64,000 nt of DNA, from assembly GCA_016223245.1 (NCBI GenBank), contig JACRPL010000023.1, forward strand, positions 1 to 64,000. The letters are read 5' to 3'. The translations under genes and the position numbers were made by a program. Shown here one piece after another: positions 1-64,000 of the stretch; position 1 is the stretch's first letter, and the number at the start of each line of letters is the position of its first letter. The notes below the pieces were generated by a model. It searched no databases. It had not been told where the DNA came from and was given only the letters and a program-made list of their open reading frames with translations. The DNA is from Candidatus Saganbacteria bacterium (lineage in GTDB: Bacteria > Margulisbacteria > WOR-1 > XYC2-FULL-46-14 > XYC2-FULL-37-10).

Positions 1-102
1 TATTTGCTGTATCTTTTTAGCATATTCTTCGCTGATATACCCTATTTTAATAAACTGAGGGGGGTCACCATGTCCGTAGAACTTCCTAAGGATTATTTTG
101 TA

Positions 103-144
103 AAAGTGAAATTTCGGTTTGGATCTGACGATATAGATATATAT
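103..144 (+). promoter_or_regulatory. Upstream motif, copy 1 (ATTTCGG ... CGATATA)
   Basis: An AAAGTGAAATTTCGG block is followed about 12 nt later by CGATATA, just upstream of the GH8 gene start. A closely similar block lies upstream of the LRV gene (12666-12702), and a weaker one lies upstream of the Gly-rich lipoprotein (11502-11524, minus strand). The conserved parts are TTTCGG and CGAYATA, but the spacing varies (about 5-10 nt). It could be a promoter or activator site shared by surface genes. The function is inferred only from the repetition. Confidence 0.35.
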
Positions 145-164
145 GTAAAGAGGGGGCTAGTATA

Positions 165-3100
165 ATGGCCGTTCCTGAAGTCAAATTAACATTCTTTCAA
201 AAGAGATTTTCGCCGCTCGTCAGCAGAGTCGGCGGAAGGATCTTTTTGGGAAATGGATTAAACAGAAAGCAATTGTTAGGCGAACTTAGAAACACGTCAG
301 CAAGAGATAGCCTCGCAGAACCTCAAGTTGTTCGAATTCTTGAAGCGGAAGGGATAATTAAAAACGAATTCAGAGGCAAATTTCAATCCTTGGGTGATCT
401 TCGTGAATTCCACTTGAGCGGTATATTAACTAAAACGAAGCTAAGTGATTTCTCCGCCGCCCTATCTTTTGGCTTTCAGTCAGATGCCCTAAAACCTTTC
501 GAATCAGAAACAAAGAAAACGGGAATCATGATTCGTGCGGCAGACTCAATCTGGGAACGAAGAGAAACCGGCTATCTTGCAGAAAGTGAAACCATACGAA
601 TTCGTGAATTCGCTGAGCTGATATCATATTCAGCAGGAAAGATAGCAAGCCACTCTTCATTTCTTGAGGTCTTAGTCCCAACAGTAGCAGAAACAATCGG
701 AGCCTTTTTTGGTCAAATAAAATATTCCGCTGCGGCAAAACAAGTGGAGTTACAGGCTTCATTGCTTACGCATCAGCAAAATGGTCTATTTACTAGGACA
801 GATAGCATATCGGAACAATCAAAAGAATTCTACCAAAGGGTTGCAAGCATCCTGGCAAATCTCGGAGCCCCAAGCGCGCTTATTGCATTAACAGAGATTG
901 TGGAAGAATTTCGGAATATGCCGGAAGTAAATACACATGAAAACTTAAACATAATTCGCGCATTGGCCTCATTAAAGAAAGTTTTAGAGACAATGGAAGA
1001 ACTTAGAACGGCTAATGCCGCAACGCCAAGCGCCAGATGGATGTTGCAGGCAAACTTAAGAGCTCAAATAAAAACAGATTATAACGAAGCTCTTCAGCTT
1101 CTAAAAACCGAAAAGACCCATACTGGTTTACTGCAAGATTTTAGAAAATGGACTAGAGCATTAGCAATCTTAAGCGTTCCCTGGGCCCTTTCCGGCGGAT
1201 TAATCTACGGGACATATAGATTTTTCAAACCAGCAGACCCTCCGCGCGCAGAGTACTCCCAAAAAACTACCCCCTTCTCCCCCGCACTTGAAAAAGCTTG
1301 GGCTTACTGGAATGCAAATTTCACAGAAACAACAATTGATGGCGCAAGATTTGTGGTCGATCCTTCAATAGACAGGCGAATCCTTTCGGAAAGCATGGCA
1401 TACGGGTTATTAATGTCGGTCCAACAACATGACAAGAAAACATTTGACGAATTGCTTTCAGGCTTAACAAAACTTGAGGGCCGAGGGTTGCCTGCTTTCA
1501 AAGCCCACATAGATCCAAAAACTAGAGGACTTAAAATTGATTCCGATGCGGAAAGAACATCAGCATCGGATGCTGATCAAGATATCACTTTTGCGTTAAT
1601 TCAGGCACACTCAATTTGGGGGACAGAAAGCAATAGCACATATAAAATAAGGGCCCAACAATATTTAAACAGGCTCTGGGACGGTACAGTGCAATACGAC
1701 GGGCATACAGCAATATTGAAGCCATCGGAAGATTGGGGCGGAGCGACTGTATCTACGGGGGCTACTTTTAATGCGTCATACGTTTCCCCTTTCATGCATG
1801 AGGCGTTTAATAGGTTCGACAGCAATTCAAAACATGATTGGAGTCTCTTAATGAAAACCAGTATAAAATTAAGAAGGGCAGCAATAGAGGCCTCTGTCTT
1901 AAAAACAGGAACAGGCTCAGATGTGCCAAAAGTTGCTTTTGCCGAAGTACCCGACTGGGTTGTTGTTTCTTGGCCGGCTAATTCGACTGTGCCAGAACTT
2001 TTCACTCACCCAAATAGACAATATACAATGGGATTAGATGGAATTCGCACACTTTGGAGAATAGCTCTGGATGCAACACACCTTACCGATCCCGATGACT
2101 GTATAAAACTTGCCCGTGAAATGATGGATAAGATAAAAGATGTTCCAGCTCTTATAGATCCCGATAGAAAGGATGGCGATCCCAAGAGAGAGATCAAAAA
2201 TTCTGAAACGGCCCTGGCTGCATATGCCACCTTAGCTTATGCCGCGGCACAGCCAATGTCGGCAGATAAATCTGCCGACGCCGCCAAAGCATATGACATG
2301 CGTTATCGAACTTTGATAAAACAATTCCTGGGTATTGCAAGAGCCGACGGAACCTTTGCAACAGGAAACGATCCGGATTCGGGAAAAAGATACTACAACC
2401 AAACAACCGCATGGATCGCAGCAAGAATAATTGAGCATGGATTCGGAAGGTTCGCAGTTTCGCTATTTGATGGATCAGACAGCAGCCCGGGAAAAGAAGG
2501 ACAAGTCTTGCGATCCAATCATAGGAGAGGTTATTTGATCCACACGGAGTATTTGCCACTATGGGCCGGAGGACACGGATTTATAATTGATCCCGAAGAA
2601 CGCGCGGAACTTGACTTGATTAAAAGATTGGTATGGCTATATGACGAAAAGAATGTATTAGGCGGAATAAGAGGGGGTGGGGATTCGAGAACTTTAAGAG
2701 TCAGATTGCTGGCTGCCGAAGAATTAAAAGGATCGACATTTTATTCTGAAGCTATAAACCAATTCCGAATAATTCTCGAAAATGCTTCTGCGGAAAAACA
2801 CCCCAAAGAATCTGCAACAGCTGTTGCGGATATTTTTGGAGCAATTGAAGGCGCAAATATGCCGGCAGAAGCAGCCGTTAAACTATTTGGTGAGATAATA
2901 AATAAAAACCCTTCAAATCCATATTTGCATTTAGGTCTTGCGCAAGCACTGGCATCAACATTTAATAGGGCTTATTATGACAAAAATGATGGAAAAGCAA
3001 TAGAAGAACTAAATATCGCCCTTAAAGCTGGAATTCCAAGTTTGTCATTTGGCGCGCATAGTTTACTTGCAGAATTACACAGAAGAAATGCAGACTATGC

Positions 3101-4706
3101 CGTAAGGACAAACGACAATCAGCGACACCCTGCAGAATATAAAGCGGCTATTGATGAGATAGATCTTGCGCTTAAAGCACATTCAAAAGCCGCACAATTA
3201 GATCCAAAAATGCAACCCGAGTTAAAAGCAGATCTGCTTATGCAAAAAGCTTTGATCTTATTCCAAGCTTACGAAGCTTCGAAAGACGGGAAAAAACTTA
3301 ACGAAGCAACCGCCATTTACGAAGATAGCGCAATTGATAAGGCTTTCGGATCTATCAAAGATCCACAGATCAGGCAAGAAGCAAGATCAAAGAAAGCTCT
3401 TGGGCTTTCAAATTGTTATAAGGCTGCAAAGAAATATGCCGAAGCTTTAACAATCATCTCGGATGAAATGGAAAGAATTAATAAATTATCCAAGTCTAAA
3501 AAATCCAATCCTTTCGAGGATCCAGGATATGTTCAATTGACTGTCGAGAAAATAAGGATCCTCACCCTACAGAAAAAAGATGGGGCATCGGTTGATCCTA
3601 TTGCCGAAGCAACCGGTCTATTAGACAAGATCCCATCCGGCAGATTGAGAACAAGCTTTGAACGAATTGTTTATTTTTTAGATAAGGGTGAATACGAAAA
3701 AGCTAGAAAAGACGTGGCACAGCTACAATTGCTCCGCACTAGATTAGCTGTCCCTTCTGAGATAGATATCGTTCCAGATGCTGCCCTACCTCAATTAAAA
3801 GCTATCGAACAGGACATAAGAAATACCATTCTTCCTGAACTCGCAAAACTGATAGGAGATTCGTCGCCAGAAGCAAAACAAAAGGCGGAAACCCTAAAAG
3901 CTGCTCTTAAGGCAAAAATAGACTCGGTTGCAGGCATTAGTACAAAAGATAGCGCTGTCTCAAAATTGTTCAATTCCGGCGAAACTAGCCTATTTGAAGC
4001 CGGAAAATACGAAGCAATTGCAGAAAACATTGAAAGAGCGGAAGAATTAAACGCTACCTTAAAAGAATATGCTGGAAGACCAGCTACCAAAGAAATAGAT
4101 GTGTTATTGGCGGCAAATGGCATAGCAGAACATCTTAAAAATACGGCCGATCCTAAGAGTATTATCGCTGCAAGAACGGCCGCAGAAGCAGCGATTAGAG
4201 AGTGTGGGACATCCTTGGATGAAGCACCACTTTCTCCTAAATGGTTTGCAGCCATGAGGGAATTCTATGAGGCGGCTATTTGGATGATAAAAGACTTAGA
4301 TGGCGATGTTGCCGCTAGGGATTTTACTCGTGAATTGCTGGACGAACATTACAATCCAACTGTGGCCCAATCGGACAGCTTACGCGCGCAATTGTTAAGG
4401 TCGTTAAGAGATAAAGAAGTTCGATCCGGGATAATGCCTCCATCAGAAAGATCGAAGTTTTTTGGGATTGTTGGAGACTTATATAGACTGGGGGCTCAAC
4501 CCGTAGAAGCTATAAAAGCCTATCGAAAATCGTTAGGTTTGGCCGCTGAACCAAAAGATGTGGCAAGCGAGAAAAAAGAATATGAATCATTATTATCAGA
4601 CCAACCTGAAAAAACTACCACCATAAAAAATATCGTTAATTTACCTACTGGTGATGAAAAGAGAGATGAGATGTTCGGCGAATTGAGAGAAAAATATGAC
4701 AAATGA
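165..4706 (+). CDS. Membrane-anchored GH8 glycosidase with TPR tail (BcsZ-like)
   Basis: 1513 aa. Residues 1-328 are an unrecognised, presumably cytoplasmic region. One hydrophobic segment (about 330-352) follows, then a GH8 domain at about 368-760 and helical TPR-like repeats from about 860 to the end. The GH8 match rests on E409 in SESMAYG (general acid position), the ASDADQDIT block at 467-475 (close to the family-8 signature) and D625 in MGLDGIRTLW (base position). GH8 enzymes cut beta-1,4-glucans or chitosan; BcsZ is the periplasmic cellulase of cellulose secretion systems. The start has an AGAGGGGG ribosome site 8 nt upstream. The next gene overlaps by 11 nt. Fusion of a membrane-tethered GH8 with a long TPR tail differs from BcsZ, which is a single-domain periplasmic enzyme. 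Substrate is unknown. Confidence 0.8.
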   Translation: MAVPEVKLTFFQKRFSPLVSRVGGRIFLGNGLNRKQLLGELRNTSARDSLAEPQVVRILEAEGIIKNEFRGKFQSLGDLREFHLSGILTKTKLSDFSAALSFGFQSDALKPFESETKKTGIMIRAADSIWERRETGYLAESETIRIREFAELISYSAGKIASHSSFLEVLVPTVAETIGAFFGQIKYSAAAKQVELQASLLTHQQNGLFTRTDSISEQSKEFYQRVASILANLGAPSALIALTEIVEEFRNMPEVNTHENLNIIRALASLKKVLETMEELRTANAATPSARWMLQANLRAQIKTDYNEALQLLKTEKTHTGLLQDFRKWTRALAILSVPWALSGGLIYGTYRFFKPADPPRAEYSQKTTPFSPALEKAWAYWNANFTETTIDGARFVVDPSIDRRILSESMAYGLLMSVQQHDKKTFDELLSGLTKLEGRGLPAFKAHIDPKTRGLKIDSDAERTSASDADQDITFALIQAHSIWGTESNSTYKIRAQQYLNRLWDGTVQYDGHTAILKPSEDWGGATVSTGATFNASYVSPFMHEAFNRFDSNSKHDWSLLMKTSIKLRRAAIEASVLKTGTGSDVPKVAFAEVPDWVVVSWPANSTVPELFTHPNRQYTMGLDGIRTLWRIALDATHLTDPDDCIKLAREMMDKIKDVPALIDPDRKDGDPKREIKNSETALAAYATLAYAAAQPMSADKSADAAKAYDMRYRTLIKQFLGIARADGTFATGNDPDSGKRYYNQTTAWIAARIIEHGFGRFAVSLFDGSDSSPGKEGQVLRSNHRRGYLIHTEYLPLWAGGHGFIIDPEERAELDLIKRLVWLYDEKNVLGGIRGGGDSRTLRVRLLAAEELKGSTFYSEAINQFRIILENASAEKHPKESATAVADIFGAIEGANMPAEAAVKLFGEIINKNPSNPYLHLGLAQALASTFNRAYYDKNDGKAIEELNIALKAGIPSLSFGAHSLLAELHRRNADYAVRTNDNQRHPAEYKAAIDEIDLALKAHSKAAQLDPKMQPELKADLLMQKALILFQAYEASKDGKKLNEATAIYEDSAIDKAFGSIKDPQIRQEARSKKALGLSNCYKAAKKYAEALTIISDEMERINKLSKSKKSNPFEDPGYVQLTVEKIRILTLQKKDGASVDPIAEATGLLDKIPSGRLRTSFERIVYFLDKGEYEKARKDVAQLQLLRTRLAVPSEIDIVPDAALPQLKAIEQDIRNTILPELAKLIGDSSPEAKQKAETLKAALKAKIDSVAGISTKDSAVSKLFNSGETSLFEAGKYEAIAENIERAEELNATLKEYAGRPATKEIDVLLAANGIAEHLKNTADPKSIIAARTAAEAAIRECGTSLDEAPLSPKWFAAMREFYEAAIWMIKDLDGDVAARDFTRELLDEHYNPTVAQSDSLRAQLLRSLRDKEVRSGIMPPSERSKFFGIVGDLYRLGAQPVEAIKAYRKSLGLAAEPKDVASEKKEYESLLSDQPEKTTTIKNIVNLPTGDEKRDEMFGELREKYDK

Positions 4707-7700
4707 TATTTCAATATTAAACAATTTCACCTGCACCGGAATAAATAACATAAATTCTGCCCTCGGTACCCTTCAATATGATGCAAATAGATACGATGAA
4801 ACAGTAAAGCAGTTCAAGCTCGACTTAGATATTATAGAATGTCTAATAGATTCTCCTACTAAGGGGGATGCCAGTACATTCAAAGCCAATGCAGCAAAGA
4901 TCTTAATTAGATATGCCGAAGCATTAGCAAGAGATAGGAATCATTCGGCAGCATACGAAGTATTAACTGCTTTAGAAGGAGCCACTGGGTTTACAATAAA
5001 AGATACAAAAGTTGAAAACTTGGCAAGAAGGCTTGGAATTGATACAACATTTTTGCAAAAGATTTGTAAAAAGTCTAACGATGACAAAAATGGCTTTGAT
5101 TTTCCTTATGCAAAATATTTGTCTTTGAAAGCCGATGCACTTAAAGGACTCAAAAAATATAGCGAGGCGATTTCCTTATATAAACAAGCCTTATCTCAAG
5201 ACACCGCCGGCAGATGGTCAGACTGCGCGCCATATGCAAAAGTTGGCTTGCTAGAAGCAGAAATAGCGACCGGAAAAGTAACCTCTGAAAACATCCAGGC
5301 GAGAACAGAAGAAGAAAAAAAGTTTATTTCGAGCCGTAGCTTAAGTCCCCGCGAAAAACAGGCCTTGTTTAATAGACTCGATAAGCTATTTAAATTTGTT
5401 AAAAAAGATTTTGAGACTCTCATCAAAGAAGATGAAGCCAAAATAAACGATCCCGATTTATCGCCAGCGGACAAGGCTCAAGCTCGCAAAGATAAGGCAT
5501 GGCATCTCCTTAATTTGGCCAACTTCAAAGCCTTCGGCAAACCGGAAATAAAAAAAAATGATGACCCCAAATTGATATGTACAGCAGATACATGCCCTGT
5601 CGTCGAAGGCATACTCGACAAAATAGATGTCAAATTAAGCGATGAAATAAAAAAAAGTGTTATAGAAACAAAAATATTGTTCCTGCTAAAATGGGCAAAT
5701 CGATTAATCAAGGCCAAAGATATAAATACAGCGCTTGAGAAAGCTAAAGCCGCTGACGCATTAATAGATAGAAAAGAATTAAAAACTATAGCCTGGCTTG
5801 CATGGACTTATATAGATATAGCAAGAGCTGGGGAAAAAGAAGCCCTAACAAAAGCTCTGGCGCTAGTTGAGGATGAAGTAGGTGCAGATCAGATCGATAA
5901 AAACAGTATGCCAGACAAGAAAACCGGCAAGAAAGGGGGAATACGAAATGGAGTCGCCGATGCGATGATGGGCTTAGCCAAGAAATATCATGACACTGCG
6001 CTTTTGGACAAAGCCATAGGCTATTGCAAAAAATATGGGTTTGGCGAATTATATATAAAAGGGCTTTGGATAAGAATAAATGCTAAAAAAAACAATGAGA
6101 AAGCTATCGAAGGCGTTATTGGCGATTTAAAAACACTTGCGGCTATTTATTCAAGCAAATCAGGAAGACTATTGCCAGAAAAATTAGCCCTATCCTCTGC
6201 GCCAAAACTCACATTTGACGGCAAGATCAAATATTACACTATTGGGATTGTATTAGACAATATCTCGGATCTATTAAAGAAACATGGCGAGAAAGAAAAT
6301 GCAAAATTATTTCATGATGCCGCCATAGGTGAATATAAACACTATCAACCTATATTTGAAGATTTAGTAATTCGCAAGCCGACTTTTGAAAATTTTTCCA
6401 CCTTGGCGCAAATATATGCCGCGATAGGCAGATCATATTTGAATGAAAAAGAAAGCAAATCAGATGTGAAAATAAAAGGCCAAAATTATCTAAATTTTGC
6501 GGGATTTATTTACAATAAGCTGCTAGGCATACATGATTTTGTTTTTGATGCTCCTGCGCTTAGGCAAGACATTAAAATAAAATTATTGGCTAGCTTCGGC
6601 AAAACAAAAGAAGAAGCCAGATTTAAACACCTACATGAATTTTCAAATTATGCGCTGATCGCATTAGAAATTAAACTTAGAGGCATTAAAGTTTCTGGTG
6701 ATAACGCAAAGCAGGTGGGAGACGATTGCATAACAATATTAAGCGCAATAGAAAGAGCTTTAGAGAAAGAAACGGAAGAGGGTCTGATTGCCGCTCTTGA
6801 GAATGGGAAGATTGAAGTAATAAGAATTTGGTCTACGGCATTGATTCGGCTGGGAAGATCTAACGAAATTATTAAATTTTTAAAAGAAAATATCGCTTCA
6901 TCTCTAAGCAGAAAGAATTATCCCGAAGCCCTGGGCAATATAAAGATCCTGGCTTGGGCCTATAGCGAGGGGAAACAATACAATGAAGTTTTTGCGCTTT
7001 ATTATGCCTTATTAAATGGCGCCAATACCAATAAGGCGCCGGCATTAAATAATATCCTTGACCTGATAATTAAAAACAGGGAGAACCTCCTTTCGGCAGA
7101 AGCGCTAAAAGGTGCGGGACTTAGCATGGAAAAGCTGAAAAACTCGTTCACCCTGCTTATGGCGGAGATGTTTGCCAACGATCTTAAAGTTAAAATTACT
7201 GCCGCAAAAGATAAAAAGGATAAAGCTATAATATACCGCGATGCGCTTGCACTATTCGACAAACCCAGCATATTTGAAGAACTCAAAGTCCTGAATTTTA
7301 TGAACCTTGAAAAGATGGTCAAAGAAATTGCCGAGATCAAATCCGATGATCCGGAAGTTTTAAAAAGCTCATTCCAAGCATATCAACTTCTGGCATGGCT
7401 CCATTCTTTGAAAGGATTTTTGATCGAAAAAGTTAAAGGTGGGGGAAAAGGATCTATCGAATATGCCAAAGCCGCAAAAATGGGCGAAAAGCTTCTTGAA
7501 TTCTCGGCGGATATCATTGCTGATTTTAAGACTCAAGATGATACCCCCTTAACAAGAACTGATATTTATCTATTGGTCGCCGGCCTCTACCAAACTGCGT
7601 CCAAAGGAAACGAAAAATATCTGGAAGATGCCCTAAAAGCTTTTAATAGCGCTATAAAAGAGATCGGCGATCCAAAAGATGCATTAGGCAAACTCGCCTT

Positions 7701-10659
7701 GACCAAAGCATACATCGGCAAAGCGCAAGTCCTTTCATCGCAAGAAAATGCGGAAGAAACAAAAGAGGCGTACGAAAAAGCCTTGTCAATGATCGATCCG
7801 AAAGATAAAAAAATGATCCCTTATTTATTAACAGCCACATTAGGCAAAACCGAAGCGATCCTTGCCTTGGCGCAAAAAGGGAAAGACAACACAAAAATGG
7901 AAGCCGCGGCAGCAGAGGCAAAACATGATCTTGAAACGATCTTCGAATTAGTCAAGGATTCGACAAGCGAGAACAAGTATAAATTCACGAACGCCCTCCT
8001 TTGGGCGCTATCCACCCTATCGGACGCGAAAGGCAAAAATACCCCGGAACTAACGATGCTTATAGCCCTCTATCGTGCATTATTAAAAGGGAAAGATGAT
8101 ACAAGCATCACGGGCTTTTACGGCGGAGCTCTCAAATTCGTGCTTGAGAATAGGAAAAGTTTGTTGGACGAAGATATGCTCAAAGAATTCGACGCGAGCA
8201 AATTGATCTTAAGAATGCGCTATATCGGCGCCCTTCTTAGTGCTGAACTTTATGATGAAGGATTTAAGGAATTCCAAGCGATTGAAGGCTTGTTAAAAGC
8301 TAATGATGGGAAAGAAACTTTAAAAAATGAAGCTTTAGAAATTGCGAATCTTCTCGCGCGCATGGCTGAAGTTTCATGTTACAACTTGGGGCTTCTTGAT
8401 AAAGCTGAAGAATTATTTAAAAGGGCTTTCGATCGCGCGCCAAAGACAGATACAGGATCATTATCTCGTATTTACAGGGGGCTTGCTTTCATTTATGAAA
8501 AGAAGGGAGACTCCGATAAGGCTTTAAAAAATCTCGACAATGCTTTGGCTCTTTCCGGGACAAGCATCAAAGCATTTTCTGTTGATTACAAGGGCGAACT
8601 CGCTAAATTAAAAGACAAAAAAGATGTCGCCCTGATCCAGACATTATTAACTATTGGAAATATATATAACTATAATTCGGATATTAACGACGCTAAAGAA
8701 TTAATAGCTGATGATGAAAACGCAAAAGAGCACCGCAGGAGGATGGCGTTATCATTCTACAAAGTCGCCGGCCTCTTAGCAAGGGGACTAGATGACAAAT
8801 ATCTGCGCAGACGCCTTATGGCAAAAGCGTGCCACGGCGTTGCCGAAACTTATCGTTTATTTGACAAAGAAGAAGGATATGACGAGGCAAGAAAATTTTA
8901 TGAACTTGGGATCGAGCTATTGGACAAATCGGGTAAGATATTTAAAGACGATAAAGATGATACCGATGAAAGCGATGAAAGCAGGCGCGATAGCAAAAAA
9001 GTATTGGGACAGCTATTTGGCGGGCTCGCGACAAACTACGCCATGCAGAAACAATTCGATATAGCTAATGCTAAAATTGGCGAAGCAACTGCAGCTTTGG
9101 CCTCCACACGAGTTATCGACGAACAATTTAAAGATTTTAAAGATAAAAAAGCTGCAATCCTTAACGCTTTGATCAGAGCCGAATATATTGATAAAGCGGG
9201 CAATATTCAAAAGAAATTTTATGATGCGAAAAAAGAAGGATTCAAATTAGACGCGACCGTCGAAGCCGGCGACCTAGATAAGATCTATGACATTTTAAAG
9301 GGAACTATTGATAGTGAAAAAGAAGCTGGCGGTGCCATTAGAAAATCGGACATTCTTGCGGAGATCAAAAAATCAGCCGTTTCTGACGCTGAGGCTGAGA
9401 AGGTGAAAGATCTACTTAGGGATCTGGATGAAGATTATTTCGTATTTAAGCCTACAACTAAAAAAATCGATATTGAGAAACTGGAAATTCCAGATAGCCT
9501 AAAGGGTATTCTTCTTGATGCTTACAGAAAATCAGACATAGATGCAGTGAAGAATCTGGAAGAGACCACAAGGAATATAAAGAGAAGGCAAATTGACAAG
9601 CTGACTACCGTCCAATTTGGATTTACACGCTTAAGCGAAGATTATAAAAGCGGTTCTACTCATAGCCATAAAACCGGATGGACGCCTTTTGTTAGATCAA
9701 TTATCAATATAATAACAAATGCTTTTGATCTCCGAGTAAATTACATCGGAAGTCTCGGAAAAGAATTTCCAAGAATTCTCGCAGATAAGAAAAAACGACA
9801 GTCTGGATTGAATGTTAATAGACAGCATACCGTATCCGCTGATGTAGATTGGCATCCCGATTATAGCGTTCTCAAAAGAATTCGTGTTGGAGCGGAATCT
9901 ACAACGGCGACATACAGCATTGCGGAAAATCCTGGGCAATATAATAGATCCATCAATAATGCAGCTTTCCAATCTCTAACTTTAAGAGCTGAAGGCGAGT
10001 TCGCAGGTAAACCATTGGCAAAATCAGCTCCATGGCTGACGCTTAGCTTCCAACCTAGAATAGCAGTGTTAGCTAGTAGTACTACATCTCCGCTTATAGA
10101 GAATGCAAAACAAATTCAAAAAGAGATATTGGAAAACGACCCAACATCCAAGGTAAGAATTGAAACAGGAAGAAAGCCTGATGACTCAGAAAGAGTATCT
10201 ATCACAGGAGTTCTCTCCGCAAATATCGATGTACCAGGATTATTCGGCTTGCCAAGATTTAATTTATTTGGTAAGCCATTGTTATTATCAACAAGGGTTG
10301 GTGTTGGCGGCGGGTATGATCCACTCCGTTATTTCGGGAACGGATTCTGGCCTGTGAATGGAAATGAGCCTCTGTATAGCCTATACCCATTCCTGAATGT
10401 TAGAGGTGAATATGAACTTGGGTCAAGAAATAGCTTCCTATTCGAATTTTATCTACAAAGAACAGCGCCAGGCCTTTCTCAACAAGCTTTCAGAACCGAA
10501 TTATATGGGAATGCCAAAGCTGGCTGGAGACATTATTTTGACAACGGTCAAAGCTTTGAGGTAAATCTAGAAGGCTCCAAATTTAAAGCGGAAAAGCCGG
10601 CAGCCAATGAACACATAGATAATAATTCTGGCAGTATAAATGGAGTCTACAGATTTTAA
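4696..10659 (+). CDS. Giant TPR protein with C-terminal outer-membrane beta-barrel (BcsC/PgaA-like)
   Basis: 1987 aa. Residues 1 to about 1560 are degenerate helical TPR repeats. A charged linker follows. From about residue 1640 the sequence becomes alternating beta strands and ends in NGVYRF, with the terminal Phe typical of outer-membrane proteins. TPR plus barrel is the architecture of BcsC and PgaA, which guide and export polysaccharide, and the preceding GH8 gene matches the bcsZ-bcsC order. The first start codon (4696) lies 11 nt inside the upstream gene, and the frame is closed by TGA at 4684. A weak GAGAG site precedes it. No signal peptide is visible, which is odd for an outer-membrane barrel; it may be secreted unusually or be joined to the upstream protein by a frameshift. 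No synthase gene is in the window. Confidence 0.75.
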   Translation: MTNDISILNNFTCTGINNINSALGTLQYDANRYDETVKQFKLDLDIIECLIDSPTKGDASTFKANAAKILIRYAEALARDRNHSAAYEVLTALEGATGFTIKDTKVENLARRLGIDTTFLQKICKKSNDDKNGFDFPYAKYLSLKADALKGLKKYSEAISLYKQALSQDTAGRWSDCAPYAKVGLLEAEIATGKVTSENIQARTEEEKKFISSRSLSPREKQALFNRLDKLFKFVKKDFETLIKEDEAKINDPDLSPADKAQARKDKAWHLLNLANFKAFGKPEIKKNDDPKLICTADTCPVVEGILDKIDVKLSDEIKKSVIETKILFLLKWANRLIKAKDINTALEKAKAADALIDRKELKTIAWLAWTYIDIARAGEKEALTKALALVEDEVGADQIDKNSMPDKKTGKKGGIRNGVADAMMGLAKKYHDTALLDKAIGYCKKYGFGELYIKGLWIRINAKKNNEKAIEGVIGDLKTLAAIYSSKSGRLLPEKLALSSAPKLTFDGKIKYYTIGIVLDNISDLLKKHGEKENAKLFHDAAIGEYKHYQPIFEDLVIRKPTFENFSTLAQIYAAIGRSYLNEKESKSDVKIKGQNYLNFAGFIYNKLLGIHDFVFDAPALRQDIKIKLLASFGKTKEEARFKHLHEFSNYALIALEIKLRGIKVSGDNAKQVGDDCITILSAIERALEKETEEGLIAALENGKIEVIRIWSTALIRLGRSNEIIKFLKENIASSLSRKNYPEALGNIKILAWAYSEGKQYNEVFALYYALLNGANTNKAPALNNILDLIIKNRENLLSAEALKGAGLSMEKLKNSFTLLMAEMFANDLKVKITAAKDKKDKAIIYRDALALFDKPSIFEELKVLNFMNLEKMVKEIAEIKSDDPEVLKSSFQAYQLLAWLHSLKGFLIEKVKGGGKGSIEYAKAAKMGEKLLEFSADIIADFKTQDDTPLTRTDIYLLVAGLYQTASKGNEKYLEDALKAFNSAIKEIGDPKDALGKLALTKAYIGKAQVLSSQENAEETKEAYEKALSMIDPKDKKMIPYLLTATLGKTEAILALAQKGKDNTKMEAAAAEAKHDLETIFELVKDSTSENKYKFTNALLWALSTLSDAKGKNTPELTMLIALYRALLKGKDDTSITGFYGGALKFVLENRKSLLDEDMLKEFDASKLILRMRYIGALLSAELYDEGFKEFQAIEGLLKANDGKETLKNEALEIANLLARMAEVSCYNLGLLDKAEELFKRAFDRAPKTDTGSLSRIYRGLAFIYEKKGDSDKALKNLDNALALSGTSIKAFSVDYKGELAKLKDKKDVALIQTLLTIGNIYNYNSDINDAKELIADDENAKEHRRRMALSFYKVAGLLARGLDDKYLRRRLMAKACHGVAETYRLFDKEEGYDEARKFYELGIELLDKSGKIFKDDKDDTDESDESRRDSKKVLGQLFGGLATNYAMQKQFDIANAKIGEATAALASTRVIDEQFKDFKDKKAAILNALIRAEYIDKAGNIQKKFYDAKKEGFKLDATVEAGDLDKIYDILKGTIDSEKEAGGAIRKSDILAEIKKSAVSDAEAEKVKDLLRDLDEDYFVFKPTTKKIDIEKLEIPDSLKGILLDAYRKSDIDAVKNLEETTRNIKRRQIDKLTTVQFGFTRLSEDYKSGSTHSHKTGWTPFVRSIINIITNAFDLRVNYIGSLGKEFPRILADKKKRQSGLNVNRQHTVSADVDWHPDYSVLKRIRVGAESTTATYSIAENPGQYNRSINNAAFQSLTLRAEGEFAGKPLAKSAPWLTLSFQPRIAVLASSTTSPLIENAKQIQKEILENDPTSKVRIETGRKPDDSERVSITGVLSANIDVPGLFGLPRFNLFGKPLLLSTRVGVGGGYDPLRYFGNGFWPVNGNEPLYSLYPFLNVRGEYELGSRNSFLFEFYLQRTAPGLSQQAFRTELYGNAKAGWRHYFDNGQSFEVNLEGSKFKAEKPAANEHIDNNSGSINGVYRF

Positions 10660-10708
10660 AATTACGATTTGATTTATTTGTCACACAAGGCTAAAAATAT
10701 AAAAAAAC

Positions 10709-10733
10709 AGCCCATAAAATATTGTTTTGGGCT
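10709..10733. terminator. Bidirectional terminator hairpin between convergent genes
   Basis: AGCCC pairs with GGGCT and an inner AAAA with TTTT, around a short loop. An A-rich run lies on the left and a T/A-rich stretch on the right, so it can serve both the barrel gene and the minus-strand lipoprotein gene. The lipoprotein stop codon lies in the right arm. Confidence 0.65.
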
Positions 10734-11439
10734 ATAAATTTATTTCTGGCGATATTGGTGGAAAAGAAATATTAACCATGTATGCAGAGCTTCCACCGTC
10801 ATCATAATATCCCCTTCCCCCATTTTCTCCCTCAGCCAAAATAGACCCAGATAAATCTGCATTTGCAGCGACTATCTCAATAGCATTACCACCGTAACCT
10901 GCGGGGTCATTTATGCCGCCACCCTTTCCACCGCAAGACCCAGCTTCAATTCCAAAACTATCGATTAAGCCATAAGATTTTCCTCCTATGCCACCAACGC
11001 CAATATGGCTGCCGCCCGCTCCACCAGACCCAGCAGCGCTATCTCCACCACCAGAGCCATTCGCGCCATCACCCGGACCACAACTCAATGCTTCAACAAT
11101 AATTTTCGATCTTTCGTCAACTTCAAACAACGAGGTAGTAATTTTTATGTATTGAGATGAAAAATGTACCGTTCCACCATTAATCACTCTAAAACTTGAA
11201 GGATTCGGACAATCAAATAGAATTGCTTCTTCTGAATCTATTACTAAAGGCTTTCCGTTTTCACATTCTGGCTTAACGGACATACATCCCAAGGTCGGGG
11301 CCGTTACAAGAAGTGCAGAAAAACCAAGATTCATCAATCTTGTTCGACTTGTCGTAAGAGTACTTAGCTTATTATCAAATAATTTTACAAATCCGAAGCT
11401 TTGTTTTATTCCACCGAAAAATCTTGCTGCAGATATCAT
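10732..11439 (-). CDS. Putative Gly-rich surface lipoprotein
   Basis: 235 aa from the ATG at 11439, which has a perfect GGAGG six bases upstream; a longer reading to 11529 lacks such a site. After an unusually long n-region come a hydrophobic stretch and a TLGC lipobox, so a lipid-anchored exported protein is likely. The mature part has a short beta-rich segment and then a glycine-rich domain (GGAGGSHIGVGGIGG, GGKGGG, GENGGRG) with the pattern I-x-I-x-A ... L-S-G-S-I-x-A-x-G, as in glycine-rich beta-helix surface proteins. Its function is unknown. It converges on the polysaccharide-type cassette and shares a version of that cassette's upstream motif, so a cell-surface role is plausible. Confidence 0.6.
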   Translation of the reverse strand: MISAARFFGGIKQSFGFVKLFDNKLSTLTTSRTRLMNLGFSALLVTAPTLGCMSVKPECENGKPLVIDSEEAILFDCPNPSSFRVINGGTVHFSSQYIKITTSLFEVDERSKIIVEALSCGPGDGANGSGGGDSAAGSGGAGGSHIGVGGIGGKSYGLIDSFGIEAGSCGGKGGGINDPAGYGGNAIEIVAANADLSGSILAEGENGGRGYYDDGGSSAYMVNISFPPISPEINL

Positions 11440-11501
11440 AGATTCCCTCCTAAAATTGAATTCAATTGAGCACATTCGATCAGAAAAACAAGTATACTGC
11501 C

Positions 11502-11524
11502 TATGTCGAGAGCTCCGAAAAATT
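11502..11524 (-). promoter_or_regulatory. Upstream motif, copy 3 (TTTTCGG ... TCGACATA)
   Basis: On the minus strand, AATTTTTCGG, five bases, then TCGACATA, about 60 nt upstream of the lipoprotein start. It resembles the blocks upstream of the GH8 gene and the LRV gene but is the weakest of the three. Confidence 0.25.
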
Positions 11525-11560
11525 AGCAAGTCAAAAACAATGATGATTTAAAGAGATTTT

Positions 11561-11585
11561 AGGGGCTGAATTTCAGTCCTTTTTT
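11561..11585. terminator. Terminator-like hairpin
   Basis: GGGCTGA and TCAGTCC form a 7-bp stem (one G-U pair) with a 3-nt loop, followed on the plus strand by six T. It looks like an intrinsic terminator for plus-strand transcription, although the flanking genes are on the minus strand. It may instead be part of the old insertion-element end next to the transposase remnant. Confidence 0.4.
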
Positions 11586-11641
11586 GTTTTTCTCTTTTCT
11601 TTTTCCCTCCTTTCCTAAGATTTTTGAGTCATTCTGAATAA

Positions 11642-12554
11642 TTAACCATCATCAGGACACACCCCTCCCTTGGGCGGCGCCAAGGCCGCCAGCAGGCTAA
11701 GCGTTTTTAGCGTGCCATCTTTAAGCGCGCCCATAATTTTCTTGAACCATTTTTTGAGATTAGAAGCCATGGCTGCAAGATAGGCCTGAATTCTGACCCT
11801 AGACAATCCTCGGTATCTTGCCCTTTTTAGCCCATGGTTGTTTTTTAAATCTGCCTGCCTCGGCTCGATCTTATAGCGTTCTCCTTTCATCACGAGCTCA
11901 TATTCCTCAAACCTGCGCTCGGCAGGATATCCTGCCGGGCAAAAAAGGTGTCCGCATTCAAAGTAGAAATTATCCCATACAAGGCCTCTCTCTTTGTTCT
12001 TGGTTGGCACCAGAGGGATGTAAAGATTTGAAACGCCAAGAGCTTTCAGCTCCGTCCTTGTATTGCCGAAGTCATATTTGGCGTCGGCAGTGAAGTGGAG
12101 AGGAACTATTCCTAAGTTTTCTTTTTGCTGTTCCAATAGAGGAGCAGCAGATTTTTCTTCCGGGTGGCCAGCCTTGTCCGCTTCAATAGCAGTTATGATC
12201 CCATACTTGTGGTCAAGATTGGACTCAACTTTGTATCCGGCAAAGAACTTTTTGTCACTCTTGGCTCCCCAACTTGCGTCTGGATCCGAAGGATTGATCA
12301 TTTTGCCGACAATCTTTTTTTCATCTTCTTTCTTTTGCTTTTTCCCTTCCTCATCAAAACACTCGTCCTTTCTTTCTTCTAATATCCTGTCCAGGAGTTC
12401 CATTTCCTTTTTCACTTCAATATTGTTGTTGAGGGAAGAGCTGCGCTTGACAGCGTCGTAGACCAGACCTGCAGCCGCAATCAGCTCCTCAAAATACTTC
12501 TGCTTGAATGAAATCGTCAAAGAATGTTTTTTCTTTAGCAGACGTTTTAAGCAT
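11642..12554 (-). pseudogene. Truncated IS1182-type DDE transposase
   Basis: The open part (292 codons, 12520 to 11642) is the catalytic core of an IS1182/IS5-class transposase: D81 in PDASWGAKSD, D146 in ADAKYDF, E219 in KIEPRQADLK, then the HGLKRARYRGL tail typical of the family. The N-terminal DNA-binding domain is missing. A proper start with a GGAGG site lies at 12554, but its frame (MLKTSAKEKTFFDD...) stops after 21 codons and joins the core out of frame. The usual 450-550 aa protein has therefore lost roughly 150-200 residues by an internal deletion. No clear terminal inverted repeats were found. The copy should be immobile unless helped in trans. Confidence 0.8.
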
Positions 12555-12665
12555 TAGATTCCTCCTATATCAATAGTTTACTACTTCAGGAGAATATGTC
12601 AAAAACAGCCTTCTCTGTATTCCTTGCGCATCAAAGGATTGCGAGCAACAAAAAATAGTTTACTC

Positions 12666-12702
12666 CAAAGTGAAATTTTCGGGGGGCTGTCGATATATAT
12701 GT
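12666..12702 (+). promoter_or_regulatory. Upstream motif, copy 2 (TTTTCGG ... TCGATATA)
   Basis: AAAGTGAAATTTTCGG, seven bases, then TCGATATATATGT. It is the closest match to the block upstream of the GH8 gene and lies about 100 nt before the LRV gene, in otherwise non-coding DNA. Confidence 0.35.
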
Positions 12703-12802
12703 GAGGCCAAAAAGAAAAAGATAATCCATGGGAAAATGGGTTGATTTTTCAGAGACCTTTAAGAGAGAACGGTCGGAGTAAATATTAATATGGAGGACTA
12801 AA

Positions 12803-14144
12803 ATGGGATTGTTAACGACTTTTGCTGTAAGGAATAGTGTTCATATGACTGTCCCTAATAGGATTGGAAGATTCATTGCTTCAAGTAGATTGGTTTTTTA
12901 TTCAAGCTTAACAGCTACGGCTGCGGGAGAAGCCGCTCCTTTTGTTTATGCGCAGAACCAATTAGCACAATTTGGAATGGAATTGGGTCTACTAACATGT
13001 CCCGCTGGATTGATGGCGACAATAACCGGCGCCATTGTAATTGGAACTTACATAGTAAGACAAGTTGAATATGAATATCTAAAAAATTTAGAATTGAACA
13101 ATCAAGTGGCAGAAATTCGTGAAAAGATCAAAGAAGCTACTCCAGAAGAATTGAGAGCTTTTTCGACGCATCCTCTTGAAGGTGTAAGATCGGAAGTGGC
13201 AAGATGTGAGAGAACTCCTCACAATGTGCTTGAGAAATTAGCTTATCATTCTTACTTACGATAGAGTTGGAGTTGCGACAATAACAAATAGTATACTTGA
13301 AGAATCAACATTATTGAAAATCCTTACCACAGGAATGAGCCCTTCGGAAGATGTGCTTTGTGCCATTGCATCAAATCCAAACACTCCAATATCTGTTCTT
13401 GCAAAGATGGAAAATTATGATGGAAGAAGAATATTCCAAGGATTTATAATAAATCCCACGGTTTCATTGCTATTGCAAAGAGCATCTGACGCAACCGACC
13501 CTGAAGAATTAAGGGAACTAGCAAGTAATCCAATAAAACGAGTGAGAAGTAGGGTTGTAAACAATCGTAATGTTCCTTATGAAGATTTAGATAGGCTTTC
13601 CAAAGAGTTCCCTCATGCTAGAAACGTGTTGGAGGAGAGGGCAAAAGAAACGCCGTTAGCAGATCTTTTAGGGAAAATGGCACAAAGCACTTGGGTTGCG
13701 GTTAGAATTGCCGTTGCCGGAAATTCCCATACCCCTGAAAATCTATTGAGCATTTTGAGTGCGGATAAAGAAGCTTTGGTCGTAACTGCAATTGTGCAAA
13801 ATAGTAGAACTCCTGAAAAAAATATTTTGTCGTTAACTGATAATCATGAAATGCTTGATCAAAAAGGAAGTAATTTATGGGAGGCATTGGCAAGGAATGT
13901 GCGTTTGCCGGCAGAAAAATCAGCTAAATTAATATGTAAATATTTACCGATGAGTACTAAGGAGATATCATATCAACCAGCAGAGGCAGAACATTATGAA
14001 AAGAGGCATTCAGAAGTCGAAACTCCAGGGAGATATGAATCAAATGGTTACCCCGAGATAATAGGGGTTGATGAAGATGTGTTAATTGAGGCAAAACCTG
14101 AGGTGCCATATCAACCTGCGGAATATGCTTCGGACTTACAATAG
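12803..14144 (+). pseudogene. LRV-repeat membrane protein, split by a frameshift
   Basis: Two adjacent frames form one gene. The first (12803-13264, ATGGAGGACT ribosome site) has a hydrophobic N-terminal region with one or two membrane segments (about residues 55-85), a short coiled region, then a repeat of the form STHPLEGVRSEVAR...TPHNVLEKLA. Translation then stops at 13262. The second frame is open from 13242 and continues the repeat without a gap (YDRVGVATITNSILEES...), followed by ASNPNTPISVL, ASNPIKRVRSRVV and further units. The pattern A-x-N/D-P-x3-VR-x2-VA-x-N-x2-P-x2-L-x2-L is that of leucine-rich-repeat-variant proteins. A one-base change between 13242 and 13262 would restore about 446 aa. 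Real lesion, programmed shift and assembly error are all possible. Confidence 0.75.
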
Positions 14145-14226
14145 AACCTGTACATTAAATTTGGGGGTTTTGCATTGAAAAGTTTATTAGAATGCCAGGA
14201 TATCAGTGGAAGGATCAACAAAAAAG

Positions 14227-14553
14227 TCAAATAATGGGAGAAAGAAGTTTTTTCAGTATAGGAAGATCTGTTTTACAGGTATCCCAAACTACTTTTCTGT
14301 CTACACCAAAATATTCATGTATCAACCGATTTCGCATGCCTACCATATCCTGCCATGGTATTGACGGATTCTTTTTGCAGAAATCCGCACTTATATTTTT
14401 TGCCGCTTCGCCGATAATTTCAAGCTCCCTAACAACGGCGTCTAGCCTCATATCATCCTGAAACAGAATTTCCTGTGATTTTCCCGACAAGTATTGCTCG
14501 ATCTTTTCAATTGCTTCAAAAATATGGCTTAAATAAACTTGATTATTTCCCAT
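14227..14553 (-). CDS. hepT: HepT-like HEPN-domain RNase toxin
   Basis: 108 aa from the ATG at 14553, which overlaps the end of the nucleotidyltransferase gene by 11 nt. The all-alpha HEPN fold is indicated by the RNRLIHEYF segment, which contains the R-x4-H-x-Y catalytic motif of HEPN ribonucleases. In HepT/MntA systems the nucleotidyltransferase adds AMP to the Tyr of this motif and silences the RNase. Motif and partner are both intact, so the pair is probably functional. Confidence 0.85.
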   Translation of the reverse strand: MGNNQVYLSHIFEAIEKIEQYLSGKSQEILFQDDMRLDAVVRELEIIGEAAKNISADFCKKNPSIPWQDMVGMRNRLIHEYFGVDRKVVWDTCKTDLPILKKLLSPII

Positions 14554-14848
14554 AAACAGGTTCCGCTTTTTTAAAAACATCACTTCTAAAATATTTGCTT
14601 AAAGCATCGGGTGTTTGTAAGTCAATTTTTTTCCCGACATATTTTTCAATAATATTTTGGATGTTTACCAGCCGAAAGAAGCCTACTTTTGATTTCGGGG
14701 AAAATTCCACCAACAGATCGACATCGCTGTCTTTGTTTGGTTTGCCATACGAATAGGACCCAAAAAGACGGATGCTTTTAATGTCTTCTTTCAAATTATT
14801 CTCTTCAATTGCCCTTAGTATTAATTTCTTTATTTTATATTTTCCCAT
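14543..14848 (-). CDS. mntA: MntA-like nucleotidyltransferase antitoxin
   Basis: 101 aa minimal nucleotidyltransferase. FGSYSYGKPNKDSDVDLLVEF carries the G-S ... D-x-D metal-binding motif. It lies directly upstream of, and overlaps, the HEPN gene, the standard order for a HepT/MntA toxin-antitoxin pair. A TGA-TATTAT extended -10 lies 9 nt upstream of the start, so the mRNA would have almost no leader. Confidence 0.85.
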   Translation of the reverse strand: MGKYKIKKLILRAIEENNLKEDIKSIRLFGSYSYGKPNKDSDVDLLVEFSPKSKVGFFRLVNIQNIIEKYVGKKIDLQTPDALSKYFRSDVFKKAEPVYGK

Positions 14849-15038
14849 ATCAACAATATAATATCATAAGTTAATAATTTACGCTATTACCTGACCCCCA
14901 CTGCTTAGACCCGGTCAAGCCCCCTAGTTTCTGGACCAAAATAGCCCCTGAAAAGTAGAGACTTTTTCTGTTTCCGACCTTTCCTCCGTTCCAAAGAAAG
15001 AACGAAGAAATAGTCCCGCATAGGAAAGTTTATCAGCA

Positions 15039-15078
15039 TATCAGGCTAGAACAAAGGCACAGGAAAAGGCTTAGGCGC
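15039..15078. repeat. 40-bp direct repeat, copy 1
   Basis: An identical 40-base sequence (TATCAGGCTAGAACAAAGGC...) recurs in the same orientation at 16103-16142. The two copies bracket a 1.06-kb segment holding the solitary nucleotidyltransferase and the DUF4160/DUF2442 genes. The rest of the 295-base gap 14849-15143 holds the mntA promoter region and no other gene that I can see. Confidence 0.85.
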
Positions 15079-15143
15079 GGGAACAAACGCCCTTTATTGT
15101 TGTTCGACCTTACATTATTAAACTATTCAAAGGAAGTTTTCCA

Positions 15144-15467
15144 ATGGCTGAAATCCCAAATAATATAAAACGATCATTGAACTTGTTTTTGCAGGATATC
15201 CAATCCATTTGCAGTTTGGATAAGGTGATCCTGTATGGCTCATTTGCAAAGGGCAAAGAAAGCCTCGAAAGCGATATTGATTTGGCAATATTTTCAAAAA
15301 CCGCTACCGATAAGAACAGGCTATCGTTAATGTCAAAAATGCTTGCAAAAGTCTCAAAATATAAGCTTGATTTCCAGCCATTGGTCTTTAGCTTCAAAGA
15401 CTATTCATCAACTGACAATGCTTTTATCCAACAGGAAATAAAAAATAAAGGCATTTCCCTGAAGTAA
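15144..15467 (+). CDS. Solitary MntA-type nucleotidyltransferase
   Basis: 107 aa. The LYGSFAKGKESLESDIDLAIF segment gives the G-S-x10-D-x-D motif of minimal nucleotidyltransferases. Unlike the neighbouring mntA it has no HEPN gene beside it; the next genes are DUF4160 and DUF2442. A GGAAG ribosome site precedes the ATG. It could be an antitoxin that has lost its partner or acts on a partner elsewhere. It sits inside the segment bounded by the 40-bp repeats. Confidence 0.75.
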   Translation: MAEIPNNIKRSLNLFLQDIQSICSLDKVILYGSFAKGKESLESDIDLAIFSKTATDKNRLSLMSKMLAKVSKYKLDFQPLVFSFKDYSSTDNAFIQQEIKNKGISLK

Positions 15468-15470
15468 TCC

Positions 15471-15483
15471 GATCATTTCGCGA
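15471..15483. repeat. GATCAWTTCGCGA motif, copy 1
   Basis: GATCATTTCGCGA begins 3 nt after the nucleotidyltransferase stop. Near-identical copies lie at 16074 and 16618, each in the gap at the end of a small gene unit. Confidence 0.55.
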
Positions 15484-15546
15484 GGCGGGACTGATTCTCT
15501 GATCGCCTGATGGTCTCCATCTCCCGCTTCCCAACCAAATACCCAT

Positions 15547-15828
15547 ATGATAAAATTAACCATAAGGAATCAAGGTGAAGCCACATTGAACCCTACAGTA
15601 TTTCGAATAAAGGGATATAGATTTTATTTTCTCTCAAACGAAGAGATGAGAATGCATGTTCATGTGGAATGTGAAGATGGCGAAGCAAAGCTATGGGTGG
15701 AGCCAATAGTTTCACTTGCAACTTATTACAAGTTAAATGCTAAAAAGTTAAATGAAATACAAAAGATCGTAGAGGGGCAAAAAGATGAGATCATCAAAGA
15801 ATGGAAAAGACATTTCGGTAAGCGTTGA
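15547..15828 (+). CDS. DUF4160 family protein
   Basis: 93 aa. The FRIKGYRFYFLSNEEMRMHVHVE segment, the GEAKLWVEP segment and a C-terminal helix with IIKEWKRHFG are diagnostic of DUF4160. Its gene is usually paired with a DUF2442 gene, as here (44-nt overlap). Such pairs are widely treated as putative toxin-antitoxin modules, but I know of no established activity. Confidence 0.8.
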   Translation: MIKLTIRNQGEATLNPTVFRIKGYRFYFLSNEEMRMHVHVECEDGEAKLWVEPIVSLATYYKLNAKKLNEIQKIVEGQKDEIIKEWKRHFGKR

Positions 15829-16045
15829 AAATATTACTTCTTTTGGCATATGGCTTCTCGCGAAAGAAAAAGAGTACTTTCTTAAATACAGGGACTATCC
15901 CTACTTCAAAAACCAATCTGTAAGCTCGATCCAAAACGTCAAACTGCTTCATGGTTTCCATCTTTATTGGCCAAAGCTTGATATTGACCTGGAAATTGAT
16001 TCCCTTGAAAATCCAGAAAAATATCCGCTAAAAAGCAAGCTCTAA
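15785..16045 (+). CDS. DUF2442 family protein
   Basis: 86 aa. ENITSFGIWLLAKEKEYFL, FKNQSVSSIQNV and LYWPKLDIDLEIDSLENPEKYPL match the DUF2442 pattern. It overlaps the DUF4160 gene by 44 nt in another frame, which suggests coupled translation. The start at 15785 lies deep in the upstream gene, so the first 10 or so residues are uncertain. Confidence 0.75.
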   Translation: MRSSKNGKDISVSVENITSFGIWLLAKEKEYFLKYRDYPYFKNQSVSSIQNVKLLHGFHLYWPKLDIDLEIDSLENPEKYPLKSKL

Positions 16046-16073
16046 TCCTTCCTAAACGATAATAAAGAAATTT

Positions 16074-16086
16074 GATCAATTCGCGA
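16074..16086. repeat. GATCAWTTCGCGA motif, copy 2
   Basis: GATCAATTCGCGA lies 29 nt after the DUF2442 stop and just before the second 40-bp repeat. It is identical to the copy at 16618. Confidence 0.55.
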
Positions 16087-16102
16087 GACGGATTGAAAAG
16101 GC

Positions 16103-16142
16103 TATCAGGCTAGAACAAAGGCACAGGAAAAGGCTTAGGCGC
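16103..16142. repeat. 40-bp direct repeat, copy 2
   Basis: Identical over 40 bases to 15039-15078 and in the same orientation. It closes the segment that carries the nucleotidyltransferase, DUF4160 and DUF2442 genes. Confidence 0.85.
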
Positions 16143-16162
16143 AGGGTAAAGCGGAATAATTA

Positions 16163-16252
16163 TTATTTTCCTTGATGAAGATAAAGGTTGAATGCGACTA
16201 TTCCGGAAATAATGGTTGCGATAATGCCTGCAACAACAAGCGGAGTCAACAT
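16163..16252 (-). CDS. 29-aa single-pass membrane microprotein
   Basis: The frame encodes MLTPLVVAGIIATIISGI followed by VAFNLYLHQGK: one hydrophobic helix with a short polar tail. A strong GGGAGG ribosome site sits 7 nt before the ATG, inside the end of the preceding 33-aa gene. The spacing (1 nt after that stop) and the ribosome site make a real gene likely despite its size. Function is unknown; such peptides often act as small subunits or regulators of a larger membrane complex. Confidence 0.6.
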   Translation of the reverse strand: MLTPLVVAGIIATIISGIVAFNLYLHQGK

Positions 16253-16253
16253 A

Positions 16254-16355
16254 TTACAACCTCCCTTTAATAAACATGAAGTAAACAACAAGTATTAAGA
16301 TTGCGCTAATTATTGAAGCAACAGAAAACATATTTAGCAAGTCTTGGGAAATCAT
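16254..16355 (-). CDS. 33-aa single-pass membrane microprotein
   Basis: The frame encodes MISQDLLNMFSVASIISA, then a hydrophobic run ILILVVYFMF and the basic end IKGRL. Its ATG overlaps the stop of the 68-aa membrane protein gene (ATGA), so translation is probably coupled. It is followed at once by the 29-aa gene. It is not recognised. Confidence 0.55.
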   Translation of the reverse strand: MISQDLLNMFSVASIISAILILVVYFMFIKGRL

Positions 16356-16558
16356 GATTGGACCCCCTTGGTAATTCCCAGCGAAACAACAAGGAAAAAC
16401 AATGCCAACAATAACCCCCAAAAGCCAAAAGCGATAAATTCCCCAAATTTTTTTGAAATAAAAAATGGCGTAATAATGCCGGCCGAGAGCCAAGCGACCG
16501 CCCCATTCACAAAAAAAGTTGCAAGCATTTTTTTCTGGCCGGTCGAGAGTTTTTGCAT
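16352..16558 (-). CDS. 68-aa two-helix membrane protein
   Basis: A basic N-terminus (MQKLSTGQKKML) is followed by two hydrophobic helices (about residues 13-32 and 42-62). An AGGA ribosome site lies about 9 nt before the ATG. It heads a three-gene operon of tiny membrane proteins on the minus strand, with ATGA and 1-nt junctions. I do not recognise the family. It stands divergent from tsaD. Confidence 0.6.
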   Translation of the reverse strand: MQKLSTGQKKMLATFFVNGAVAWLSAGIITPFFISKKFGEFIAFGFWGLLLALFFLVVSLGITKGVQS

Positions 16559-16617
16559 ACTTAAATCCTATCAAAAGAAGATATCAAAGTCAATTATTTG
16601 TGCAATTCCGGAAATTC

Positions 16618-16630
16618 GATCAATTCGCGA
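16618..16630. repeat. GATCAWTTCGCGA motif, copy 3
   Basis: GATCAATTCGCGA lies between the divergent microprotein operon and tsaD, about where a -35 element of tsaD would fall. Confidence 0.5.
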
Positions 16631-16645
16631 CACTAGTTTACAGCG

Positions 16646-16654
16646 TGATATAAT
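16646..16654 (+). promoter_or_regulatory. tsaD extended -10, leaderless start
   Basis: TGA-TATAAT ends 6 nt before the tsaD ATG, so transcription should begin at or next to the start codon. No Shine-Dalgarno site is present. Confidence 0.6.
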
Positions 16655-16660
16655 TATTTC

Positions 16661-17725
16661 ATGCACATCCTAGCCATAGAAACCTCATGCGACGAAACCG
16701 CTGCCTCCGTTTTAAAAAACGGGTCGGAGATCCTGTCCAACGTCGTGGCAACTCAAACCGAATTCCATAAAAAATACGGTGGAATTGTCCCCGAGATCGC
16801 CGCCCGCAAACATGTAGAACTTATAAGTCCTGTCATTCAAGAAGCGATTGATAAAGCAAATATCCCATTTGATAAATTAGATGCAGTCGCTGTCACCTAT
16901 GGACCTGGACTTATTGGATCGTTAATAGTCGGCCTCTGCGCGGCAAAAGCTCTAGCTTGGTCGATTAAAAAGCCTCTCATCGGCGTCAATCATCTTGAAG
17001 GACACATATACGCCAATTTGTTAACATCCAACTTCCAACACCCAGCATCCAAACTCGCCTCCTCACCCAAATCTAGCTTCCCTTTCCTATGCCTCTTGGT
17101 TTCCGGCGGCCACACAATGATCGTGCATGTAAAAAATCATGGAAAATATGAAACCATTGGAAGAACAAGGGACGATGCTGCCGGAGAAGCTTTTGACAAA
17201 GTCGCTCGAGTTCTGAATCTAGGTTATCCCGGCGGGCCTATAATAGATAGATTGGCAAAAGAAGGAAATCCACTTTCTGTAAAATTCAAAAAGCCGATGG
17301 TCGAGGACCAATATGGATACGATTTTTCTTTTTCGGGAATTAAAACAGCTGTAGTAAATTACGTAACGCGCACCGCGAAACGCGCTTCGTTTCCCACATC
17401 TCAGTCGCTGGACGCACATCACATTAGAGATATCTGCTCTTCTTTTCAGAATACCGTAATTGTCACTTTGGTTGAAAAGCTAATACAGGCGGCAAGGGAT
17501 CTACATATTAATACCGTATCTTTAGCGGGAGGCGTATCGGCAAATTCGCAATTAAGAGAATATCTTACAATACGATGCGCGGAAGAAGGCCTTTCATGCT
17601 TGATACCTTCATTCGAATTCTCAACAGACAACGCCGCTATGATCGCTTGTGCGGCATACTATAAGTTTCAAAGGAAAGAATTCTCCGCCCTTCGCCTAAA
17701 ACCTCTTGCTTCTTTAAAGTTATAG
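16661..17725 (+). CDS. tsaD: tRNA t6A threonylcarbamoyltransferase TsaD
   Basis: 354 aa. It starts with the ASKHA-fold phosphate motif (ILAIETSCDETAASV) and has the metal-binding HLEGH and the LVSGGHT and GDAAGEAFDKVARVLNLGYPGG signatures. With TsaB and TsaE it transfers threonylcarbamoyl to A37 of ANN-decoding tRNAs. Compared with usual TsaD it carries an extra stretch of about 20 residues (TSNFQHPASKLASSPKSS) before LCLLVSGGHT, whose DNA looks like inserted repeat. A second longer-than-usual loop follows NYV and contains a GAAACG/CGTTTC hairpin. It heads the tsaD-gatCAB-radical SAM plus-strand group. Confidence 0.93.
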   Translation: MHILAIETSCDETAASVLKNGSEILSNVVATQTEFHKKYGGIVPEIAARKHVELISPVIQEAIDKANIPFDKLDAVAVTYGPGLIGSLIVGLCAAKALAWSIKKPLIGVNHLEGHIYANLLTSNFQHPASKLASSPKSSFPFLCLLVSGGHTMIVHVKNHGKYETIGRTRDDAAGEAFDKVARVLNLGYPGGPIIDRLAKEGNPLSVKFKKPMVEDQYGYDFSFSGIKTAVVNYVTRTAKRASFPTSQSLDAHHIRDICSSFQNTVIVTLVEKLIQAARDLHINTVSLAGGVSANSQLREYLTIRCAEEGLSCLIPSFEFSTDNAAMIACAAYYKFQRKEFSALRLKPLASLKL

Positions 17726-17787
17726 CCACCCCCACTGTCCCTTCGGGACGTCTCCCCCTTATTAAGGGGGAGAATGAGAGGGGGTTA
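17726..17787. repeat. Interspersed palindrome, family A
   Basis: It reads ACCCCCACTGTCCC, a GTCCCTTCGGGAC hairpin, then CTCCCCCTTATTAAGGGGGAG and GAGGGGGTTA. It starts right after the tsaD stop and ends at the gatC -10. Relatives of the CCCCCT...AGGGGG core occur at 21366 and 22581, and a variant at 26911. Confidence 0.7.
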
Positions 17788-17796
17788 TGATATAAT
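17788..17796 (+). promoter_or_regulatory. gatC extended -10, leaderless start
   Basis: TGA-TATAAT ends 6 nt before the gatC ATG, with no ribosome site. The element overlaps the edge of the palindromic repeat, so the repeat supplies the upstream part of the promoter. Confidence 0.55.
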
Positions 17797-17802
17797 TTCT
17801 TT

Positions 17803-18081
17803 ATGAAAATCGATGTAGACCACGTTGCAAAACTTGCACGACTTGGGCTTTCAGACATTGAACAGGAAACATTCGGCAAACAATTGGGCGATATATTAAA
17901 ATACGCCGATAATTTAGGGAAGCTTGACCTAAAAGACATCCCCTCCACTTCGCATGCAATACCCATGAAGAATGTCATGCGCGAAGATATTGTTGAAAAG
18001 TGCGAAGACATCAAATCAATACTCGCTAACGGCCCAGAAGTCGAAAATAATATGTTCAAAGTCCCAAGGATTATAGAATAA
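17803..18081 (+). CDS. gatC: Asp/Glu-tRNA amidotransferase subunit C
   Basis: 92 aa, normal length. VDHVAKLARLGLSDIE at the start and the late FKVPRIIE are typical of GatC, the small subunit that wraps GatA and GatB in the amidotransferase making Gln-tRNA(Gln) and/or Asn-tRNA(Asn). It is followed by gatA after a repeat-filled gap. Confidence 0.92.
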   Translation: MKIDVDHVAKLARLGLSDIEQETFGKQLGDILKYADNLGKLDLKDIPSTSHAIPMKNVMREDIVEKCEDIKSILANGPEVENNMFKVPRIIE

Positions 18082-18187
18082 TGACCAAATCCCAATTCCC
18101 AAATCCCAACATGGTATCGCCTTCGGCGATAATTAAATATAATAAAACATTGTTGGTCATTGGTCATTGGTCATTGGAAATTTAATT
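18082..18187. repeat. Interspersed repeat, family B (TGACCAAATCCC ... TTGGTCATTGGTCATTGG)
   Basis: The gatC-gatA gap is built of TGACCAAATCCCAATTCCC-type sequence, a small ATCGCCTTCGGCGAT hairpin, and three tandem TTGGTCA units. The outer arms (TGACCAA / TTGGTCA) are inverted to each other. A fragment with the same ATGACCAAT wording lies inside dapF at 22151-22181. Confidence 0.65.
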
Positions 18188-18189
18188 TT

Positions 18190-19641
18190 ATGCAAACAAA
18201 ATCCTGCCATGAATTAAATAGTTTATTATTAAATAAAGAAATTAGTTCGGTTGAGCTAACCGAAAAAATATTTGACCGAATCGACAAAGTTGAAGGAAAA
18301 GTACAGGCATTCGTCACATTAACTCGCGAAGAAGCAATAAAGCAGGCGAAGGAAGCCGATCTCAAGATTAAAAACAATAAAAGTGTAACACCTCTAACCG
18401 GAATTCCGATCGCTATCAAAGATAACATGTGTACAAAAGGAATTTTGACAACTTGTTCGTCCAAGATCCTTGATAATTATATTGCCCCTTACGATGCGAC
18501 AGTCGTTACAAAACTGAAAGAAGCAGGAACGATTATAATCGGCAAAACCAATATGGATGAATTCGCAATGGGCTCATCAACCGAGAATTCGGGGCTTCAC
18601 AAGACATTTAATCCTTGGAATCTTGAAACTGTCCCCGGCGGATCATCAGGGGGATCTGCGGCTGCGGTTGCGTCGGGAGAATCGGTTGCGGCAACGGGAT
18701 CTGATACCGGTGGATCGATCAGACAGCCGGCATCGTTTTGCGGCGTTGTAGGGTTAAAACCAACCTACGGAAGAGTTTCAAGATACGGGCTTATAGCATT
18801 CGCTTCATCTCTTGATCAAATAGGGCCTATCACAAAAGATGTAACAGATTCGGCGATCATGTTAAATATTATCTCGGGATATGACAAGAAAGATTCAACC
18901 TCGGTCAATAGGCCTGTTCCGGATTATAGAAAAGCATTGATAGATGATGTTAAAGGCTTAAGAATTGGCGTTATAAAAGAACTAATAGGCGAAGGAATTG
19001 ACCCCGAAGTTAAAAAATTCGTAGAAACGGCAATAAATAAATATGATGAATTAGGCGCGAAGATAGTTGGCGTATCGATGCCTTCGTTTGAATATGCCGT
19101 AACAACTTATTATTTAATAGCTCCCGCAGAGGCCAGCTCAAACCTCGCCCGCTTTGATGGCGTCAAATTCGGACATAGAGCCAAAGAAGCAAAGGACCTA
19201 TTGACCATGTATTACAATACCCGCCGCGAAGGCTTTGGGCCCGAAGTTAAACGAAGAATAATGCTCGGCACTTATGCCCTATCGGCAGGATATTACGATG
19301 CTTACTATCTAAAAGCTCTCAAAATCAGGACTTTGATCAAACAAGATTACGACAAAGCATTTGAAAAATGCGATGTTCTCGTTTCGGCAACATCGCCAAC
19401 CGTTGCTTTTAACATCGGTGAAAAAGCGGATGACCCGCTATCGATGTATCTATCGGATATCGCGACAATTCCCGTAAACCTGGCTGGACTTCCCGCAATT
19501 TCTATCCCTTGCGGATTAAGTAAAGGGTTACCGGTCGGATTACAGATCACGGGAAAAGCTTTTGGCGAAGAAACACTTCTCCGAACTGCATATACTTTTG
19601 AACAAAATACCAATTGGCATGAAGGAAAGCCAAATCTATGA
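18190..19641 (+). CDS. gatA: Asp/Glu-tRNA amidotransferase subunit A
   Basis: 483 aa. It is an amidase-signature enzyme that frees ammonia from glutamine. The catalytic Lys is in GIPIAIKDN and the Ser-cis-Ser pair in [15 protein letters not shown] and [14 protein letters not shown]. The ATG at 18190 is chosen; an in-frame start 10 codons upstream would only add residues encoded by the TTGGTCATTGG repeat. It overlaps gatB by 4 nt (ATGA). Confidence 0.95.
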
Positions 19642-21086
19642 GCAAATACGAAACTGTTATAGGGCTTGAGGTCCACGCCCAGCTAAAAACTAACAGCAAA
19701 ATGTTCTGCGGATGCGCAAATCACTTTGGAGACGCGCCAAACACAAATATTTGCCCTGTTTGCACTGGCCAACCTGGCGTATTACCCGTTATCAACAAAA
19801 AAGCGATCGAGCTTGCCATAAAAACAGCACTTGCGCTTAATTGCAGGATAAATAAAAGTTCGATATTTGCAAGAAAACAATATTTTTATCCCGATCTTCC
19901 GAAAGATTTCCAAATATCACAATTTGACCTGCCTTTGGCCGAACACGGGAAGATCACAATTGAAGTTAATGATGTAAAAAAAGAGATAGGAATTACAAGA
20001 ATACATCTTGAAGAAGATGCTGGGAAGCTTGTGCATGTAGGAGCCGCAAGAATAATGGGATCGGATTACAGTTTGGCCGATTACAACCGCGCGGCAACCC
20101 CTCTTATGGAAATAGTAAGCGAACCGGATCTTAGAACTCCGGAAGGTGCGAAAGCATATATGGAAGCACTTGCCCATATTTTGGAATATATAGATGTCTG
20201 CGATGCCAAAATGGAAGAAGGATCACTTCGATGCGATGCAAATATTTCAATTAGACTGCATGGAGCGCCAAAATTTGGGACAAAGACCGAAGTTAAGAAT
20301 ATGAACTCTTTTAAGGCTGTTATGAAAGCCCTCTCCGCCGAAGAAAAAAGGCACAGGGAAGTAGTTGAAGAAGGCGGTACAATTATCCAAGAAACCCGCT
20401 TCTATGACGACGAGACCGAAACCACGTCCGGTATGCGCAGCAAAGAACACAGCCACGATTACAGGTATTTTCCTGAACCTGATTTGGTACCGATCGAACC
20501 GGAACAAGCGTGGATCGAAGAAATAAGAAAAACTTTGGGAGAGTTGCCCGAAGCGCGAGAGAAAAAATTCGTTGGCGAATATGGTATAGCCCCCGAAACA
20601 AGCAAGATACTTATTTCCGACAAAAATATGTCCGATTACTTCGAAGAGACTATAAAACATTATGATAAACCAAAAATTGCCGCGAATTGGATCGTTGGAG
20701 ATATTACTGCATTCTTAAAAGAAGCTAAATTATCGATCAAAGAATTATCTTTTACGCCCGAAAATCTGGCAAACCTATTAAAATTGATCGACGGCGGAAA
20801 GTTAAGCTCATCAATGGCAAAAACAGTGCTAATTGAAGCGCTAAAAACCGGCAAGACTGTCGAAGATATTATTAAAGAACAGGGATTGAGCCAAATATCT
20901 GATGAATCCGAGCTTCAAAAGATCGCTCAAGATATAATAAATAATAATCCTAAACAAGTTGAACAATTCAAGACCGGAAAAGAAGCAGTCCTAATGTTTT
21001 TTGTGGGACAGATCATGAAGGCGACAAAAGGCCGAGCAAATCCCGACACTGTGCAGAAGATCTTGAAAGACGAGCTTTCAAAATAA
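19638..21086 (+). CDS. gatB: Asp/Glu-tRNA amidotransferase subunit B
   Basis: 482 aa, full length. [34 protein letters not shown] and [17 protein letters not shown] are GatB hallmarks; the YqeY-like tail domain runs to the end. GatB activates and amidates the misacylated tRNA. The next gene starts on the last base of its stop codon. Confidence 0.95.
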
Positions 21087-21760
21087 TGCAAGACATCTCA
21101 TACACTCTCGATAATACTCTTTATCTAAACATAACTAACCGCTGCACGAACGCGTGTTTTTTCTGCATTCGCTATAAGACCCATAAATTCCACGGTAAAT
21201 ATTCTCTATGGCTCGAACGCGAACCATTAACAGATGATGTCATAAAAGCTATCGGAGATCCGAATCAATATGACCAGATCGTCTTCTGCGGCTACGGCGA
21301 ATCTTTGATAAGACTCAATGCCGTAAAAGAAATATGCAGTTGGATAAAATCACAATCTTCAACTCGCCCCCTATCCCCCTCTCTTAATAAGAGAGGGGGA
21401 AACCCGAGCATAGCGAGGGAGGGGGTGAGTTTAAGAGTCGACACCAACGGTCAGATGAACCTATTTTACGGAAGGAATATATTGCCCGAGCTAAAAGGTC
21501 TGATCGATATCATGTCCATATCGCTAAACACCGAGAAAGCGGAATCATATAACGCGATCTGTAATTCATTTTTTGGGCTCAAAGCTTATGGCGAAGTACT
21601 TAGTTTTATTAAAGAGGCCAAGAAATATATCCCCTATGTCGAAGCAAGCGTTGTTAATTTGCCAAATCAAGTCAATATCGAGGAAGCTAAAAAGATCGCA
21701 GAAGACATAGGCGTTAAATTAAGAGTGAGAACTTACTACGAGGAAAAATACGTTCCTTAG
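21086..21760 (+). CDS. Radical SAM protein of the TatD-associated type, with an in-frame palindrome
   Basis: 224 aa. NRCTNACFFC gives the C-x3-C-x2-C motif that binds the 4Fe-4S cluster, and CGYGESLIRL corresponds to the SAM-contacting GGE region. The layout resembles the small radical SAM proteins usually found next to tatD; the reaction is unknown. About 22 residues (RPLSPSLNKRGGNPSIAREG) in the middle are encoded by a family-A palindrome and interrupt the step from KSQSS to LRVDTNG. The repeat keeps the frame, so the protein may still fold. It is translationally linked to gatB (TAATG). Confidence 0.8.
   Translation: MQDISYTLDNTLYLNITNRCTNACFFCIRYKTHKFHGKYSLWLEREPLTDDVIKAIGDPNQYDQIVFCGYGESLIRLNAVKEICSWIKSQSSTRPLSPSLNKRGGNPSIAREGVSLRVDTNGQMNLFYGRNILPELKGLIDIMSISLNTEKAESYNAICNSFFGLKAYGEVLSFIKEAKKYIPYVEASVVNLPNQVNIEEAKKIAEDIGVKLRVRTYYEEKYVP
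21366..21428. repeat. Family A palindrome inside a coding sequence
   Basis: GCCCCCTATCCCCCTCTC, TTAATAA, GAGAGGGGGAAACCC, then GAGCATAGCGAGGGAGGGGGTGAG. The central CCCCCTCTCTT/AAGAGAGGGGG arms form a perfect stem. It lies wholly within the radical SAM gene and preserves its frame. Confidence 0.75.
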
Positions 21761-22569
21761 ATGGAATAGCTCCCTTCGAAGACTTTTTCTGCCGGTCCGC
21801 GCATGATAATATGGTTGTCTGATGCCTGCCATTCGATATCCAGATTCCCACCAGGAAGTTTAACCAATACTTTTCTTCCGGTTTTTTTAAGAAGTACAGC
21901 CGCGGCAACTAAAGCGCAGGCACCGGTTCCACATGCCAATGTTTCGCCTGCCCCGCGCTCCCAAACTTTTAGCTCTATTTCATGGTCGTTAATAATTCGC
22001 GCAAATTCAACATTTGTTTTATTTGGGAAATGCGGATGGTTTTCGATTTGAGGACCTATCTCAGAAATATTAACTTTTGCAAAATCATCCACAAAATTTA
22101 CTGCATGCGGATTTCCTATAGATACTGAATAGATTTCAATAGCTCCATAATTTGTCATTTGTAATTTGACATTGGTCATTTCCGAAGGTATCCCCATGTC
22201 AACCTCGGCGCCAACAACGACGCCTTTTTCTAAAATAACAGCCGGGACAATGATGCCTGCTTTTGTTTCAACGGAAATCACTTCTTCTTTTAATTTATCG
22301 ACCTCAAAAACATATTTCGCGAAACATCTGATGCCATTCCCGCACATTTCGGGCTCCGACCCGTCGGAATTAATTATTTGCATTCTGTAATGGGCTTTCG
22401 TAGACGGCCAAACAATTATCAATCCGTCAGCCCCAACTCCAAAATGCCGGTCGCAAATATCGACCGCCAATGCGTGAAGATCGACCTTTGAAAGGTCGGT
22501 TTTTCTCGAATCAATGACCACAAAATCATTGCCAAGCCCCTGGTATTTAATAAAACTTATTGTATCCAT
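21757..22569 (-). CDS. dapF: Diaminopimelate epimerase
   Basis: 270 aa. It converts LL- to meso-diaminopimelate for lysine and peptidoglycan. Both catalytic cysteines are visible, in EMCGNGIRCFAKY and LACGTGACALV. The ATG at 22569 is chosen because GAGG lies 6 nt upstream and the protein then begins MDTISFIKYQGLGNDF as usual; a longer reading to 22644 only translates the palindrome between queD and dapF. An internal stretch EMTNVKLQMTN is encoded by a family-B repeat fragment and fills a surface loop before SIGNPHAVNFV. Confidence 0.93.
   Translation of the reverse strand: MDTISFIKYQGLGNDFVVIDSRKTDLSKVDLHALAVDICDRHFGVGADGLIIVWPSTKAHYRMQIINSDGSEPEMCGNGIRCFAKYVFEVDKLKEEVISVETKAGIIVPAVILEKGVVVGAEVDMGIPSEMTNVKLQMTNYGAIEIYSVSIGNPHAVNFVDDFAKVNISEIGPQIENHPHFPNKTNVEFARIINDHEIELKVWERGAGETLACGTGACALVAAAVLLKKTGRKVLVKLPGGNLDIEWQASDNHIIMRGPAEKVFEGSYSI
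22151..22181. repeat. Family B repeat fragment inside dapF
   Basis: On the coding strand it reads AATGACCAATGTCAAATTAC followed by AAATGACAAA. It matches the TGACCAA wording of the gatC-gatA repeat and encodes EMTNVKLQMTN in frame. Confidence 0.6.
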
Positions 22570-22576
22570 ATTAACC

Positions 22577-22993
22577 TCACATACCCCCTCTTCCGCTTCG
22601 CTCCATCTCCCCATTGATAAGGGGGAGATTATAGAGGGGGTCAAAATAACTAGCGCAAGTTGAAGACGATTCCCAAACTGTCACTTTATTTAATTCTTTA
22701 ATATCCCTTTTAAGTTCATTAAATACCACTTTAGCTATATTTTCGCTCGAGGGATTGTCAATTTTAAATTCCGATATCTCGCATAAGTCCTTATGGTCGA
22801 AGCGATCCAAGATATTTTTCAGTAATCTCTTGATCTCATGGAAATCCATCATTATCCCGATATCATTAAGCTTTGCGCCCGCAATAAACGCCTGGATACG
22901 AAAAGTATGCCCATGCAAATTCTCGCATTTGCCTTTGTATCCCCGCAATGCGTGAGCCGCGGCGAACGTATCTTCTACCATCAATTCATACAT
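22577..22993 (-). CDS. queD: 6-carboxytetrahydropterin synthase QueD
   Basis: 138 aa. It makes 6-carboxytetrahydropterin from 7,8-dihydroneopterin triphosphate on the way to queuosine. Zinc-binding His residues are in AAAHAL and NLHGH, the catalytic Cys is in KCENLHGH, and WESSSTCASY is the usual C-terminal block. Family members normally end there; here about 20 more residues (FDPLYNLPLINGEMERSGRG) are read from the palindrome at 22581-22641, which also supplies the stop. The start is leaderless: TATAAT ends 6 nt before the ATG. Confidence 0.9.
   Translation of the reverse strand: MYELMVEDTFAAAHALRGYKGKCENLHGHTFRIQAFIAGAKLNDIGIMMDFHEIKRLLKNILDRFDHKDLCEISEFKIDNPSSENIAKVVFNELKRDIKELNKVTVWESSSTCASYFDPLYNLPLINGEMERSGRGGM
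22581..22641. repeat. Family A palindrome between queD and dapF
   Basis: ATACCCCCTCTTCCGCTTCGC, CTCCCCATTGATAAGGGGGAG and ATAGAGGGGGT. It encodes the extra C-terminus of QueD, and its edge abuts the dapF ribosome site. Confidence 0.75.
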
Positions 22994-22999
22994 GATATA

Positions 23000-23007
23000 A
23001 TTATACT
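23000..23007. promoter_or_regulatory. Overlapping divergent -10 elements of queD and glgP
   Basis: Only 21 bp separate the two start codons. TATAAT for queD (minus strand, 23005-23000) lies 6 nt before its ATG, and TATACT for glgP (plus strand, 23002-23007) lies 7 nt before its ATG. The two -10 boxes overlap, so polymerase could serve only one direction at a time. Confidence 0.5.
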
Positions 23008-23014
23008 ATAAATA

Positions 23015-24970
23015 ATGGATGAAAAAATCATAAAACTTACTTGCGCAGATCCTGCCGACCACCGCTTGAACGACGATATTACGGAAACTGAATATTTTGG
23101 ATATCCGTTAGAATCAATTATTAATGCCGAAGAAAGATTGGCCAACAAAGAAAACCGTTCGATCGCGTATTTCTCGATGGAATTCGGTCTGGCGCCCAGT
23201 ATTTACAATAAATTGGAAAGTAAGCATCCGATCCATGAACTTAACAGGATCAAAAAGCACGAAATATTCTCAAACCTCAAAGATATGGATTATTACCATT
23301 CTTTCCTTTTCGAAGAGCTCCTGGACCTTCCAATTTACAGCGGCGGTTTGGGCGTCCTTGCTGGAGATGCCCTAAAATCTTGCGCAGACCTCAATTTATC
23401 CGTGGCTGGAGTCGGGATATTATGGAATAAAGGATATTTTAAGCAAAATTTTTGGTTCAAATACGGCCAAGTCCCCGAAGAACTGCAATGGGACCCAAAA
23501 ACTTATCCCGGACTCGTCCCGCTTGATAAGTATATTACGATCCCTCTTGGCAAGTTCGGCCTCAAATTAAAGCTTTGGAAATATTACGTTTACAGCTGGG
23601 ACAAAAAGAACGTAGTTCCGCTTGTTTTGATGGACGCTAACCTTCCAGAGAATCCTGATAACTTCAAAAGGCTGACAGACCAGCTTTATCGCGCAGATTA
23701 TCCTTTGATAAAGATTGCCCAAAGGGCATTGCTCGGTATTGCGGGGATCAAAGCTCTTGATGCGCTAGGTTATTCGATCGATCTTTATCATTTGAACGAA
23801 GGCCATGCGGCACTTGCGTACCTTGAAGCAAAAAAGCCTCTCGCGTATACATGCCATACCCCCGTTGAAGCTGGGCACGACCGCTTCCATAAATCCGATC
23901 TTTTGAAACTTTTATCCGAGGATGAAGTATCGAAGATAATGGCGACGCCGGCGGCTGAAGGCGATATAGCTAATTTCACAAAACTTGCCATGAGTACAGC
24001 GTCTTACGTGAACACGGTAGCTCAAAAACATGGCGAAGTGACCAGGATACAATTCCCAGATTTCCGGGATAAAATATTCAGCATTACAAACGGCGTACAC
24101 ACCCCCACTTGGATGTCTAAATCGATTGCAGAAGTTTTGGATAAATACCAAGACAAGATCGGCCCCTGGAGACAAGATCCCGACAACCTGAAAAATGTCG
24201 TAAATCTAAAAGATAACCAACACTTCAAATTCGACCTATGGAATGCCCACCAGCATAACAAGAAGAATTTATGTAAAGTCCTAAAATATTGGCTGCTCGA
24301 TGAATCCGTATTCACCGTTTGCTGGGCCAGAAGAATTGCTCCTTATAAAAGGCCAAGCCTGATCCTGCATAATCTGGAAAGGATCATCAATATCGCAAAA
24401 ACCGTAGGTCCAATGCAGATAATACTTGCCGGAAAGGCGCATCCGTCCGACAACATGGGATCGACCCATATTAGAGAAATATTAAATAAGATAGATGCGC
24501 TGACAGAAAAGAGAGATATTCTAAAGGTCTTGTTCCTGGAAAATTATGATACATATATTTCAAAACTGCTTGCTTCATCTGTCGATGTTTGGCTAAATAA
24601 CCCGCTTCCGCCTTTTGAAGCGTCGGGGACATCAGGAATGAAAGCTATCGCGAATGGTGTTCTTCAGCTTAGCACCAAAGACGGTTGGGTAGTTGAAGCG
24701 GCGGAAATGGGCCTTGGCCGGATCTTTGGATACTTCCCCAAGGAAGGCGAGCTTGGAAGCGAATACGATTATCATCTCGCGGAAGATTCCGACGCGTTAT
24801 GCCAAAGCTTGGAAGAGATGGCGGGGCTTTACAACTGCACGATATATGAAAAAGATTTCTTTTATAAGTCGGAATGGATTGACATGATGATAAACTGCAT
24901 CGCGGCAGCTTCTTTCTTTAATACGAACAGGATGATATCCGAATATAACGCGAAGATCTGGAAATTATAG
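23015..24970 (+). CDS. glgP: Alpha-glucan phosphorylase
   Basis: 651 aa, the short GlgP type that lacks the N-terminal region of glycogen phosphorylases of about 800 aa. It releases glucose 1-phosphate from storage alpha-glucan. Landmarks are IAYFSMEFGL, YSGGLGVLAGD, HLNEGHAAL and the PLP-lysine segment EASGTSGMKAIANG. It stands alone, divergent from queD and converging on murI with a 6-nt overlap. No other glycogen genes are visible nearby. Confidence 0.93.
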   Translation: MDEKIIKLTCADPADHRLNDDITETEYFGYPLESIINAEERLANKENRSIAYFSMEFGLAPSIYNKLESKHPIHELNRIKKHEIFSNLKDMDYYHSFLFEELLDLPIYSGGLGVLAGDALKSCADLNLSVAGVGILWNKGYFKQNFWFKYGQVPEELQWDPKTYPGLVPLDKYITIPLGKFGLKLKLWKYYVYSWDKKNVVPLVLMDANLPENPDNFKRLTDQLYRADYPLIKIAQRALLGIAGIKALDALGYSIDLYHLNEGHAALAYLEAKKPLAYTCHTPVEAGHDRFHKSDLLKLLSEDEVSKIMATPAAEGDIANFTKLAMSTASYVNTVAQKHGEVTRIQFPDFRDKIFSITNGVHTPTWMSKSIAEVLDKYQDKIGPWRQDPDNLKNVVNLKDNQHFKFDLWNAHQHNKKNLCKVLKYWLLDESVFTVCWARRIAPYKRPSLILHNLERIINIAKTVGPMQIILAGKAHPSDNMGSTHIREILNKIDALTEKRDILKVLFLENYDTYISKLLASSVDVWLNNPLPPFEASGTSGMKAIANGVLQLSTKDGWVVEAAEMGLGRIFGYFPKEGELGSEYDYHLAEDSDALCQSLEEMAGLYNCTIYEKDFFYKSEWIDMMINCIAAASFFNTNRMISEYNAKIWKL

Positions 24971-25840
24971 TTTGATCTGCTTCGCGGAGGCAATAGGCCT
25001 TGAAAAAAGCTTGTTCCCCAACTCCAAAAATTGTTCAACTTTCCCGGTAACCAAATAACTATACTTCGCCTTATGATTTTTACTGTTCAATAATTGGTGT
25101 TTCCCCAAAACTTCCATCAATTCGTTGGCTGCATATTCTGATGGATCAACAAGCGCAACATTTGGACCGGCTATGCTTGATAAGACCTTAACCAAGTGCG
25201 GATAATGCGTACATCCGAGGATCAAAGTATCGATCCCTTCTTTTAATAGCGGCTTTAAGTATTCGACCGCAATTTTTCTTGTCTCATCGGTCTCGATAAA
25301 TCCCCCCTCGATCATTGGGACAAACAAGGGGCATGGAGAGCTTAAGACCTTTGCGGTATCTTTTAACTCATGGATCGTTCCTTCATAGGCTTTGGAATTA
25401 ATGGTCGCAAGAGTCGCTATGACCCCTATCTTTTGGTTATGCGTCTTATCAAGCGCGGCCTTTGCTCCCGGCCTTATAAGGGATATTATCGGGAATTTAT
25501 ACTTCTCTTTTAGCACAGGATAAGCGATAGATGAAGATGTCCCGCACGCCATGACAACAGCTTTGACCTTGGCTTTTTCAAAATGATCGAGGATCTCCCT
25601 GTTTATCTTAATTATCTCGTCATCCGGCCTTCCACCGTAAGGAACGCGGGCGGTATCGGCAATATAAATGATATCTTCGTGGGGAAGTAGCCTTGTTATT
25701 TGCGAGAGGACAGATAGCCCGCCGACCCCGGAATCAAAAACGCCTATCGGGGATGCTTTTTCACTCTTCGATCCGTCCTCGATCTTTTTCGAATATGAAA
25801 CCACTTTATCGGATTTAATTTTTTGTATATCGCTATTCAT
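24965..25840 (-). CDS. murI: Glutamate racemase
   Basis: 291 aa. It supplies D-glutamate for peptidoglycan. IGVFDSGVGGLSVL is the N-terminal signature; the two catalytic cysteines are in ACGTSSS and LGCTHYPHL. The first site has Gly where many homologues have Asn (ACNT). About 30 charged residues precede the usual start; no later start codon is evident. The ATG overlaps the stop of the amidase gene (ATGA), so two wall enzymes are translationally coupled. Confidence 0.92.
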   Translation of the reverse strand: MNSDIQKIKSDKVVSYSKKIEDGSKSEKASPIGVFDSGVGGLSVLSQITRLLPHEDIIYIADTARVPYGGRPDDEIIKINREILDHFEKAKVKAVVMACGTSSSIAYPVLKEKYKFPIISLIRPGAKAALDKTHNQKIGVIATLATINSKAYEGTIHELKDTAKVLSSPCPLFVPMIEGGFIETDETRKIAVEYLKPLLKEGIDTLILGCTHYPHLVKVLSSIAGPNVALVDPSEYAANELMEVLGKHQLLNSKNHKAKYSYLVTGKVEQFLELGNKLFSRPIASAKQIKL

Positions 25841-26991
25841 CTTGAAAAATAATTAATTATCCCCCTAGTTACGCTGTCCGCGATCTCCTTTTTAAAGCTT
25901 TTTTTTTGGGCCAGAGCCCCTTCATGCGGATCCGTGATATATACAGGCTCGATCAAGACCGACGGCATTGTCGAATGGTGGATCGTATAGAACATTGCGC
26001 GCCTAACTCCCCTATCCTGCCTCCTCAAATTCAATACCATTTCCTTGTGCACAAGAGATGCCAGCCTAAAGCTCTGCGGGGTGTAATAATACGTTTCGGT
26101 GCCGGATATCGATCTCCCGTCGATCGAATTATAATGCACTCCAATATAAATGTCAGCTTTGGCATTTTCCGTAAAATCGACTATATCCGAAAGATCGTTC
26201 TTAATATCCAATCTCCTGGTCATAAAAACCGAAGCGCCATTTTTCCTTAATTGGTCGGAGATAAGAAAAGCGGTCTTTAATGTCAGGTCTTTTTCCCTAA
26301 TGCCGTTTACTCCAAAAGCTCCGGGATCTTCCCCTCCATGCCCAGGATCAATTACTATCTTCCGCCCCTTCAGGATATTGCTTGTCTTTGCGATCCCGCT
26401 AATGATAGGTTCCAGGACTTCTATTTTTATTGGGTGGCGGGCATCTGCGCGCGTATCTTCGGGACCAGGGTATTTAACGCCCTTGTCTGTGTACATGCAA
26501 GGGATATCTACATCCGAAATCTCTATGAGCACTTCCCCTTTTCCATATAAAGAAGCGATCTCATATTTAACATTCTTTTTTAATTCGATGACAAGTCTTG
26601 CATTATCGCCTTCGGGGCTCGTTGACCTAATAACTTTGATCCTTGAGCTTTTCTTGGGTGCGGTTTCGAATTTGGACGTTTCGGAATCTTTAAAAGTTAA
26701 GACAAGCCTATCAGGGAATGCTTTAATTGTTGGGGTCACATAATCGGACGTATTGACCAATATCTCATCATAATATTTATGCCACTTGATCTCCGCGCTT
26801 TCTATCTTTACGGGCTCGGCAAAGGCAGGAACAATAAATAAAAAGCAGAACAAAACCGCAAGAGCAATAGCCCTCACCCATTTTATTCTTATTTGAAAAC
26901 TATTAGATATTTCCCCTCTCCCACTGGGAGAGGGGTTGATAGAATAAAGTATCGAAACAAAATAGTCGGGTGAGGGTTTAGAAAGTTTCAC
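25837..26991 (-). CDS. N-acetylmuramoyl-L-alanine amidase with AMIN domain
   Basis: 384 aa as given, from a GTG overlapping the upstream gene by 14 nt. A signal peptide core (about residues 40-58, ending PAFA) is followed by an AMIN domain (about 60-165), which targets the divisome or wall, and an Amidase_3 catalytic domain (about 200-384). Zinc ligands are seen in DPGHGG, REKDLT and GVHYNS, with the second Glu in LIEPVYI. About 35 residues before the signal peptide are partly encoded by a palindromic repeat (NPSPSGRGE), so the original start may have been nearer the GTG at 26877. No good ribosome site decides between them. Confidence 0.88.
   Translation of the reverse strand: MKLSKPSPDYFVSILYSINPSPSGRGEISNSFQIRIKWVRAIALAVLFCFLFIVPAFAEPVKIESAEIKWHKYYDEILVNTSDYVTPTIKAFPDRLVLTFKDSETSKFETAPKKSSRIKVIRSTSPEGDNARLVIELKKNVKYEIASLYGKGEVLIEISDVDIPCMYTDKGVKYPGPEDTRADARHPIKIEVLEPIISGIAKTSNILKGRKIVIDPGHGGEDPGAFGVNGIREKDLTLKTAFLISDQLRKNGASVFMTRRLDIKNDLSDIVDFTENAKADIYIGVHYNSIDGRSISGTETYYYTPQSFRLASLVHKEMVLNLRRQDRGVRRAMFYTIHHSTMPSVLIEPVYITDPHEGALAQKKSFKKEIADSVTRGIINYFSR
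26911..26977. repeat. Palindrome variant at the start of the amidase gene
   Basis: A CCCCTCTCCCACTGGGAGAGGGG hairpin is followed about 30 nt later by CGGGTGAGGG. It is a related but distinct form of family A. It occupies the 5' end of the amidase frame, next to the end of the CCA-adding enzyme gene. Confidence 0.65.
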
Positions 26992-28330
26992 GAATTAGTC
27001 TCAGGAGTTTTTTTCTTTCATTCAAGCTCGGATCATCCAATACTTTTTCCAAAAGCTTATTTAATATTTTTCCGACCTGCGGCCCCGGTTTGATCTTGAG
27101 CTCGGACATTATGTCCCTCCCATTTATCTTAAGATCGGATAGGCGTAAAGCATTCTCTTCTTTAAATACCTTGTTGATGCGTTTTTCTAAATTCTTTAAA
27201 TAAGCGGCGCTAGTCCTTGCTCTCATGGCAAACATATCTGCGCGCCGCAACAAAAAAAGGTCATCGATGTTCTCGATGCCAACCCTTTTGATAAATCTTC
27301 GTATTGCAGAAGCGCCCCAGGTCTTGTCGTAGTTGAACATATGGTTTGAAACAAGGTTTGAAACTTTTTTTATGATCTCATTGCTGAACTTTAGGCGCTT
27401 TAAAATATTTTCCGCCATTTGAACGCCTTTTTTATCGTGGTTATAGAAAGTTATGCCCTTTTTACCTGCCTGCCGGTAGGCACGGCATTTTGGCTTGGCT
27501 ATATCGTGAAGCAATGCGGCAAGCCTCACGATTAAGTTTTCTCTCGGGGCTCTATCGCACGAATAAAGGCTGTGAAAATATACATCATACTTATGATATC
27601 GAAGGGGCTGTTTTACTCCTTTCATTTTCACGATCTCGGGAATAAATAGCCGCATTATTTTTGCGCGATCCAAATAATCCAATCCTACAGATGGTTTTTT
27701 TGTTTTCAAGATCTTTACCAATTCATCGTGGACCCTTTCGATCGAGACCATTTTTACTACTTTTAGTACTTTAGGGATCGCATTGAATGTTTTCTTATCG
27801 ATTACAAATCCAAGCTGGGCGGCAAAACGGCAAGCCCTTACCGGCCTTAAGCCATCTTCTTTGAATCTTTCGATGGAATCGCCAACTGCTCTGATAGTTT
27901 TATTTTTGAGATCTTTTATTCCTGAGAAAAGGTCAAAAAACACAAAATCGATCGGATCGTAAGCCATTGCGTTGATCGTAAAATCACGCCTTAAGAGGTC
28001 TTCTTCAAGCTTCTTTGTGAATTTAACGTTTTCAGGATGCCTTCCGTCGAAATATTTTTCGTCTTTGCGGAAAGTAGTAACTTCGAACGGAGTATTATTC
28101 AAAAGGACAGTGACTGTCCCAAATTTTATGCCGGTAGGTATTACTTTTTTGAATAATTTTGATACGACATCGGGTGTAGCGTCTGTTGTAATGTCCCATT
28201 CGTTAGGCGTAATTTTAAGCATGAGATCGCGGACGCACCCGCCGACCAAATAGCATTTATACCCGTTCGCTTTTAATGTTTTTACGATCGCAAGGGCGTC
28301 TTTATTGATCTTGGATTTTTTTAGCGGCAT
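26978..28330 (-). CDS. CCA-adding enzyme / poly(A) polymerase family with HD domain
   Basis: 450 aa class II nucleotidyltransferase. YLVGGCVRDLML and EWDITTDA form the metal site region (the first carboxylate is Glu rather than the commoner Asp), RRDFTINAMAYDP follows, and an HD domain has LLHDIAKP (about residues 265-275). It probably matures tRNA 3' ends; poly(A) polymerase cannot be excluded. A 16-bp palindrome encodes AYRQAG in the loop after the HD motif. The mRNA looks leaderless: TGA-TAAAAT ends 6 nt before the ATG. Confidence 0.87.
   Translation of the reverse strand: MPLKKSKINKDALAIVKTLKANGYKCYLVGGCVRDLMLKITPNEWDITTDATPDVVSKLFKKVIPTGIKFGTVTVLLNNTPFEVTTFRKDEKYFDGRHPENVKFTKKLEEDLLRRDFTINAMAYDPIDFVFFDLFSGIKDLKNKTIRAVGDSIERFKEDGLRPVRACRFAAQLGFVIDKKTFNAIPKVLKVVKMVSIERVHDELVKILKTKKPSVGLDYLDRAKIMRLFIPEIVKMKGVKQPLRYHKYDVYFHSLYSCDRAPRENLIVRLAALLHDIAKPKCRAYRQAGKKGITFYNHDKKGVQMAENILKRLKFSNEIIKKVSNLVSNHMFNYDKTWGASAIRRFIKRVGIENIDDLFLLRRADMFAMRARTSAAYLKNLEKRINKVFKEENALRLSDLKINGRDIMSELKIKPGPQVGKILNKLLEKVLDDPSLNERKKLLRLIRETF
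27467..27482. repeat. Short palindrome TGCCTGCCGGTAGGCA inside a gene
   Basis: An almost perfect 16-bp inverted repeat within the CCA-adding enzyme gene, read in frame as AYRQAG. The same wording is familiar from interspersed repeats of other uncultivated bacteria. Confidence 0.6.
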
Positions 28331-28336
28331 TTTCCA

Positions 28337-28362
28337 ATTTTATCACAAATATATGATAAAAT
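28337..28362. promoter_or_regulatory. Divergent leaderless promoters
   Basis: Minus strand: TGA-TAAAAT (28342-28337) ends 6 nt before the ATG of the CCA-adding enzyme. Plus strand: TGA-TAAAAT (28357-28362) ends 7 nt before the ATG at 28370. The two gene starts are only 39 bp apart. Confidence 0.55.
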
Positions 28363-28369
28363 GATACAA

Positions 28370-29455
28370 ATGAACACCCTTCTAAGGGCGCTTCTTGCCC
28401 TCCTTATCCTTGCAATAACTTTTTTTAATGGGGATAAGCTACTAAAGGCTATTCCACAATTCGTTCCGCATAAAGTTAAAATATTATCAAGCAAAGGGAT
28501 ATATGTTACATCATCGACCGCTCAAAGCAAAAAGAGCCTGGAATACATCAAAAACATCTTAAAAACACGCAATCTTGATACTATCGTATTGGACGTAAAT
28601 TATATTATCGATAAAGATATTATCCCATTGATACAAGAAAAAAAACTGCATTCGGATACTCAATTGAAACCGAACACTTGGCTAAAAAACTTTACGGATG
28701 AAATGCATAAGCTGGGATACATTGTAACTGCAAGGATCGTCGTATTCAAAGACGATCATTTGATCATTGCAAGGCCCGACCTGTCCGTAATGAATCCCGG
28801 CGGGACAATAATGCGCGATCGCAAAGGCGGCCATTGGGTCGACCCATATGCCGATGAAGCCAGATTATATAAGGTTGCTATGTCGGAAGTTGCCGCATTG
28901 TCGGGGGTCGATGAGATCCAATTCGATTACATCAGATTTCCGGTAGAGGGAAACGCAAAATACACCGTGTTCCCCCATCAGAAAAAGGATGTTTCAAGAG
29001 TTGGCATCATATGCCAATTTTTGGAAGAGACAAAAGAAAGATTGAAACCATACAATGTTTCCTTGGCTGTCGATATATTCGGCGTCGCGGCATGGCAGAG
29101 CAAAAATGATGTTGAGAATTTGGGACAAGACCTAAAATTAATGGCAAAATACCTTGATATCCTATCTCCAATGCTTTACCCCTCGCATTTTCATAACGGC
29201 TATGACGGGTTCGCAAACCCGGGGTCAGAACCATATTATTTCTTGAACAGCGGTGTTAAAAGGTCGCTCGAAATACTATCTGGAGAAGCGACACAGCTGG
29301 CCCCATGGATACAGGGATTCAACATGAGATCTCCAAACTACGGCCCGGAATATATAAGGGCGCAAGTTAAGGCATGCAGGGATGCAGGGGTCAAGAGATT
29401 CCTCATCTGGAATGCCCGCAATAATTACGACGTGGTGCCGACCGACCTAAACTGA
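28370..29455 (+). CDS. Exported putative glycoside hydrolase (DUF4015 type)
   Basis: 361 aa. An N-terminal hydrophobic segment (LLRALLALLILAITFF) is a signal peptide or anchor. The rest matches the DUF4015 putative glycosidase domain: KGIYVTSSTA, LDTIVLDV, ARIVVFKD, WVDPYADEARLY, VDEIQFDYIRFP and LSPMLYPSHF. The fold is expected to be a TIM barrel; substrate is unknown. The ATG at 28370 is preferred over 28361 because the latter lies within the likely -10. The 3' end overlaps the convergent glycosyltransferase gene by 9 nt. Confidence 0.8.
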   Translation: MNTLLRALLALLILAITFFNGDKLLKAIPQFVPHKVKILSSKGIYVTSSTAQSKKSLEYIKNILKTRNLDTIVLDVNYIIDKDIIPLIQEKKLHSDTQLKPNTWLKNFTDEMHKLGYIVTARIVVFKDDHLIIARPDLSVMNPGGTIMRDRKGGHWVDPYADEARLYKVAMSEVAALSGVDEIQFDYIRFPVEGNAKYTVFPHQKKDVSRVGIICQFLEETKERLKPYNVSLAVDIFGVAAWQSKNDVENLGQDLKLMAKYLDILSPMLYPSHFHNGYDGFANPGSEPYYFLNSGVKRSLEILSGEATQLAPWIQGFNMRSPNYGPEYIRAQVKACRDAGVKRFLIWNARNNYDVVPTDLN

Positions 29456-30613
29456 CTGCTTCTTTGCTTGGGCTTCTTTGTAGATATCAACGATCTTATC
29501 AGCTATGACATTCCAATCGTATTTCTTCTCGACAAGCTCTCGTCCGCGGCGGCCCATTGCCAGCGCTTTTTCGGGGTCAGCTAATAGGCTCATTATGGCT
29601 TGAGCCAAAGCGTGAGGATCCTGCTTTGGAACAAGCAATCCAGATTGGCCTTCGTCCATAACAGCATTGGGTCCCGGGATGTCCGATGATATGACCGCGG
29701 TAAAGTTGGCCATTGCTTCGAGTTGGACTATACCGAAAGCTTCAAGGCGGTTAATTGACGGGAACACATAAACCAAAGATTCATAATAAAGCGTGATGAG
29801 CTTTTCGAACGTAGCTGTCCCCAAGAATGTGATCGCCTCGCCAATGCCAAACTGGGTCACAAGATCAAGGATATGAGCTTTTTCCTCGCCATCGCCGCAG
29901 ATAACTAATTTTGTATGCGGATATTTGACCAAAACTTCGGGCATAGCCTTTACCAGATAATCGCAGCCTTTATTCCCCGCAAGCCTGCCCAAGAACAACA
30001 ATTGCTTTTTGTTCTTCTTTTCAGGAGAAAGCCCAAGCTTCTTTTGTATGCTGTCGATCTTGTCGTAGAAAATACCGATCGGGGCAGTGTGGTGTGCAAT
30101 ATTTTTCATGACAGGCGATGTTTCTGCGTATGTTTCCGTGGTATTTATTATCGCATCGGCCTTTGGAAGAAGCATCCTCGCATACGCGTTCGAGCTTTCT
30201 TCAAATACCGGTACGAGAAATTTAGGGACAGGGATCCCCGCGAATTTTTCAGATACCGTGACATCGCAATGATAAGTGACAATTAAAGGCTGTTTTATTT
30301 TTCCGGCGACCGCCCTCAAAAACGAAAAAGCTGGGACATGGACGTGCACAATATCAAAACTTTCAATCATCTTGAGGTTGAACTGGGTGCTTACCGGCAG
30401 GTAATGGAACATGTCGATAGCGTCAAGTCTTATTACATTTATGCCTTCAGGCAGGGTTTCACGTGTTGGAGCATTTTTTTCGCGCGGAAGATTGTTGGAA
30501 ATTACCGTTACTTCATGCCCTTTCATGATGAGGGCGGCTGAAAGATCCCTGACATATTTTTCGGTACCGCCTGTGTGCGGGTAGAAATACGGAACAAGCA
30601 TTACAATCTTCAT
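29447..30613 (-). CDS. GT4-family glycosyltransferase
   Basis: 388 aa with two Rossmann domains of the GT-B fold. The N-terminal part begins MKIVMLVPYFYPHTGGTEKYV, and the nucleotide-sugar half has LFLGRLAGNKGCDYLV, the E-x7-E segment EAFGIVQLE and PEKALAMGRRGRE. It likely transfers a hexose to a lipid or glycan acceptor. It overlaps the upstream radical SAM-like gene by 4 nt (ATGA), so the two are probably co-translated. Confidence 0.9.
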   Translation of the reverse strand: MKIVMLVPYFYPHTGGTEKYVRDLSAALIMKGHEVTVISNNLPREKNAPTRETLPEGINVIRLDAIDMFHYLPVSTQFNLKMIESFDIVHVHVPAFSFLRAVAGKIKQPLIVTYHCDVTVSEKFAGIPVPKFLVPVFEESSNAYARMLLPKADAIINTTETYAETSPVMKNIAHHTAPIGIFYDKIDSIQKKLGLSPEKKNKKQLLFLGRLAGNKGCDYLVKAMPEVLVKYPHTKLVICGDGEEKAHILDLVTQFGIGEAITFLGTATFEKLITLYYESLVYVFPSINRLEAFGIVQLEAMANFTAVISSDIPGPNAVMDEGQSGLLVPKQDPHALAQAIMSLLADPEKALAMGRRGRELVEKKYDWNVIADKIVDIYKEAQAKKQSV

Positions 30614-31515
30614 ACTTTTTCTCCTTGTCCGCCTCTGGCGGACTTTCGGCCGTTATACCAATTGGAATAATAGTGGAGCATCCTATACTTATCAAGGCCG
30701 ATTTCAAACGATGGTAGCATATAGTTTGTAAGCGTGCAACCAGAACAAATGTTTTCCCGCCCCTGCCGTCCACCCCTATTCTCAAAACATGGGGAAGCAG
30801 ATGTCCCGTCGGGCAAATAAGTAATGGTTGTTTCACTTGCCCTGCACCGGGGAAAAACCGTATTATTACCGCGGTTCTTCAAAAATTCGACCTCCGCCAA
30901 ATCCATTACAACGTCTTTCCTTTTGAAAAAATACGAGATATGGTCAAGCGTTCTTGCCTCGAACCGAGCCCATTGTCCGCCAAAATTATCGAGCGGATGG
31001 ACAAAGAGCTTCGCTTTGACATATTGCGCAAGGTCGGCCATTTCAGGCAAATACCTTACAGAATCGCGGGTAACATTAAATTTGATCGCGGGATTTTCCC
31101 CAAGTTGCCGCGCAAGCTCGATCCCGCTTAGCACAAGATTAAAGCAATCGATCCCCCTGCTCCTGTTATGGTCGTCGCGCATTGGATAATCCAAGAAAAA
31201 AGATAAATTATCTATCAATCCTCTTATTTCTTTGGCTCTTTCACTGTAGAGGATGCCGTTTGTAGTAAGTGAAGTTATAAATCCCAGTTTTTTTGCTTGA
31301 GTTAGTATCTGTGGGAGCTCACTATATAATAAAGGTTCGCCCCCCGTGACCTCCAAGAGCTTTGCACCGCTTCGCCCTGCATCCCTTATATTCTCAAGAT
31401 GTTTTGGAATTGGAGCTTCTTCAATTTTTTGATATGCCTCATTGCTCCAGATATCGTCAAATTCGCACGTGTCATTTGATCTGTAAGTTAGATAGTAAAT
31501 ACAAGTCTTAAGCAT
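30610..31515 (-). CDS. Radical SAM-like protein with a degenerate cluster motif
   Basis: 301 aa. The fold signature is clear: YYLTYRSNDTCEFDDIW, LLEVTGGEPLLY, SLTTNGILYS and a Cys-rich SPASM-like tail (FPRCRAS, SPCFEN, ICSGCTL). Where the family has R-C-N-D-T-C-E-F-C, this protein has Ser at the first and Asp at the third cluster position; only the middle Cys remains (C5 lies further upstream). It probably cannot hold the canonical 4Fe-4S cluster unless other ligands help. The C-terminal KSARGGQGEKV is partly encoded by a TCCGCC/GGCGGA palindrome. It is coupled to the GT4 gene and has a leaderless start (TATAAT 7 nt before ATG). Confidence 0.75.
   Translation of the reverse strand: MLKTCIYYLTYRSNDTCEFDDIWSNEAYQKIEEAPIPKHLENIRDAGRSGAKLLEVTGGEPLLYSELPQILTQAKKLGFITSLTTNGILYSERAKEIRGLIDNLSFFLDYPMRDDHNRSRGIDCFNLVLSGIELARQLGENPAIKFNVTRDSVRYLPEMADLAQYVKAKLFVHPLDNFGGQWARFEARTLDHISYFFKRKDVVMDLAEVEFLKNRGNNTVFPRCRASETTITYLPDGTSASPCFENRGGRQGRENICSGCTLTNYMLPSFEIGLDKYRMLHYYSNWYNGRKSARGGQGEKV
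30627..30643. repeat. Palindrome GTCCGCC-TCT-GGCGGAC at a gene end
   Basis: Perfect 7-bp arms around a 3-nt loop, inside the last codons of the radical SAM-like gene and 14 nt before the next ATG. It is read in frame as SARGG. Confidence 0.6.
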
Positions 31516-31522
31516 ACAAGAT

Positions 31523-31528
31523 ATTATA
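31523..31528 (-). promoter_or_regulatory. -10 element, leaderless start of radical SAM-like gene
   Basis: TATAAT on the minus strand ends 7 nt before the ATG at 31515, with no ribosome site between. Confidence 0.5.
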
Positions 31529-31546
31529 GCTGAAATTTATAAAATT

Positions 31547-32059
31547 TTATGGAAGGATTGTAATTGATTTTCTTGAAAGAATATTCCCAGCTCCATTTAC
31601 GACCCTGACTTCCCACTTTCCCGGCACCTTATTATAAAGCCCGACATAGCTCCAGCTGCTAGTTTTTATATCCGCAGAATCTTCTCCCGCAGGGCTCACA
31701 AAGACATGCCTCAAGTTGTCGCCATCTACATTCGTAAAGACATAGAGTTTATCGTGTTGGCCCTTAGATATCTCATTTATTTCGTCTATCGGCTTATTGC
31801 CCGCGGCCATTCCTGTTGAGAAAATAAAGGATCCCCCGATCGCGGAAATTGGAGCACTCGCCTCTTTTGTCGGCTCGTAAAGTTTGGTTTCTACGATCTT
31901 TTCTTGTTTAGGATCTTCTTTTGGCCGGCTCGCCAAGGAATCGCGGATCGATGTGACAATTGGAGGCAAACCGAGCAAAACAGCAAGTACAATGATAATA
32001 AGCATCACATACGGCCACTTCGGTTCCGGACTTTTGGCGTATCCTAAAAATTCAGGCAT
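31547..32059 (-). CDS. Membrane-anchored DUF2914-like protein
   Basis: 170 aa from the ATG at 32059. One transmembrane helix (YVMLIIIVLAVLLGLP, about residues 17-33) precedes a low-complexity linker and a C-terminal beta domain (FSTGMA, DKLYVFTNV, RHVFVSP, GLYNKVPGKWEVRVV) resembling DUF2914, a small domain of unknown role. A promoter (TTGAGA, 17 nt, TGC-TATTAT) ends 10 nt before this start, which rules out the longer frame reaching 32188. It is divergent from the lytic transglycosylase gene. Confidence 0.6.
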   Translation of the reverse strand: MPEFLGYAKSPEPKWPYVMLIIIVLAVLLGLPPIVTSIRDSLASRPKEDPKQEKIVETKLYEPTKEASAPISAIGGSFIFSTGMAAGNKPIDEINEISKGQHDKLYVFTNVDGDNLRHVFVSPAGEDSADIKTSSWSYVGLYNKVPGKWEVRVVNGAGNILSRKSITILP

Positions 32060-32069
32060 ATTTGTCAAT

Positions 32070-32098
32070 ATAATAGCAAAAATGAGGATTTTTCTCAA
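32070..32098 (-). promoter_or_regulatory. Sigma-70-type promoter of the DUF2914-like gene
   Basis: TTGAGA (32098-32093), a 17-nt spacer, and TATTAT (32075-32070) preceded by TGC as an extended -10. It fixes the translation start at 32059 with a leader of only a few bases. Confidence 0.6.
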
Positions 32099-32150
32099 GG
32101 CGGCCGCCCCGCAAGAAATAGCTTTAATATTACGATTATATATATAGACA

Positions 32151-32729
32151 ATGAGCATACCAAAATGCACAACACCAAAAACCGTCAATAATATTCTTGG
32201 CTATAGCGGGCGGAATTATGCGATCCCGAGAGAATATCTTGATCTTGCGCTAAAACATTTACCAGCCCGGTTAAGAAAGCGCCTTCAAAATGCAAAAACC
32301 AAAGAAGAATACGATAAAATAATAAATGAAACTGTTGTTTTTGTTGTTTATTATTTATCGCTCATTAAGACTGAATCAAAATTTAATCCGAGAGCGCAAA
32401 ACGCGTCTGGAGCCAAAGGCTTAGCACAATTAATGCCAAGAACTGCTAAAGAAATAGCTTCAAGGCTTGGCATGAAATATTTCAATTTATTTAATCCGAG
32501 CGACAGTACAAAGATCTCGATTGCATATTTTGCCGATCTATATAAAGACAAAGTGACTTTTGAAAAAGCCGTTTTGGCGTATAAGCGTGGCCCATATAGA
32601 ACGGACCATCAGATAAACAGCCCGCTTTGGAGGGAAGTCAAATCTTGCGCAGATGGCGCGTTAAAACACTATCAGGGAACAATAGAAACAGAATTAAGGG
32701 GCCGGTTTTCTTTTGTGCGGCCTTCTTAA
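32151..32729 (+). CDS. Lytic transglycosylase-like (SLT) protein
   Basis: 192 aa. The SLT/lysozyme fold is shown by LIKTESKFNPRAQNASGAKG, with the catalytic Glu in KTES, and AQLMPRTAKEIA. The later AYNAGP block of the family appears as AYKRGP. These enzymes cut peptidoglycan between MurNAc and GlcNAc. No signal peptide is seen from this start, so either export is unusual or the true N-terminus differs. It converges on the MFS gene with a 4-nt overlap. Confidence 0.8.
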   Translation: MSIPKCTTPKTVNNILGYSGRNYAIPREYLDLALKHLPARLRKRLQNAKTKEEYDKIINETVVFVVYYLSLIKTESKFNPRAQNASGAKGLAQLMPRTAKEIASRLGMKYFNLFNPSDSTKISIAYFADLYKDKVTFEKAVLAYKRGPYRTDHQINSPLWREVKSCADGALKHYQGTIETELRGRFSFVRPS

Positions 32730-33943
32730 ACTGTCTTAAATTTCGGCAAAAATAAGCCTGCAATACCCATAAGCAATACCATCCACCCCAGCAGCGCGAT
32801 CGAAAATAATATTCCCCATACATCTGCGATAACTCCAAATATCACGACAGGAAAAGTGAAAGCGGAATTGATTACCATATTTTGGACGCCAAAAACCCTG
32901 CCTCTTATCTGCCTTGGTATCTTATGCTGAAGGATCGTTTGTATCGATGAAGTTATATAAATATTGCCCACACCCAAAAGCATTATCAGGAACGAAGCAA
33001 GATAAACTTCGTGTGTTCTTGACAGCAAAAGAAGGGCCAAGCCTGACATAATAAAACTTCCGACAACTATTGTCCCTTTTTTGAAGTAGTGGCGGATCTT
33101 TTCCAGGCTCCACATGCCGATGACCATCCCAAGCCCCACAGCTATTATCAGATATCCGAAATTTCGGCCGCCTATATTTAAAATGTCGTTTGCATATGAG
33201 ATCGCGAGGACTGAAAGGGTCGAAATGGCGACCGCGGCAACAAACAGCTTGTAAAGCGAGTACCGCACAACATAGTTTCGCCTTATGAATTCAAAACCGA
33301 CCCCAAGGTCCCCGAACACATGGCTTTTCTTGTGTATAATATTGGCCGGCGGCTTTAGGGGTACGACCAAGATCGATGCGGCGGAAATAAAATAACAAGT
33401 CGCCGCGGCGACAAGCGTCCCTTTTTCCGCTAAAAAATTGACAAGCGGCGCTCCAAGCCCGAATCCGACAACAGAGGATGCCATCCAAGTAAGCATGAAA
33501 AGCGAGTTTGCGATGATGAGGTTCTTCCTTTCGACAAGTTCCGGGATAGAAGATGATTCCGCTGGCGCAAAAAATTGCGCGGCGCTGTATATAAGAAGGC
33601 TCACAAAAAAAATGTGGGCAACGGATTTTGCGATAAGCGGGATGATAAGCAATATAAGGAGCCCGCGCGCGATGTCGGTCACGACCATTATCCATTTGCG
33701 GTCGAGCTTGTCGACAAGTATCCCCGCCCACGGGGCGATAATGACCGACGGAATGCCAAATGCTAAAAGAGGCAAAGATACGCCGGCATTGGACTTTGTA
33801 AGCTGATAAACGAGGATCATAAGGACATAAACAAAAATCCTATCGGCAAGCTGTGATGTTAATTGCCCAAGCCAAAGCATAAGAAAGCCTGTATTTGAAA
33901 ATACCGCGCCAAATCCTGAAACTTTTGTATTTATATTTTCCAT
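32726..33943 (-). CDS. MFS efflux transporter
   Basis: 405 aa with about 12 membrane helices. The GILVDKLDRKWIMVVTD loop is the MFS motif A region (G-x-L-x-D-x2-x-R), and the protein resembles the enterobactin-exporter/MFS_3 group. Substrate cannot be told. It starts 13 nt inside the end of recO, so HK-recO-MFS form a tight minus-strand operon. Confidence 0.85.
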   Translation of the reverse strand: MENINTKVSGFGAVFSNTGFLMLWLGQLTSQLADRIFVYVLMILVYQLTKSNAGVSLPLLAFGIPSVIIAPWAGILVDKLDRKWIMVVTDIARGLLILLIIPLIAKSVAHIFFVSLLIYSAAQFFAPAESSSIPELVERKNLIIANSLFMLTWMASSVVGFGLGAPLVNFLAEKGTLVAAATCYFISAASILVVPLKPPANIIHKKSHVFGDLGVGFEFIRRNYVVRYSLYKLFVAAVAISTLSVLAISYANDILNIGGRNFGYLIIAVGLGMVIGMWSLEKIRHYFKKGTIVVGSFIMSGLALLLLSRTHEVYLASFLIMLLGVGNIYITSSIQTILQHKIPRQIRGRVFGVQNMVINSAFTFPVVIFGVIADVWGILFSIALLGWMVLLMGIAGLFLPKFKTV

Positions 33944-34443
33944 TGCCTTACATCCTCGTTCAAATGTTCGCCTATCAGTATATCAGGCGGCGCATCTCGG
34001 CGGAAGAGGCCTTCGACCCTCAAGAAGTTCACTTCGAAATATTTTACTACCCGATCGATCGGTTCTTTTAAGTCAAGCTTTCCAAGGGACAATATGATCA
34101 GCTTGAATAAATTCAGGTTTTTTTGTTTTTCATCGGTCGCTTTATGTATGATCCTCGCAAAGTAAAGCGCCGTTTTAAGATAATGAGGGTCATCGCGCAG
34201 GAATTTAAAATTTTCGATCGTTTCGCACTGGCTTAAGATATCGAGATTGCGGCCATGGGCTACGGATAAGTCCAAAAGGTTCAGAGGCTCAAGCCTCCCG
34301 CCAAACTTCGAATTTGGGCGCTTTGAGCCTTTAGCTATCGCGCTTATTTTCCCAAAATCATTTGTGAAAAAAGTGATAATGCGCGCGGTCTCGTCAAAAT
34401 TCCGGCGCTGCAGCACTATTCCTTTTGTTTTATATAAAGCCAT
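33931..34443 (-). CDS. recO: DNA repair protein RecO, short form
   Basis: 170 aa. The N-terminal OB-fold is clear (YKTKGIVLQRRNFDETARII, FGKISAIAKGSKRPNSKFGG) and the following helices are present (LKTALYFARIIHKAT). Usual RecO is about 230-250 aa and ends in a zinc-finger and helical domain, which is absent here; the frame ends within the MFS gene start. RecO loads RecA onto SSB-coated single strands with RecR. The start overlaps the kinase gene by 28 nt. Confidence 0.82.
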   Translation of the reverse strand: MALYKTKGIVLQRRNFDETARIITFFTNDFGKISAIAKGSKRPNSKFGGRLEPLNLLDLSVAHGRNLDILSQCETIENFKFLRDDPHYLKTALYFARIIHKATDEKQKNLNLFKLIILSLGKLDLKEPIDRVVKYFEVNFLRVEGLFRRDAPPDILIGEHLNEDVRQWKI

Positions 34444-36035
34444 ATTTTAAATGCGGCGCCCTCTCGCGGCTTGCTTTGGACTTCAATCGCGCCCCTGTGT
34501 TCCTGTATTATGCGATAAGCGGTAAACAACCCCAGCCCCGTGCCTTTTTCTTTCAAAGTAAAGAATGGGTCGAATATATTGTCTATCTTGTCCTCTGGGA
34601 TCCCTATCCCGCTGTCTTTAATTACAACATAAACCCTGTCGCTTTCCTTTGAGGTCGAAACATTAAGCGCTCCGCCATGCGGCATCGCTTGCATTGAATT
34701 TAGGATCAGATTTGAAAACACTTGATATAGTTGTTCGCGGTCGGCAAAAATTTCCGGCAGGCTCGAAAGCTCTTTTTTGACCTTAATTGACAGCTTGTCG
34801 CAATTTCCGGAATAAAAAGCAAGCGCTTCATTTAGGATAGTATTGATGTCCACATATTGTTTTTCTAATTTTGGGGCTTTCCCCGCTTTTAACAGGTCTT
34901 CAACTATCCTGTTTATCCTGTCTAACTGCCTTGGCACCATTTCAACATAATCTTTCACGAATTCCGGGTCTCCAATATTTTCCGGCAAAACCTGGGTCAT
35001 ACCCTTGATGGAAGCCAGCGGATTCTTTATCTCATGAGCCATGCCGGCTGACATCGTGCCAAGCGCCGCCAATTTATCGGCGCGAAGCAGGCTTTGGAAA
35101 AGTTTTTGGTTCTCGTCAGATAGATCATTTATCGTTTTTTCATAATAGAAGCTTCCCTTAAAGAAAAAACGATCGACCAATTGCTGTATCCTGTCGCGCA
35201 CGGGCTGAAAAACCAGCACAGACGCCGCAACGACGAACATCATGACCGAATATTCATTAAAATAATTGATCTGTTTAAAAATCCTATCGGCAAGAAGAAT
35301 GATCGACGCATAAAATCCCGCAAAAAATACGGTTAGAGATGAATAAACCAGCCCTTCACGAATAACAAAATTAATATCGACAAGCTTATGCTTGATAATC
35401 GCGTATGCGGTGATCGCAATATAAATTGGCAAAGTAAATTGATTTAAAACCGGCAGATTAATTGAAAAAACCGGAAACAATGCCGTGACCCCGCCTAAAA
35501 ATCCAATCAATGAAGCAATAAATGCATAGCGAAGCCTGCGATCAGAACTGCGCATTATCGCAATGAACAACTGGAAAAATCCATAGGCAAAACAAATTGT
35601 CAAATAGGCCGCAAAAATCGTATAAATAGGGCCCCCGATCGGATAATACCTGAAGCCCGAGACAGGCATGATATCTTTTACAAAAAGCGGAGTAAAATCA
35701 AAAGCAATTAATACAAAAGCAAGAATAAAGCTAAGCGCCAAAATGATCTTTTGCTTTTTTGTTTTATCGATCAAGACCAAAACAAAGTTCATGAAAAATG
35801 CGGGCACCATTACCGCCGCCCCAACATTTATCCTTGTCCACAAGAGAACGGCATCTTTACCTGAAACGACCTCCCCCATTCCCTGGCCAAATGTCCATAT
35901 CGCAACCGCCAAAGAAACAAGGCTTAGTGCAATATTAGCCGGCTTATCCTTGCCTTTAATAAAAACGAAGCCAGAAAGAAACAAAGAAAGAATTGAAGTT
36001 GAAAATGTCAAAAAAGTATTAAGAGTTATTTGCAC
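34416..36035 (-). CDS. NtrB-like sensor histidine kinase with multi-helix membrane domain
   Basis: 539 aa. About eight hydrophobic helices (residues 1-290) form a 7TM-type sensor domain. Then follow the H box (GMAHEIKNPLASIKG), N box (LILNSMQAMP), G1 (DSGIGIPEDKIDNIFDPFFT) and G2 (KGTGLGLF). No PAS domain is seen. It starts at GTG with TGG-TAAAAT ending 6 nt upstream (leaderless). It is divergent from an NtrC-type regulator, its likely partner. Confidence 0.9.
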   Translation of the reverse strand: MQITLNTFLTFSTSILSLFLSGFVFIKGKDKPANIALSLVSLAVAIWTFGQGMGEVVSGKDAVLLWTRINVGAAVMVPAFFMNFVLVLIDKTKKQKIILALSFILAFVLIAFDFTPLFVKDIMPVSGFRYYPIGGPIYTIFAAYLTICFAYGFFQLFIAIMRSSDRRLRYAFIASLIGFLGGVTALFPVFSINLPVLNQFTLPIYIAITAYAIIKHKLVDINFVIREGLVYSSLTVFFAGFYASIILLADRIFKQINYFNEYSVMMFVVAASVLVFQPVRDRIQQLVDRFFFKGSFYYEKTINDLSDENQKLFQSLLRADKLAALGTMSAGMAHEIKNPLASIKGMTQVLPENIGDPEFVKDYVEMVPRQLDRINRIVEDLLKAGKAPKLEKQYVDINTILNEALAFYSGNCDKLSIKVKKELSSLPEIFADREQLYQVFSNLILNSMQAMPHGGALNVSTSKESDRVYVVIKDSGIGIPEDKIDNIFDPFFTLKEKGTGLGLFTAYRIIQEHRGAIEVQSKPREGAAFKIWLYIKQKE

Positions 36036-36041
36036 GAAGTA

Positions 36042-36050
36042 ATTTTACCA
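36042..36050 (-). promoter_or_regulatory. Histidine kinase extended -10, leaderless GTG
   Basis: TGG-TAAAAT on the minus strand ends 6 nt before the GTG start at 36035. Confidence 0.5.
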
Positions 36051-36056
36051 TAGAAA

Positions 36057-36103
36057 TGACGACATATACGTCGATCAAACATCATTGTGACGACTTTTCG
36101 TCA
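36057..36103. promoter_or_regulatory. Paired TGACGAC operators between kinase and regulator
   Basis: TGACGACATATACGTCG (36057-36073) and TGACGA-CTTT-TCGTCA (36088-36103, perfect inverted repeat). The two sites begin 31 bp apart, about three helical turns. They suit a dimeric regulator, most simply the NtrC-type protein encoded downstream. Confidence 0.6.
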
Positions 36104-36120
36104 ATAATGCTATAATATGC

Positions 36121-36136
36121 TGGCATTGTAATTGCT
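36121..36136 (+). promoter_or_regulatory. Sigma-54 -24/-12 promoter
   Basis: TGGCATTGTAATTGCT has GG and GC exactly 10 nt apart, matching the TGGCAC-N5-TTGCW consensus closely. The start codon lies 26 nt further, with AAGGAG between. A TGC-TATAAT extended -10 (36108-36116) just upstream could give basal sigma-70 expression. Confidence 0.65.
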
Positions 36137-36161
36137 GAACACTATTGTAAGGAGCGGCAAA

Positions 36162-37538
36162 ATGACAAAAAAGTTCACGATCTTAGTTGTTGACGACGAA
36201 AAGGACATGCTTAAGACTTATGAAAATATCCTCAAAAAAGAATACAGAATAATTATATCGGAGTCAGGAATTGATGCGCTTCAAAAGATCGAAAGAAACG
36301 ATGTGGACCTGGTTATTTCAGACATTAAAATGCCCCAGATGGACGGTATCGAATTATTAAAACATATAAAAGAAAAACATACGCATATCGATGTGATAAT
36401 GGCTACGGCATCCAAAGATGTCGCATCGGCAGTCCAAGCAATGAAGCTTGGAGCCTACGATTATATAAACAAACCTTTTGACGTAAGCGAACTAAAATTG
36501 ATAATTGAAAGGTCATTGGAAAAAATATCACTCGTCAAAGAGAACATCCAGCTTAAAGAAACGATCAAAAGCTCAAATCCTTCCCTTGATCTGATCGGGC
36601 ATAATAAGGAAACACAAAAGATCAGGCAAATAATAAAAGATATAGCTCCAACTGACAGCACAGTACTTATCACAGGCGAATCGGGATCAGGGAAAGAAAT
36701 AGCCGCAAGATTGATCCACAACCAAAGCAACAGGAAAAACAATCCATTTGTGGCGATAAATTGCGCCGCTATACCCGAAAATCTTCTTGAATCGGAACTT
36801 TTTGGCTATGAAAGAGGGGCTTTTACAGGGGCTATGGAGCGTCGCATCGGAAAATTTGAGCTGGCCGACTCAGGAACGCTTTTCCTCGATGAGATCGGCT
36901 GCATGAGCCCTACCCTGCAAAGCAAACTTTTGAGAATTATAGAAGACCGCAAGATAGAAAGGCTTGGCGGAAATGCGCAAATAGATATTGATGTACGGAT
37001 AGTTGCCGCGACGAATATCGATTTTGAAAAAACGATTAAAGAAGGCAAGTTCCGAGAAGATTTGTATTACAGGTTGAATGTTATACCGATAAAAATGCTG
37101 CCTCTAAGGGATCGAAAAGACGATCTTGAATTGTTCATAAACTTTTTTATAGGGAAATTCAACAAAGAATTCAACAAAAATATAAGGTCTGTATCGCCGC
37201 AAGTCTATTCAAAATTAAGGGCCTATAATTTCCCGGGGAATGTGCGGGAGCTTCAAAACCTTCTAGAAAGAGCGGTCGCGCTAACAAAAGGCAACATGAT
37301 CGAAGAAGAACAGATATTCGGATTAAGATATTCTTCGGGAAATATCCAAGATGAGAATAAGCCGACATCTTCAGACTTGAAAGATGCACTGGAAACTTTC
37401 GAGAAAAAAATAATACTCAACGCTTTGGCGCAATCAAGCGATAATCAAACAAAAGCCGCCGCAAAACTTGGGATAGCAAGGACTACGCTATCTTCAAGGC
37501 TTTTGGCTTTGGGGATCAGAGGGCAAGACGAGTCTTAA
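36162..37538 (+). CDS. NtrC-family sigma-54-dependent response regulator
   Basis: 458 aa from the ATG at 36162, with AAGGAG 7 nt upstream. The receiver (about 1-120) has VVDDEKD, the phospho-accepting Asp in LVISDIKMP, and a Lys in NKPFD. The AAA+ domain (about 135-375) has Walker A GESGSGKE, the sigma-54-contacting GAFTGA loop and Walker B LFLDEIG. A Fis-type helix-turn-helix ends the protein (TKAAAKLGIARTTLSSRL). Phosphorylation by the divergent kinase should switch on sigma-54 promoters, including its own. Confidence 0.93.
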   Translation: MTKKFTILVVDDEKDMLKTYENILKKEYRIIISESGIDALQKIERNDVDLVISDIKMPQMDGIELLKHIKEKHTHIDVIMATASKDVASAVQAMKLGAYDYINKPFDVSELKLIIERSLEKISLVKENIQLKETIKSSNPSLDLIGHNKETQKIRQIIKDIAPTDSTVLITGESGSGKEIAARLIHNQSNRKNNPFVAINCAAIPENLLESELFGYERGAFTGAMERRIGKFELADSGTLFLDEIGCMSPTLQSKLLRIIEDRKIERLGGNAQIDIDVRIVAATNIDFEKTIKEGKFREDLYYRLNVIPIKMLPLRDRKDDLELFINFFIGKFNKEFNKNIRSVSPQVYSKLRAYNFPGNVRELQNLLERAVALTKGNMIEEEQIFGLRYSSGNIQDENKPTSSDLKDALETFEKKIILNALAQSSDNQTKAAAKLGIARTTLSSRLLALGIRGQDES

Positions 37539-38328
37539 TTTCAAGTATCCTGCTTTCGGCGGCTTCTTCTCCAGCCGCAATTAATCTTTTTGACTTGTCA
37601 AAATCAAGATGCCATATGTCTTCGGGGATATCAGGCTCGATTACAATGTCGGCAAGGTTCCGGCCATCCGAGCTTATCTTCTTCATGACCAGATCAAAAG
37701 CGCGCCCGAATATTTCAAGCGCATTATTTAGGTCGTTTTTCAGAGGGTTTGCAGGGACTACATCTACGGCTATCACAAAATCCGCCCCCATTTTTTTGGC
37801 AACAGATACCGGCAGGTTATTTGCAATGCCGCCGTCGACGAGCAGGTCATGTCCGCGCCTAAGAGGGACAAATACTCCAGGGAAAGCGGAACTTGCGGCA
37901 ACACCTTTGCAAACTGGGCCATCGCGGATAATGACCTCCCTTCCGGTCTTAAGGTCGGTTGCAACCGCGGCAAATGGATATTTAAGCCCTGAAAATTGGA
38001 TATCTCCGATATTCGTAGAAATAAATTTTTGGATCTCGTCGGTTGTCGCGGGGCCATGTCTTGCCATTACAAACCTGATAAACCTCGCCCATCCAAGCCT
38101 GTGGGCCGCTTTTTCCATCAAATGAGGATCCATCCCGGACGCAAAAAGGGCGCCTATTATGGATCCGGCAGAACAGCCGGCAACAAAACTTATTGGAACC
38201 TTGTGTTTTTTTAGGATTTTGATGACGCCGATGTGGGCAATGCCGCGGGCGATGCCGCCTCCAAGCGCCAACCCGACCTTCTTTTTCTTGAAAGCTAGAA
38301 GATTTGCAATATTGTCGAATATTGTCAC
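37516..38328 (-). CDS. Patatin-like phospholipase (RssA type)
   Basis: 270 aa. LALGGGIARGIAHIGV is the oxyanion glycine loop, GCSAGS carries the nucleophile Ser (G-x-S-x-G), and VDGGIANNLP holds the catalytic Asp. Such enzymes deacylate lipids; the true substrate is unknown. GTG start overlapping the serA stop by 4 nt (GTGA); the 3' end overlaps the convergent regulator gene by 23 nt. Confidence 0.88.
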   Translation of the reverse strand: MTIFDNIANLLAFKKKKVGLALGGGIARGIAHIGVIKILKKHKVPISFVAGCSAGSIIGALFASGMDPHLMEKAAHRLGWARFIRFVMARHGPATTDEIQKFISTNIGDIQFSGLKYPFAAVATDLKTGREVIIRDGPVCKGVAASSAFPGVFVPLRRGHDLLVDGGIANNLPVSVAKKMGADFVIAVDVVPANPLKNDLNNALEIFGRAFDLVMKKISSDGRNLADIVIEPDIPEDIWHLDFDKSKRLIAAGEEAAESRILEIKTRLAL

Positions 38329-39905
38329 AATTTTACAACAATCGCTCCTGAAATCCCTTCAATACTCGTTAGTTCCGATAAAACGCTGTCGGGAACTACG
38401 CTATCGATATTCAAGACCATGACGGCCTTGTCGTTGACTTTTATCCGCCCGACATCCATGCTTGCGATATTTATCTGGTTCTTGCCCAAAAAAGTCCCGA
38501 CTTTCCCTATCATGCCGGGCTTATCTATGTTTGAAAGGATCAGCATATATCCTGACGGAACCGCATCTATCCTGAACCCGTCAATTGAAACAAGCCGGTC
38601 GCCCAACTTTTCAAAAACCGTCCCGCCTACTTCCCTTATGCCTTTTGCCGATTCAACTTTAACCGTGATCAAACTCGCGAAATCCTTGACTTCTTTGTTC
38701 TTGCTTTCGATGACTGCGATGCCTCTTTCTTTTGCGATAAAAGGCGCATTTACGAAATTTACGACCACATCCATCATGGGCGCAAGAAGCCCCTTTAAGA
38801 TCGTTGTAGTAAGAGGAGAGACATTATGTTCGGCGACTTCGCCGGAATATTCCACTGTAACTTTCGATACGGCTCCCGAAACAATTTGGGTCGCAAGGCT
38901 TCCAAGTTTTTCCGCGATCGAAAGATAAGGTTTAACAGGTTCAATAAGCTCCGGTCGCATTGAAGGAATATTAACGGCTGACCGTGCGGCGTTTCCTTTT
39001 AAAACCTCGATTATTTGTTCTATCACATCGACCGTCACATTTATCTGCGCTTCGACAGTTGAAGCTCCCAAATGCGGGGTTACGACGATATTATCAAGCG
39101 CCAAAAGCGGATTGTCAGGCGGCGTCGGCTCTTTTTCAAAAACATCGAGGGCCGCGGCCGCTACTTGGCCACTTTTTAATGCGTCGTAAAGTGCTTTTTC
39201 GTCGATGATCCCGCCGCGGGCGACATTAACGATGCGGACCCCCTTTTTCATTTTTGCGATCATATCGGCATTGACCAGATTTGCCGTTTCTTTGGTTTTT
39301 GGGATATGGAAAGTCAAAAAATCAGAGTCTTTTATGACTTCATCGAATTTTTTAAGTTCGACTCCCAGGCTCTTGGCGTAATCTTCCGTTACAAAAGGGT
39401 CGGAACCTATAACCTTCATGCCCATTCCTTGGGCGTACGCCGCAACTCGCCTTCCGATCTTACCCAAACCAACCACTCCAAGCGTCTTATTTAGGACTTC
39501 AACACCTTTGAATGATTTCTTATCCCACACGCCCGACTTTAATTTGGAATGCGCTTGAGGGATCTGTCGGGCTATCGACATGACCATAGCCCATGTATGT
39601 TCTGCGGCAGCTACGGTATTTCCCTCGGGTGAATTTACCACGATTATGCCCATTTTTGTTGCTGTCGGAAGATCGACATTGTCGACGCCAACGCCTGCTC
39701 TTGCTATGATTTTTAATTTTTTACCCGCCTGGATTATTTTAGGGGTAACTTTTGTATCGGAACGGACAACTAGCGCATCATATTCTGGGATAATTTTCAC
39801 AAGCTCATCTTCGGGAAGCCCTGTTTTCATGTCAGCGTCGATCCCTGCGTCCTTTAACATTTTGAGGCCGATCTCGGAAATTTTATCGGAAGCCAGTACT
39901 TTCAT
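38325..39905 (-). CDS. serA: D-3-phosphoglycerate dehydrogenase
   Basis: 526 aa, long three-domain form. It oxidises 3-phosphoglycerate in the first step of serine synthesis. ARAGVGVDNVD and GVVGLGKIGRRVA (NAD site) lie in the core, catalytic residues around ARGGIIDE and TPHLGAST, then an intervening domain and a C-terminal ACT domain (MLILSNIDKPGMIGKVG). A GAGGGGAG ribosome site precedes the ATG. The class V aminotransferase at 42841 could supply the next step. Confidence 0.95.
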   Translation of the reverse strand: MKVLASDKISEIGLKMLKDAGIDADMKTGLPEDELVKIIPEYDALVVRSDTKVTPKIIQAGKKLKIIARAGVGVDNVDLPTATKMGIIVVNSPEGNTVAAAEHTWAMVMSIARQIPQAHSKLKSGVWDKKSFKGVEVLNKTLGVVGLGKIGRRVAAYAQGMGMKVIGSDPFVTEDYAKSLGVELKKFDEVIKDSDFLTFHIPKTKETANLVNADMIAKMKKGVRIVNVARGGIIDEKALYDALKSGQVAAAALDVFEKEPTPPDNPLLALDNIVVTPHLGASTVEAQINVTVDVIEQIIEVLKGNAARSAVNIPSMRPELIEPVKPYLSIAEKLGSLATQIVSGAVSKVTVEYSGEVAEHNVSPLTTTILKGLLAPMMDVVVNFVNAPFIAKERGIAVIESKNKEVKDFASLITVKVESAKGIREVGGTVFEKLGDRLVSIDGFRIDAVPSGYMLILSNIDKPGMIGKVGTFLGKNQINIASMDVGRIKVNDKAVMVLNIDSVVPDSVLSELTSIEGISGAIVVKL

Positions 39906-39926
39906 AATTATCTCCCCTCTTTAAAT

Positions 39927-40673
39927 TCATTTAAAAGCATTAATATATTTCACTAGCGATTGTTCGGCGCATTCGCATATAAGCGTATAAAAATCATTTA
40001 ATTTTTTAGAGCTATGGGCTTTTTCTAAAGCATAAATATATTCTTCCCTCCTGCTCATCGGTATTATAACCGGCGGATACCCTTTGTGGATAAATATCAA
40101 ATTCATCAATAATCTCGCGGTCCTGCCATTCCCGTCTATAAATGGATGTATGGCAACAAAACCATAATGGGCGTCAGCCGCCTTTATGGCAGGATGTCCC
40201 TTGTCATTATTTAACTTCCGAATGAACTCTTTCATTTTAAATGGAACGTCCTGGGGGTGCGGAGGCAAATGATGAGAACCAGAAATATAAACCTGCTTCC
40301 CCCTATATTTTCCGGCGTTTTCATCGTCAATTTCCCTTAAAATAAGCCAATGAAGTTTTTTTACTGTTTCCTCATTGATCTTATCCGCTTTTTTGACTAT
40401 AGATTCCAAGAAATCGATCGCTTTTTTATGGTTTAGCGCTTCAAGATGTTCCCGCACGGTTTTCCCGCCAATTGTAATGCCCTCTAAAATGACAAGCTTT
40501 GTTTCTCCAAGCGATAAAGAATTGCCTTCAATTGCATTGCTGTTATAAGTCCATTCGACGTCGAAATATTCTTTTAATTTTTCCAAATGTGATTTTGAAA
40601 TGGGGCGAAGAGCGTCGAGTTTCTTTTTATAGGCCGTCAGTTTATCAAGCAACCGTTCAATATTTTCATTCAT
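39927..40673 (-). CDS. Fic-domain AMP-transferase
   Basis: 248 aa. [14 protein letters not shown] is an intact Fic catalytic motif (H-P-F-x-D-G-N-G-R). The N-terminal SNAIEGN fits the inhibitory (S/T)-x3-E-(G/N) helix, so the enzyme is self-restrained (class II). Fic proteins usually add AMP to a Tyr, Ser or Thr of a target protein. No antitoxin neighbour. Leaderless start: TGG-TATAAT ends 7 nt before the ATG. Confidence 0.88.
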
Positions 40674-40680
40674 ATAATTA

Positions 40681-40689
40681 ATTATACCA
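40681..40689 (-). promoter_or_regulatory. fic extended -10, leaderless start
   Basis: TGG-TATAAT on the minus strand, 7 nt before the ATG at 40673. Confidence 0.55.
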
Positions 40690-41463
40690 CTAAAAATTAA
40701 CTTTAATAAGGCAGAGCCCTTGAGGCGGCGCGCATCTTCCCGCCTTTTTTCTGTCTTTATTCTTTAAAATTTTTGGCATTTCATCTAAAATTGGAGAGTT
40801 AAGCCCGATATCAACCAAAGTCCCGACAATATTCCTGACCATTTTATACAAAAACCCGCTGCCTTTGATCTTGCAGCTAATAACTCTTATCTTATGACCA
40901 TCCCAAACTGTAATGCTTTTTTTCTTTATTGATAGTTCAAATATTTTTCGAACAAAATCTTTGTCATCCCCACCCGCCGCGCAGAAAGATTTGAAATCGT
41001 GCTTCCCGACAAGCTGTTTAGCTGCTTTCTTCATTTTGGAAAGATCGATCTTAGGCTTCACATGCCACGAAATGTTCCTTAAATGTACGGGAATATCTTT
41101 CTCATTGAATATTAAATATTCGTAAACTTTACTTTTGGGCGAAAATCGAGCATTAAAGTTATTTGGGGCTTCTTCAGATTTAATTATCCTAATATCGTCG
41201 GGCAGAAAAGTATTTAATGCGGCTTTAATTTTCGATGCGGGGATTTTATGCGATATTTCGAAGCTTATGATCTGGTTTAAGGCATGGACACCCGAATCGG
41301 TGCGGGAAGTGGCGTAAAATTGGATCTTTTTCTTGAAAAGCTTTTCTAATGCCTGTTCTATTTCGGAATAAACGGTTCGCTGTCCAGGCTGAGGCGCAAA
41401 GCCCCTAAAATTTGAGCCATCGTATTGGAGGGTTAAAACAAAATTCTTATAAATATTTACCAA
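40690..41463 (-). CDS. truA: tRNA pseudouridine(38-40) synthase TruA
   Basis: 257 aa, usual length. [22 protein letters not shown] opens the protein and the catalytic Asp is in [28 protein letters not shown] closes the core. It overlaps the AbiEii gene by 17 nt. In many bacteria truA sits between rplQ and rplM; here it is downstream of the ribosomal cluster and behind a toxin-antitoxin pair. Confidence 0.93.
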
Positions 41464-42175
41464 TCTCTTTTCTTAAAATGTTTTTAAAATTCTTCAATAT
41501 TAATTGATGGCTGGCAGGCAAAAGGACTGATAATTCGCTCTTAAAATTGATCTTCTCTTTTTCAAGCAATTCAACAACTTTTCTAAGATGGGATTTGCCT
41601 ATTGCCTGGTTTAATTGATGGTGCCTTAATATAAAATATAGGTCGTAATAATCCCTCGGTTTGTGCCGGTCCAAAAGCGCCGCCATTTTCCCATCTATCA
41701 ATTCTTTCGGCGGCACATGCACTATCGTATATGGAGGAGCATAATCCAAAGCGATATTGGTTAGTTCTCCTTTGATCTCCCTCCTCTTGCGCAGAGACAC
41801 TTCAAATTTCATGTCCTCCATGACATCAAATGCGCTGTAATGGATCAGGCCGAGATATCCGCCTGTTGTTGGTTTTGCTTCCTTATAAGTTATGTTAATG
41901 CCGTACTTCTCAACTTCGGCAAGCGCCGAGATGAACAAATCGTCTATTTCTCTATAATTAAAAATATTCAGCCCGGTAAAATCTAAATCCTCGGAAAAAC
42001 GAGGGCTTTGGAAGACAATCCGCAAGGCAGTCCCGCCTTTGAAAAGAAGCTTTTCCGCCCCATTCGCCCGATATAATGCCGAAAGGAATAAGTGCTGGAT
42101 GTATTCCCGCACGATATTTTTTTTATTCGTTTGGTATTTATTAATAAATTCTTGCAGGTCTTCCGGCGTCAGCAT
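41447..42175 (-). CDS. abiEii: AbiEii-type nucleotidyltransferase toxin
   Basis: 242 aa. LFKGGTALRIVFQSPRFSED followed by LDF is the nucleotidyltransferase core (G-G-T-A-L ... D-L-D-F), followed by the catalytic DGKMAALLDRHKPRDYYDLYF block. AbiEii toxins modify tRNA or another nucleic-acid target and cause growth arrest during phage infection. All motifs are intact. It overlaps the antitoxin gene by 35 nt and truA by 17 nt. Confidence 0.87.
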   Translation of the reverse strand: MLTPEDLQEFINKYQTNKKNIVREYIQHLFLSALYRANGAEKLLFKGGTALRIVFQSPRFSEDLDFTGLNIFNYREIDDLFISALAEVEKYGINITYKEAKPTTGGYLGLIHYSAFDVMEDMKFEVSLRKRREIKGELTNIALDYAPPYTIVHVPPKELIDGKMAALLDRHKPRDYYDLYFILRHHQLNQAIGKSHLRKVVELLEKEKINFKSELSVLLPASHQLILKNFKNILRKEIGKYL

Positions 42176-42758
42176 AAATTCCTTTTATTAGCTCCAACAT
42201 TCTAGGCCGTTTAAAGAGCTTGGCATACTTGATAAGCATATCTTTCTTGATTTTTTTAAGATTTAATCTCTCATAATGCAGTTGTCTTTTTTTTAGATCG
42301 ACAAAATACAAATAATCGGCCAATGCTTTTTCTGGTTCAGCCATTAAAACAGTGGCATAATCATGCTTTATCGGTTTATAGCCCGTAAAAAAATCTTGTT
42401 TAACATGAGAATAATGATAAACAATGCCAGCCGTTTCAAACCTGCGGCTTGCTTTAACCGTAACCGAAGTAACCCCATAGATAGTTTCTGGAATTATGTT
42501 GTAGAAAGATAACGCTGTATCAAAAGAAATATAGGACGGCCTATAAATATAATTAGCGATCAAGTATTGATCCGGCATACTGGAGGCCAGGGCATAGAGT
42601 CCGCCTTTCAGCCGGATTATTACTCCTTTTTTTGTATATCTCCACAAAAGCCTATGCGCTGCCGACTCGGAAATGTCCAAAAGCACCCTAAAATCACGCT
42701 TGGAAAAAATTTTTATCTTTTTTTTTGCTAATATTTGCTGCAGTTCTATTAGTTTCAT
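42141..42758 (-). CDS. abiEi: AbiEi-type antitoxin and repressor
   Basis: 205 aa. The N-terminal winged helix (FSKRDFRVLLDISESAAHRL, YTKKGVIIRLKGGLYAL) and the C-terminal AbiEi domain (IANYIYRPSYISFDTALSFY, EKALADYLYF) are as in AbiEi. The family neutralises AbiEii without binding it and represses its own promoter. Two palindromes lie just before its start, at the expected place for autoregulation. Confidence 0.87.
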   Translation of the reverse strand: MKLIELQQILAKKKIKIFSKRDFRVLLDISESAAHRLLWRYTKKGVIIRLKGGLYALASSMPDQYLIANYIYRPSYISFDTALSFYNIIPETIYGVTSVTVKASRRFETAGIVYHYSHVKQDFFTGYKPIKHDYATVLMAEPEKALADYLYFVDLKKRQLHYERLNLKKIKKDMLIKYAKLFKRPRMLELIKGIYADAGRPARIY

Positions 42759-42763
42759 TTTTG

Positions 42764-42789
42764 TGACCTTTTGGTCATGTTTCTGAAAC
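42764..42789. promoter_or_regulatory. Two palindromic operators before abiEi
   Basis: TGACC-TTTT-GGTCA (42764-42777) and GTTTC-T-GAAAC (42779-42789), both perfect, side by side between the -10 and the abiEi start. Binding here would block transcription start or early elongation. Confidence 0.6.
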
Positions 42790-42790
42790 G

Positions 42791-42819
42791 ATTATAATCG
42801 GCTTTTTTGGGGTTGTCAA
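42791..42819 (-). promoter_or_regulatory. Consensus sigma-70 promoter of abiE
   Basis: TTGACA (42819-42814), 17-nt spacer, TATAAT (42796-42791) on the minus strand: a perfect match to both hexamers. Such a strong promoter fits a repressor-controlled toxin-antitoxin operon. Confidence 0.75.
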
Positions 42820-42840
42820 GGGGATTAACAGGGGATTTTG

Positions 42841-43989
42841 CTACAATAGCTCCATAGCCGCGCGGACGCCTGCGCCAAAATTGATCTTTGCGCCCAAATT
42901 CTTAAAGAGAACTTCAACTGCGACCCATGCGCCAATAATATCCAACGAATCGACATATCCTAAATGGCCGATCCTGAATATTTTGCCTTTAAGGTCGGCT
43001 TGCCCCGGAGCCACTTCAACATTAAAATTGTCGCGCATAAGTTTTCTTACTTCTTCGGCGTCCACCCCATCCGGCGGGAATATTGCGGTAACTGCTGGTG
43101 ATGCATGTGGATCATCGGCTAAAAGCCTTAACCCAAGCGCTTTTGCCGCGGTCCTTAAAAGATCCCTGTTGAACCTATGCCTTGCAAATACATTTTCTCG
43201 GCCCTCTTCTTGGAGCATCTTAAGCCCCTCGCGCATGCCAAATATCAAAGATTCGGCCGGTGTGGTATATGTATGCCCTTTGGGAGCCTCTTCTTTCATA
43301 AGAGCTAAGTCCCAATAGTGTTTTGGGCACTTTGAAGTCTCAAATGCCCTCCAAGCGCGTTTTGAAAATGAGATCGCGGCGACACCGGGAGGCACCATGA
43401 ACGCTTTTTGCGAACCTGAACAAACAACATCGAGATCCCACTCGTCGGTTTTAAGCGGAGCCGCCATCATTCCCGAAACCGCATCAACAATGATCAAAGT
43501 ATCGGGCTGTATCCGCCTTACGGTTTTAGCCAGCGACTCAGCATCGTTTAGAACACCTGTTGAAGTTTCGTTCATCTGCATGAACACGGCTTTAACAGGG
43601 ACTTTTTTAAGTTCGGATTCAAGAACTTTTGGATCTGCCGGTTTTCCTCTTTCAAACTTTACATCGTTTACATCAATGCCGTAAGCTTTGCAAATTTTTA
43701 CATATCTTGCGCCGAACGCGCCAATATTTAAAATTATTGCTTTATCGCCGGGAGACAGAGTATTTACAACCGAAACTTCCATTCCGCCGGTCCCAGATGA
43801 AGGATAGATGAAGATATCATTTTTTGTTTCATAAGCCCATCGCAAGCTCTCCATCACTTCTTTCATGACATTGGAGAAAAGCGGGCTGCGGTGGCCTATC
43901 ATATCGTGGTTCATCGCGGATAAAACTCTTGTAGGTATTGGGGTTGGGCCTGGGATCATGAGATTATATTTGATCGGACGTCTAGTCAT
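42841..43989 (-). CDS. Class V aminotransferase (serine-pyruvate/phosphoserine type)
   Basis: 382 aa. The PLP lysine is in CSGSQKAFMVPPG, with the PLP-contacting Asp in IIVDAVSGM and an N-terminal MIPGPTPIP loop. The protein belongs to the alanine-glyoxylate / serine-pyruvate group, some members of which act as phosphoserine aminotransferase; with serA 3 kb away, a role in serine synthesis is attractive but unproven. It overlaps the small upstream gene by 4 nt (ATGA) at the tail of the ribosomal operon. Confidence 0.87.
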   Translation of the reverse strand: MTRRPIKYNLMIPGPTPIPTRVLSAMNHDMIGHRSPLFSNVMKEVMESLRWAYETKNDIFIYPSSGTGGMEVSVVNTLSPGDKAIILNIGAFGARYVKICKAYGIDVNDVKFERGKPADPKVLESELKKVPVKAVFMQMNETSTGVLNDAESLAKTVRRIQPDTLIIVDAVSGMMAAPLKTDEWDLDVVCSGSQKAFMVPPGVAAISFSKRAWRAFETSKCPKHYWDLALMKEEAPKGHTYTTPAESLIFGMREGLKMLQEEGRENVFARHRFNRDLLRTAAKALGLRLLADDPHASPAVTAIFPPDGVDAEEVRKLMRDNFNVEVAPGQADLKGKIFRIGHLGYVDSLDIIGAWVAVEVLFKNLGAKINFGAGVRAAMELL

Positions 43990-44321
43990 ACTTCGCGGCT
44001 CCAGTCAACTTCCACGTATTTCTCGCCTTTTAGGAATTTGAAAGTATGCTTACCCTTGTAGGCGTGCGACAATGCTTTGCCGATATGGGTCGCAAGATTA
44101 TGCACAGAGGTTGTAACCACAATTTTGCCGTTCGCTTTATCAATGTTCATAAGCTTATGGCTAGGATTCTCTTGTTCTGCAAGCCGGCCTTCATGCTTGA
44201 CCAAATTAAGTATCTCATCTTCATGGTCTTTTAAGAAAGCGCCTGAGAGCCTTAAGAGCCCGCCTTCTTCGATTGTTTTATTATCTCGGAAAGCCTCATA
44301 ATGTCGATAATCTTTTGGCAT
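43986..44321 (-). CDS. Small BCAM0308-like protein
   Basis: 111 aa. LRLSGAFLKDHEDEILNLVK, the NPSHKLMNI region, GKIVVTTSVHNLATHIGKAL and HAYKGKHTFKFL resemble the C-terminal part of BCAM0308-like proteins, where a zinc-binding N-terminal segment is usual; no such Cys cluster is present here. The function is unknown. It lies between rpsI and the aminotransferase in one operon. Confidence 0.5.
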   Translation of the reverse strand: MPKDYRHYEAFRDNKTIEEGGLLRLSGAFLKDHEDEILNLVKHEGRLAEQENPSHKLMNIDKANGKIVVTTSVHNLATHIGKALSHAYKGKHTFKFLKGEKYVEVDWSREV

Positions 44322-44330
44322 AAAGCCTCC

Positions 44331-44897
44331 TTATCTCTTGGTATACTGGAATGCGCGCCTTGCCCTCTTTAGGCCGTATTTCTTCCTTTCCTTGACCCTC
44401 GGATCGCGCCTTAACAGGTCCGACGACCGCAATTGTACCCTGTTTTTAGGGTCTGCGGCAACTAAAGCCCTGGCAATTCCCATCCGGATCGCATCCGCCT
44501 GCGACGGGATACCCCCACCAAAAACGCTTGCTTGAATATCAAAAGAATTTTCTACATTTATTTCTTTAATGGGTTTCGCGAGCATATTGAGCAGAACTTG
44601 CCTGTTGCAAAAATATTGCTCCGGCGTTTTAGAGTTTACGGATATCTTTCCGCTTCCTTTATAAAGATAAACATGCGCAACAGACGTTTTTCTTCTTCCT
44701 GTCCCCTCAAAAACAGGGGCCTGCGGCAAAAGTTTCGGTTTTGCGGTTTTTGGCGCGTGCGGCTTATGTTCGGCTTTTGGCGCTTCTGCGGCTTTGTGCT
44801 CGACAAATGATACCGATTCTTCGGCCTTCTTTGCCCTCGGCGCTCTCTTTTTGGCCGCCGGTGATTTTTTCTTTACAACAGATTTTTTCTCGGACAT
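44331..44897 (-). CDS. rpsI: Ribosomal protein uS9 with long basic N-terminus
   Basis: 188 aa against a usual 130 or so. The core starts near residue 62 (GTGRRKTSVAHVYL) and ends RRAFQYTKR, whose C-terminal Arg tail contacts the P-site tRNA. The first 60 residues are rich in Lys, Ala and Pro, probably disordered and ribosome-bound. Confidence 0.95.
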   Translation of the reverse strand: MSEKKSVVKKKSPAAKKRAPRAKKAEESVSFVEHKAAEAPKAEHKPHAPKTAKPKLLPQAPVFEGTGRRKTSVAHVYLYKGSGKISVNSKTPEQYFCNRQVLLNMLAKPIKEINVENSFDIQASVFGGGIPSQADAIRMGIARALVAADPKNRVQLRSSDLLRRDPRVKERKKYGLKRARRAFQYTKR

Positions 44898-44906
44898 ATT
44901 TCCTCC

Positions 44907-45329
44907 CTATACTTTAAGCGGCTTGCCCGAAACTTCGGCCGAGCCTGCATGGACCGTCAATTTTTTGATCATTCGCCTGCCCAAAGGTCCCTTTGGAAGC
45001 ATGCCCTTGACCGCAAAAAGGATGATCCTTCTTGGATCCCTTCTCTTTACCTCTTCCATCGTCAAAAGCTTATGGCCGCCGGGATACCCCGAATGAGTAA
45101 AATATATCTTTGATTTTCCCTTGCCGCCTGTCGCTGCGATATCTTTTGCATTTACAACAACAACATTGTCGCCCGAATCGATATGCGGAGTAAAGTCACG
45201 CTTATGCTTTCCGCGCAATACTTCGGCAACTCTTGCGGCAAGCCTGCCTAATATCTTGCCATTGGCATCTACTATATACTGTTCCCTTTTTACTTTTTCT
45301 TCTTTTAACGAGAATGTTTTACGCTTCAT
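44907..45329 (-). CDS. rplM: Ribosomal protein uL13
   Basis: 140 aa, usual length. [23 protein letters not shown] and the [19 protein letters not shown] segment are diagnostic. It precedes rpsI by 9 nt, the conserved rplM-rpsI pair. Confidence 0.95.
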
Positions 45330-45343
45330 GTTATCTCCTTGCC

Positions 45344-45694
45344 TTATGCAACAAATTCGATCAGCGCCAGGGACGCGGCATCGCCCTTGCGAGGCGGAAG
45401 CTTTGTAAGCCTCGTGTATCCGCCGCCCCTATCGGCAAACCGCGGCGCCATTTCGAACAATTGTTTTACGATATCCCTGTCCTTCAATACTTTATATGCC
45501 TGCCTTCTTGCCGCGATATCGCCTTTTTTGGCGAGCGTAATCAGCCGTTCGGAAACCCGCCTAATAACCTTTGCCCGCGTTAAGGTCATCTTTACCCTGC
45601 CAAACTTAATAAGCGCTGTCGCCCCGGAATTAATGATGGCAATGCGCTGGTCAGACGGCCTCCCGAGTTTTTTTAATTTTAACTTATGCCTCAT
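45344..45694 (-). CDS. rplQ: Ribosomal protein bL17
   Basis: 116 aa from the ATG at 45694 ([17 protein letters not shown]), with AAGGG 8 nt upstream. A GTG three codons earlier is less likely because the ribosome site would be too close. It overlaps the rpoA end by 11 nt. Confidence 0.93.
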
Positions 45695-46634
45695 GTACCT
45701 CACCCTTTAACGCCAATTTATATTCGGCTAGCTTTTCCCTGACTTCGGTCAATGATTTGCCTCCGAAATTTTTGAACTTCATGAGGTCGTCAGCCGAAAA
45801 AGCGATAAGCTCGCCTACAGTTTTTACATTGGCTTTCTTAAGGCAGTTAAGAGACCGAGCTGAAAGCTCAAGGTCCTCCAGGGTCATCTCAAGGACCGAT
45901 GTTTCGACTTCGTCTTTCTTTTCGATCACACCTGTCACAAGATCCATCCTTTCGCCTAAATGCACGAAAAGATCGACATGCTTGCTCAAAATTTTTGCGC
46001 TCTCCCTTAATGCTTCATCGGGCTTGATCGACCCATCTGTCCAAATATGCAGAACCAGCCTGTCATGGTTTATTTCCTGGCCGACGCGGACTTCTTCGGT
46101 CAATAAGTTGACCTTTAAGACCGGCGTGAATATTGAATCGATAGGGATCGATCCCACAGGCAGGGTCGCTTTTTTGTTCCTCTCCGACGGGATATACCCT
46201 TTGCCTTTTTCAACAACCATTTCTATATCGAGCTTCCCGTTGCTGTCCAATGTCGCTATGACTTTTTCGGGATTGATTATTTCAATTTCCGCATCGTGTT
46301 CGATCTCTCCCGCCGTGACTTCTCCCTTTTTCTTTGTTTTTAAGGTTACGACCTTTGGGACATCCGAATGCATTTTGAACCTGACTTCTTTAAGGTTTAA
46401 TATCAACTGCAATACATCTTCCGCAAGGCCGTCCATTGTCGAAAATTCATGGCTGACACCTTCGATCCTGATCGAAGTTATTGCCGCCCCTGGAAGAGAT
46501 GAAAGCAGCACCCTCCGCAAACTATTTCCCAACGTAGCACCATAGCCCTTATCCAACGGTTCAACTACAAACCTGCCGTAAGTAGCCGATTCTTCTTCGC
46601 ATCTGACCCAAGGTTTTTCACCAAGCATAATCAC
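45684..46634 (-). CDS. rpoA: RNA polymerase alpha subunit
   Basis: 316 aa. The dimerisation domain (GATLGNSLRRVLLSSLPGAAI) and the C-terminal DNA- and activator-binding domain (LELSARSLNCLKKANVKTVG) are both present. A GTG start is chosen since AGGAGG lies 7 nt upstream; the next ATG is 13 nt away from that site. Confidence 0.96.
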   Translation of the reverse strand: MIMLGEKPWVRCEEESATYGRFVVEPLDKGYGATLGNSLRRVLLSSLPGAAITSIRIEGVSHEFSTMDGLAEDVLQLILNLKEVRFKMHSDVPKVVTLKTKKKGEVTAGEIEHDAEIEIINPEKVIATLDSNGKLDIEMVVEKGKGYIPSERNKKATLPVGSIPIDSIFTPVLKVNLLTEEVRVGQEINHDRLVLHIWTDGSIKPDEALRESAKILSKHVDLFVHLGERMDLVTGVIEKKDEVETSVLEMTLEDLELSARSLNCLKKANVKTVGELIAFSADDLMKFKNFGGKSLTEVREKLAEYKLALKGEVHEA

Positions 46635-46649
46635 AGGCTTTCCTCCTTT

Positions 46650-47255
46650 TTACTTTGAATAGTATTCAACTATGAGCGATTCTTGGACTAAGCGCTCGGT
46701 ATCCTCGCGCCGAGGCATATGGACAACGGTTCCCATAAAATTTTGATCCAGCGAAAGCCATGCTGGAGGCGTATACTCCTTCAGCTTTTCCTGGATCTTC
46801 TCAATAAGCTTCGGCTTTACGCTTATCGCATCATTTATTTTTACCTGGAACGATGGGACGTTTACTTTTTTTCCGTTGACTTGAACCGCGCCATGCCTTA
46901 CGATCTGCCGTGCGGCTGGCCGCGATCCGGCAAGCCCAAGCCTGAAAATTACATTATCAAGCCTTCTTTCCAAAAACTGGAGGAGCAATTCGCCCGTAAC
47001 GCCTGTTTTGGCGGCGGCTTTTTCAAAATAAGATCTGAATTGCCTTTCGGTTAAAGCATAAATTGCCCGCGCTTTTTGTTTTTCGCGCATTCGTTTTGCA
47101 TATTCGGTTAAGCGCTGGGTCGCGGCGCCGTGCTGGCCTGGAGGATATTTTCTTCTTTCAACAGCGCATTTTGCGGTGAAACATCTCTCGCCTTTAAGAA
47201 AGAGTTTTTCGCGTTCGCGCCTGCATTGCCTGCAGGATGAAGGAGTCCTTCCCAT
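46650..47255 (-). CDS. rpsD: Ribosomal protein uS4, zinc form
   Basis: 201 aa. The N-terminal Cys set (CRQC, then C and C by residue 31) suggests the zinc-binding form. An S4 domain follows (RLDNVIFRLGLAGSRPAARQ). GGAGGAG precedes the start, which overlaps the rpsK stop by 1 nt. Confidence 0.96.
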   Translation of the reverse strand: MGRTPSSCRQCRREREKLFLKGERCFTAKCAVERRKYPPGQHGAATQRLTEYAKRMREKQKARAIYALTERQFRSYFEKAAAKTGVTGELLLQFLERRLDNVIFRLGLAGSRPAARQIVRHGAVQVNGKKVNVPSFQVKINDAISVKPKLIEKIQEKLKEYTPPAWLSLDQNFMGTVVHMPRREDTERLVQESLIVEYYSK

Positions 47256-47641
47256 TATACTCTCCTCCTTTTCTTCGGTCTGCAGCCGTTATGCGGGATA
47301 GGAGTGACATCTTTTATGGAAAGGATAGAGAGACCCGATCCCTGCAGCGCTCGGATCGCAGTTTCGCGCCCTGACCCCGGCCCTTTGACGAGAACATCAA
47401 CTTCGCGGACGCCCGCTTCATAAGCCTTGCGCCCGGCGGCTTCAGCGGCAAGCTGCGCCGCAAATGGAGTCCCCTTTTTAGTCCCCTTGAACCCGACGGC
47501 ACCCGATGACGACGATACGATCGATGCGCCGCTTTGTTCGGTTATTACAACAATCGTATTATTGAATGTTGCTTTGATGTGGGCGAGCCCTCGGCTTGCG
47601 CCTTTTCTCAACTTTATCCTTTTCTTAACAGGTTCTGCCAT
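47255..47641 (-). CDS. rpsK: Ribosomal protein uS11
   Basis: 128 aa. [18 protein letters not shown] and the end [16 protein letters not shown] are typical. It is part of the alpha-operon order rpsM-rpsK-rpsD-rpoA-rplQ. Confidence 0.96.
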
Positions 47642-47644
47642 AAA

Positions 47645-48028
47645 TTATACTTTTGCCTCCTCTGTTTTTTTGCTTGCCCCGATAGTTTTCCGGGCTCCGC
47701 GTTTTGTCCTTGCATTTGTCCTTGTCCGCTGGCCGCGGACAGGCAGGTTCTTGCGATGACGCGCTCCGCGGTATGCGCCGATGTCGATCAATCTTTTGAT
47801 CGATTGCGTAACCTCTTTCCTAAGATCGCCTTCGACGAGGTAATCTTTCAATATTTCGCGCAATCTCAAAACCTGGTCGTCTTTTAGTTCCTTGGCCTTC
47901 ATATCCGGGCTTAAGCCGCTTTCTTTGATTATTTTCCGGCTTAAAACGTCTCCTATGCCATAAAGATAAGTCAATGCGACCTCGAGCCTTTTTTCCGACG
48001 GAAGATCAACCCCTACAAGTCTTACCAT
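47645..48028 (-). CDS. rpsM: Ribosomal protein uS13
   Basis: 127 aa. LVGVDLPSEKRLEVALTYLY, GAYRGARHRKNLPVRGQRT and a basic tail with KRGARKTIGASKK are characteristic. It heads the alpha group. Confidence 0.96.
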   Translation of the reverse strand: MVRLVGVDLPSEKRLEVALTYLYGIGDVLSRKIIKESGLSPDMKAKELKDDQVLRLREILKDYLVEGDLRKEVTQSIKRLIDIGAYRGARHRKNLPVRGQRTRTNARTKRGARKTIGASKKTEEAKV

Positions 48029-48049
48029 TTTATTCTTATTACCTCCAGT

Positions 48050-48163
48050 TTAACCTTGTCTCTGTTTATGCTTTGGATTTTCGCAAATGACCCTTACGCG
48101 CCCATGCCTGCGGATCACTTTGCATTTGTCGCACATTTTTTTTACCGATGCCCTTACTTTCAT
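48050..48163 (-). CDS. rpmJ: Ribosomal protein bL36, zinc form
   Basis: 37 aa: [16 protein letters not shown], then [20 protein letters not shown]. Three Cys and one His (C-x2-C-x12-C-x4-H) form the zinc site, so this is the zinc-containing type. It sits between infA and rpsM as usual. Confidence 0.93.
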
Positions 48164-48167
48164 ATAT

Positions 48168-48386
48168 TTACCTCGATCTGTATGTTATTCTGCCGCGCGT
48201 CAAATCGTACGGCGATAACTCGACTTTTACTTTATCGCCCTGCAAAATTCGAATAAAATTTTTTCGAATTTTACCGGAAACATGGGCAAGTATTATCTGC
48301 CCTGTTTCAACCTTGACGCGAAACACCGCATTTGGCAGTGCTTCCGTCACTTCGCCTTCCAATTCGATCACGTCTTTATTGCTCAT
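48168..48386 (-). CDS. infA: Translation initiation factor IF-1
   Basis: 72 aa, full-length S1/OB domain ([39 protein letters not shown]). It overlaps the map gene by 4 nt. Confidence 0.95.
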
Positions 48387-49129
48387 ATCCTTGTTAATAT
48401 CTCCGGTTCGTTTTCAGTTACCAATATCGTATCTTCAAAATGGGCCGATAAGCTCCCGTCTGCCGTTACAACTGTCCATCCGTCGTCAAGGGTCGCGATC
48501 TTACTTGCCCCAGCATTTATCATGGGCTCGATCGCAAGCACCATGCCGGGTTTCAGTTCAACGCCTGTTCCCGCTATCCCGTAATTTGGGATCAGAGGGT
48601 CTTCATGCAGGCTTTTTCCGACCCCGTGCCCGAACAGGTCGCGAACTACCGAAAACCCATACGCGGCCGTATGCGACTCGACAGCGGCCGAAATATCCCC
48701 AACATGATTGCCTGTCCTCGATCTTTTGATCGCCAAATCGAGGGATTCCTTCGCGCACTTTAGAAGTTTTTGGGCTTGTTTTGAAACACGCCCTACGGGA
48801 AACGTCCTTGTCGAATCGCCGTAATATCCCTGATATACGACCCCAACATCGAACCCGACAATGTCCCCTTCTTTTAACTCGCGCTTAGACGGAAACCCAT
48901 GGACAACTTCCGAATTCACAGAAATACATGATGTAAACCTGTATCCCCTATATCCCTTGAACGCGGGCGCCGCGCCGTATTGCGCGATCAAGCCCTCCGC
49001 CAACCGGTCAAGCTCGAAAGTTGTCGTTCCGATCATTATTTCTTTTTCAACATTAAGCAATACCTGGGCCGTGATCCTGCAAGCTTCCCTGATAAGTTTT
49101 ATCTCATCGGGAGTCTTGATTATTATCAT
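48383..49129 (-). CDS. map: Type I methionine aminopeptidase
   Basis: 248 aa. It removes N-terminal Met. The metal ligands are in [19 protein letters not shown] (two Asp), [12 protein letters not shown] (His), AIEPMI (Glu) and FEDTILV (Glu). It is coupled to adk (4-nt overlap) and infA. Confidence 0.95.
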
Positions 49130-49761
49130 AAGCCCAGCGCTCGAAGCAAGCGCACAAAAACATCGCCAATCGCTCCCTGCGCGTCAACTTTTACAAGAGC
49201 ATTCCTTTTTTCGTAGAGCTCAACAAGCGGCCTCGTGGTTTCCTCGTAAATATTGTACCGCGTCCTTATGACCTCCGCATTATCGTCTTTCCTCTGGTAA
49301 AGCTTGTCTCCGCATTTATCGCATATCCCTTCCGATTTTGGCGGGTTATATTTCACATGGTAAACTGAACCGCAGACGCCGCAGCTTAACCTTCCGGAAT
49401 TGCGGTCTATTACCGCTTCAAGCGGGACTGTAAAATAAATTACTTTGTATTCCTTCCCCGTTAATATCGCGTCCAGCGCCTCGAATTGCTCAAGCGACCT
49501 CGGAAAACCGTCAAGGATAAATCCGCTGGAGCAATCCTTACCGGCAACTCTTTCGCGCGTAAGCCTAATTGTTACTTCGTCCGGTACAAGCTTGCCCGCC
49601 TCAACAAAAGATTTCGCAAGGCGGCCAACCTCTGTTCCAAGCCTGATCGATTCGCGCAAAATATCGCCGAGAGCTATGTGCGGGATATTAAGCCTTGCTG
49701 ATAATTGTTTCGCCTGCGTCCCTTTCCCGCTTCCGGGAGCTCCAAGGAAAACATATATCAT
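49126..49761 (-). CDS. adk: Adenylate kinase, zinc-lid type
   Basis: 211 aa. GAPGSGKGTQAKQL is the P-loop, DGFPRSLEQ the core motif. The long lid carries CGVCGSVYH and CDKCG, a four-Cys zinc site. It overlaps secY by 4 nt. Confidence 0.96.
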   Translation of the reverse strand: MIYVFLGAPGSGKGTQAKQLSARLNIPHIALGDILRESIRLGTEVGRLAKSFVEAGKLVPDEVTIRLTRERVAGKDCSSGFILDGFPRSLEQFEALDAILTGKEYKVIYFTVPLEAVIDRNSGRLSCGVCGSVYHVKYNPPKSEGICDKCGDKLYQRKDDNAEVIRTRYNIYEETTRPLVELYEKRNALVKVDAQGAIGDVFVRLLRALGL

Positions 49762-51020
49762 CCGATAAGCCCCTCGTACTGCCTGGTCAAAAGATGCGTC
49801 TCGATCTGCCGCACAAGGTCCATCGCGACGCCGACAACTATGAGAAGGGCCGTAGAGCCCAAGCCTTGGAAACTTGTGATGCGGGTCAGGCTTTCAACAA
49901 TATTTGGGATAACTGCGACTGCTCCCAGGAACAATGCGCCCATAAGCGTCAATCTTGATATCGTATGTTCAAGATAATCGGCTGTAGGTTTTCCGGGCCT
50001 TATCCCCAAAATAAATCCTCCATACTTTTTAATATTTTCCGCAAGCTCCTTCGGGTTGAAGGTTATCGCGGTATAAAAATACGTAAAGAAAAATATCAAA
50101 ATAAAATACAGGAACATGTAAACCCCGCCGCTCGGCGATAAAAAATGCGAGACCGACTGCATGAACGGCACCGGAATGAACTGCGCGAGCGTCGCCGGAA
50201 ACAGCAGCACCGAAGAAGCAAAGATTATCGGGATAACGCCTCCTTGGTTTATCCTCATCGGGATATATGTATTGCCGCCGCCGTACATTTTTCGCCCAAC
50301 GACTTTTTTAGCGTATTGGACGGGTATTTTCCTTTGGCCTTCCTGGATAAAAACAATGGCCATGATCATTGCAATGAAAGAAGCTACAAGGATTATGACC
50401 CCGATAATGCTCGCGCCGCCGCTGACCAATATCGCAGTCTGGCCTATGTAGGACGGGATGCGCGAAACAATGCCGATAAAAATTATCATCGAAGCCCCGT
50501 TGCCTATGCCCCGCTCGGTTATTAGCTCGCCGAACCACATCACAAGCACGGATCCCGCGGTGAGCGAAACAACAGTCCCCAAAAGGAATGAGGGGAAAGA
50601 TACCCCGTCCTGCAATATTCCCCTTAGCCAAAAAGCCATTCCAAAAGATTGGAATAAGGCCAGCACAACAGTTAAATATCTCGTATACTGTGATATTATC
50701 TTGCGTCCGGATTCCCCTTCTTTTGCAAGCGCTTCAAGCTGCGGCATGACCACAGTCAGCAGCTGCATGATGATAGATGCATTGATATAAGGGACGATCC
50801 CCATCGCAAAGATCGAAAATCTCATCAGCGCGCCGCCGGTGAAAAGGTCAAGAAAACCCAAAAGATTGCCCTCCCCGAACAGTTGGGCAAGCTTTACGGA
50901 ATCAACGCCGTAAACCGGTATGTGCGCGCCGATCCTAAAGGCTAATACCATCAAAGCGGTGAAAATAAATTTTTTCCTAAGGTCCGCTATATTAAAAATT
51001 GAGCGAAAAACATCTAGCAT
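49758..51020 (-). CDS. secY: Preprotein translocase subunit SecY
   Basis: 420 aa with ten membrane helices. VYGVDSVKLAQLF lies in the N-terminal region, ITERGIGNGASMIIF near TM5, and RINQGGVIPIIFASS and IRPGKPTADYLEHTISR further on. It forms the protein-conducting channel with SecE and SecG. It overlaps rplO by 7 nt. Confidence 0.96.
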   Translation of the reverse strand: MLDVFRSIFNIADLRKKFIFTALMVLAFRIGAHIPVYGVDSVKLAQLFGEGNLLGFLDLFTGGALMRFSIFAMGIVPYINASIIMQLLTVVMPQLEALAKEGESGRKIISQYTRYLTVVLALFQSFGMAFWLRGILQDGVSFPSFLLGTVVSLTAGSVLVMWFGELITERGIGNGASMIIFIGIVSRIPSYIGQTAILVSGGASIIGVIILVASFIAMIMAIVFIQEGQRKIPVQYAKKVVGRKMYGGGNTYIPMRINQGGVIPIIFASSVLLFPATLAQFIPVPFMQSVSHFLSPSGGVYMFLYFILIFFFTYFYTAITFNPKELAENIKKYGGFILGIRPGKPTADYLEHTISRLTLMGALFLGAVAVIPNIVESLTRITSFQGLGSTALLIVVGVAMDLVRQIETHLLTRQYEGLIG

Positions 51021-51457
51021 GTAATAGCTTGTCCCCCGGATTTTTCAATTATCTCTTTTGCAGACTTAGAGAATGCATGGGCCGTAATTTTAAGAGCTTT
51101 GGTCAATTTCCCGCTGCCAAGGATCTTTATCCTCTCCCTATCCTTTATCAAGCCTTCGGACTTGAACTGTTCGATCCCGGCCTCATTGTCGAACTTTTCA
51201 AGATCAGACACGTTCAACACCTTGTATTCCACCCTGAACGGATAATTCTTAAACCCTCTTTTCTTCGGAAGCCTTCTGTAAAGAGGCGTTTGCCCGCCTT
51301 CAAAATGCTTTCCTTTGGTCCCGCCGGCGCGGCTCTTTTGCCCTTTATTCCCGCGGCCTCCAGTCTTTCCATGCCCGGAGGATGTCCCTCGCCCGACGCG
51401 TTTTGATTTTTTCCTGTATCTTGGCTTTAATGAGCTTAATTTATACATTCTGGACAT
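51014..51457 (-). CDS. rplO: Ribosomal protein uL15
   Basis: 147 aa. The basic N-terminus RVGRGTSSGHGKTGGRGNKG is diagnostic. It overlaps rpsE by 17 nt, leaving no room for rpmD (uL30), which normally lies between them. Confidence 0.95.
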   Translation of the reverse strand: MSRMYKLSSLKPRYRKKSKRVGRGTSSGHGKTGGRGNKGQKSRAGGTKGKHFEGGQTPLYRRLPKKRGFKNYPFRVEYKVLNVSDLEKFDNEAGIEQFKSEGLIKDRERIKILGSGKLTKALKITAHAFSKSAKEIIEKSGGQAITC

Positions 51458-51938
51458 ACCTCACATTGATCGATTTGCCCCTCAACAATTCCTGCTGCTC
51501 TTGTGTTTTAAGCAGGCTTAGCGCGTCAAGCGTCGCTTTTGCCGTGTTTATCGCGTTTGACGATCCAATAGATTTCGCTACAACATCTTTTACGCCTGCA
51601 AGTTCAAGTATTATGCGAACCGACCCTCCGGCAATAACGCCTTTTCCCGACGGGGCAGGCCTAAGCAATACCGTGCTTGACCCGAGCTTTCCTACGACTT
51701 CATGGGGAATGGTTCCCGAGATCATCGGGACTTTTACCAGTGATTTTTTAGCAAGATCGACGCCTTTTCTGATCGCGGCAGAGACTTCCGAAGCCTTTCC
51801 GATGCCCATGCCTACAAGCCCGCCTCGATCGCCGACAACCGACAATACCCGAAAGCCCATTCGCTTGCCGCCTTTTACGACTTTAGTCACGCGCCTAACC
51901 TGGACTACACGCTCTTCGAATTCTTTTTCTTCTGGCAT
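51441..51938 (-). CDS. rpsE: Ribosomal protein uS5
   Basis: 165 aa. VVKGGKRMGFRVLSVVGDRG and the C-terminal SIGSSNAINTAKATLDAL are family marks. It shares one base with the rplR stop (TAATG). Confidence 0.96.
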   Translation of the reverse strand: MPEEKEFEERVVQVRRVTKVVKGGKRMGFRVLSVVGDRGGLVGMGIGKASEVSAAIRKGVDLAKKSLVKVPMISGTIPHEVVGKLGSSTVLLRPAPSGKGVIAGGSVRIILELAGVKDVVAKSIGSSNAINTAKATLDALSLLKTQEQQELLRGKSINVRYVQNV

Positions 51939-52240
51939 TAAAACTTAAGACCTCCCTCTCGCGCCGCGTCGGCTGCCGCTTTTATTCTTCCGTGATATTT
52001 AAACCTGCCCCTATCAAAAACAACTTTTGAGATACCGGCCGCAATAGCTTTCTTAGCCAGGTCAACGCCAAGCCTAACCGATTTTTCGATCTTTTTGCCC
52101 TCTTTATAGGCTTGGGTCGAAAGGCCGACCAAAGTTTTGCCGGCCTCATCATCGACTATTTGCGCATGGATATGCTTCAGGCTTTTATACACCGAAAACC
52201 TTGGCCTATCCGCCGTTCCGAATATTTTCTTTTTTCTCAT
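51938..52240 (-). CDS. rplR: Ribosomal protein uL18
   Basis: 100 aa from the ATG at 52240, just after the rplF stop. GTADRPRFSVYKSLKHIHAQ and VVFDRGRFKYHGRIKAAADA identify it. Usual uL18 has about 15-20 more basic N-terminal residues. A GTG at 52300 would supply such residues but overlaps rplF by 59 nt, so the start is unsettled. Confidence 0.9.
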   Translation of the reverse strand: MRKKKIFGTADRPRFSVYKSLKHIHAQIVDDEAGKTLVGLSTQAYKEGKKIEKSVRLGVDLAKKAIAAGISKVVFDRGRFKYHGRIKAAADAAREGGLKF

Positions 52241-52241
52241 C

Positions 52242-52796
52242 TTATGCAGCCCCCGGGCCGGCTTTTGCGGCTTTGCCCGCTTTGCGCCGGACTTGTTCAC
52301 CGATGTATTTTATCCCTTTGCCTTTATACGGTTCGACTTCCCTCACGGCACGGACATCTGCTGCAACTTGGCCTACCAACTGTTTGTCGATCCCAATTAC
52401 TTTGACCTTATTTTGCCCTTCAACAACAAAAGTTATCCCGTTTGGAGGCGGGATCTCAACCGGATGCGAATATCCTACAGAAAGTGAAAGATTTTTCCCC
52501 TGCAACGCCGCCCTGTATCCGACGCCTGACAACTCAAGGGTTTTTTCAAAGCCGATAGACACACCTGTGACCATGTTCGCAATGAGCATGCGGAACAGGC
52601 CGTGTAAAGCTTTGGTCGAGCCATTCTCGTTCTTCCGCGTCAATACAAGATGTTTCTCTTCTTTTTTTATTTCAATAGTTTGCGGCAAAATGATTTCAAG
52701 TTTGCCCTTTGCGCCCGATACGACGACTATCGAATCGGATGCTTCAACTTTAACGCCGTCTGGAACATTAATTGGCGATTTTCCTATTCTAGACAT
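52242..52796 (-). CDS. rplF: Ribosomal protein uL6
   Basis: 184 aa. MSRIGKSPINVPDGVKVEAS begins it, and the C-terminal GKGIKYIGEQVRRKAGKAAK is conserved. Two similar beta-alpha domains as usual. Confidence 0.95.
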   Translation of the reverse strand: MSRIGKSPINVPDGVKVEASDSIVVVSGAKGKLEIILPQTIEIKKEEKHLVLTRKNENGSTKALHGLFRMLIANMVTGVSIGFEKTLELSGVGYRAALQGKNLSLSVGYSHPVEIPPPNGITFVVEGQNKVKVIGIDKQLVGQVAADVRAVREVEPYKGKGIKYIGEQVRRKAGKAAKAGPGAA

Positions 52797-52807
52797 AGTC
52801 CCTCCTG

Positions 52808-53215
52808 CTAATAAATATAACCAATTACTTCGCCGCCTACTTTTTTCTTCCGGGCCTGCTCGCCTTCAAGCAGTCCAAGGGGGGTTGAAATAATTGAAAT
52901 GCCGAACCCAGATTGGACCCTTGAGAGCTCTCTTGCTCCGCTGTAAACGCGCCGGCCCGGCTTGCTTACCTGAACAAGCTCTGTAATGACCGGCTTGCTG
53001 GGCTTGCCGAACTTGTCAACGCCGTACTTCAAGGTTATCCTTAGTATCTTTTTTGCGCCCTTGGTCAGGGTTTCTTGTTTTGCGAGGAACCCCTCGGAAA
53101 CAAGCACGCGCGAGATCTCCGCCTTAAGCTTTGAATACTGCATATCAACGGTATCTTTTCTCCTCGTGAGAGAGTTTTTTAATTTCGTAAAAATATCAGA
53201 AACCGGATCAAACAT
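52808..53215 (-). CDS. rpsH: Ribosomal protein uS8
   Basis: 135 aa. DPVSDIFTKLKNSLTRRKDT and the end GISIISTPLGLLEGEQARKK are typical of uS8, which binds the central domain of 16S rRNA and in many bacteria represses the spc operon. Confidence 0.95.
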   Translation of the reverse strand: MFDPVSDIFTKLKNSLTRRKDTVDMQYSKLKAEISRVLVSEGFLAKQETLTKGAKKILRITLKYGVDKFGKPSKPVITELVQVSKPGRRVYSGARELSRVQSGFGISIISTPLGLLEGEQARKKKVGGEVIGYIY

Positions 53216-53230
53216 TGTATTATCTCCTTG

Positions 53231-53416
53231 TTACCAACTGGATTTTGTAACGCCCGGAAGTTCGCCTTTATGCGCAAGCGACCTGAAGCATATCCTGCAT
53301 ATGCCGAACTTGCGAATGTATGCGCGCGCCCTTCCGCAGACGCCGCATCTGTTGCGGATCCTTACTGCAAACTTCGGTCCTTTCCTTGCGCGTTCAAGCC
53401 AAGCTTTTTTTGCCAT
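53231..53416 (-). CDS. rpsN: Ribosomal protein uS14, zinc type (S14Z)
   Basis: 61 aa from the ATG at 53416 ([16 protein letters not shown]). [20 protein letters not shown] gives the C-x2-C-x12-C-x2-C zinc knuckle of the short form. A longer reading to 53443 would run into rplE. Confidence 0.95.
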
Positions 53417-53417
53417 A

Positions 53418-53960
53418 TTATTTCTCCCTAAAAGGAATGCCAAGCTGCGAAAGCAGCGCCTTCGCTTCCTTGTCCGTTTTTGCCGTTGTTACAATCACGA
53501 TATTCATGCCGCGAGTCTTATCGACTTTGTCGTAGTCGATCTCCGGGAAGATCATCTGTTCTTTCAAGCCGAAAGAATAATTGCCGCGGCCGTCGAAAGA
53601 TTTTGGGTTCAAGCCCTTGAAATCCCGGACTTTGGGAAGGCCAATATTGATCAGCTTATTTAGGAACAAGAACATCTTCTCTCCCCGCAGCGTGACCATG
53701 CAGCCGATCGGGTCCTTGGACTTCAGCTTAAAATTAGCTATGCTTTTTTTTGCCTTCTTTATCACCGCATGGAGGCCCGTAATATCTGAAATTTCAGCCG
53801 CGGCGATATCGACCGCCTTCGGGTTCGTCGTCACTTCTTTTATCCCTTCGGATATGACGACTTTCACTAATTTCGGGACTTCCATCTTGTTCTTGTAACT
53901 AAACTCCGAAACAAGGTGTTTGACGGCCTCTTTTTCGTATTTTTCTTTTAAGTTATTCAT
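53418..53960 (-). CDS. rplE: Ribosomal protein uL5
   Basis: 180 aa. [15 protein letters not shown], the [19 protein letters not shown] region and [20 protein letters not shown] are family landmarks. It binds 5S rRNA. It overlaps rplX by 4 nt. Confidence 0.96.
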
Positions 53961-54265
53961 GCTTTATCTATTGCCTCTCCGCATTTTTTGCAGACACGAA
54001 CGCCTTCGCTGCGCGAAATCCTGCTCGGCTTGCTGCAGCGCGGGCATATAAGTTTTACCTTGGAGATCGGCATGGCATTGGGCCTTTCAATTATGCCGCC
54101 CTGGAAGCTTTGCGTCGCGCGCTGGTGTTTTTTTATTATATTTGCGCCTTCAACTATGACCCTGTTTGATTTGCTAAGAATCCTTAGAATTTTGCCTTTT
54201 TTGTTGGCATCCTTGCCTGACAGCACCAAGACATTGTCGCCTTTTTTCAGGTTAAGCTTTTTCAT
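53957..54265 (-). CDS. rplX: Ribosomal protein uL24
   Basis: 102 aa. The KOW motif is in [20 protein letters not shown]. The C-terminal part carries [10 protein letters not shown] and CKKCG, a zinc-ribbon-like Cys pattern seen in many uL24 proteins. Confidence 0.95.
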
Positions 54266-54634
54266 TTAGACGACCTCCGGGGCAAGAGAAATTATTTTCA
54301 TAAAATTCTTGTCGCGCAGTTCGCGGGCAACCGGGCCAAAAACGCGGGTCCCTCGGGGATTCCCGTCCTTTTGGATCACAACAGCCGCATTATCGTCGAA
54401 CTTGACATATGAACCATCCGACCGCCTGATCGGTTTCACCATGCGAACCACAACAGCGGTCACGACTTCGCCGTCCTTGACCTGCATGTTCGGGTTCGCT
54501 TCTTTCACGACGCCGATAATTACATCGCCGATCGAGGCATAACGCTTATTGCTGCCGCCTATGACCCTTATGCACATGATGACACGCGCTCCGCTATTAT
54601 CTGCAACCTGCAACTTAGTTTGAGGCTGTATCAC
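54266..54634 (-). CDS. rplN: Ribosomal protein uL14
   Basis: 122 aa. It starts at a GTG ([19 protein letters not shown]) that overlaps the end of rpsQ by 20 nt. [20 protein letters not shown] and FGPVARELR are diagnostic. Confidence 0.96.
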
Positions 54635-54944
54635 TTTTTATCTCCTCTTTCTTTCCGCTTGAGCTCTTTTTTGGCAGGTCTTTCAGCCTTAATTTGACCT
54701 TGCCGACTATTTTAAGTATTCTGTGGAACTTTCTCTTTGAGATCGGGCGAGTTTCGATTATTTGCACCAGGTCCCCGACATTCGCTTCATTGTTCTCATC
54801 ATGGACCAGGAACTTTTTCATTACCTTGATAGTTTTTTTGTATTTTGGATGCGCAAAAACCCGTTCAACCTGGACGACAGATGTCTTATCCATTTTGCGC
54901 GAAAGGACAACCCCTTCTTTTACCCTGCGAGTGCCTTTTTCCAT
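54615..54944 (-). CDS. rpsQ: Ribosomal protein uS17 with C-terminal extension
   Basis: 109 aa; usual uS17 is about 85. The core has [20 protein letters not shown] and [20 protein letters not shown]. About 20 polar, Ser/Lys-rich residues follow and overlap the rplN start. Confidence 0.94.
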
Positions 54945-54945
54945 T

Positions 54946-55137
54946 CTAATTCCATCCTTTTTCTTTTTTTATCGTAAGCATTTTTGCGATCTCTCTTTTT
55001 ACATTGCGCCTTTTTAATGGGTTCTTGTTCTCGCCGCGAGCCTTTGAGAACCGCAAGTTCTTTAATTCGATCTTCATATCCAATATTTTTTTTGACAACT
55101 CATCGTTAGATAATTCTCTCAATTCTTTTGTTTTCAT
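54946..55137 (-). CDS. rpmC: Ribosomal protein uL29
   Basis: 63 aa, two-helix protein: ELRELSNDELSKKILDMKIE and the NPLKRRNVKREIAKMLTI region. It overlaps rplP by 4 nt. Confidence 0.94.
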   Translation of the reverse strand: MKTKELRELSNDELSKKILDMKIELKNLRFSKARGENKNPLKRRNVKREIAKMLTIKKEKGWN

Positions 55138-55544
55138 TGCGCTTTTACCATCCTGACTTTTAGCGGGAGCTTAAACGCCGCAAGTTTGAAGCCCTGCCTT
55201 GCATCCTCTTCGCTTACCCCCGCGATCTCAAATATGATATGCCCCGGGCGGACCCCGCCGATATAGCCCGTCGGCGCACCCTTGCCTCCGCCCATTCGGG
55301 TTTCAGCAGGTCTCGCAGAAAAAGGCTTGTCGGTCAGCACTCTGACCCAGACTTTCCCGCCGCGCTTTACAAAGTGCGTAAGCGCTTTCCTCGCAGCCTC
55401 TATCTGGTTTGTTTTTAAGTATCCTAATTCGACAGATTGCAGGCCAAACTCGCCATATACCAATTTATTCCCGGTAGCGGCATGACCGCGAATGCGGCCG
55501 CGCTGGGCTTTCCTGAATTTTGTCCTAGCTGGTTGCAGCGCCAC
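55134..55544 (-). CDS. rplP: Ribosomal protein uL16
   Basis: 136 aa from [39 protein letters not shown] and RMGGGKGAP are characteristic. It overlaps rpsC by 20 nt. Confidence 0.96.
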
Positions 55545-56202
55545 TTATTTGCCCCTCCGCCTTATTTTCTTTTTTCCTCAACATGTCTCCCTTATATATC
55601 CATACTTTAACGCCGATCTTGCCGTAGATCGTCATGGCTTCGGTCGTGCCGTAATCAATGATCGCCCTTAACGTGTGGAGCGGGACGCGCCCTACCCGAT
55701 AGGATTCTTTTCTTGCGATTTCAGATCCGCCCAATCGCCCGGCAACCCTTACTTTTATTCCTTTAGCCCTTGCGCGAAGCACGCGGCTGACCGATTGCTT
55801 GATCGCGCGCCTGTGCGCTACGCGTTTTTCCAGCTGGGCCGCTATATTTTCTGACACGAGCTGGGCGTTGGCTTCAGCGTTCTGCTCTTCGCGGATATTT
55901 AGCTGAACTTGTTTTCCGGTAAGCTTAGCAAGCGCATCGCGGACAACAGTGACGTCACGGCCGCCGCGACCGATTATGAGCCCCGGCCTTGCCGAAAAGA
56001 TATCAACCTCTATTTGGTTCGCGCGCCTTGAAATTATTATGCGGGCGATCCCTGCTTTAAAAAGATGGTCCTTTAAGAATTTTCTTATCTTAATGTCTTC
56101 TTTTAAAAGCTTTGAATATTCGAACTTTCCCGCGAACCACAAAGCGTCTCCGTTCTCGATAATACCTAATCTCAATCCTCTCGGATGAATCTTCTGCCCC
56201 AC
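55525..56202 (-). CDS. rpsC: Ribosomal protein uS3
   Basis: 225 aa. [14 protein letters not shown] starts it; the KH domain has [20 protein letters not shown]; the C-terminal domain has [20 protein letters not shown]. Shares one base with rplV. Confidence 0.96.
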
Positions 56203-56543
56203 TATTTGGCCTCCTTAGTTGCTACATAAACCGTAACATGGCTGATTCTCTTTTTGATCGGGAATCCGCGTCCGCGAGCCCTTGGCCGCATCCTCTTTAT
56301 CATTCCCGCGGAATCCGCGAATATTTCACTGACTATCAGGTCTTTTTCGTTCAACTTGTAATTATTTACGGCATTTGCCGCCGCCGATTTAACGACTTTA
56401 TAAATTGTCCGCGCCGATTTATGCGGCATAAATTTGAGCTCTGCCAATACATACGCCACCGGCTTGCCTCTCAGGAGCTTTATGATCCTACGGAACTTTA
56501 GAGCTGAACCCCGGACATATTTAACTTTTGCTTTTACTTTCAT
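56202..56543 (-). CDS. rplV: Ribosomal protein uL22
   Basis: 113 aa. [20 protein letters not shown], then [20 protein letters not shown]-like tail (beta hairpin lining the exit tunnel) identify it. Confidence 0.95.
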
Positions 56544-56547
56544 ATAT

Positions 56548-56832
56548 TTATGTTAATGTCGCCGTCTTGTCAGTTGGCGCAGAGTGCCCGCGAAACGTTC
56601 TTGTGTGGGCAAACTCCCCAAGTTTGTGCCCGACCATGTTTTCATTGATATAAACCGGGATGTGCTTTACGCCGTTATGTACGGCTATCGTCAAGCCTAT
56701 CATCTGCGGAACAACAGTTGAACGCCTCGACCATGTCTTGATTATTTTTTTGTCCCTGGCCGATTGCATTTTTTCGACTTTTTTTAGGAGATGATCGTCC
56801 ACGAACGGCCCCTTTTTAAGCGATCTGCTCAT
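56548..56832 (-). CDS. rpsS: Ribosomal protein uS19
   Basis: 94 aa. [34 protein letters not shown] and [16 protein letters not shown] are diagnostic. It overlaps rplB by 4 nt. Confidence 0.96.
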
Positions 56833-57659
56833 TTCTTTCTCCTTCCCAGGATAAAGCGGTCCGAAGGCCTTCGCCCGCGCCTTGTCTTATAGCCAAGCGC
56901 CGGCTGGCCCCATTTGCTTACCGGACGCGATCTTCCGATACCAGATTTTCCCTCGCCGCCGCCGTGCGGATGGTCGCATGGGTTCATGACAACTCCGCGC
57001 ACTTCAGGACGCCTTCCCTTGTGCCGTTTGGCCCCGGCTTTTCCCAATGACCTGTTTTTATCATCAAGATTCCCTAACTGGCCAAGCGTTGCGCGGCAGT
57101 TCACATGCACCATTCTTTGTTCGCCTGAAGGCATTTTTAAAATAGCATAATCGCCTTCTTTCCCAAGCATTGAAATAGAAGCGCCGGCCGAACGCGCAAG
57201 CTGTCCGCCGCGCCCCGGCATCAGTTCGACATTATGGACCACGGAACCGACAGGGATGCTCGCTAAAGGAAGAGAATTCCCGAGCTTGATCTCTGCATTT
57301 GGCCCGGACTCAACAGCGTAATTGACCTCTATCCCTAACGGCGCTAAAATATATCTCATCTCGCCGTCTGAATATTTTATGAGCGCGATCCTAACATTCC
57401 TGTTGGGATCATATTCGATCCCCAAAACCTTGGCTTCCATATTGTCTTTATTTCGCTTGAAATCTATCATGCGATAAATAAGCTTCGCTCCGCCTCCCCT
57501 GTGGCGCATGGAGATCCTTCCGCCAAATCCGCGCCCGGTGCTTTTTTTCAGCCTGACGCATAATGACTTTTCGGGCGAATATTTTGTTATATCGTCGAAC
57601 GAATCATTTATCTGGAACCTTGCTCCCGGGGACCTGGGTTTCATTTCTTTTAATGCCAT
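56829..57659 (-). CDS. rplB: Ribosomal protein uL2
   Basis: 276 aa. [32 protein letters not shown] and the peptidyl-transferase loop [18 protein letters not shown] are present. Shares one base with rplW. Confidence 0.97.
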
Positions 57660-57940
57660 TAGACTTCGAGCTCCTCTATTTTTTGGCCGTCGGCAACCGT
57701 GACATAGGCTTTCTTATAGGATGGCGTCTGCCCGATCTTATATCCGACTGACCTTGTTTTGCTCCGAACCCTTACAGTGTTCACGGCCTGCGCCTTAACT
57801 TTAAATATCTTGTTGACTGCATGCCTTATATCAATTTTTGTCGCGGAATTATGGACTTTGAAAACATATTTTCTCTCGCCTCGCGCCGTAAAAGCTTTTT
57901 CGGTCACTATCGGCTCAAGTATTATCTGGTAAGGGTCCAT
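57659..57940 (-). CDS. rplW: Ribosomal protein uL23
   Basis: 93 aa. PIVTEKAFTARGERKYVFKV and KVKAQAVNTVRVRSKTRSVG are typical of bacterial uL23, the docking point for trigger factor and SRP at the tunnel exit. Confidence 0.95.
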   Translation of the reverse strand: MDPYQIILEPIVTEKAFTARGERKYVFKVHNSATKIDIRHAVNKIFKVKAQAVNTVRVRSKTRSVGYKIGQTPSYKKAYVTVADGQKIEELEV

Positions 57941-58542
57941 TAAACCAACAACTCCTTTAATCGTAAAACAGCATTATTATCGATCACTACCGTGTCAGCA
58001 TTCAAAAGATCAAAAATATTCAAGTCCTGGTCGCGGACAATTTTTATTTTTTCCAGATTTCTCGACGCCATGTCCAAGTTGTCCGAAATTTTGCTTGCGA
58101 CAAAAAGCACCTTTGAACCGCTAAGCCCCAATTTGCCTATAAGCTCGAGCATTGACTTCGTTTTTGGCTTATCAACAGATATATCATCAACCAGCCTTAC
58201 TTGGCCTTCGCGTGCCTTGTCGGACAAAACAATTTTAAGAGCCAATTGGCGGACTTTCTTTGGAAGCGCAAAGCTGTAATCCCTGGGCTTTGGACCAAAA
58301 ATTACGCCCCCGTGCCTCCACAATGGAGACCTGATCGTCCCGGCTCTGGCGCGACCTGTGCCTTTTTGCTTCCACGGTTTTTTGCCGCCGCCCGAGACTT
58401 CGGCACGCGTCAACGCGGAATGCGTACCCGCGCGCTTTGATGCCAAGAACCATTTAAGCGTCTGATGCACCACTTCTTCGTTCTTTTTTATTTCGAACAA
58501 TTCTGCTGGTAAGCCTGCAGCGAGCTTAGTCGAGTTGTTCAT
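57940..58542 (-). CDS. rplD: Ribosomal protein uL4
   Basis: 200 aa. GTHSALTRAEVSGGGKKPWK and QKGTGRARAGTIRSPLWRHG form the conserved tunnel loop. It overlaps rplC by 4 nt. Confidence 0.95.
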   Translation of the reverse strand: MNNSTKLAAGLPAELFEIKKNEEVVHQTLKWFLASKRAGTHSALTRAEVSGGGKKPWKQKGTGRARAGTIRSPLWRHGGVIFGPKPRDYSFALPKKVRQLALKIVLSDKAREGQVRLVDDISVDKPKTKSMLELIGKLGLSGSKVLFVASKISDNLDMASRNLEKIKIVRDQDLNIFDLLNADTVVIDNNAVLRLKELLV

Positions 58543-59141
58543 GATTTCACTATCTCCACTAAGTTCCCTTTTGATCCGGGTACCGACCCTGAAACTAAAA
58601 TAAGGTTATTGTTAAGATCGACCCTGACTACCTTTACATTTTTAAGGGTGGCTCTGACCGCTCCCATATGGCCCGACATCCTGCGGCCCTTATAAACTCG
58701 GCCGGGGGTCGTCCCTGAACCGATCGATCCCGGGATCCTATGCGATTTGCTGCCATGCCCCATAGGCCCCCTGTGGTGGTGCCATCTTTTTATCGTTCCT
58801 TGGAATCCTTTCCCTATAGTTACGCCGGATACTTTTACAGAATCGCCGTCTTTGAAAATATCAACTTTAATTTCCTGCCCTATCTTATAATCCTCGGGCT
58901 TTTCGACCCGGAATTCCCTTAAGTTCTTAAGCTTCAGCTCCTTAAGCATCCCCTGCATCGGCTTATTCACCTTTTTCGCCGGGCCAAAGCCGACTTGTAT
59001 CGCATTGTAGCCATGCTTTTCTTTTGTTCGGAGCGCCGTAACAATACATGGGCCTGCTTCAACCACGGTTACAGGCCGTACATTCCCTTTTTCGTCGAAA
59101 ATTTGCGTCATTCCTATTTTTTTACCGAGAATTGCGCTCAT
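58539..59141 (-). CDS. rplC: Ribosomal protein uL3
   Basis: 200 aa. [20 protein letters not shown] starts it; the long loop has [20 protein letters not shown] and [20 protein letters not shown]. Full length. Confidence 0.96.
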
Positions 59142-59142
59142 G

Positions 59143-59454
59143 TTATTTTAATTTTATCTCCACATCTACCCCCGCAGGCAGGTCAAGCTGCATCAGCGCG
59201 TCAACTGTGTCTTTCGGCGGGTCGAGAATATCAACTAGCCTCTTATGCGTCCTTATCTCAAAATGCTCGCGTGATTTTTTATCGACATGCGGGGACCTTA
59301 GCACGCAGTACACTTCTTTGTTCGTAGGCAATGGTATCGGGCCTGAAACAAGCGCGCCGACCCTTTTTGCCGTATCGACTATTTTTTGCGCCGACTGGTC
59401 GAGCAGCCTGTGGTCGTAACTCTTCAAACGGATCCTGATCCTTTGTCTTGCCAT
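59143..59454 (-). CDS. rpsJ: Ribosomal protein uS10
   Basis: 103 aa. [40 protein letters not shown] and the end of [16 protein letters not shown] are diagnostic. It follows fusA directly, without tuf between them. Confidence 0.96.
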
Positions 59455-59458
59455 TTTT

Positions 59459-61534
59459 TTATGCCTTCCCCGAGGCCTGAGCTATGATGCCTTCTGCAAC
59501 GCTCTTTGGAACCTCTTCATAATGTGAAAACTCCATCGAATAATTCCCTCTTCCCTGGGTTCTGCTCCTCAAATCCGTCGAGTAGCCGAACATCTGGGCG
59601 AGCGGTACCTTTGATTTGATGACCTGCATTCCGGCGTTCATTTCCATGCCCTCAATGCGCCCGCGCCTGCTGGACAAGTCGCCTATTACATCCCCCATGT
59701 AAAGTTCTGGAACAACAACTTCAACCTTCATCAACGGCTCTAAAATAATTGGTTTGCTTCTTCTTACGCCGTCTTTTAATGCCATAGATGCGGCTATTTT
59801 AAACGCGATCTCGGACGAGTCTACATCATGGTATGATCCGTCAGTAAGCGTTGCTTTAAGGTCGATAACCGGATATCCAGCGATAACGCCCGTTGCCATG
59901 GCTTCTTTAATGCCGGCTTCAACCGGCGCTATATATTCGCGGGGAACGGTTCCCCCGACTATTTCGTTCACGAATTCAAAGCCCTTGCCCGCAGGCATCG
60001 GTTCAATTTTGAGCCAGACATGGCCATATTGGCCTCGGCCGCCGGTCTGCCTGATGAATTTGCCTTCGACTTCGCATGTGCCTTTAATTGTTTCTTTGTA
60101 TGCGACTTGCGGTTTGCCGACATTTGCTTCAACTTTGAATTCACGCAGAAGCCTGTCGACAATAATTTCAAGATGTAGTTCTCCCATGCCGGAAATAATT
60201 GTTTGTCCGGTCTCCGGGTCGCCTTTGATCCTAAAAGTTGGGTCTTCTTCGGCAAGGCGGGACAACGATATTCCAAGCTTTTCCTGGTCAGCTTTGGTCT
60301 TAGGCTCGATCGCTACAAATATAACAGGCTCTGGGAACGTTATCGATTCAAGAATGATCGGCTTTTCTTCCAAGCACAAAGTATCGCCAGTGCCGGTATC
60401 CTTTAATCCGACAACAGCCGCTATATCGCCTGCACGAACCTCCTGCAATTCTTCCCTCTTGTTCGCGTGCATTTGGAGAAGCCGGCCGATCCTCTCCCTC
60501 TTGTCCTTTGAAGAATTTAAAATATACGAACCTGTTTTTAGGACTCCAGAATATACCCTGAAGAATGTCAAGCGCCCGACAAACGGATCGGCCATGATCT
60601 TGAACGCAAGAGCCGAAAATGCTTCATCATCCGATGCTGCTCTTGATTCTTCATCGCCAGTCTTTGGATTAATGCCCTTTACGGCGGGAATGTCGACAGG
60701 CGATGGAAGATAATCAACGATCGCATCGAGCAAAGGCTGGACGCCGCGATTCTTAAATGCCGTGCCGCAGGCTACCGGGATCATCTTCAATGTGATCGTA
60801 GCCAAGCGGATGCCTTTCTTTATTTCATCCAACGTTAATGTTTCGCCGGCTAAATATTTTTCAAGGAGAACATCGTCTGTTTCGGCGATTGTTTCAAGCA
60901 ATTGGTCGTGATATTTTTTCGCTTTATCGACAAGATCGGCAGGGATATCCGTTACGGTGTATTTTGCCCCGATTTCGTCGTTATATACAATAGCTTTCAT
61001 GGAAACAAGATCGACAACTCCCTGGAAATTATCTTCAGCGCCTATCGGCATCTGGATCGGGACGGCTTTTGCCTGCAGTCTTTCTTTGACCTGGCTTACG
61101 ACCTTGAAATAATCCGCGCCAACCCTGTCCATTTTGTTGACAAATACGATCCTCGGCACTTTATACTTGTTCGCCTGCCTCCAAACGGTTTCCGATTGCG
61201 GCTGGACGCCGCCTACCGCGCAGAAAATAAGGACAACGCCGTCAAGCACGCGCATTGACCGCTCAACTTCAACGGTAAAATCAACGTGCCCGGGAGTATC
61301 GATGACATTGATCCTGAAATCCTTCCAAGTCGTAGATATCGCGGCCGATGTGATCGTTATTCCCCGCTCTTTTTCCTGTTCCATCCAATCGGTTGTCGTA
61401 TTGCCTTCGTCAACATTGCCGATCTTGTGTATCTTGCCTGAATAGAAAAGCACCCTTTCGGTCGTTGTTGTTTTCCCGGCATCTATATGAGCCGCAAAAC
61501 CGATATTCCTATATTTTGATATATGATCAGCCAT
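59459..61534 (-). CDS. fusA: Translation elongation factor EF-G
   Basis: 691 aa, full five-domain GTPase. G1 is [13 protein letters not shown], switch 2 DTPGHVDF, G4 NKMD. Domain IV has [15 protein letters not shown] and the [17 protein letters not shown] region. It drives translocation. It is 6 nt downstream of rpsG in the str order rpsL-rpsG-fusA. Confidence 0.97.
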
Positions 61535-61540
61535 TAATTT

Positions 61541-62011
61541 TTACCACCTAAAATGGGCGAATGCCTTGTTTGCTTCAGCGGTCTTGTGCATGTCTTCGCG
61601 CTTTTTCATAGCAACGCCTGTTCCCGAAAAAGCATCGAGCATTTCCTGCGAAAGCTTCTCTATCATGCTTTTCCCCGCCCTTTCGCGGGCCGCATCCCTT
61701 AACCATTGCATCGCAAGAGCTTGTCCGCGTTCGCGCGTAACCTCGATCGGGACTTGGTATGTTGCGCCTCCGACGCGCCTTGACTTTACCTCCATCAAAG
61801 GAGCAAGTTTTACAATAACCCCGTCGAATATTTCCAAAGCGCCTTTTTTTGTCTTCTCTTCGGCGATCTTTAATGCGCTATAGATTATTTTTTCAGCCTT
61901 GCTCTTTTGCCCGTCATACATGAGCTTATTGATAAATCTTTGTATAGGAACGCTATTGTAAATCGCGTCTCCTTCTATTTTTCTTTTTTGGACCCTTCCG
62001 TATCTTGGCAT
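61541..62011 (-). CDS. rpsG: Ribosomal protein uS7
   Basis: 156 aa. KFINKLM-type start region (RFINKLMYDGQKSKAEKIIY), VKSRRVGGATYQVPIEVT and the C-terminal KREDMHKTAEANKAFAHFRW are as expected. It binds 16S rRNA near the decoding site. Confidence 0.96.
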   Translation of the reverse strand: MPRYGRVQKRKIEGDAIYNSVPIQRFINKLMYDGQKSKAEKIIYSALKIAEEKTKKGALEIFDGVIVKLAPLMEVKSRRVGGATYQVPIEVTRERGQALAMQWLRDAARERAGKSMIEKLSQEMLDAFSGTGVAMKKREDMHKTAEANKAFAHFRW

Positions 62012-62404
62012 TTACGCTCCTTTACCAGCCGCCGCTTTCGGGCGTTTTGCGCCGTATTTTGAACGGCCTTGCCTTCTGTTCTCAACGCCTGTCGTATCAA
62101 GCGACCCTCTGACTATATGATATCTGACGCCGGGAAGATCTTTTACACGGCCTCCGCGGATCAAGACTACCGAGTGCTCCTGGAGGTTGTGCCCGACTCC
62201 CGGGATATAAGCTATGACTTCCGTACCGCCTGTTACCCTTACTTTTGCAACTTTTCTTAATGCGGAATTCGGCTTTTTAGGGGTCGTCGTGTAAACACGG
62301 GTGCAAACTCCGCGCTTTAACGGGTTCCCTCGAAGCGCCGGCGCTTTCGTTTTGAATTTCTTGCTCTGTCTTCCTTTCCGAAGCAATTGGTTTATTGTTG
62401 GCAT
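62012..62404 (-). CDS. rpsL: Ribosomal protein uS12
   Basis: 130 aa. [31 protein letters not shown] and [17 protein letters not shown] are diagnostic, and the two Lys at the streptomycin-sensitive sites are the normal ones. The ATG shares a base with the rpoC stop. Confidence 0.97.
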
Positions 62405-64000
62405 TACGACATCTCCCCTACTGTTGGAACAAGTTCCAAATTTCTGTATCCAATGAAGCCCGTCCCTGCAGGAATGAGCCTTCCTATGATAACGTTCTCT
62501 TTAAGCCCGTACATTTCGTCGCTCTTGCCGCGGATGGCCGCATCAGTCAGCACGCGGGCTGTTTCCTGGAAGGAGGCGGCAGAAATAAAACTTTCGGTCG
62601 TAAGGGAAGCTTTTGTTATTCCGAGCAAAACTTCCTCTCCCTCGGCGTTATCGCCCTTCACCTTTTCGTTTATCTTGTCTAGGGCAAGCTTATCGATAAG
62701 CTCGCCGGGCAGAAGGGTTGTGTCTCCAGGCTTTACGATGCGAAGCTTTTTGGTCATCTGTTTTATAATTACCTCGATATGCTTGTCGTTGATCGTAACA
62801 CCTTGCGACCTGTATATCTTTTGGATCTCATTGACAATATGTATCTGTACAGCCTGCGCGCCCAATATCCTTAATACATCGTGCGGGTTGACCGCGCCGT
62901 CGGTCAGCTGTTCGCCCAAATGCACCCTGTCGCCGGATGTGACTTTTAAGCGGACCTCATATGGGATGACATATTCCCTCTTTTCATCTTTCCCATAAAC
63001 CGTGAGAAGCCTTGATCCTTCCTTGTCGGACATCGAGACCGTGCCTTCGATCTCGCACAATACCGCAGCATCTTTGGGGCGCCTTGCTTCAAAAAGCTCT
63101 TCAACTTTCGGCAAACCTTGGATGATATCGCGCGTTTTGGAAGGGTCGCGCCTCATTGCCTCAACTTTTGCCAAGACATCGTATGGGTCGACCGTCTTAT
63201 TGTCCTCAACCATGATCCTCGATGACGCGACAACAAGATAACTTTCGCCGGGCACTACTAAAATCTCATTCTTCTTGATATCAATAACGATGCCTGATGT
63301 TTTTGAAATAAGTCCGGTCGCTATCTCATCGCCGATCATGACCTTATCCCCGACCTTAACAAGCACCTTTGAAGCTGATTGTAGCTCGTATCCTTTCTCG
63401 ATTTTAGGGTTATAAACGAATATTTCCCCGTCTTTTTTTGCGATCGACTCTGTTACCACATGATGGCCAATGCGTTTTTTGCGGGAAAGCGTCTCAAGCC
63501 CGAGAAATTTTATCTTCCCCGGCGCCTGGGCGATTATGTATTCGTATGTCGGGTCGTATTCCGCGATAATGTCGCCGGGCTTAACGGCTTCTTTGTTCTT
63601 TACAAGCAAAGTCGATCCGGTCGGAACAAAATATTCTTCTTTTTTATCCTTGATCTTAATAATTATGTTGCCGCTCCTGACGACCATTTTTATGCGGGCG
63701 CCGGTTTCGCTCTCAACATCCTTCAACTCCAAGCCTTCGCCAAATTGGGCTTCGCCGCCGTGCTTAACCTTGATCGAGATCTTCGCAGTCTTGTGCAAAG
63801 CGACTCCCCCGATGTGGAACGTTCTCATGGTGAGCTGGGTTCCAGGTTCGCCTATACTTTGGGCGGCGATCGCGCCGACCGCTTCGCCGATGTTGACAAT
63901 ATTCCCGGTCGAAAGGTCTTTGCCGTAGCAAGCGCGGCACAGCCCGCGTTTTGTTCTGCATGTCAATGGCGATCTGACGGTAACCCTTTCGATCCCGGCC
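62404..64000 (-). CDS. rpoC: RNA polymerase beta-prime subunit, C-terminal part
   Basis: The frame runs off the right edge, leaving about 531 C-terminal residues. [20 protein letters not shown] holds zinc-site cysteines and [19 protein letters not shown] leads into the bridge helix/trigger-loop region. Sandwich-barrel hybrid segments follow ([18 protein letters not shown]), then [17 protein letters not shown] and the end [16 protein letters not shown]. No ribosomal L7Ae-like gene lies between rpoC and rpsL. Confidence 0.97.

Follow-up and report, generated by a model that had tools for sequence, protein, structure and literature searches.

Organization of the locus

Two giant genes at the start of contig C23 raise the question of whether they encode a polysaccharide export machine, as an earlier note on this DNA had proposed, and, if so, which synthase would supply it with polymer. 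The window, i.e., the whole stretch of DNA that was analysed, comprises bases 1–64000 of C23, one of the 24 contigs of a 1.65 Mb genome (G000) of an uncultured bacterium. Its closest relatives with a name, a Saganbacteria MAG and WOR-1 RIFOXYB2_FULL_46_45, place it, in common usage, in the phylum Margulisbacteria. The description of the genes as giant and overlapping was accurate: the two open reading frames share 11 bp and sum to 3500 codons (Table 1). Base 1 of the window is also base 1 of C23, so that the contig holds no DNA to its left; 164 bp, beginning with part of a multi-copy IS element, separate gene 1 from the contig end.

Table 1. Features of the gene pair and its left border, in window coordinates.
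Feature	Position	Strand	Remarks
IS right end	1..89	.	contig C23 begins inside element
Gene 1	165..4706	+	1513 aa: N-terminal domain like that of the synthase, then TM segment, GH8 and a helical C-terminal part
Synthase-shared domain	222..539	+	residues about 20–125, matching N-terminus of relatives' upstream GT2 synthase
Probable membrane-spanning hydrophobic segment	1158..1229	+	residues about 332–355, from reading the sequence
GH8 domain	1293..2444	+	residues 377 to about 760; Pfam and PDB CelA matches
Glu409	1389..1391	+	predicted GH8 proton donor, SESM motif; invariant in six relatives
Asp625	2037..2039	+	predicted GH8 catalytic base, GLDGIR motif
Helical C-terminal part of gene 1	2472..4703	+	possibly degenerate TPR solenoid
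Gene 2	4696..10659	+	1987 aa: TPR/helical, beta-rich C-terminus, no signal peptide seen
Predicted outer-membrane beta-barrel	9562..10656	+	residues 1623–1987, terminal Phe

Domains of the two proteins

The presence of a GH8 domain in protein 1, as first read from the letters, is settled by sequence. The Pfam model PF01270 matched residues 377–571 with E 1.5e-18 (67.4 bits, against a cut-off of 24), the PDB sequences 1kwf/1cem (CelA) matched at E 4e-16 to 8e-16, and both catalytic motifs, with E409 and D625, are in place; YDGIR can also be read in the GH8 sequences of G003 and G010. The NCBIfam BcsZ equivalog model gave 55.4 bits and did not reach its cut-off of 299. The TPR tail that had been assigned to the GH8 protein fared less well. 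The window protein produced no significant TPR match (best TPR-type match 0.03–0.1), although the corresponding C-terminal part of the relatives' GH8 proteins gave weak ones, at E 8e-5 to 4e-4.

In protein 2, TPRs exceeded the Pfam cut-offs only around residues 1216–1286, and weaker matches were seen near 143 and 1004. These repeats support part of the TPR array of about 1600 residues described earlier, but its full length is an extrapolation across mostly degenerate helical sequence. The C-terminal barrel is likewise backed in part. The last 360 residues contain 10 amphipathic-strand segments, compared to 4.2 ± 1.7 in shuffles, the composition of this region is shifted relative to the helical part, and the terminal Phe is common to the relatives, all of which points to a barrel. 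However, AF2 prediction of the barrel region (two sequences) gave a pLDDT of 28, too low for a fold search, and a PDB sequence search with protein 2 and the barrel profile matched no chain.

Among the barrel proteins whose N-terminus is intact, nine in all, full or partial, none showed a signal peptide; clear Sec signals exist elsewhere in G000, e.g., in the amidase-like gene at 25837–26991. Since an outer-membrane protein should have an export signal, this counts against the barrel assignment: either the barrel is exported by an unknown route, or the assignment is wrong. The GH8 partners vary in this respect, several having a Tat-like TRRxFL leader and others a TM segment or nothing (L054–L055, L042–L053 and the window).

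Conservation of the cassette in relatives

The GH8 gene was found in nine other genomes of the class (G001 and G003–G010), where it encodes a protein of 1302–1607 aa. It is followed by the barrel gene in seven of the nine (G001, G003, G005, G006, G007, G008 and G010), the latter being divided into two ORFs in G006 and possibly in G007. In the other two, the contig breaks off within the barrel gene (G009) or 168 codons past its start (G004). Far from never being adjacent in related genomes, the outcome that the earlier note had set against its own reading, the two genes thus lie side by side in seven. Just upstream of GH8, all nine relatives have a giant gene of 1836–2616 aa or, in G001 (1022 + 1166) and G004 (1513 + 1276), two overlapping genes.

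A different arrangement is present in G011 and G016, which encode a single protein with an N-terminal GH8 and a beta-rich C-terminus, preceded by a GH26-type or related helical protein. At L049:5786-15258 and L053:5951-14268, a single GH8-to-barrel protein comes after a GH26-type or related helical protein, and the gene preceding this pair in L049 has an IED...QRGQRW motif. Contig C20 of G032 (L025, L040) has an open frame of 5577 aa with two GH8-like stretches.

A diverged GT2 synthase upstream of GH8

Pfam yielded nothing convincing for the relatives' giant upstream gene. The proteins were divided into type I (G003, G004, G006, G007, G008 and G010) and type II (G001, G005 and G009), and their profiles were compared with that of nine canonical processive GT2s. 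Type II scored 77 (E 5.9e-9) and type I 57.9 (E 2.9e-6), while permuted alignments, reversed alignments and unrelated membrane proteins, used as controls, scored at most 21. Neither profile gave a signal against the canonical GT2 on contig C12 of G000 alone, due to the use of single-sequence profiles.

In type I, the distance from SED to QxxRW is a constant 38 residues in 6/6 sequences, and 140–168 residues further on there is an [FW]xVT motif, which resembles the gating-loop motif of BcsA. DxD-like motifs (NADTDN or NDADY) occur upstream, and the DxD-like, SED and QxxRW motifs are found in most rows of the alignment. The first GT2 motif, as assigned by alignment and by eye, precedes DxD by 1,038 to 1,543 residues, and the split synthase genes of G001 and G004 are divided within this insertion. 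Some motifs are eroded: type II is without the Q of QxxRW, the first motif is degenerate in G001, and its acidic residue is missing in G003. When the first-motif regions alone were compared between type I and type II, the match was weak (E 0.013). AF2 prediction of the C-terminal core of the synthase (two sequences) reached a pLDDT of 31, too low for a fold search, which leaves its GT-A fold putative, and a PDB sequence search with the core returned nothing usable. The profile comparisons and motifs nevertheless show the upstream gene of the relatives to be, as far as homology can tell, a processive GT2 synthase that has diverged and whose catalytic domain holds an insertion of about 1,000–1,500 residues. 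At L095:12236-19483 (-), residues 1425–1527 of the synthase insertion matched the MbfA (iron exporter) model at E 3.4e-6, far below the cut-off.

A probable synthase piece at the N-terminus of protein 1

The 330-residue N-terminal part of protein 1 had been described as unrecognised, a statement that no longer applies to residues about 20–125, which match the N-terminus of the relatives' synthases. A profile made from the first 150 residues of eight synthases was run against 1230 ORFs and retrieved window protein 1 at E 2.1e-6, the best of the unrelated ORFs having E 0.91. In addition, 0/500 shuffles reached the score of protein 1. Extension of the match past residue 125 was unsupported: residues 125–372 gave no independent match and agree with the synthases in position and TM segment only. 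At about 105 residues, the match is short, which weighs against the fusion described below. When the relatives' GH8 proteins were checked for the synthase N-terminal domain, none was found to have it.

The hydropathy maximum of protein 1 is at residue 332 (mean 1.78 over 12 residues) and precedes the GH8 domain. A hydrophobic stretch at about 332–350 thus agrees with the earlier view of a membrane-anchored GH8, but the anchor appears to be a piece of synthase that occurs in this genome only and is not a feature of the system. The simplest reading is that protein 1 represents a synthase N-terminus fused to GH8, presumably through a deletion in which the catalytic part was lost.

Probable absence of the synthase, and the IS element

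No synthase was detected when G000 was searched for type I and type II, and the search for BcsB (PF03170), which the earlier note had proposed to look for, gave no match in this genome. A GT2 synthase is found directly upstream in the nine relatives, but none of that kind was detected in G000, the completeness of which is estimated at 100%.

The left border of the locus is formed by the IS element. Bases 1–74 to 1–89 of the window are identical to sequences at the starts of C21 and C3 and at the end of C18. The element is ~1.1 kb long and present in several identical copies (C18 53724–54799; C9 85679–85824; starts of C21 and C3), at which the contigs break. The copy on C18 has inverted ends and encodes a 302-aa transposase-like protein, for which HTH and IS481-type leucine-zipper matches were obtained. 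The idea that the shared 89 bp might be a shuffling promoter was rejected in view of this copy, and a promoter scan at the IS end found none. Three right ends of the element were counted versus two left ends (C9 and C18 only), and there is no synthase at the C9 and C18 contig ends that bear the left end. One left flank is consequently missing from the assembly, so that a lack of the synthase at the window locus is probable, though unproven. A synthase could lie in the missing upstream flank, or be too diverged for detection.

Were it to lie just beyond the IS, or in a gap of the assembly, the cassette would be complete and active, and the shared N-terminal domain would be a docking domain. The end of the contig at a multi-copy IS, 164 bp before gene 1, is compatible with such an arrangement, as is the unrepresented left flank, and a docking domain common to both proteins would account for the N-terminal match as well. 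We consider this unlikely, given a completeness estimate of 100% with no trace of a synthase, the lack of one at the C9 and C18 ends with the IS left end, and the lack of the N-terminal domain in all of the relatives' GH8 proteins. With no synthase detected, no BcsB, and an N-terminus that is apparently a piece of synthase, the copy in the window probably falls short of a complete machine.

G000 does have a canonical GT2 of 794 aa (IED...QRTRW), located on C12 beside a UDPGP-domain gene, with homologues in four genomes of the phylum, its own included. To regard it as a substitute synthase is speculation. In its surroundings on C12 (L003:1111-3495 (-), L009:1775-6227 (-)), the GT2 stands beside a 1090-aa UDPGP/GHMP-domain gene and an SIS-domain gene, a neighbourhood that is possibly a separate polysaccharide locus.

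A model for the cassette

We suggest that the cassette of this WOR-1-type Margulisbacteria class operates in the manner of synthase-dependent polysaccharide secretion. A giant GT2 synthase in the inner membrane would polymerise and translocate a glycan, the GH8 protein would trim the chain in the periplasm, and the TPR-barrel protein would guide it out across the outer membrane. In G000, the synthase gene would have gone from the locus, with the IS element now directly upstream of gene 1, and its N-terminal domain, possibly with the first TM helix, would anchor GH8 to the membrane. The window would then hold a synthase-less derivative, being either a remnant or a trimming and export unit now fed by another synthase, e.g., the C12 GT2. 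We judge this explanation as a whole, secretion cassette and synthase-less derivative together, to be reasonably probable. The export machine proposed earlier survives as a working analogy, given the GH8/TPR-barrel order and the upstream GT2 in the relatives, but not as a description of the window copy, which is probably incomplete.

A more specific version of this secretion model is a lineage-specific polysaccharide machine in which the GT2 is interrupted by 1,000–1,500 residues, its halves assemble in trans in two genomes, BcsB is dispensed with, and the barrel is exported without a known signal; we regard this as conceivable, if short of probable. That the proteins form no secretion device at all, and instead break down extracellular glycans on the cell surface or function in the cytoplasm while the GT2-like protein is catalytically dead, would fit the missing Q of QxxRW in type II, the degenerate first motif of G001, the lost acidic residue of G003 and the barrel proteins without export signals, but is quite improbable considering that type I retains SED and QxxRW at fixed spacing in six genomes, that several GH8 partners have Tat-like TRRxFL leaders, and that the synthase shares a tight operon with these genes in all nine relatives.

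Comparison with known systems

The likeness of the gene pair to bcsZ-bcsC was upheld as a working analogy, in that the GH8/TPR-barrel order recurs in the class with GT2 upstream in nine relatives. The full order in the relatives, GT2 synthase, GH8 hydrolase and TPR-barrel export protein (the barrel being predicted here), is that of BcsA-BcsB-BcsZ-BcsC, and the relatives' GT2 carries TED-, QxxRW- and FxVT-like motifs. Unlike in the Bcs system, there is no BcsB in G000, and the relatives' synthase has 1,000–1,500 residues in its catalytic domain and is sometimes split in two genes. Compared to BcsZ, the GH8 protein is 3–4 times longer and has a helical tail, and it scored 55 on the BcsZ model versus a cut-off of 299.

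BcsZC and BcsAB fusions have been described in Zymomonas (PMC7112194). BcsZC, as a hydrolase–pore fusion, is comparable to the GH8-TPR-barrel single proteins of G011 and G016; however, the Zymomonas proteins differ in phylum, sizes and N-termini, and the window instead has a fusion of a synthase piece with GH8. The PNAG (PgaA/PgaB) and Pel (PelA/PelB) systems also combine a periplasmic hydrolase with a TPR-barrel porin, and the TPR part of PgaA is reported to bind the polymer and to modulate PgaB (PMC9384988), but their hydrolases belong to other families and no sequence match was found. In Patescibacteria and Gastranaerophilales (L058–L068), the GH8 gene adjoins a processive canonical GT2; there, in contrast, the genes are normal-sized and the GT2 is without the giant insertion.

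The most interesting part of this system lies outside the window, in the giant synthases of the relatives, a family entirely missed by standard domain libraries. With them, a cell-surface polymer system becomes probable in a phylum neighbouring the Cyanobacteria, for which the one detailed genome paper searched (PMC6349859) mentions none. A catalytic domain able to accommodate a thousand extra residues, or to be divided between genes, would allow the assembly of processive glycosyltransferases to be tested directly, and the window copy would illustrate the loss of the synthase from such a system with the trimming and export parts retained.

Three observations concern the right side of the cassette. 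A DDE_Tnp_1 transposase (Pfam) is encoded nearby at 11642–12520 (-), so that mobile elements bracket the gene pair. Between the pair and the transposase, at 10732–11529 (-), is a gene for a Gly-rich 265-aa protein with a hydrophobic stretch followed by a lipobox-like LGC and no Pfam match. Further on, two overlapping small genes at 14227–14848 (-) resemble, by eye only, a HEPN/nucleotidyltransferase pair of the HepT-MntA type.
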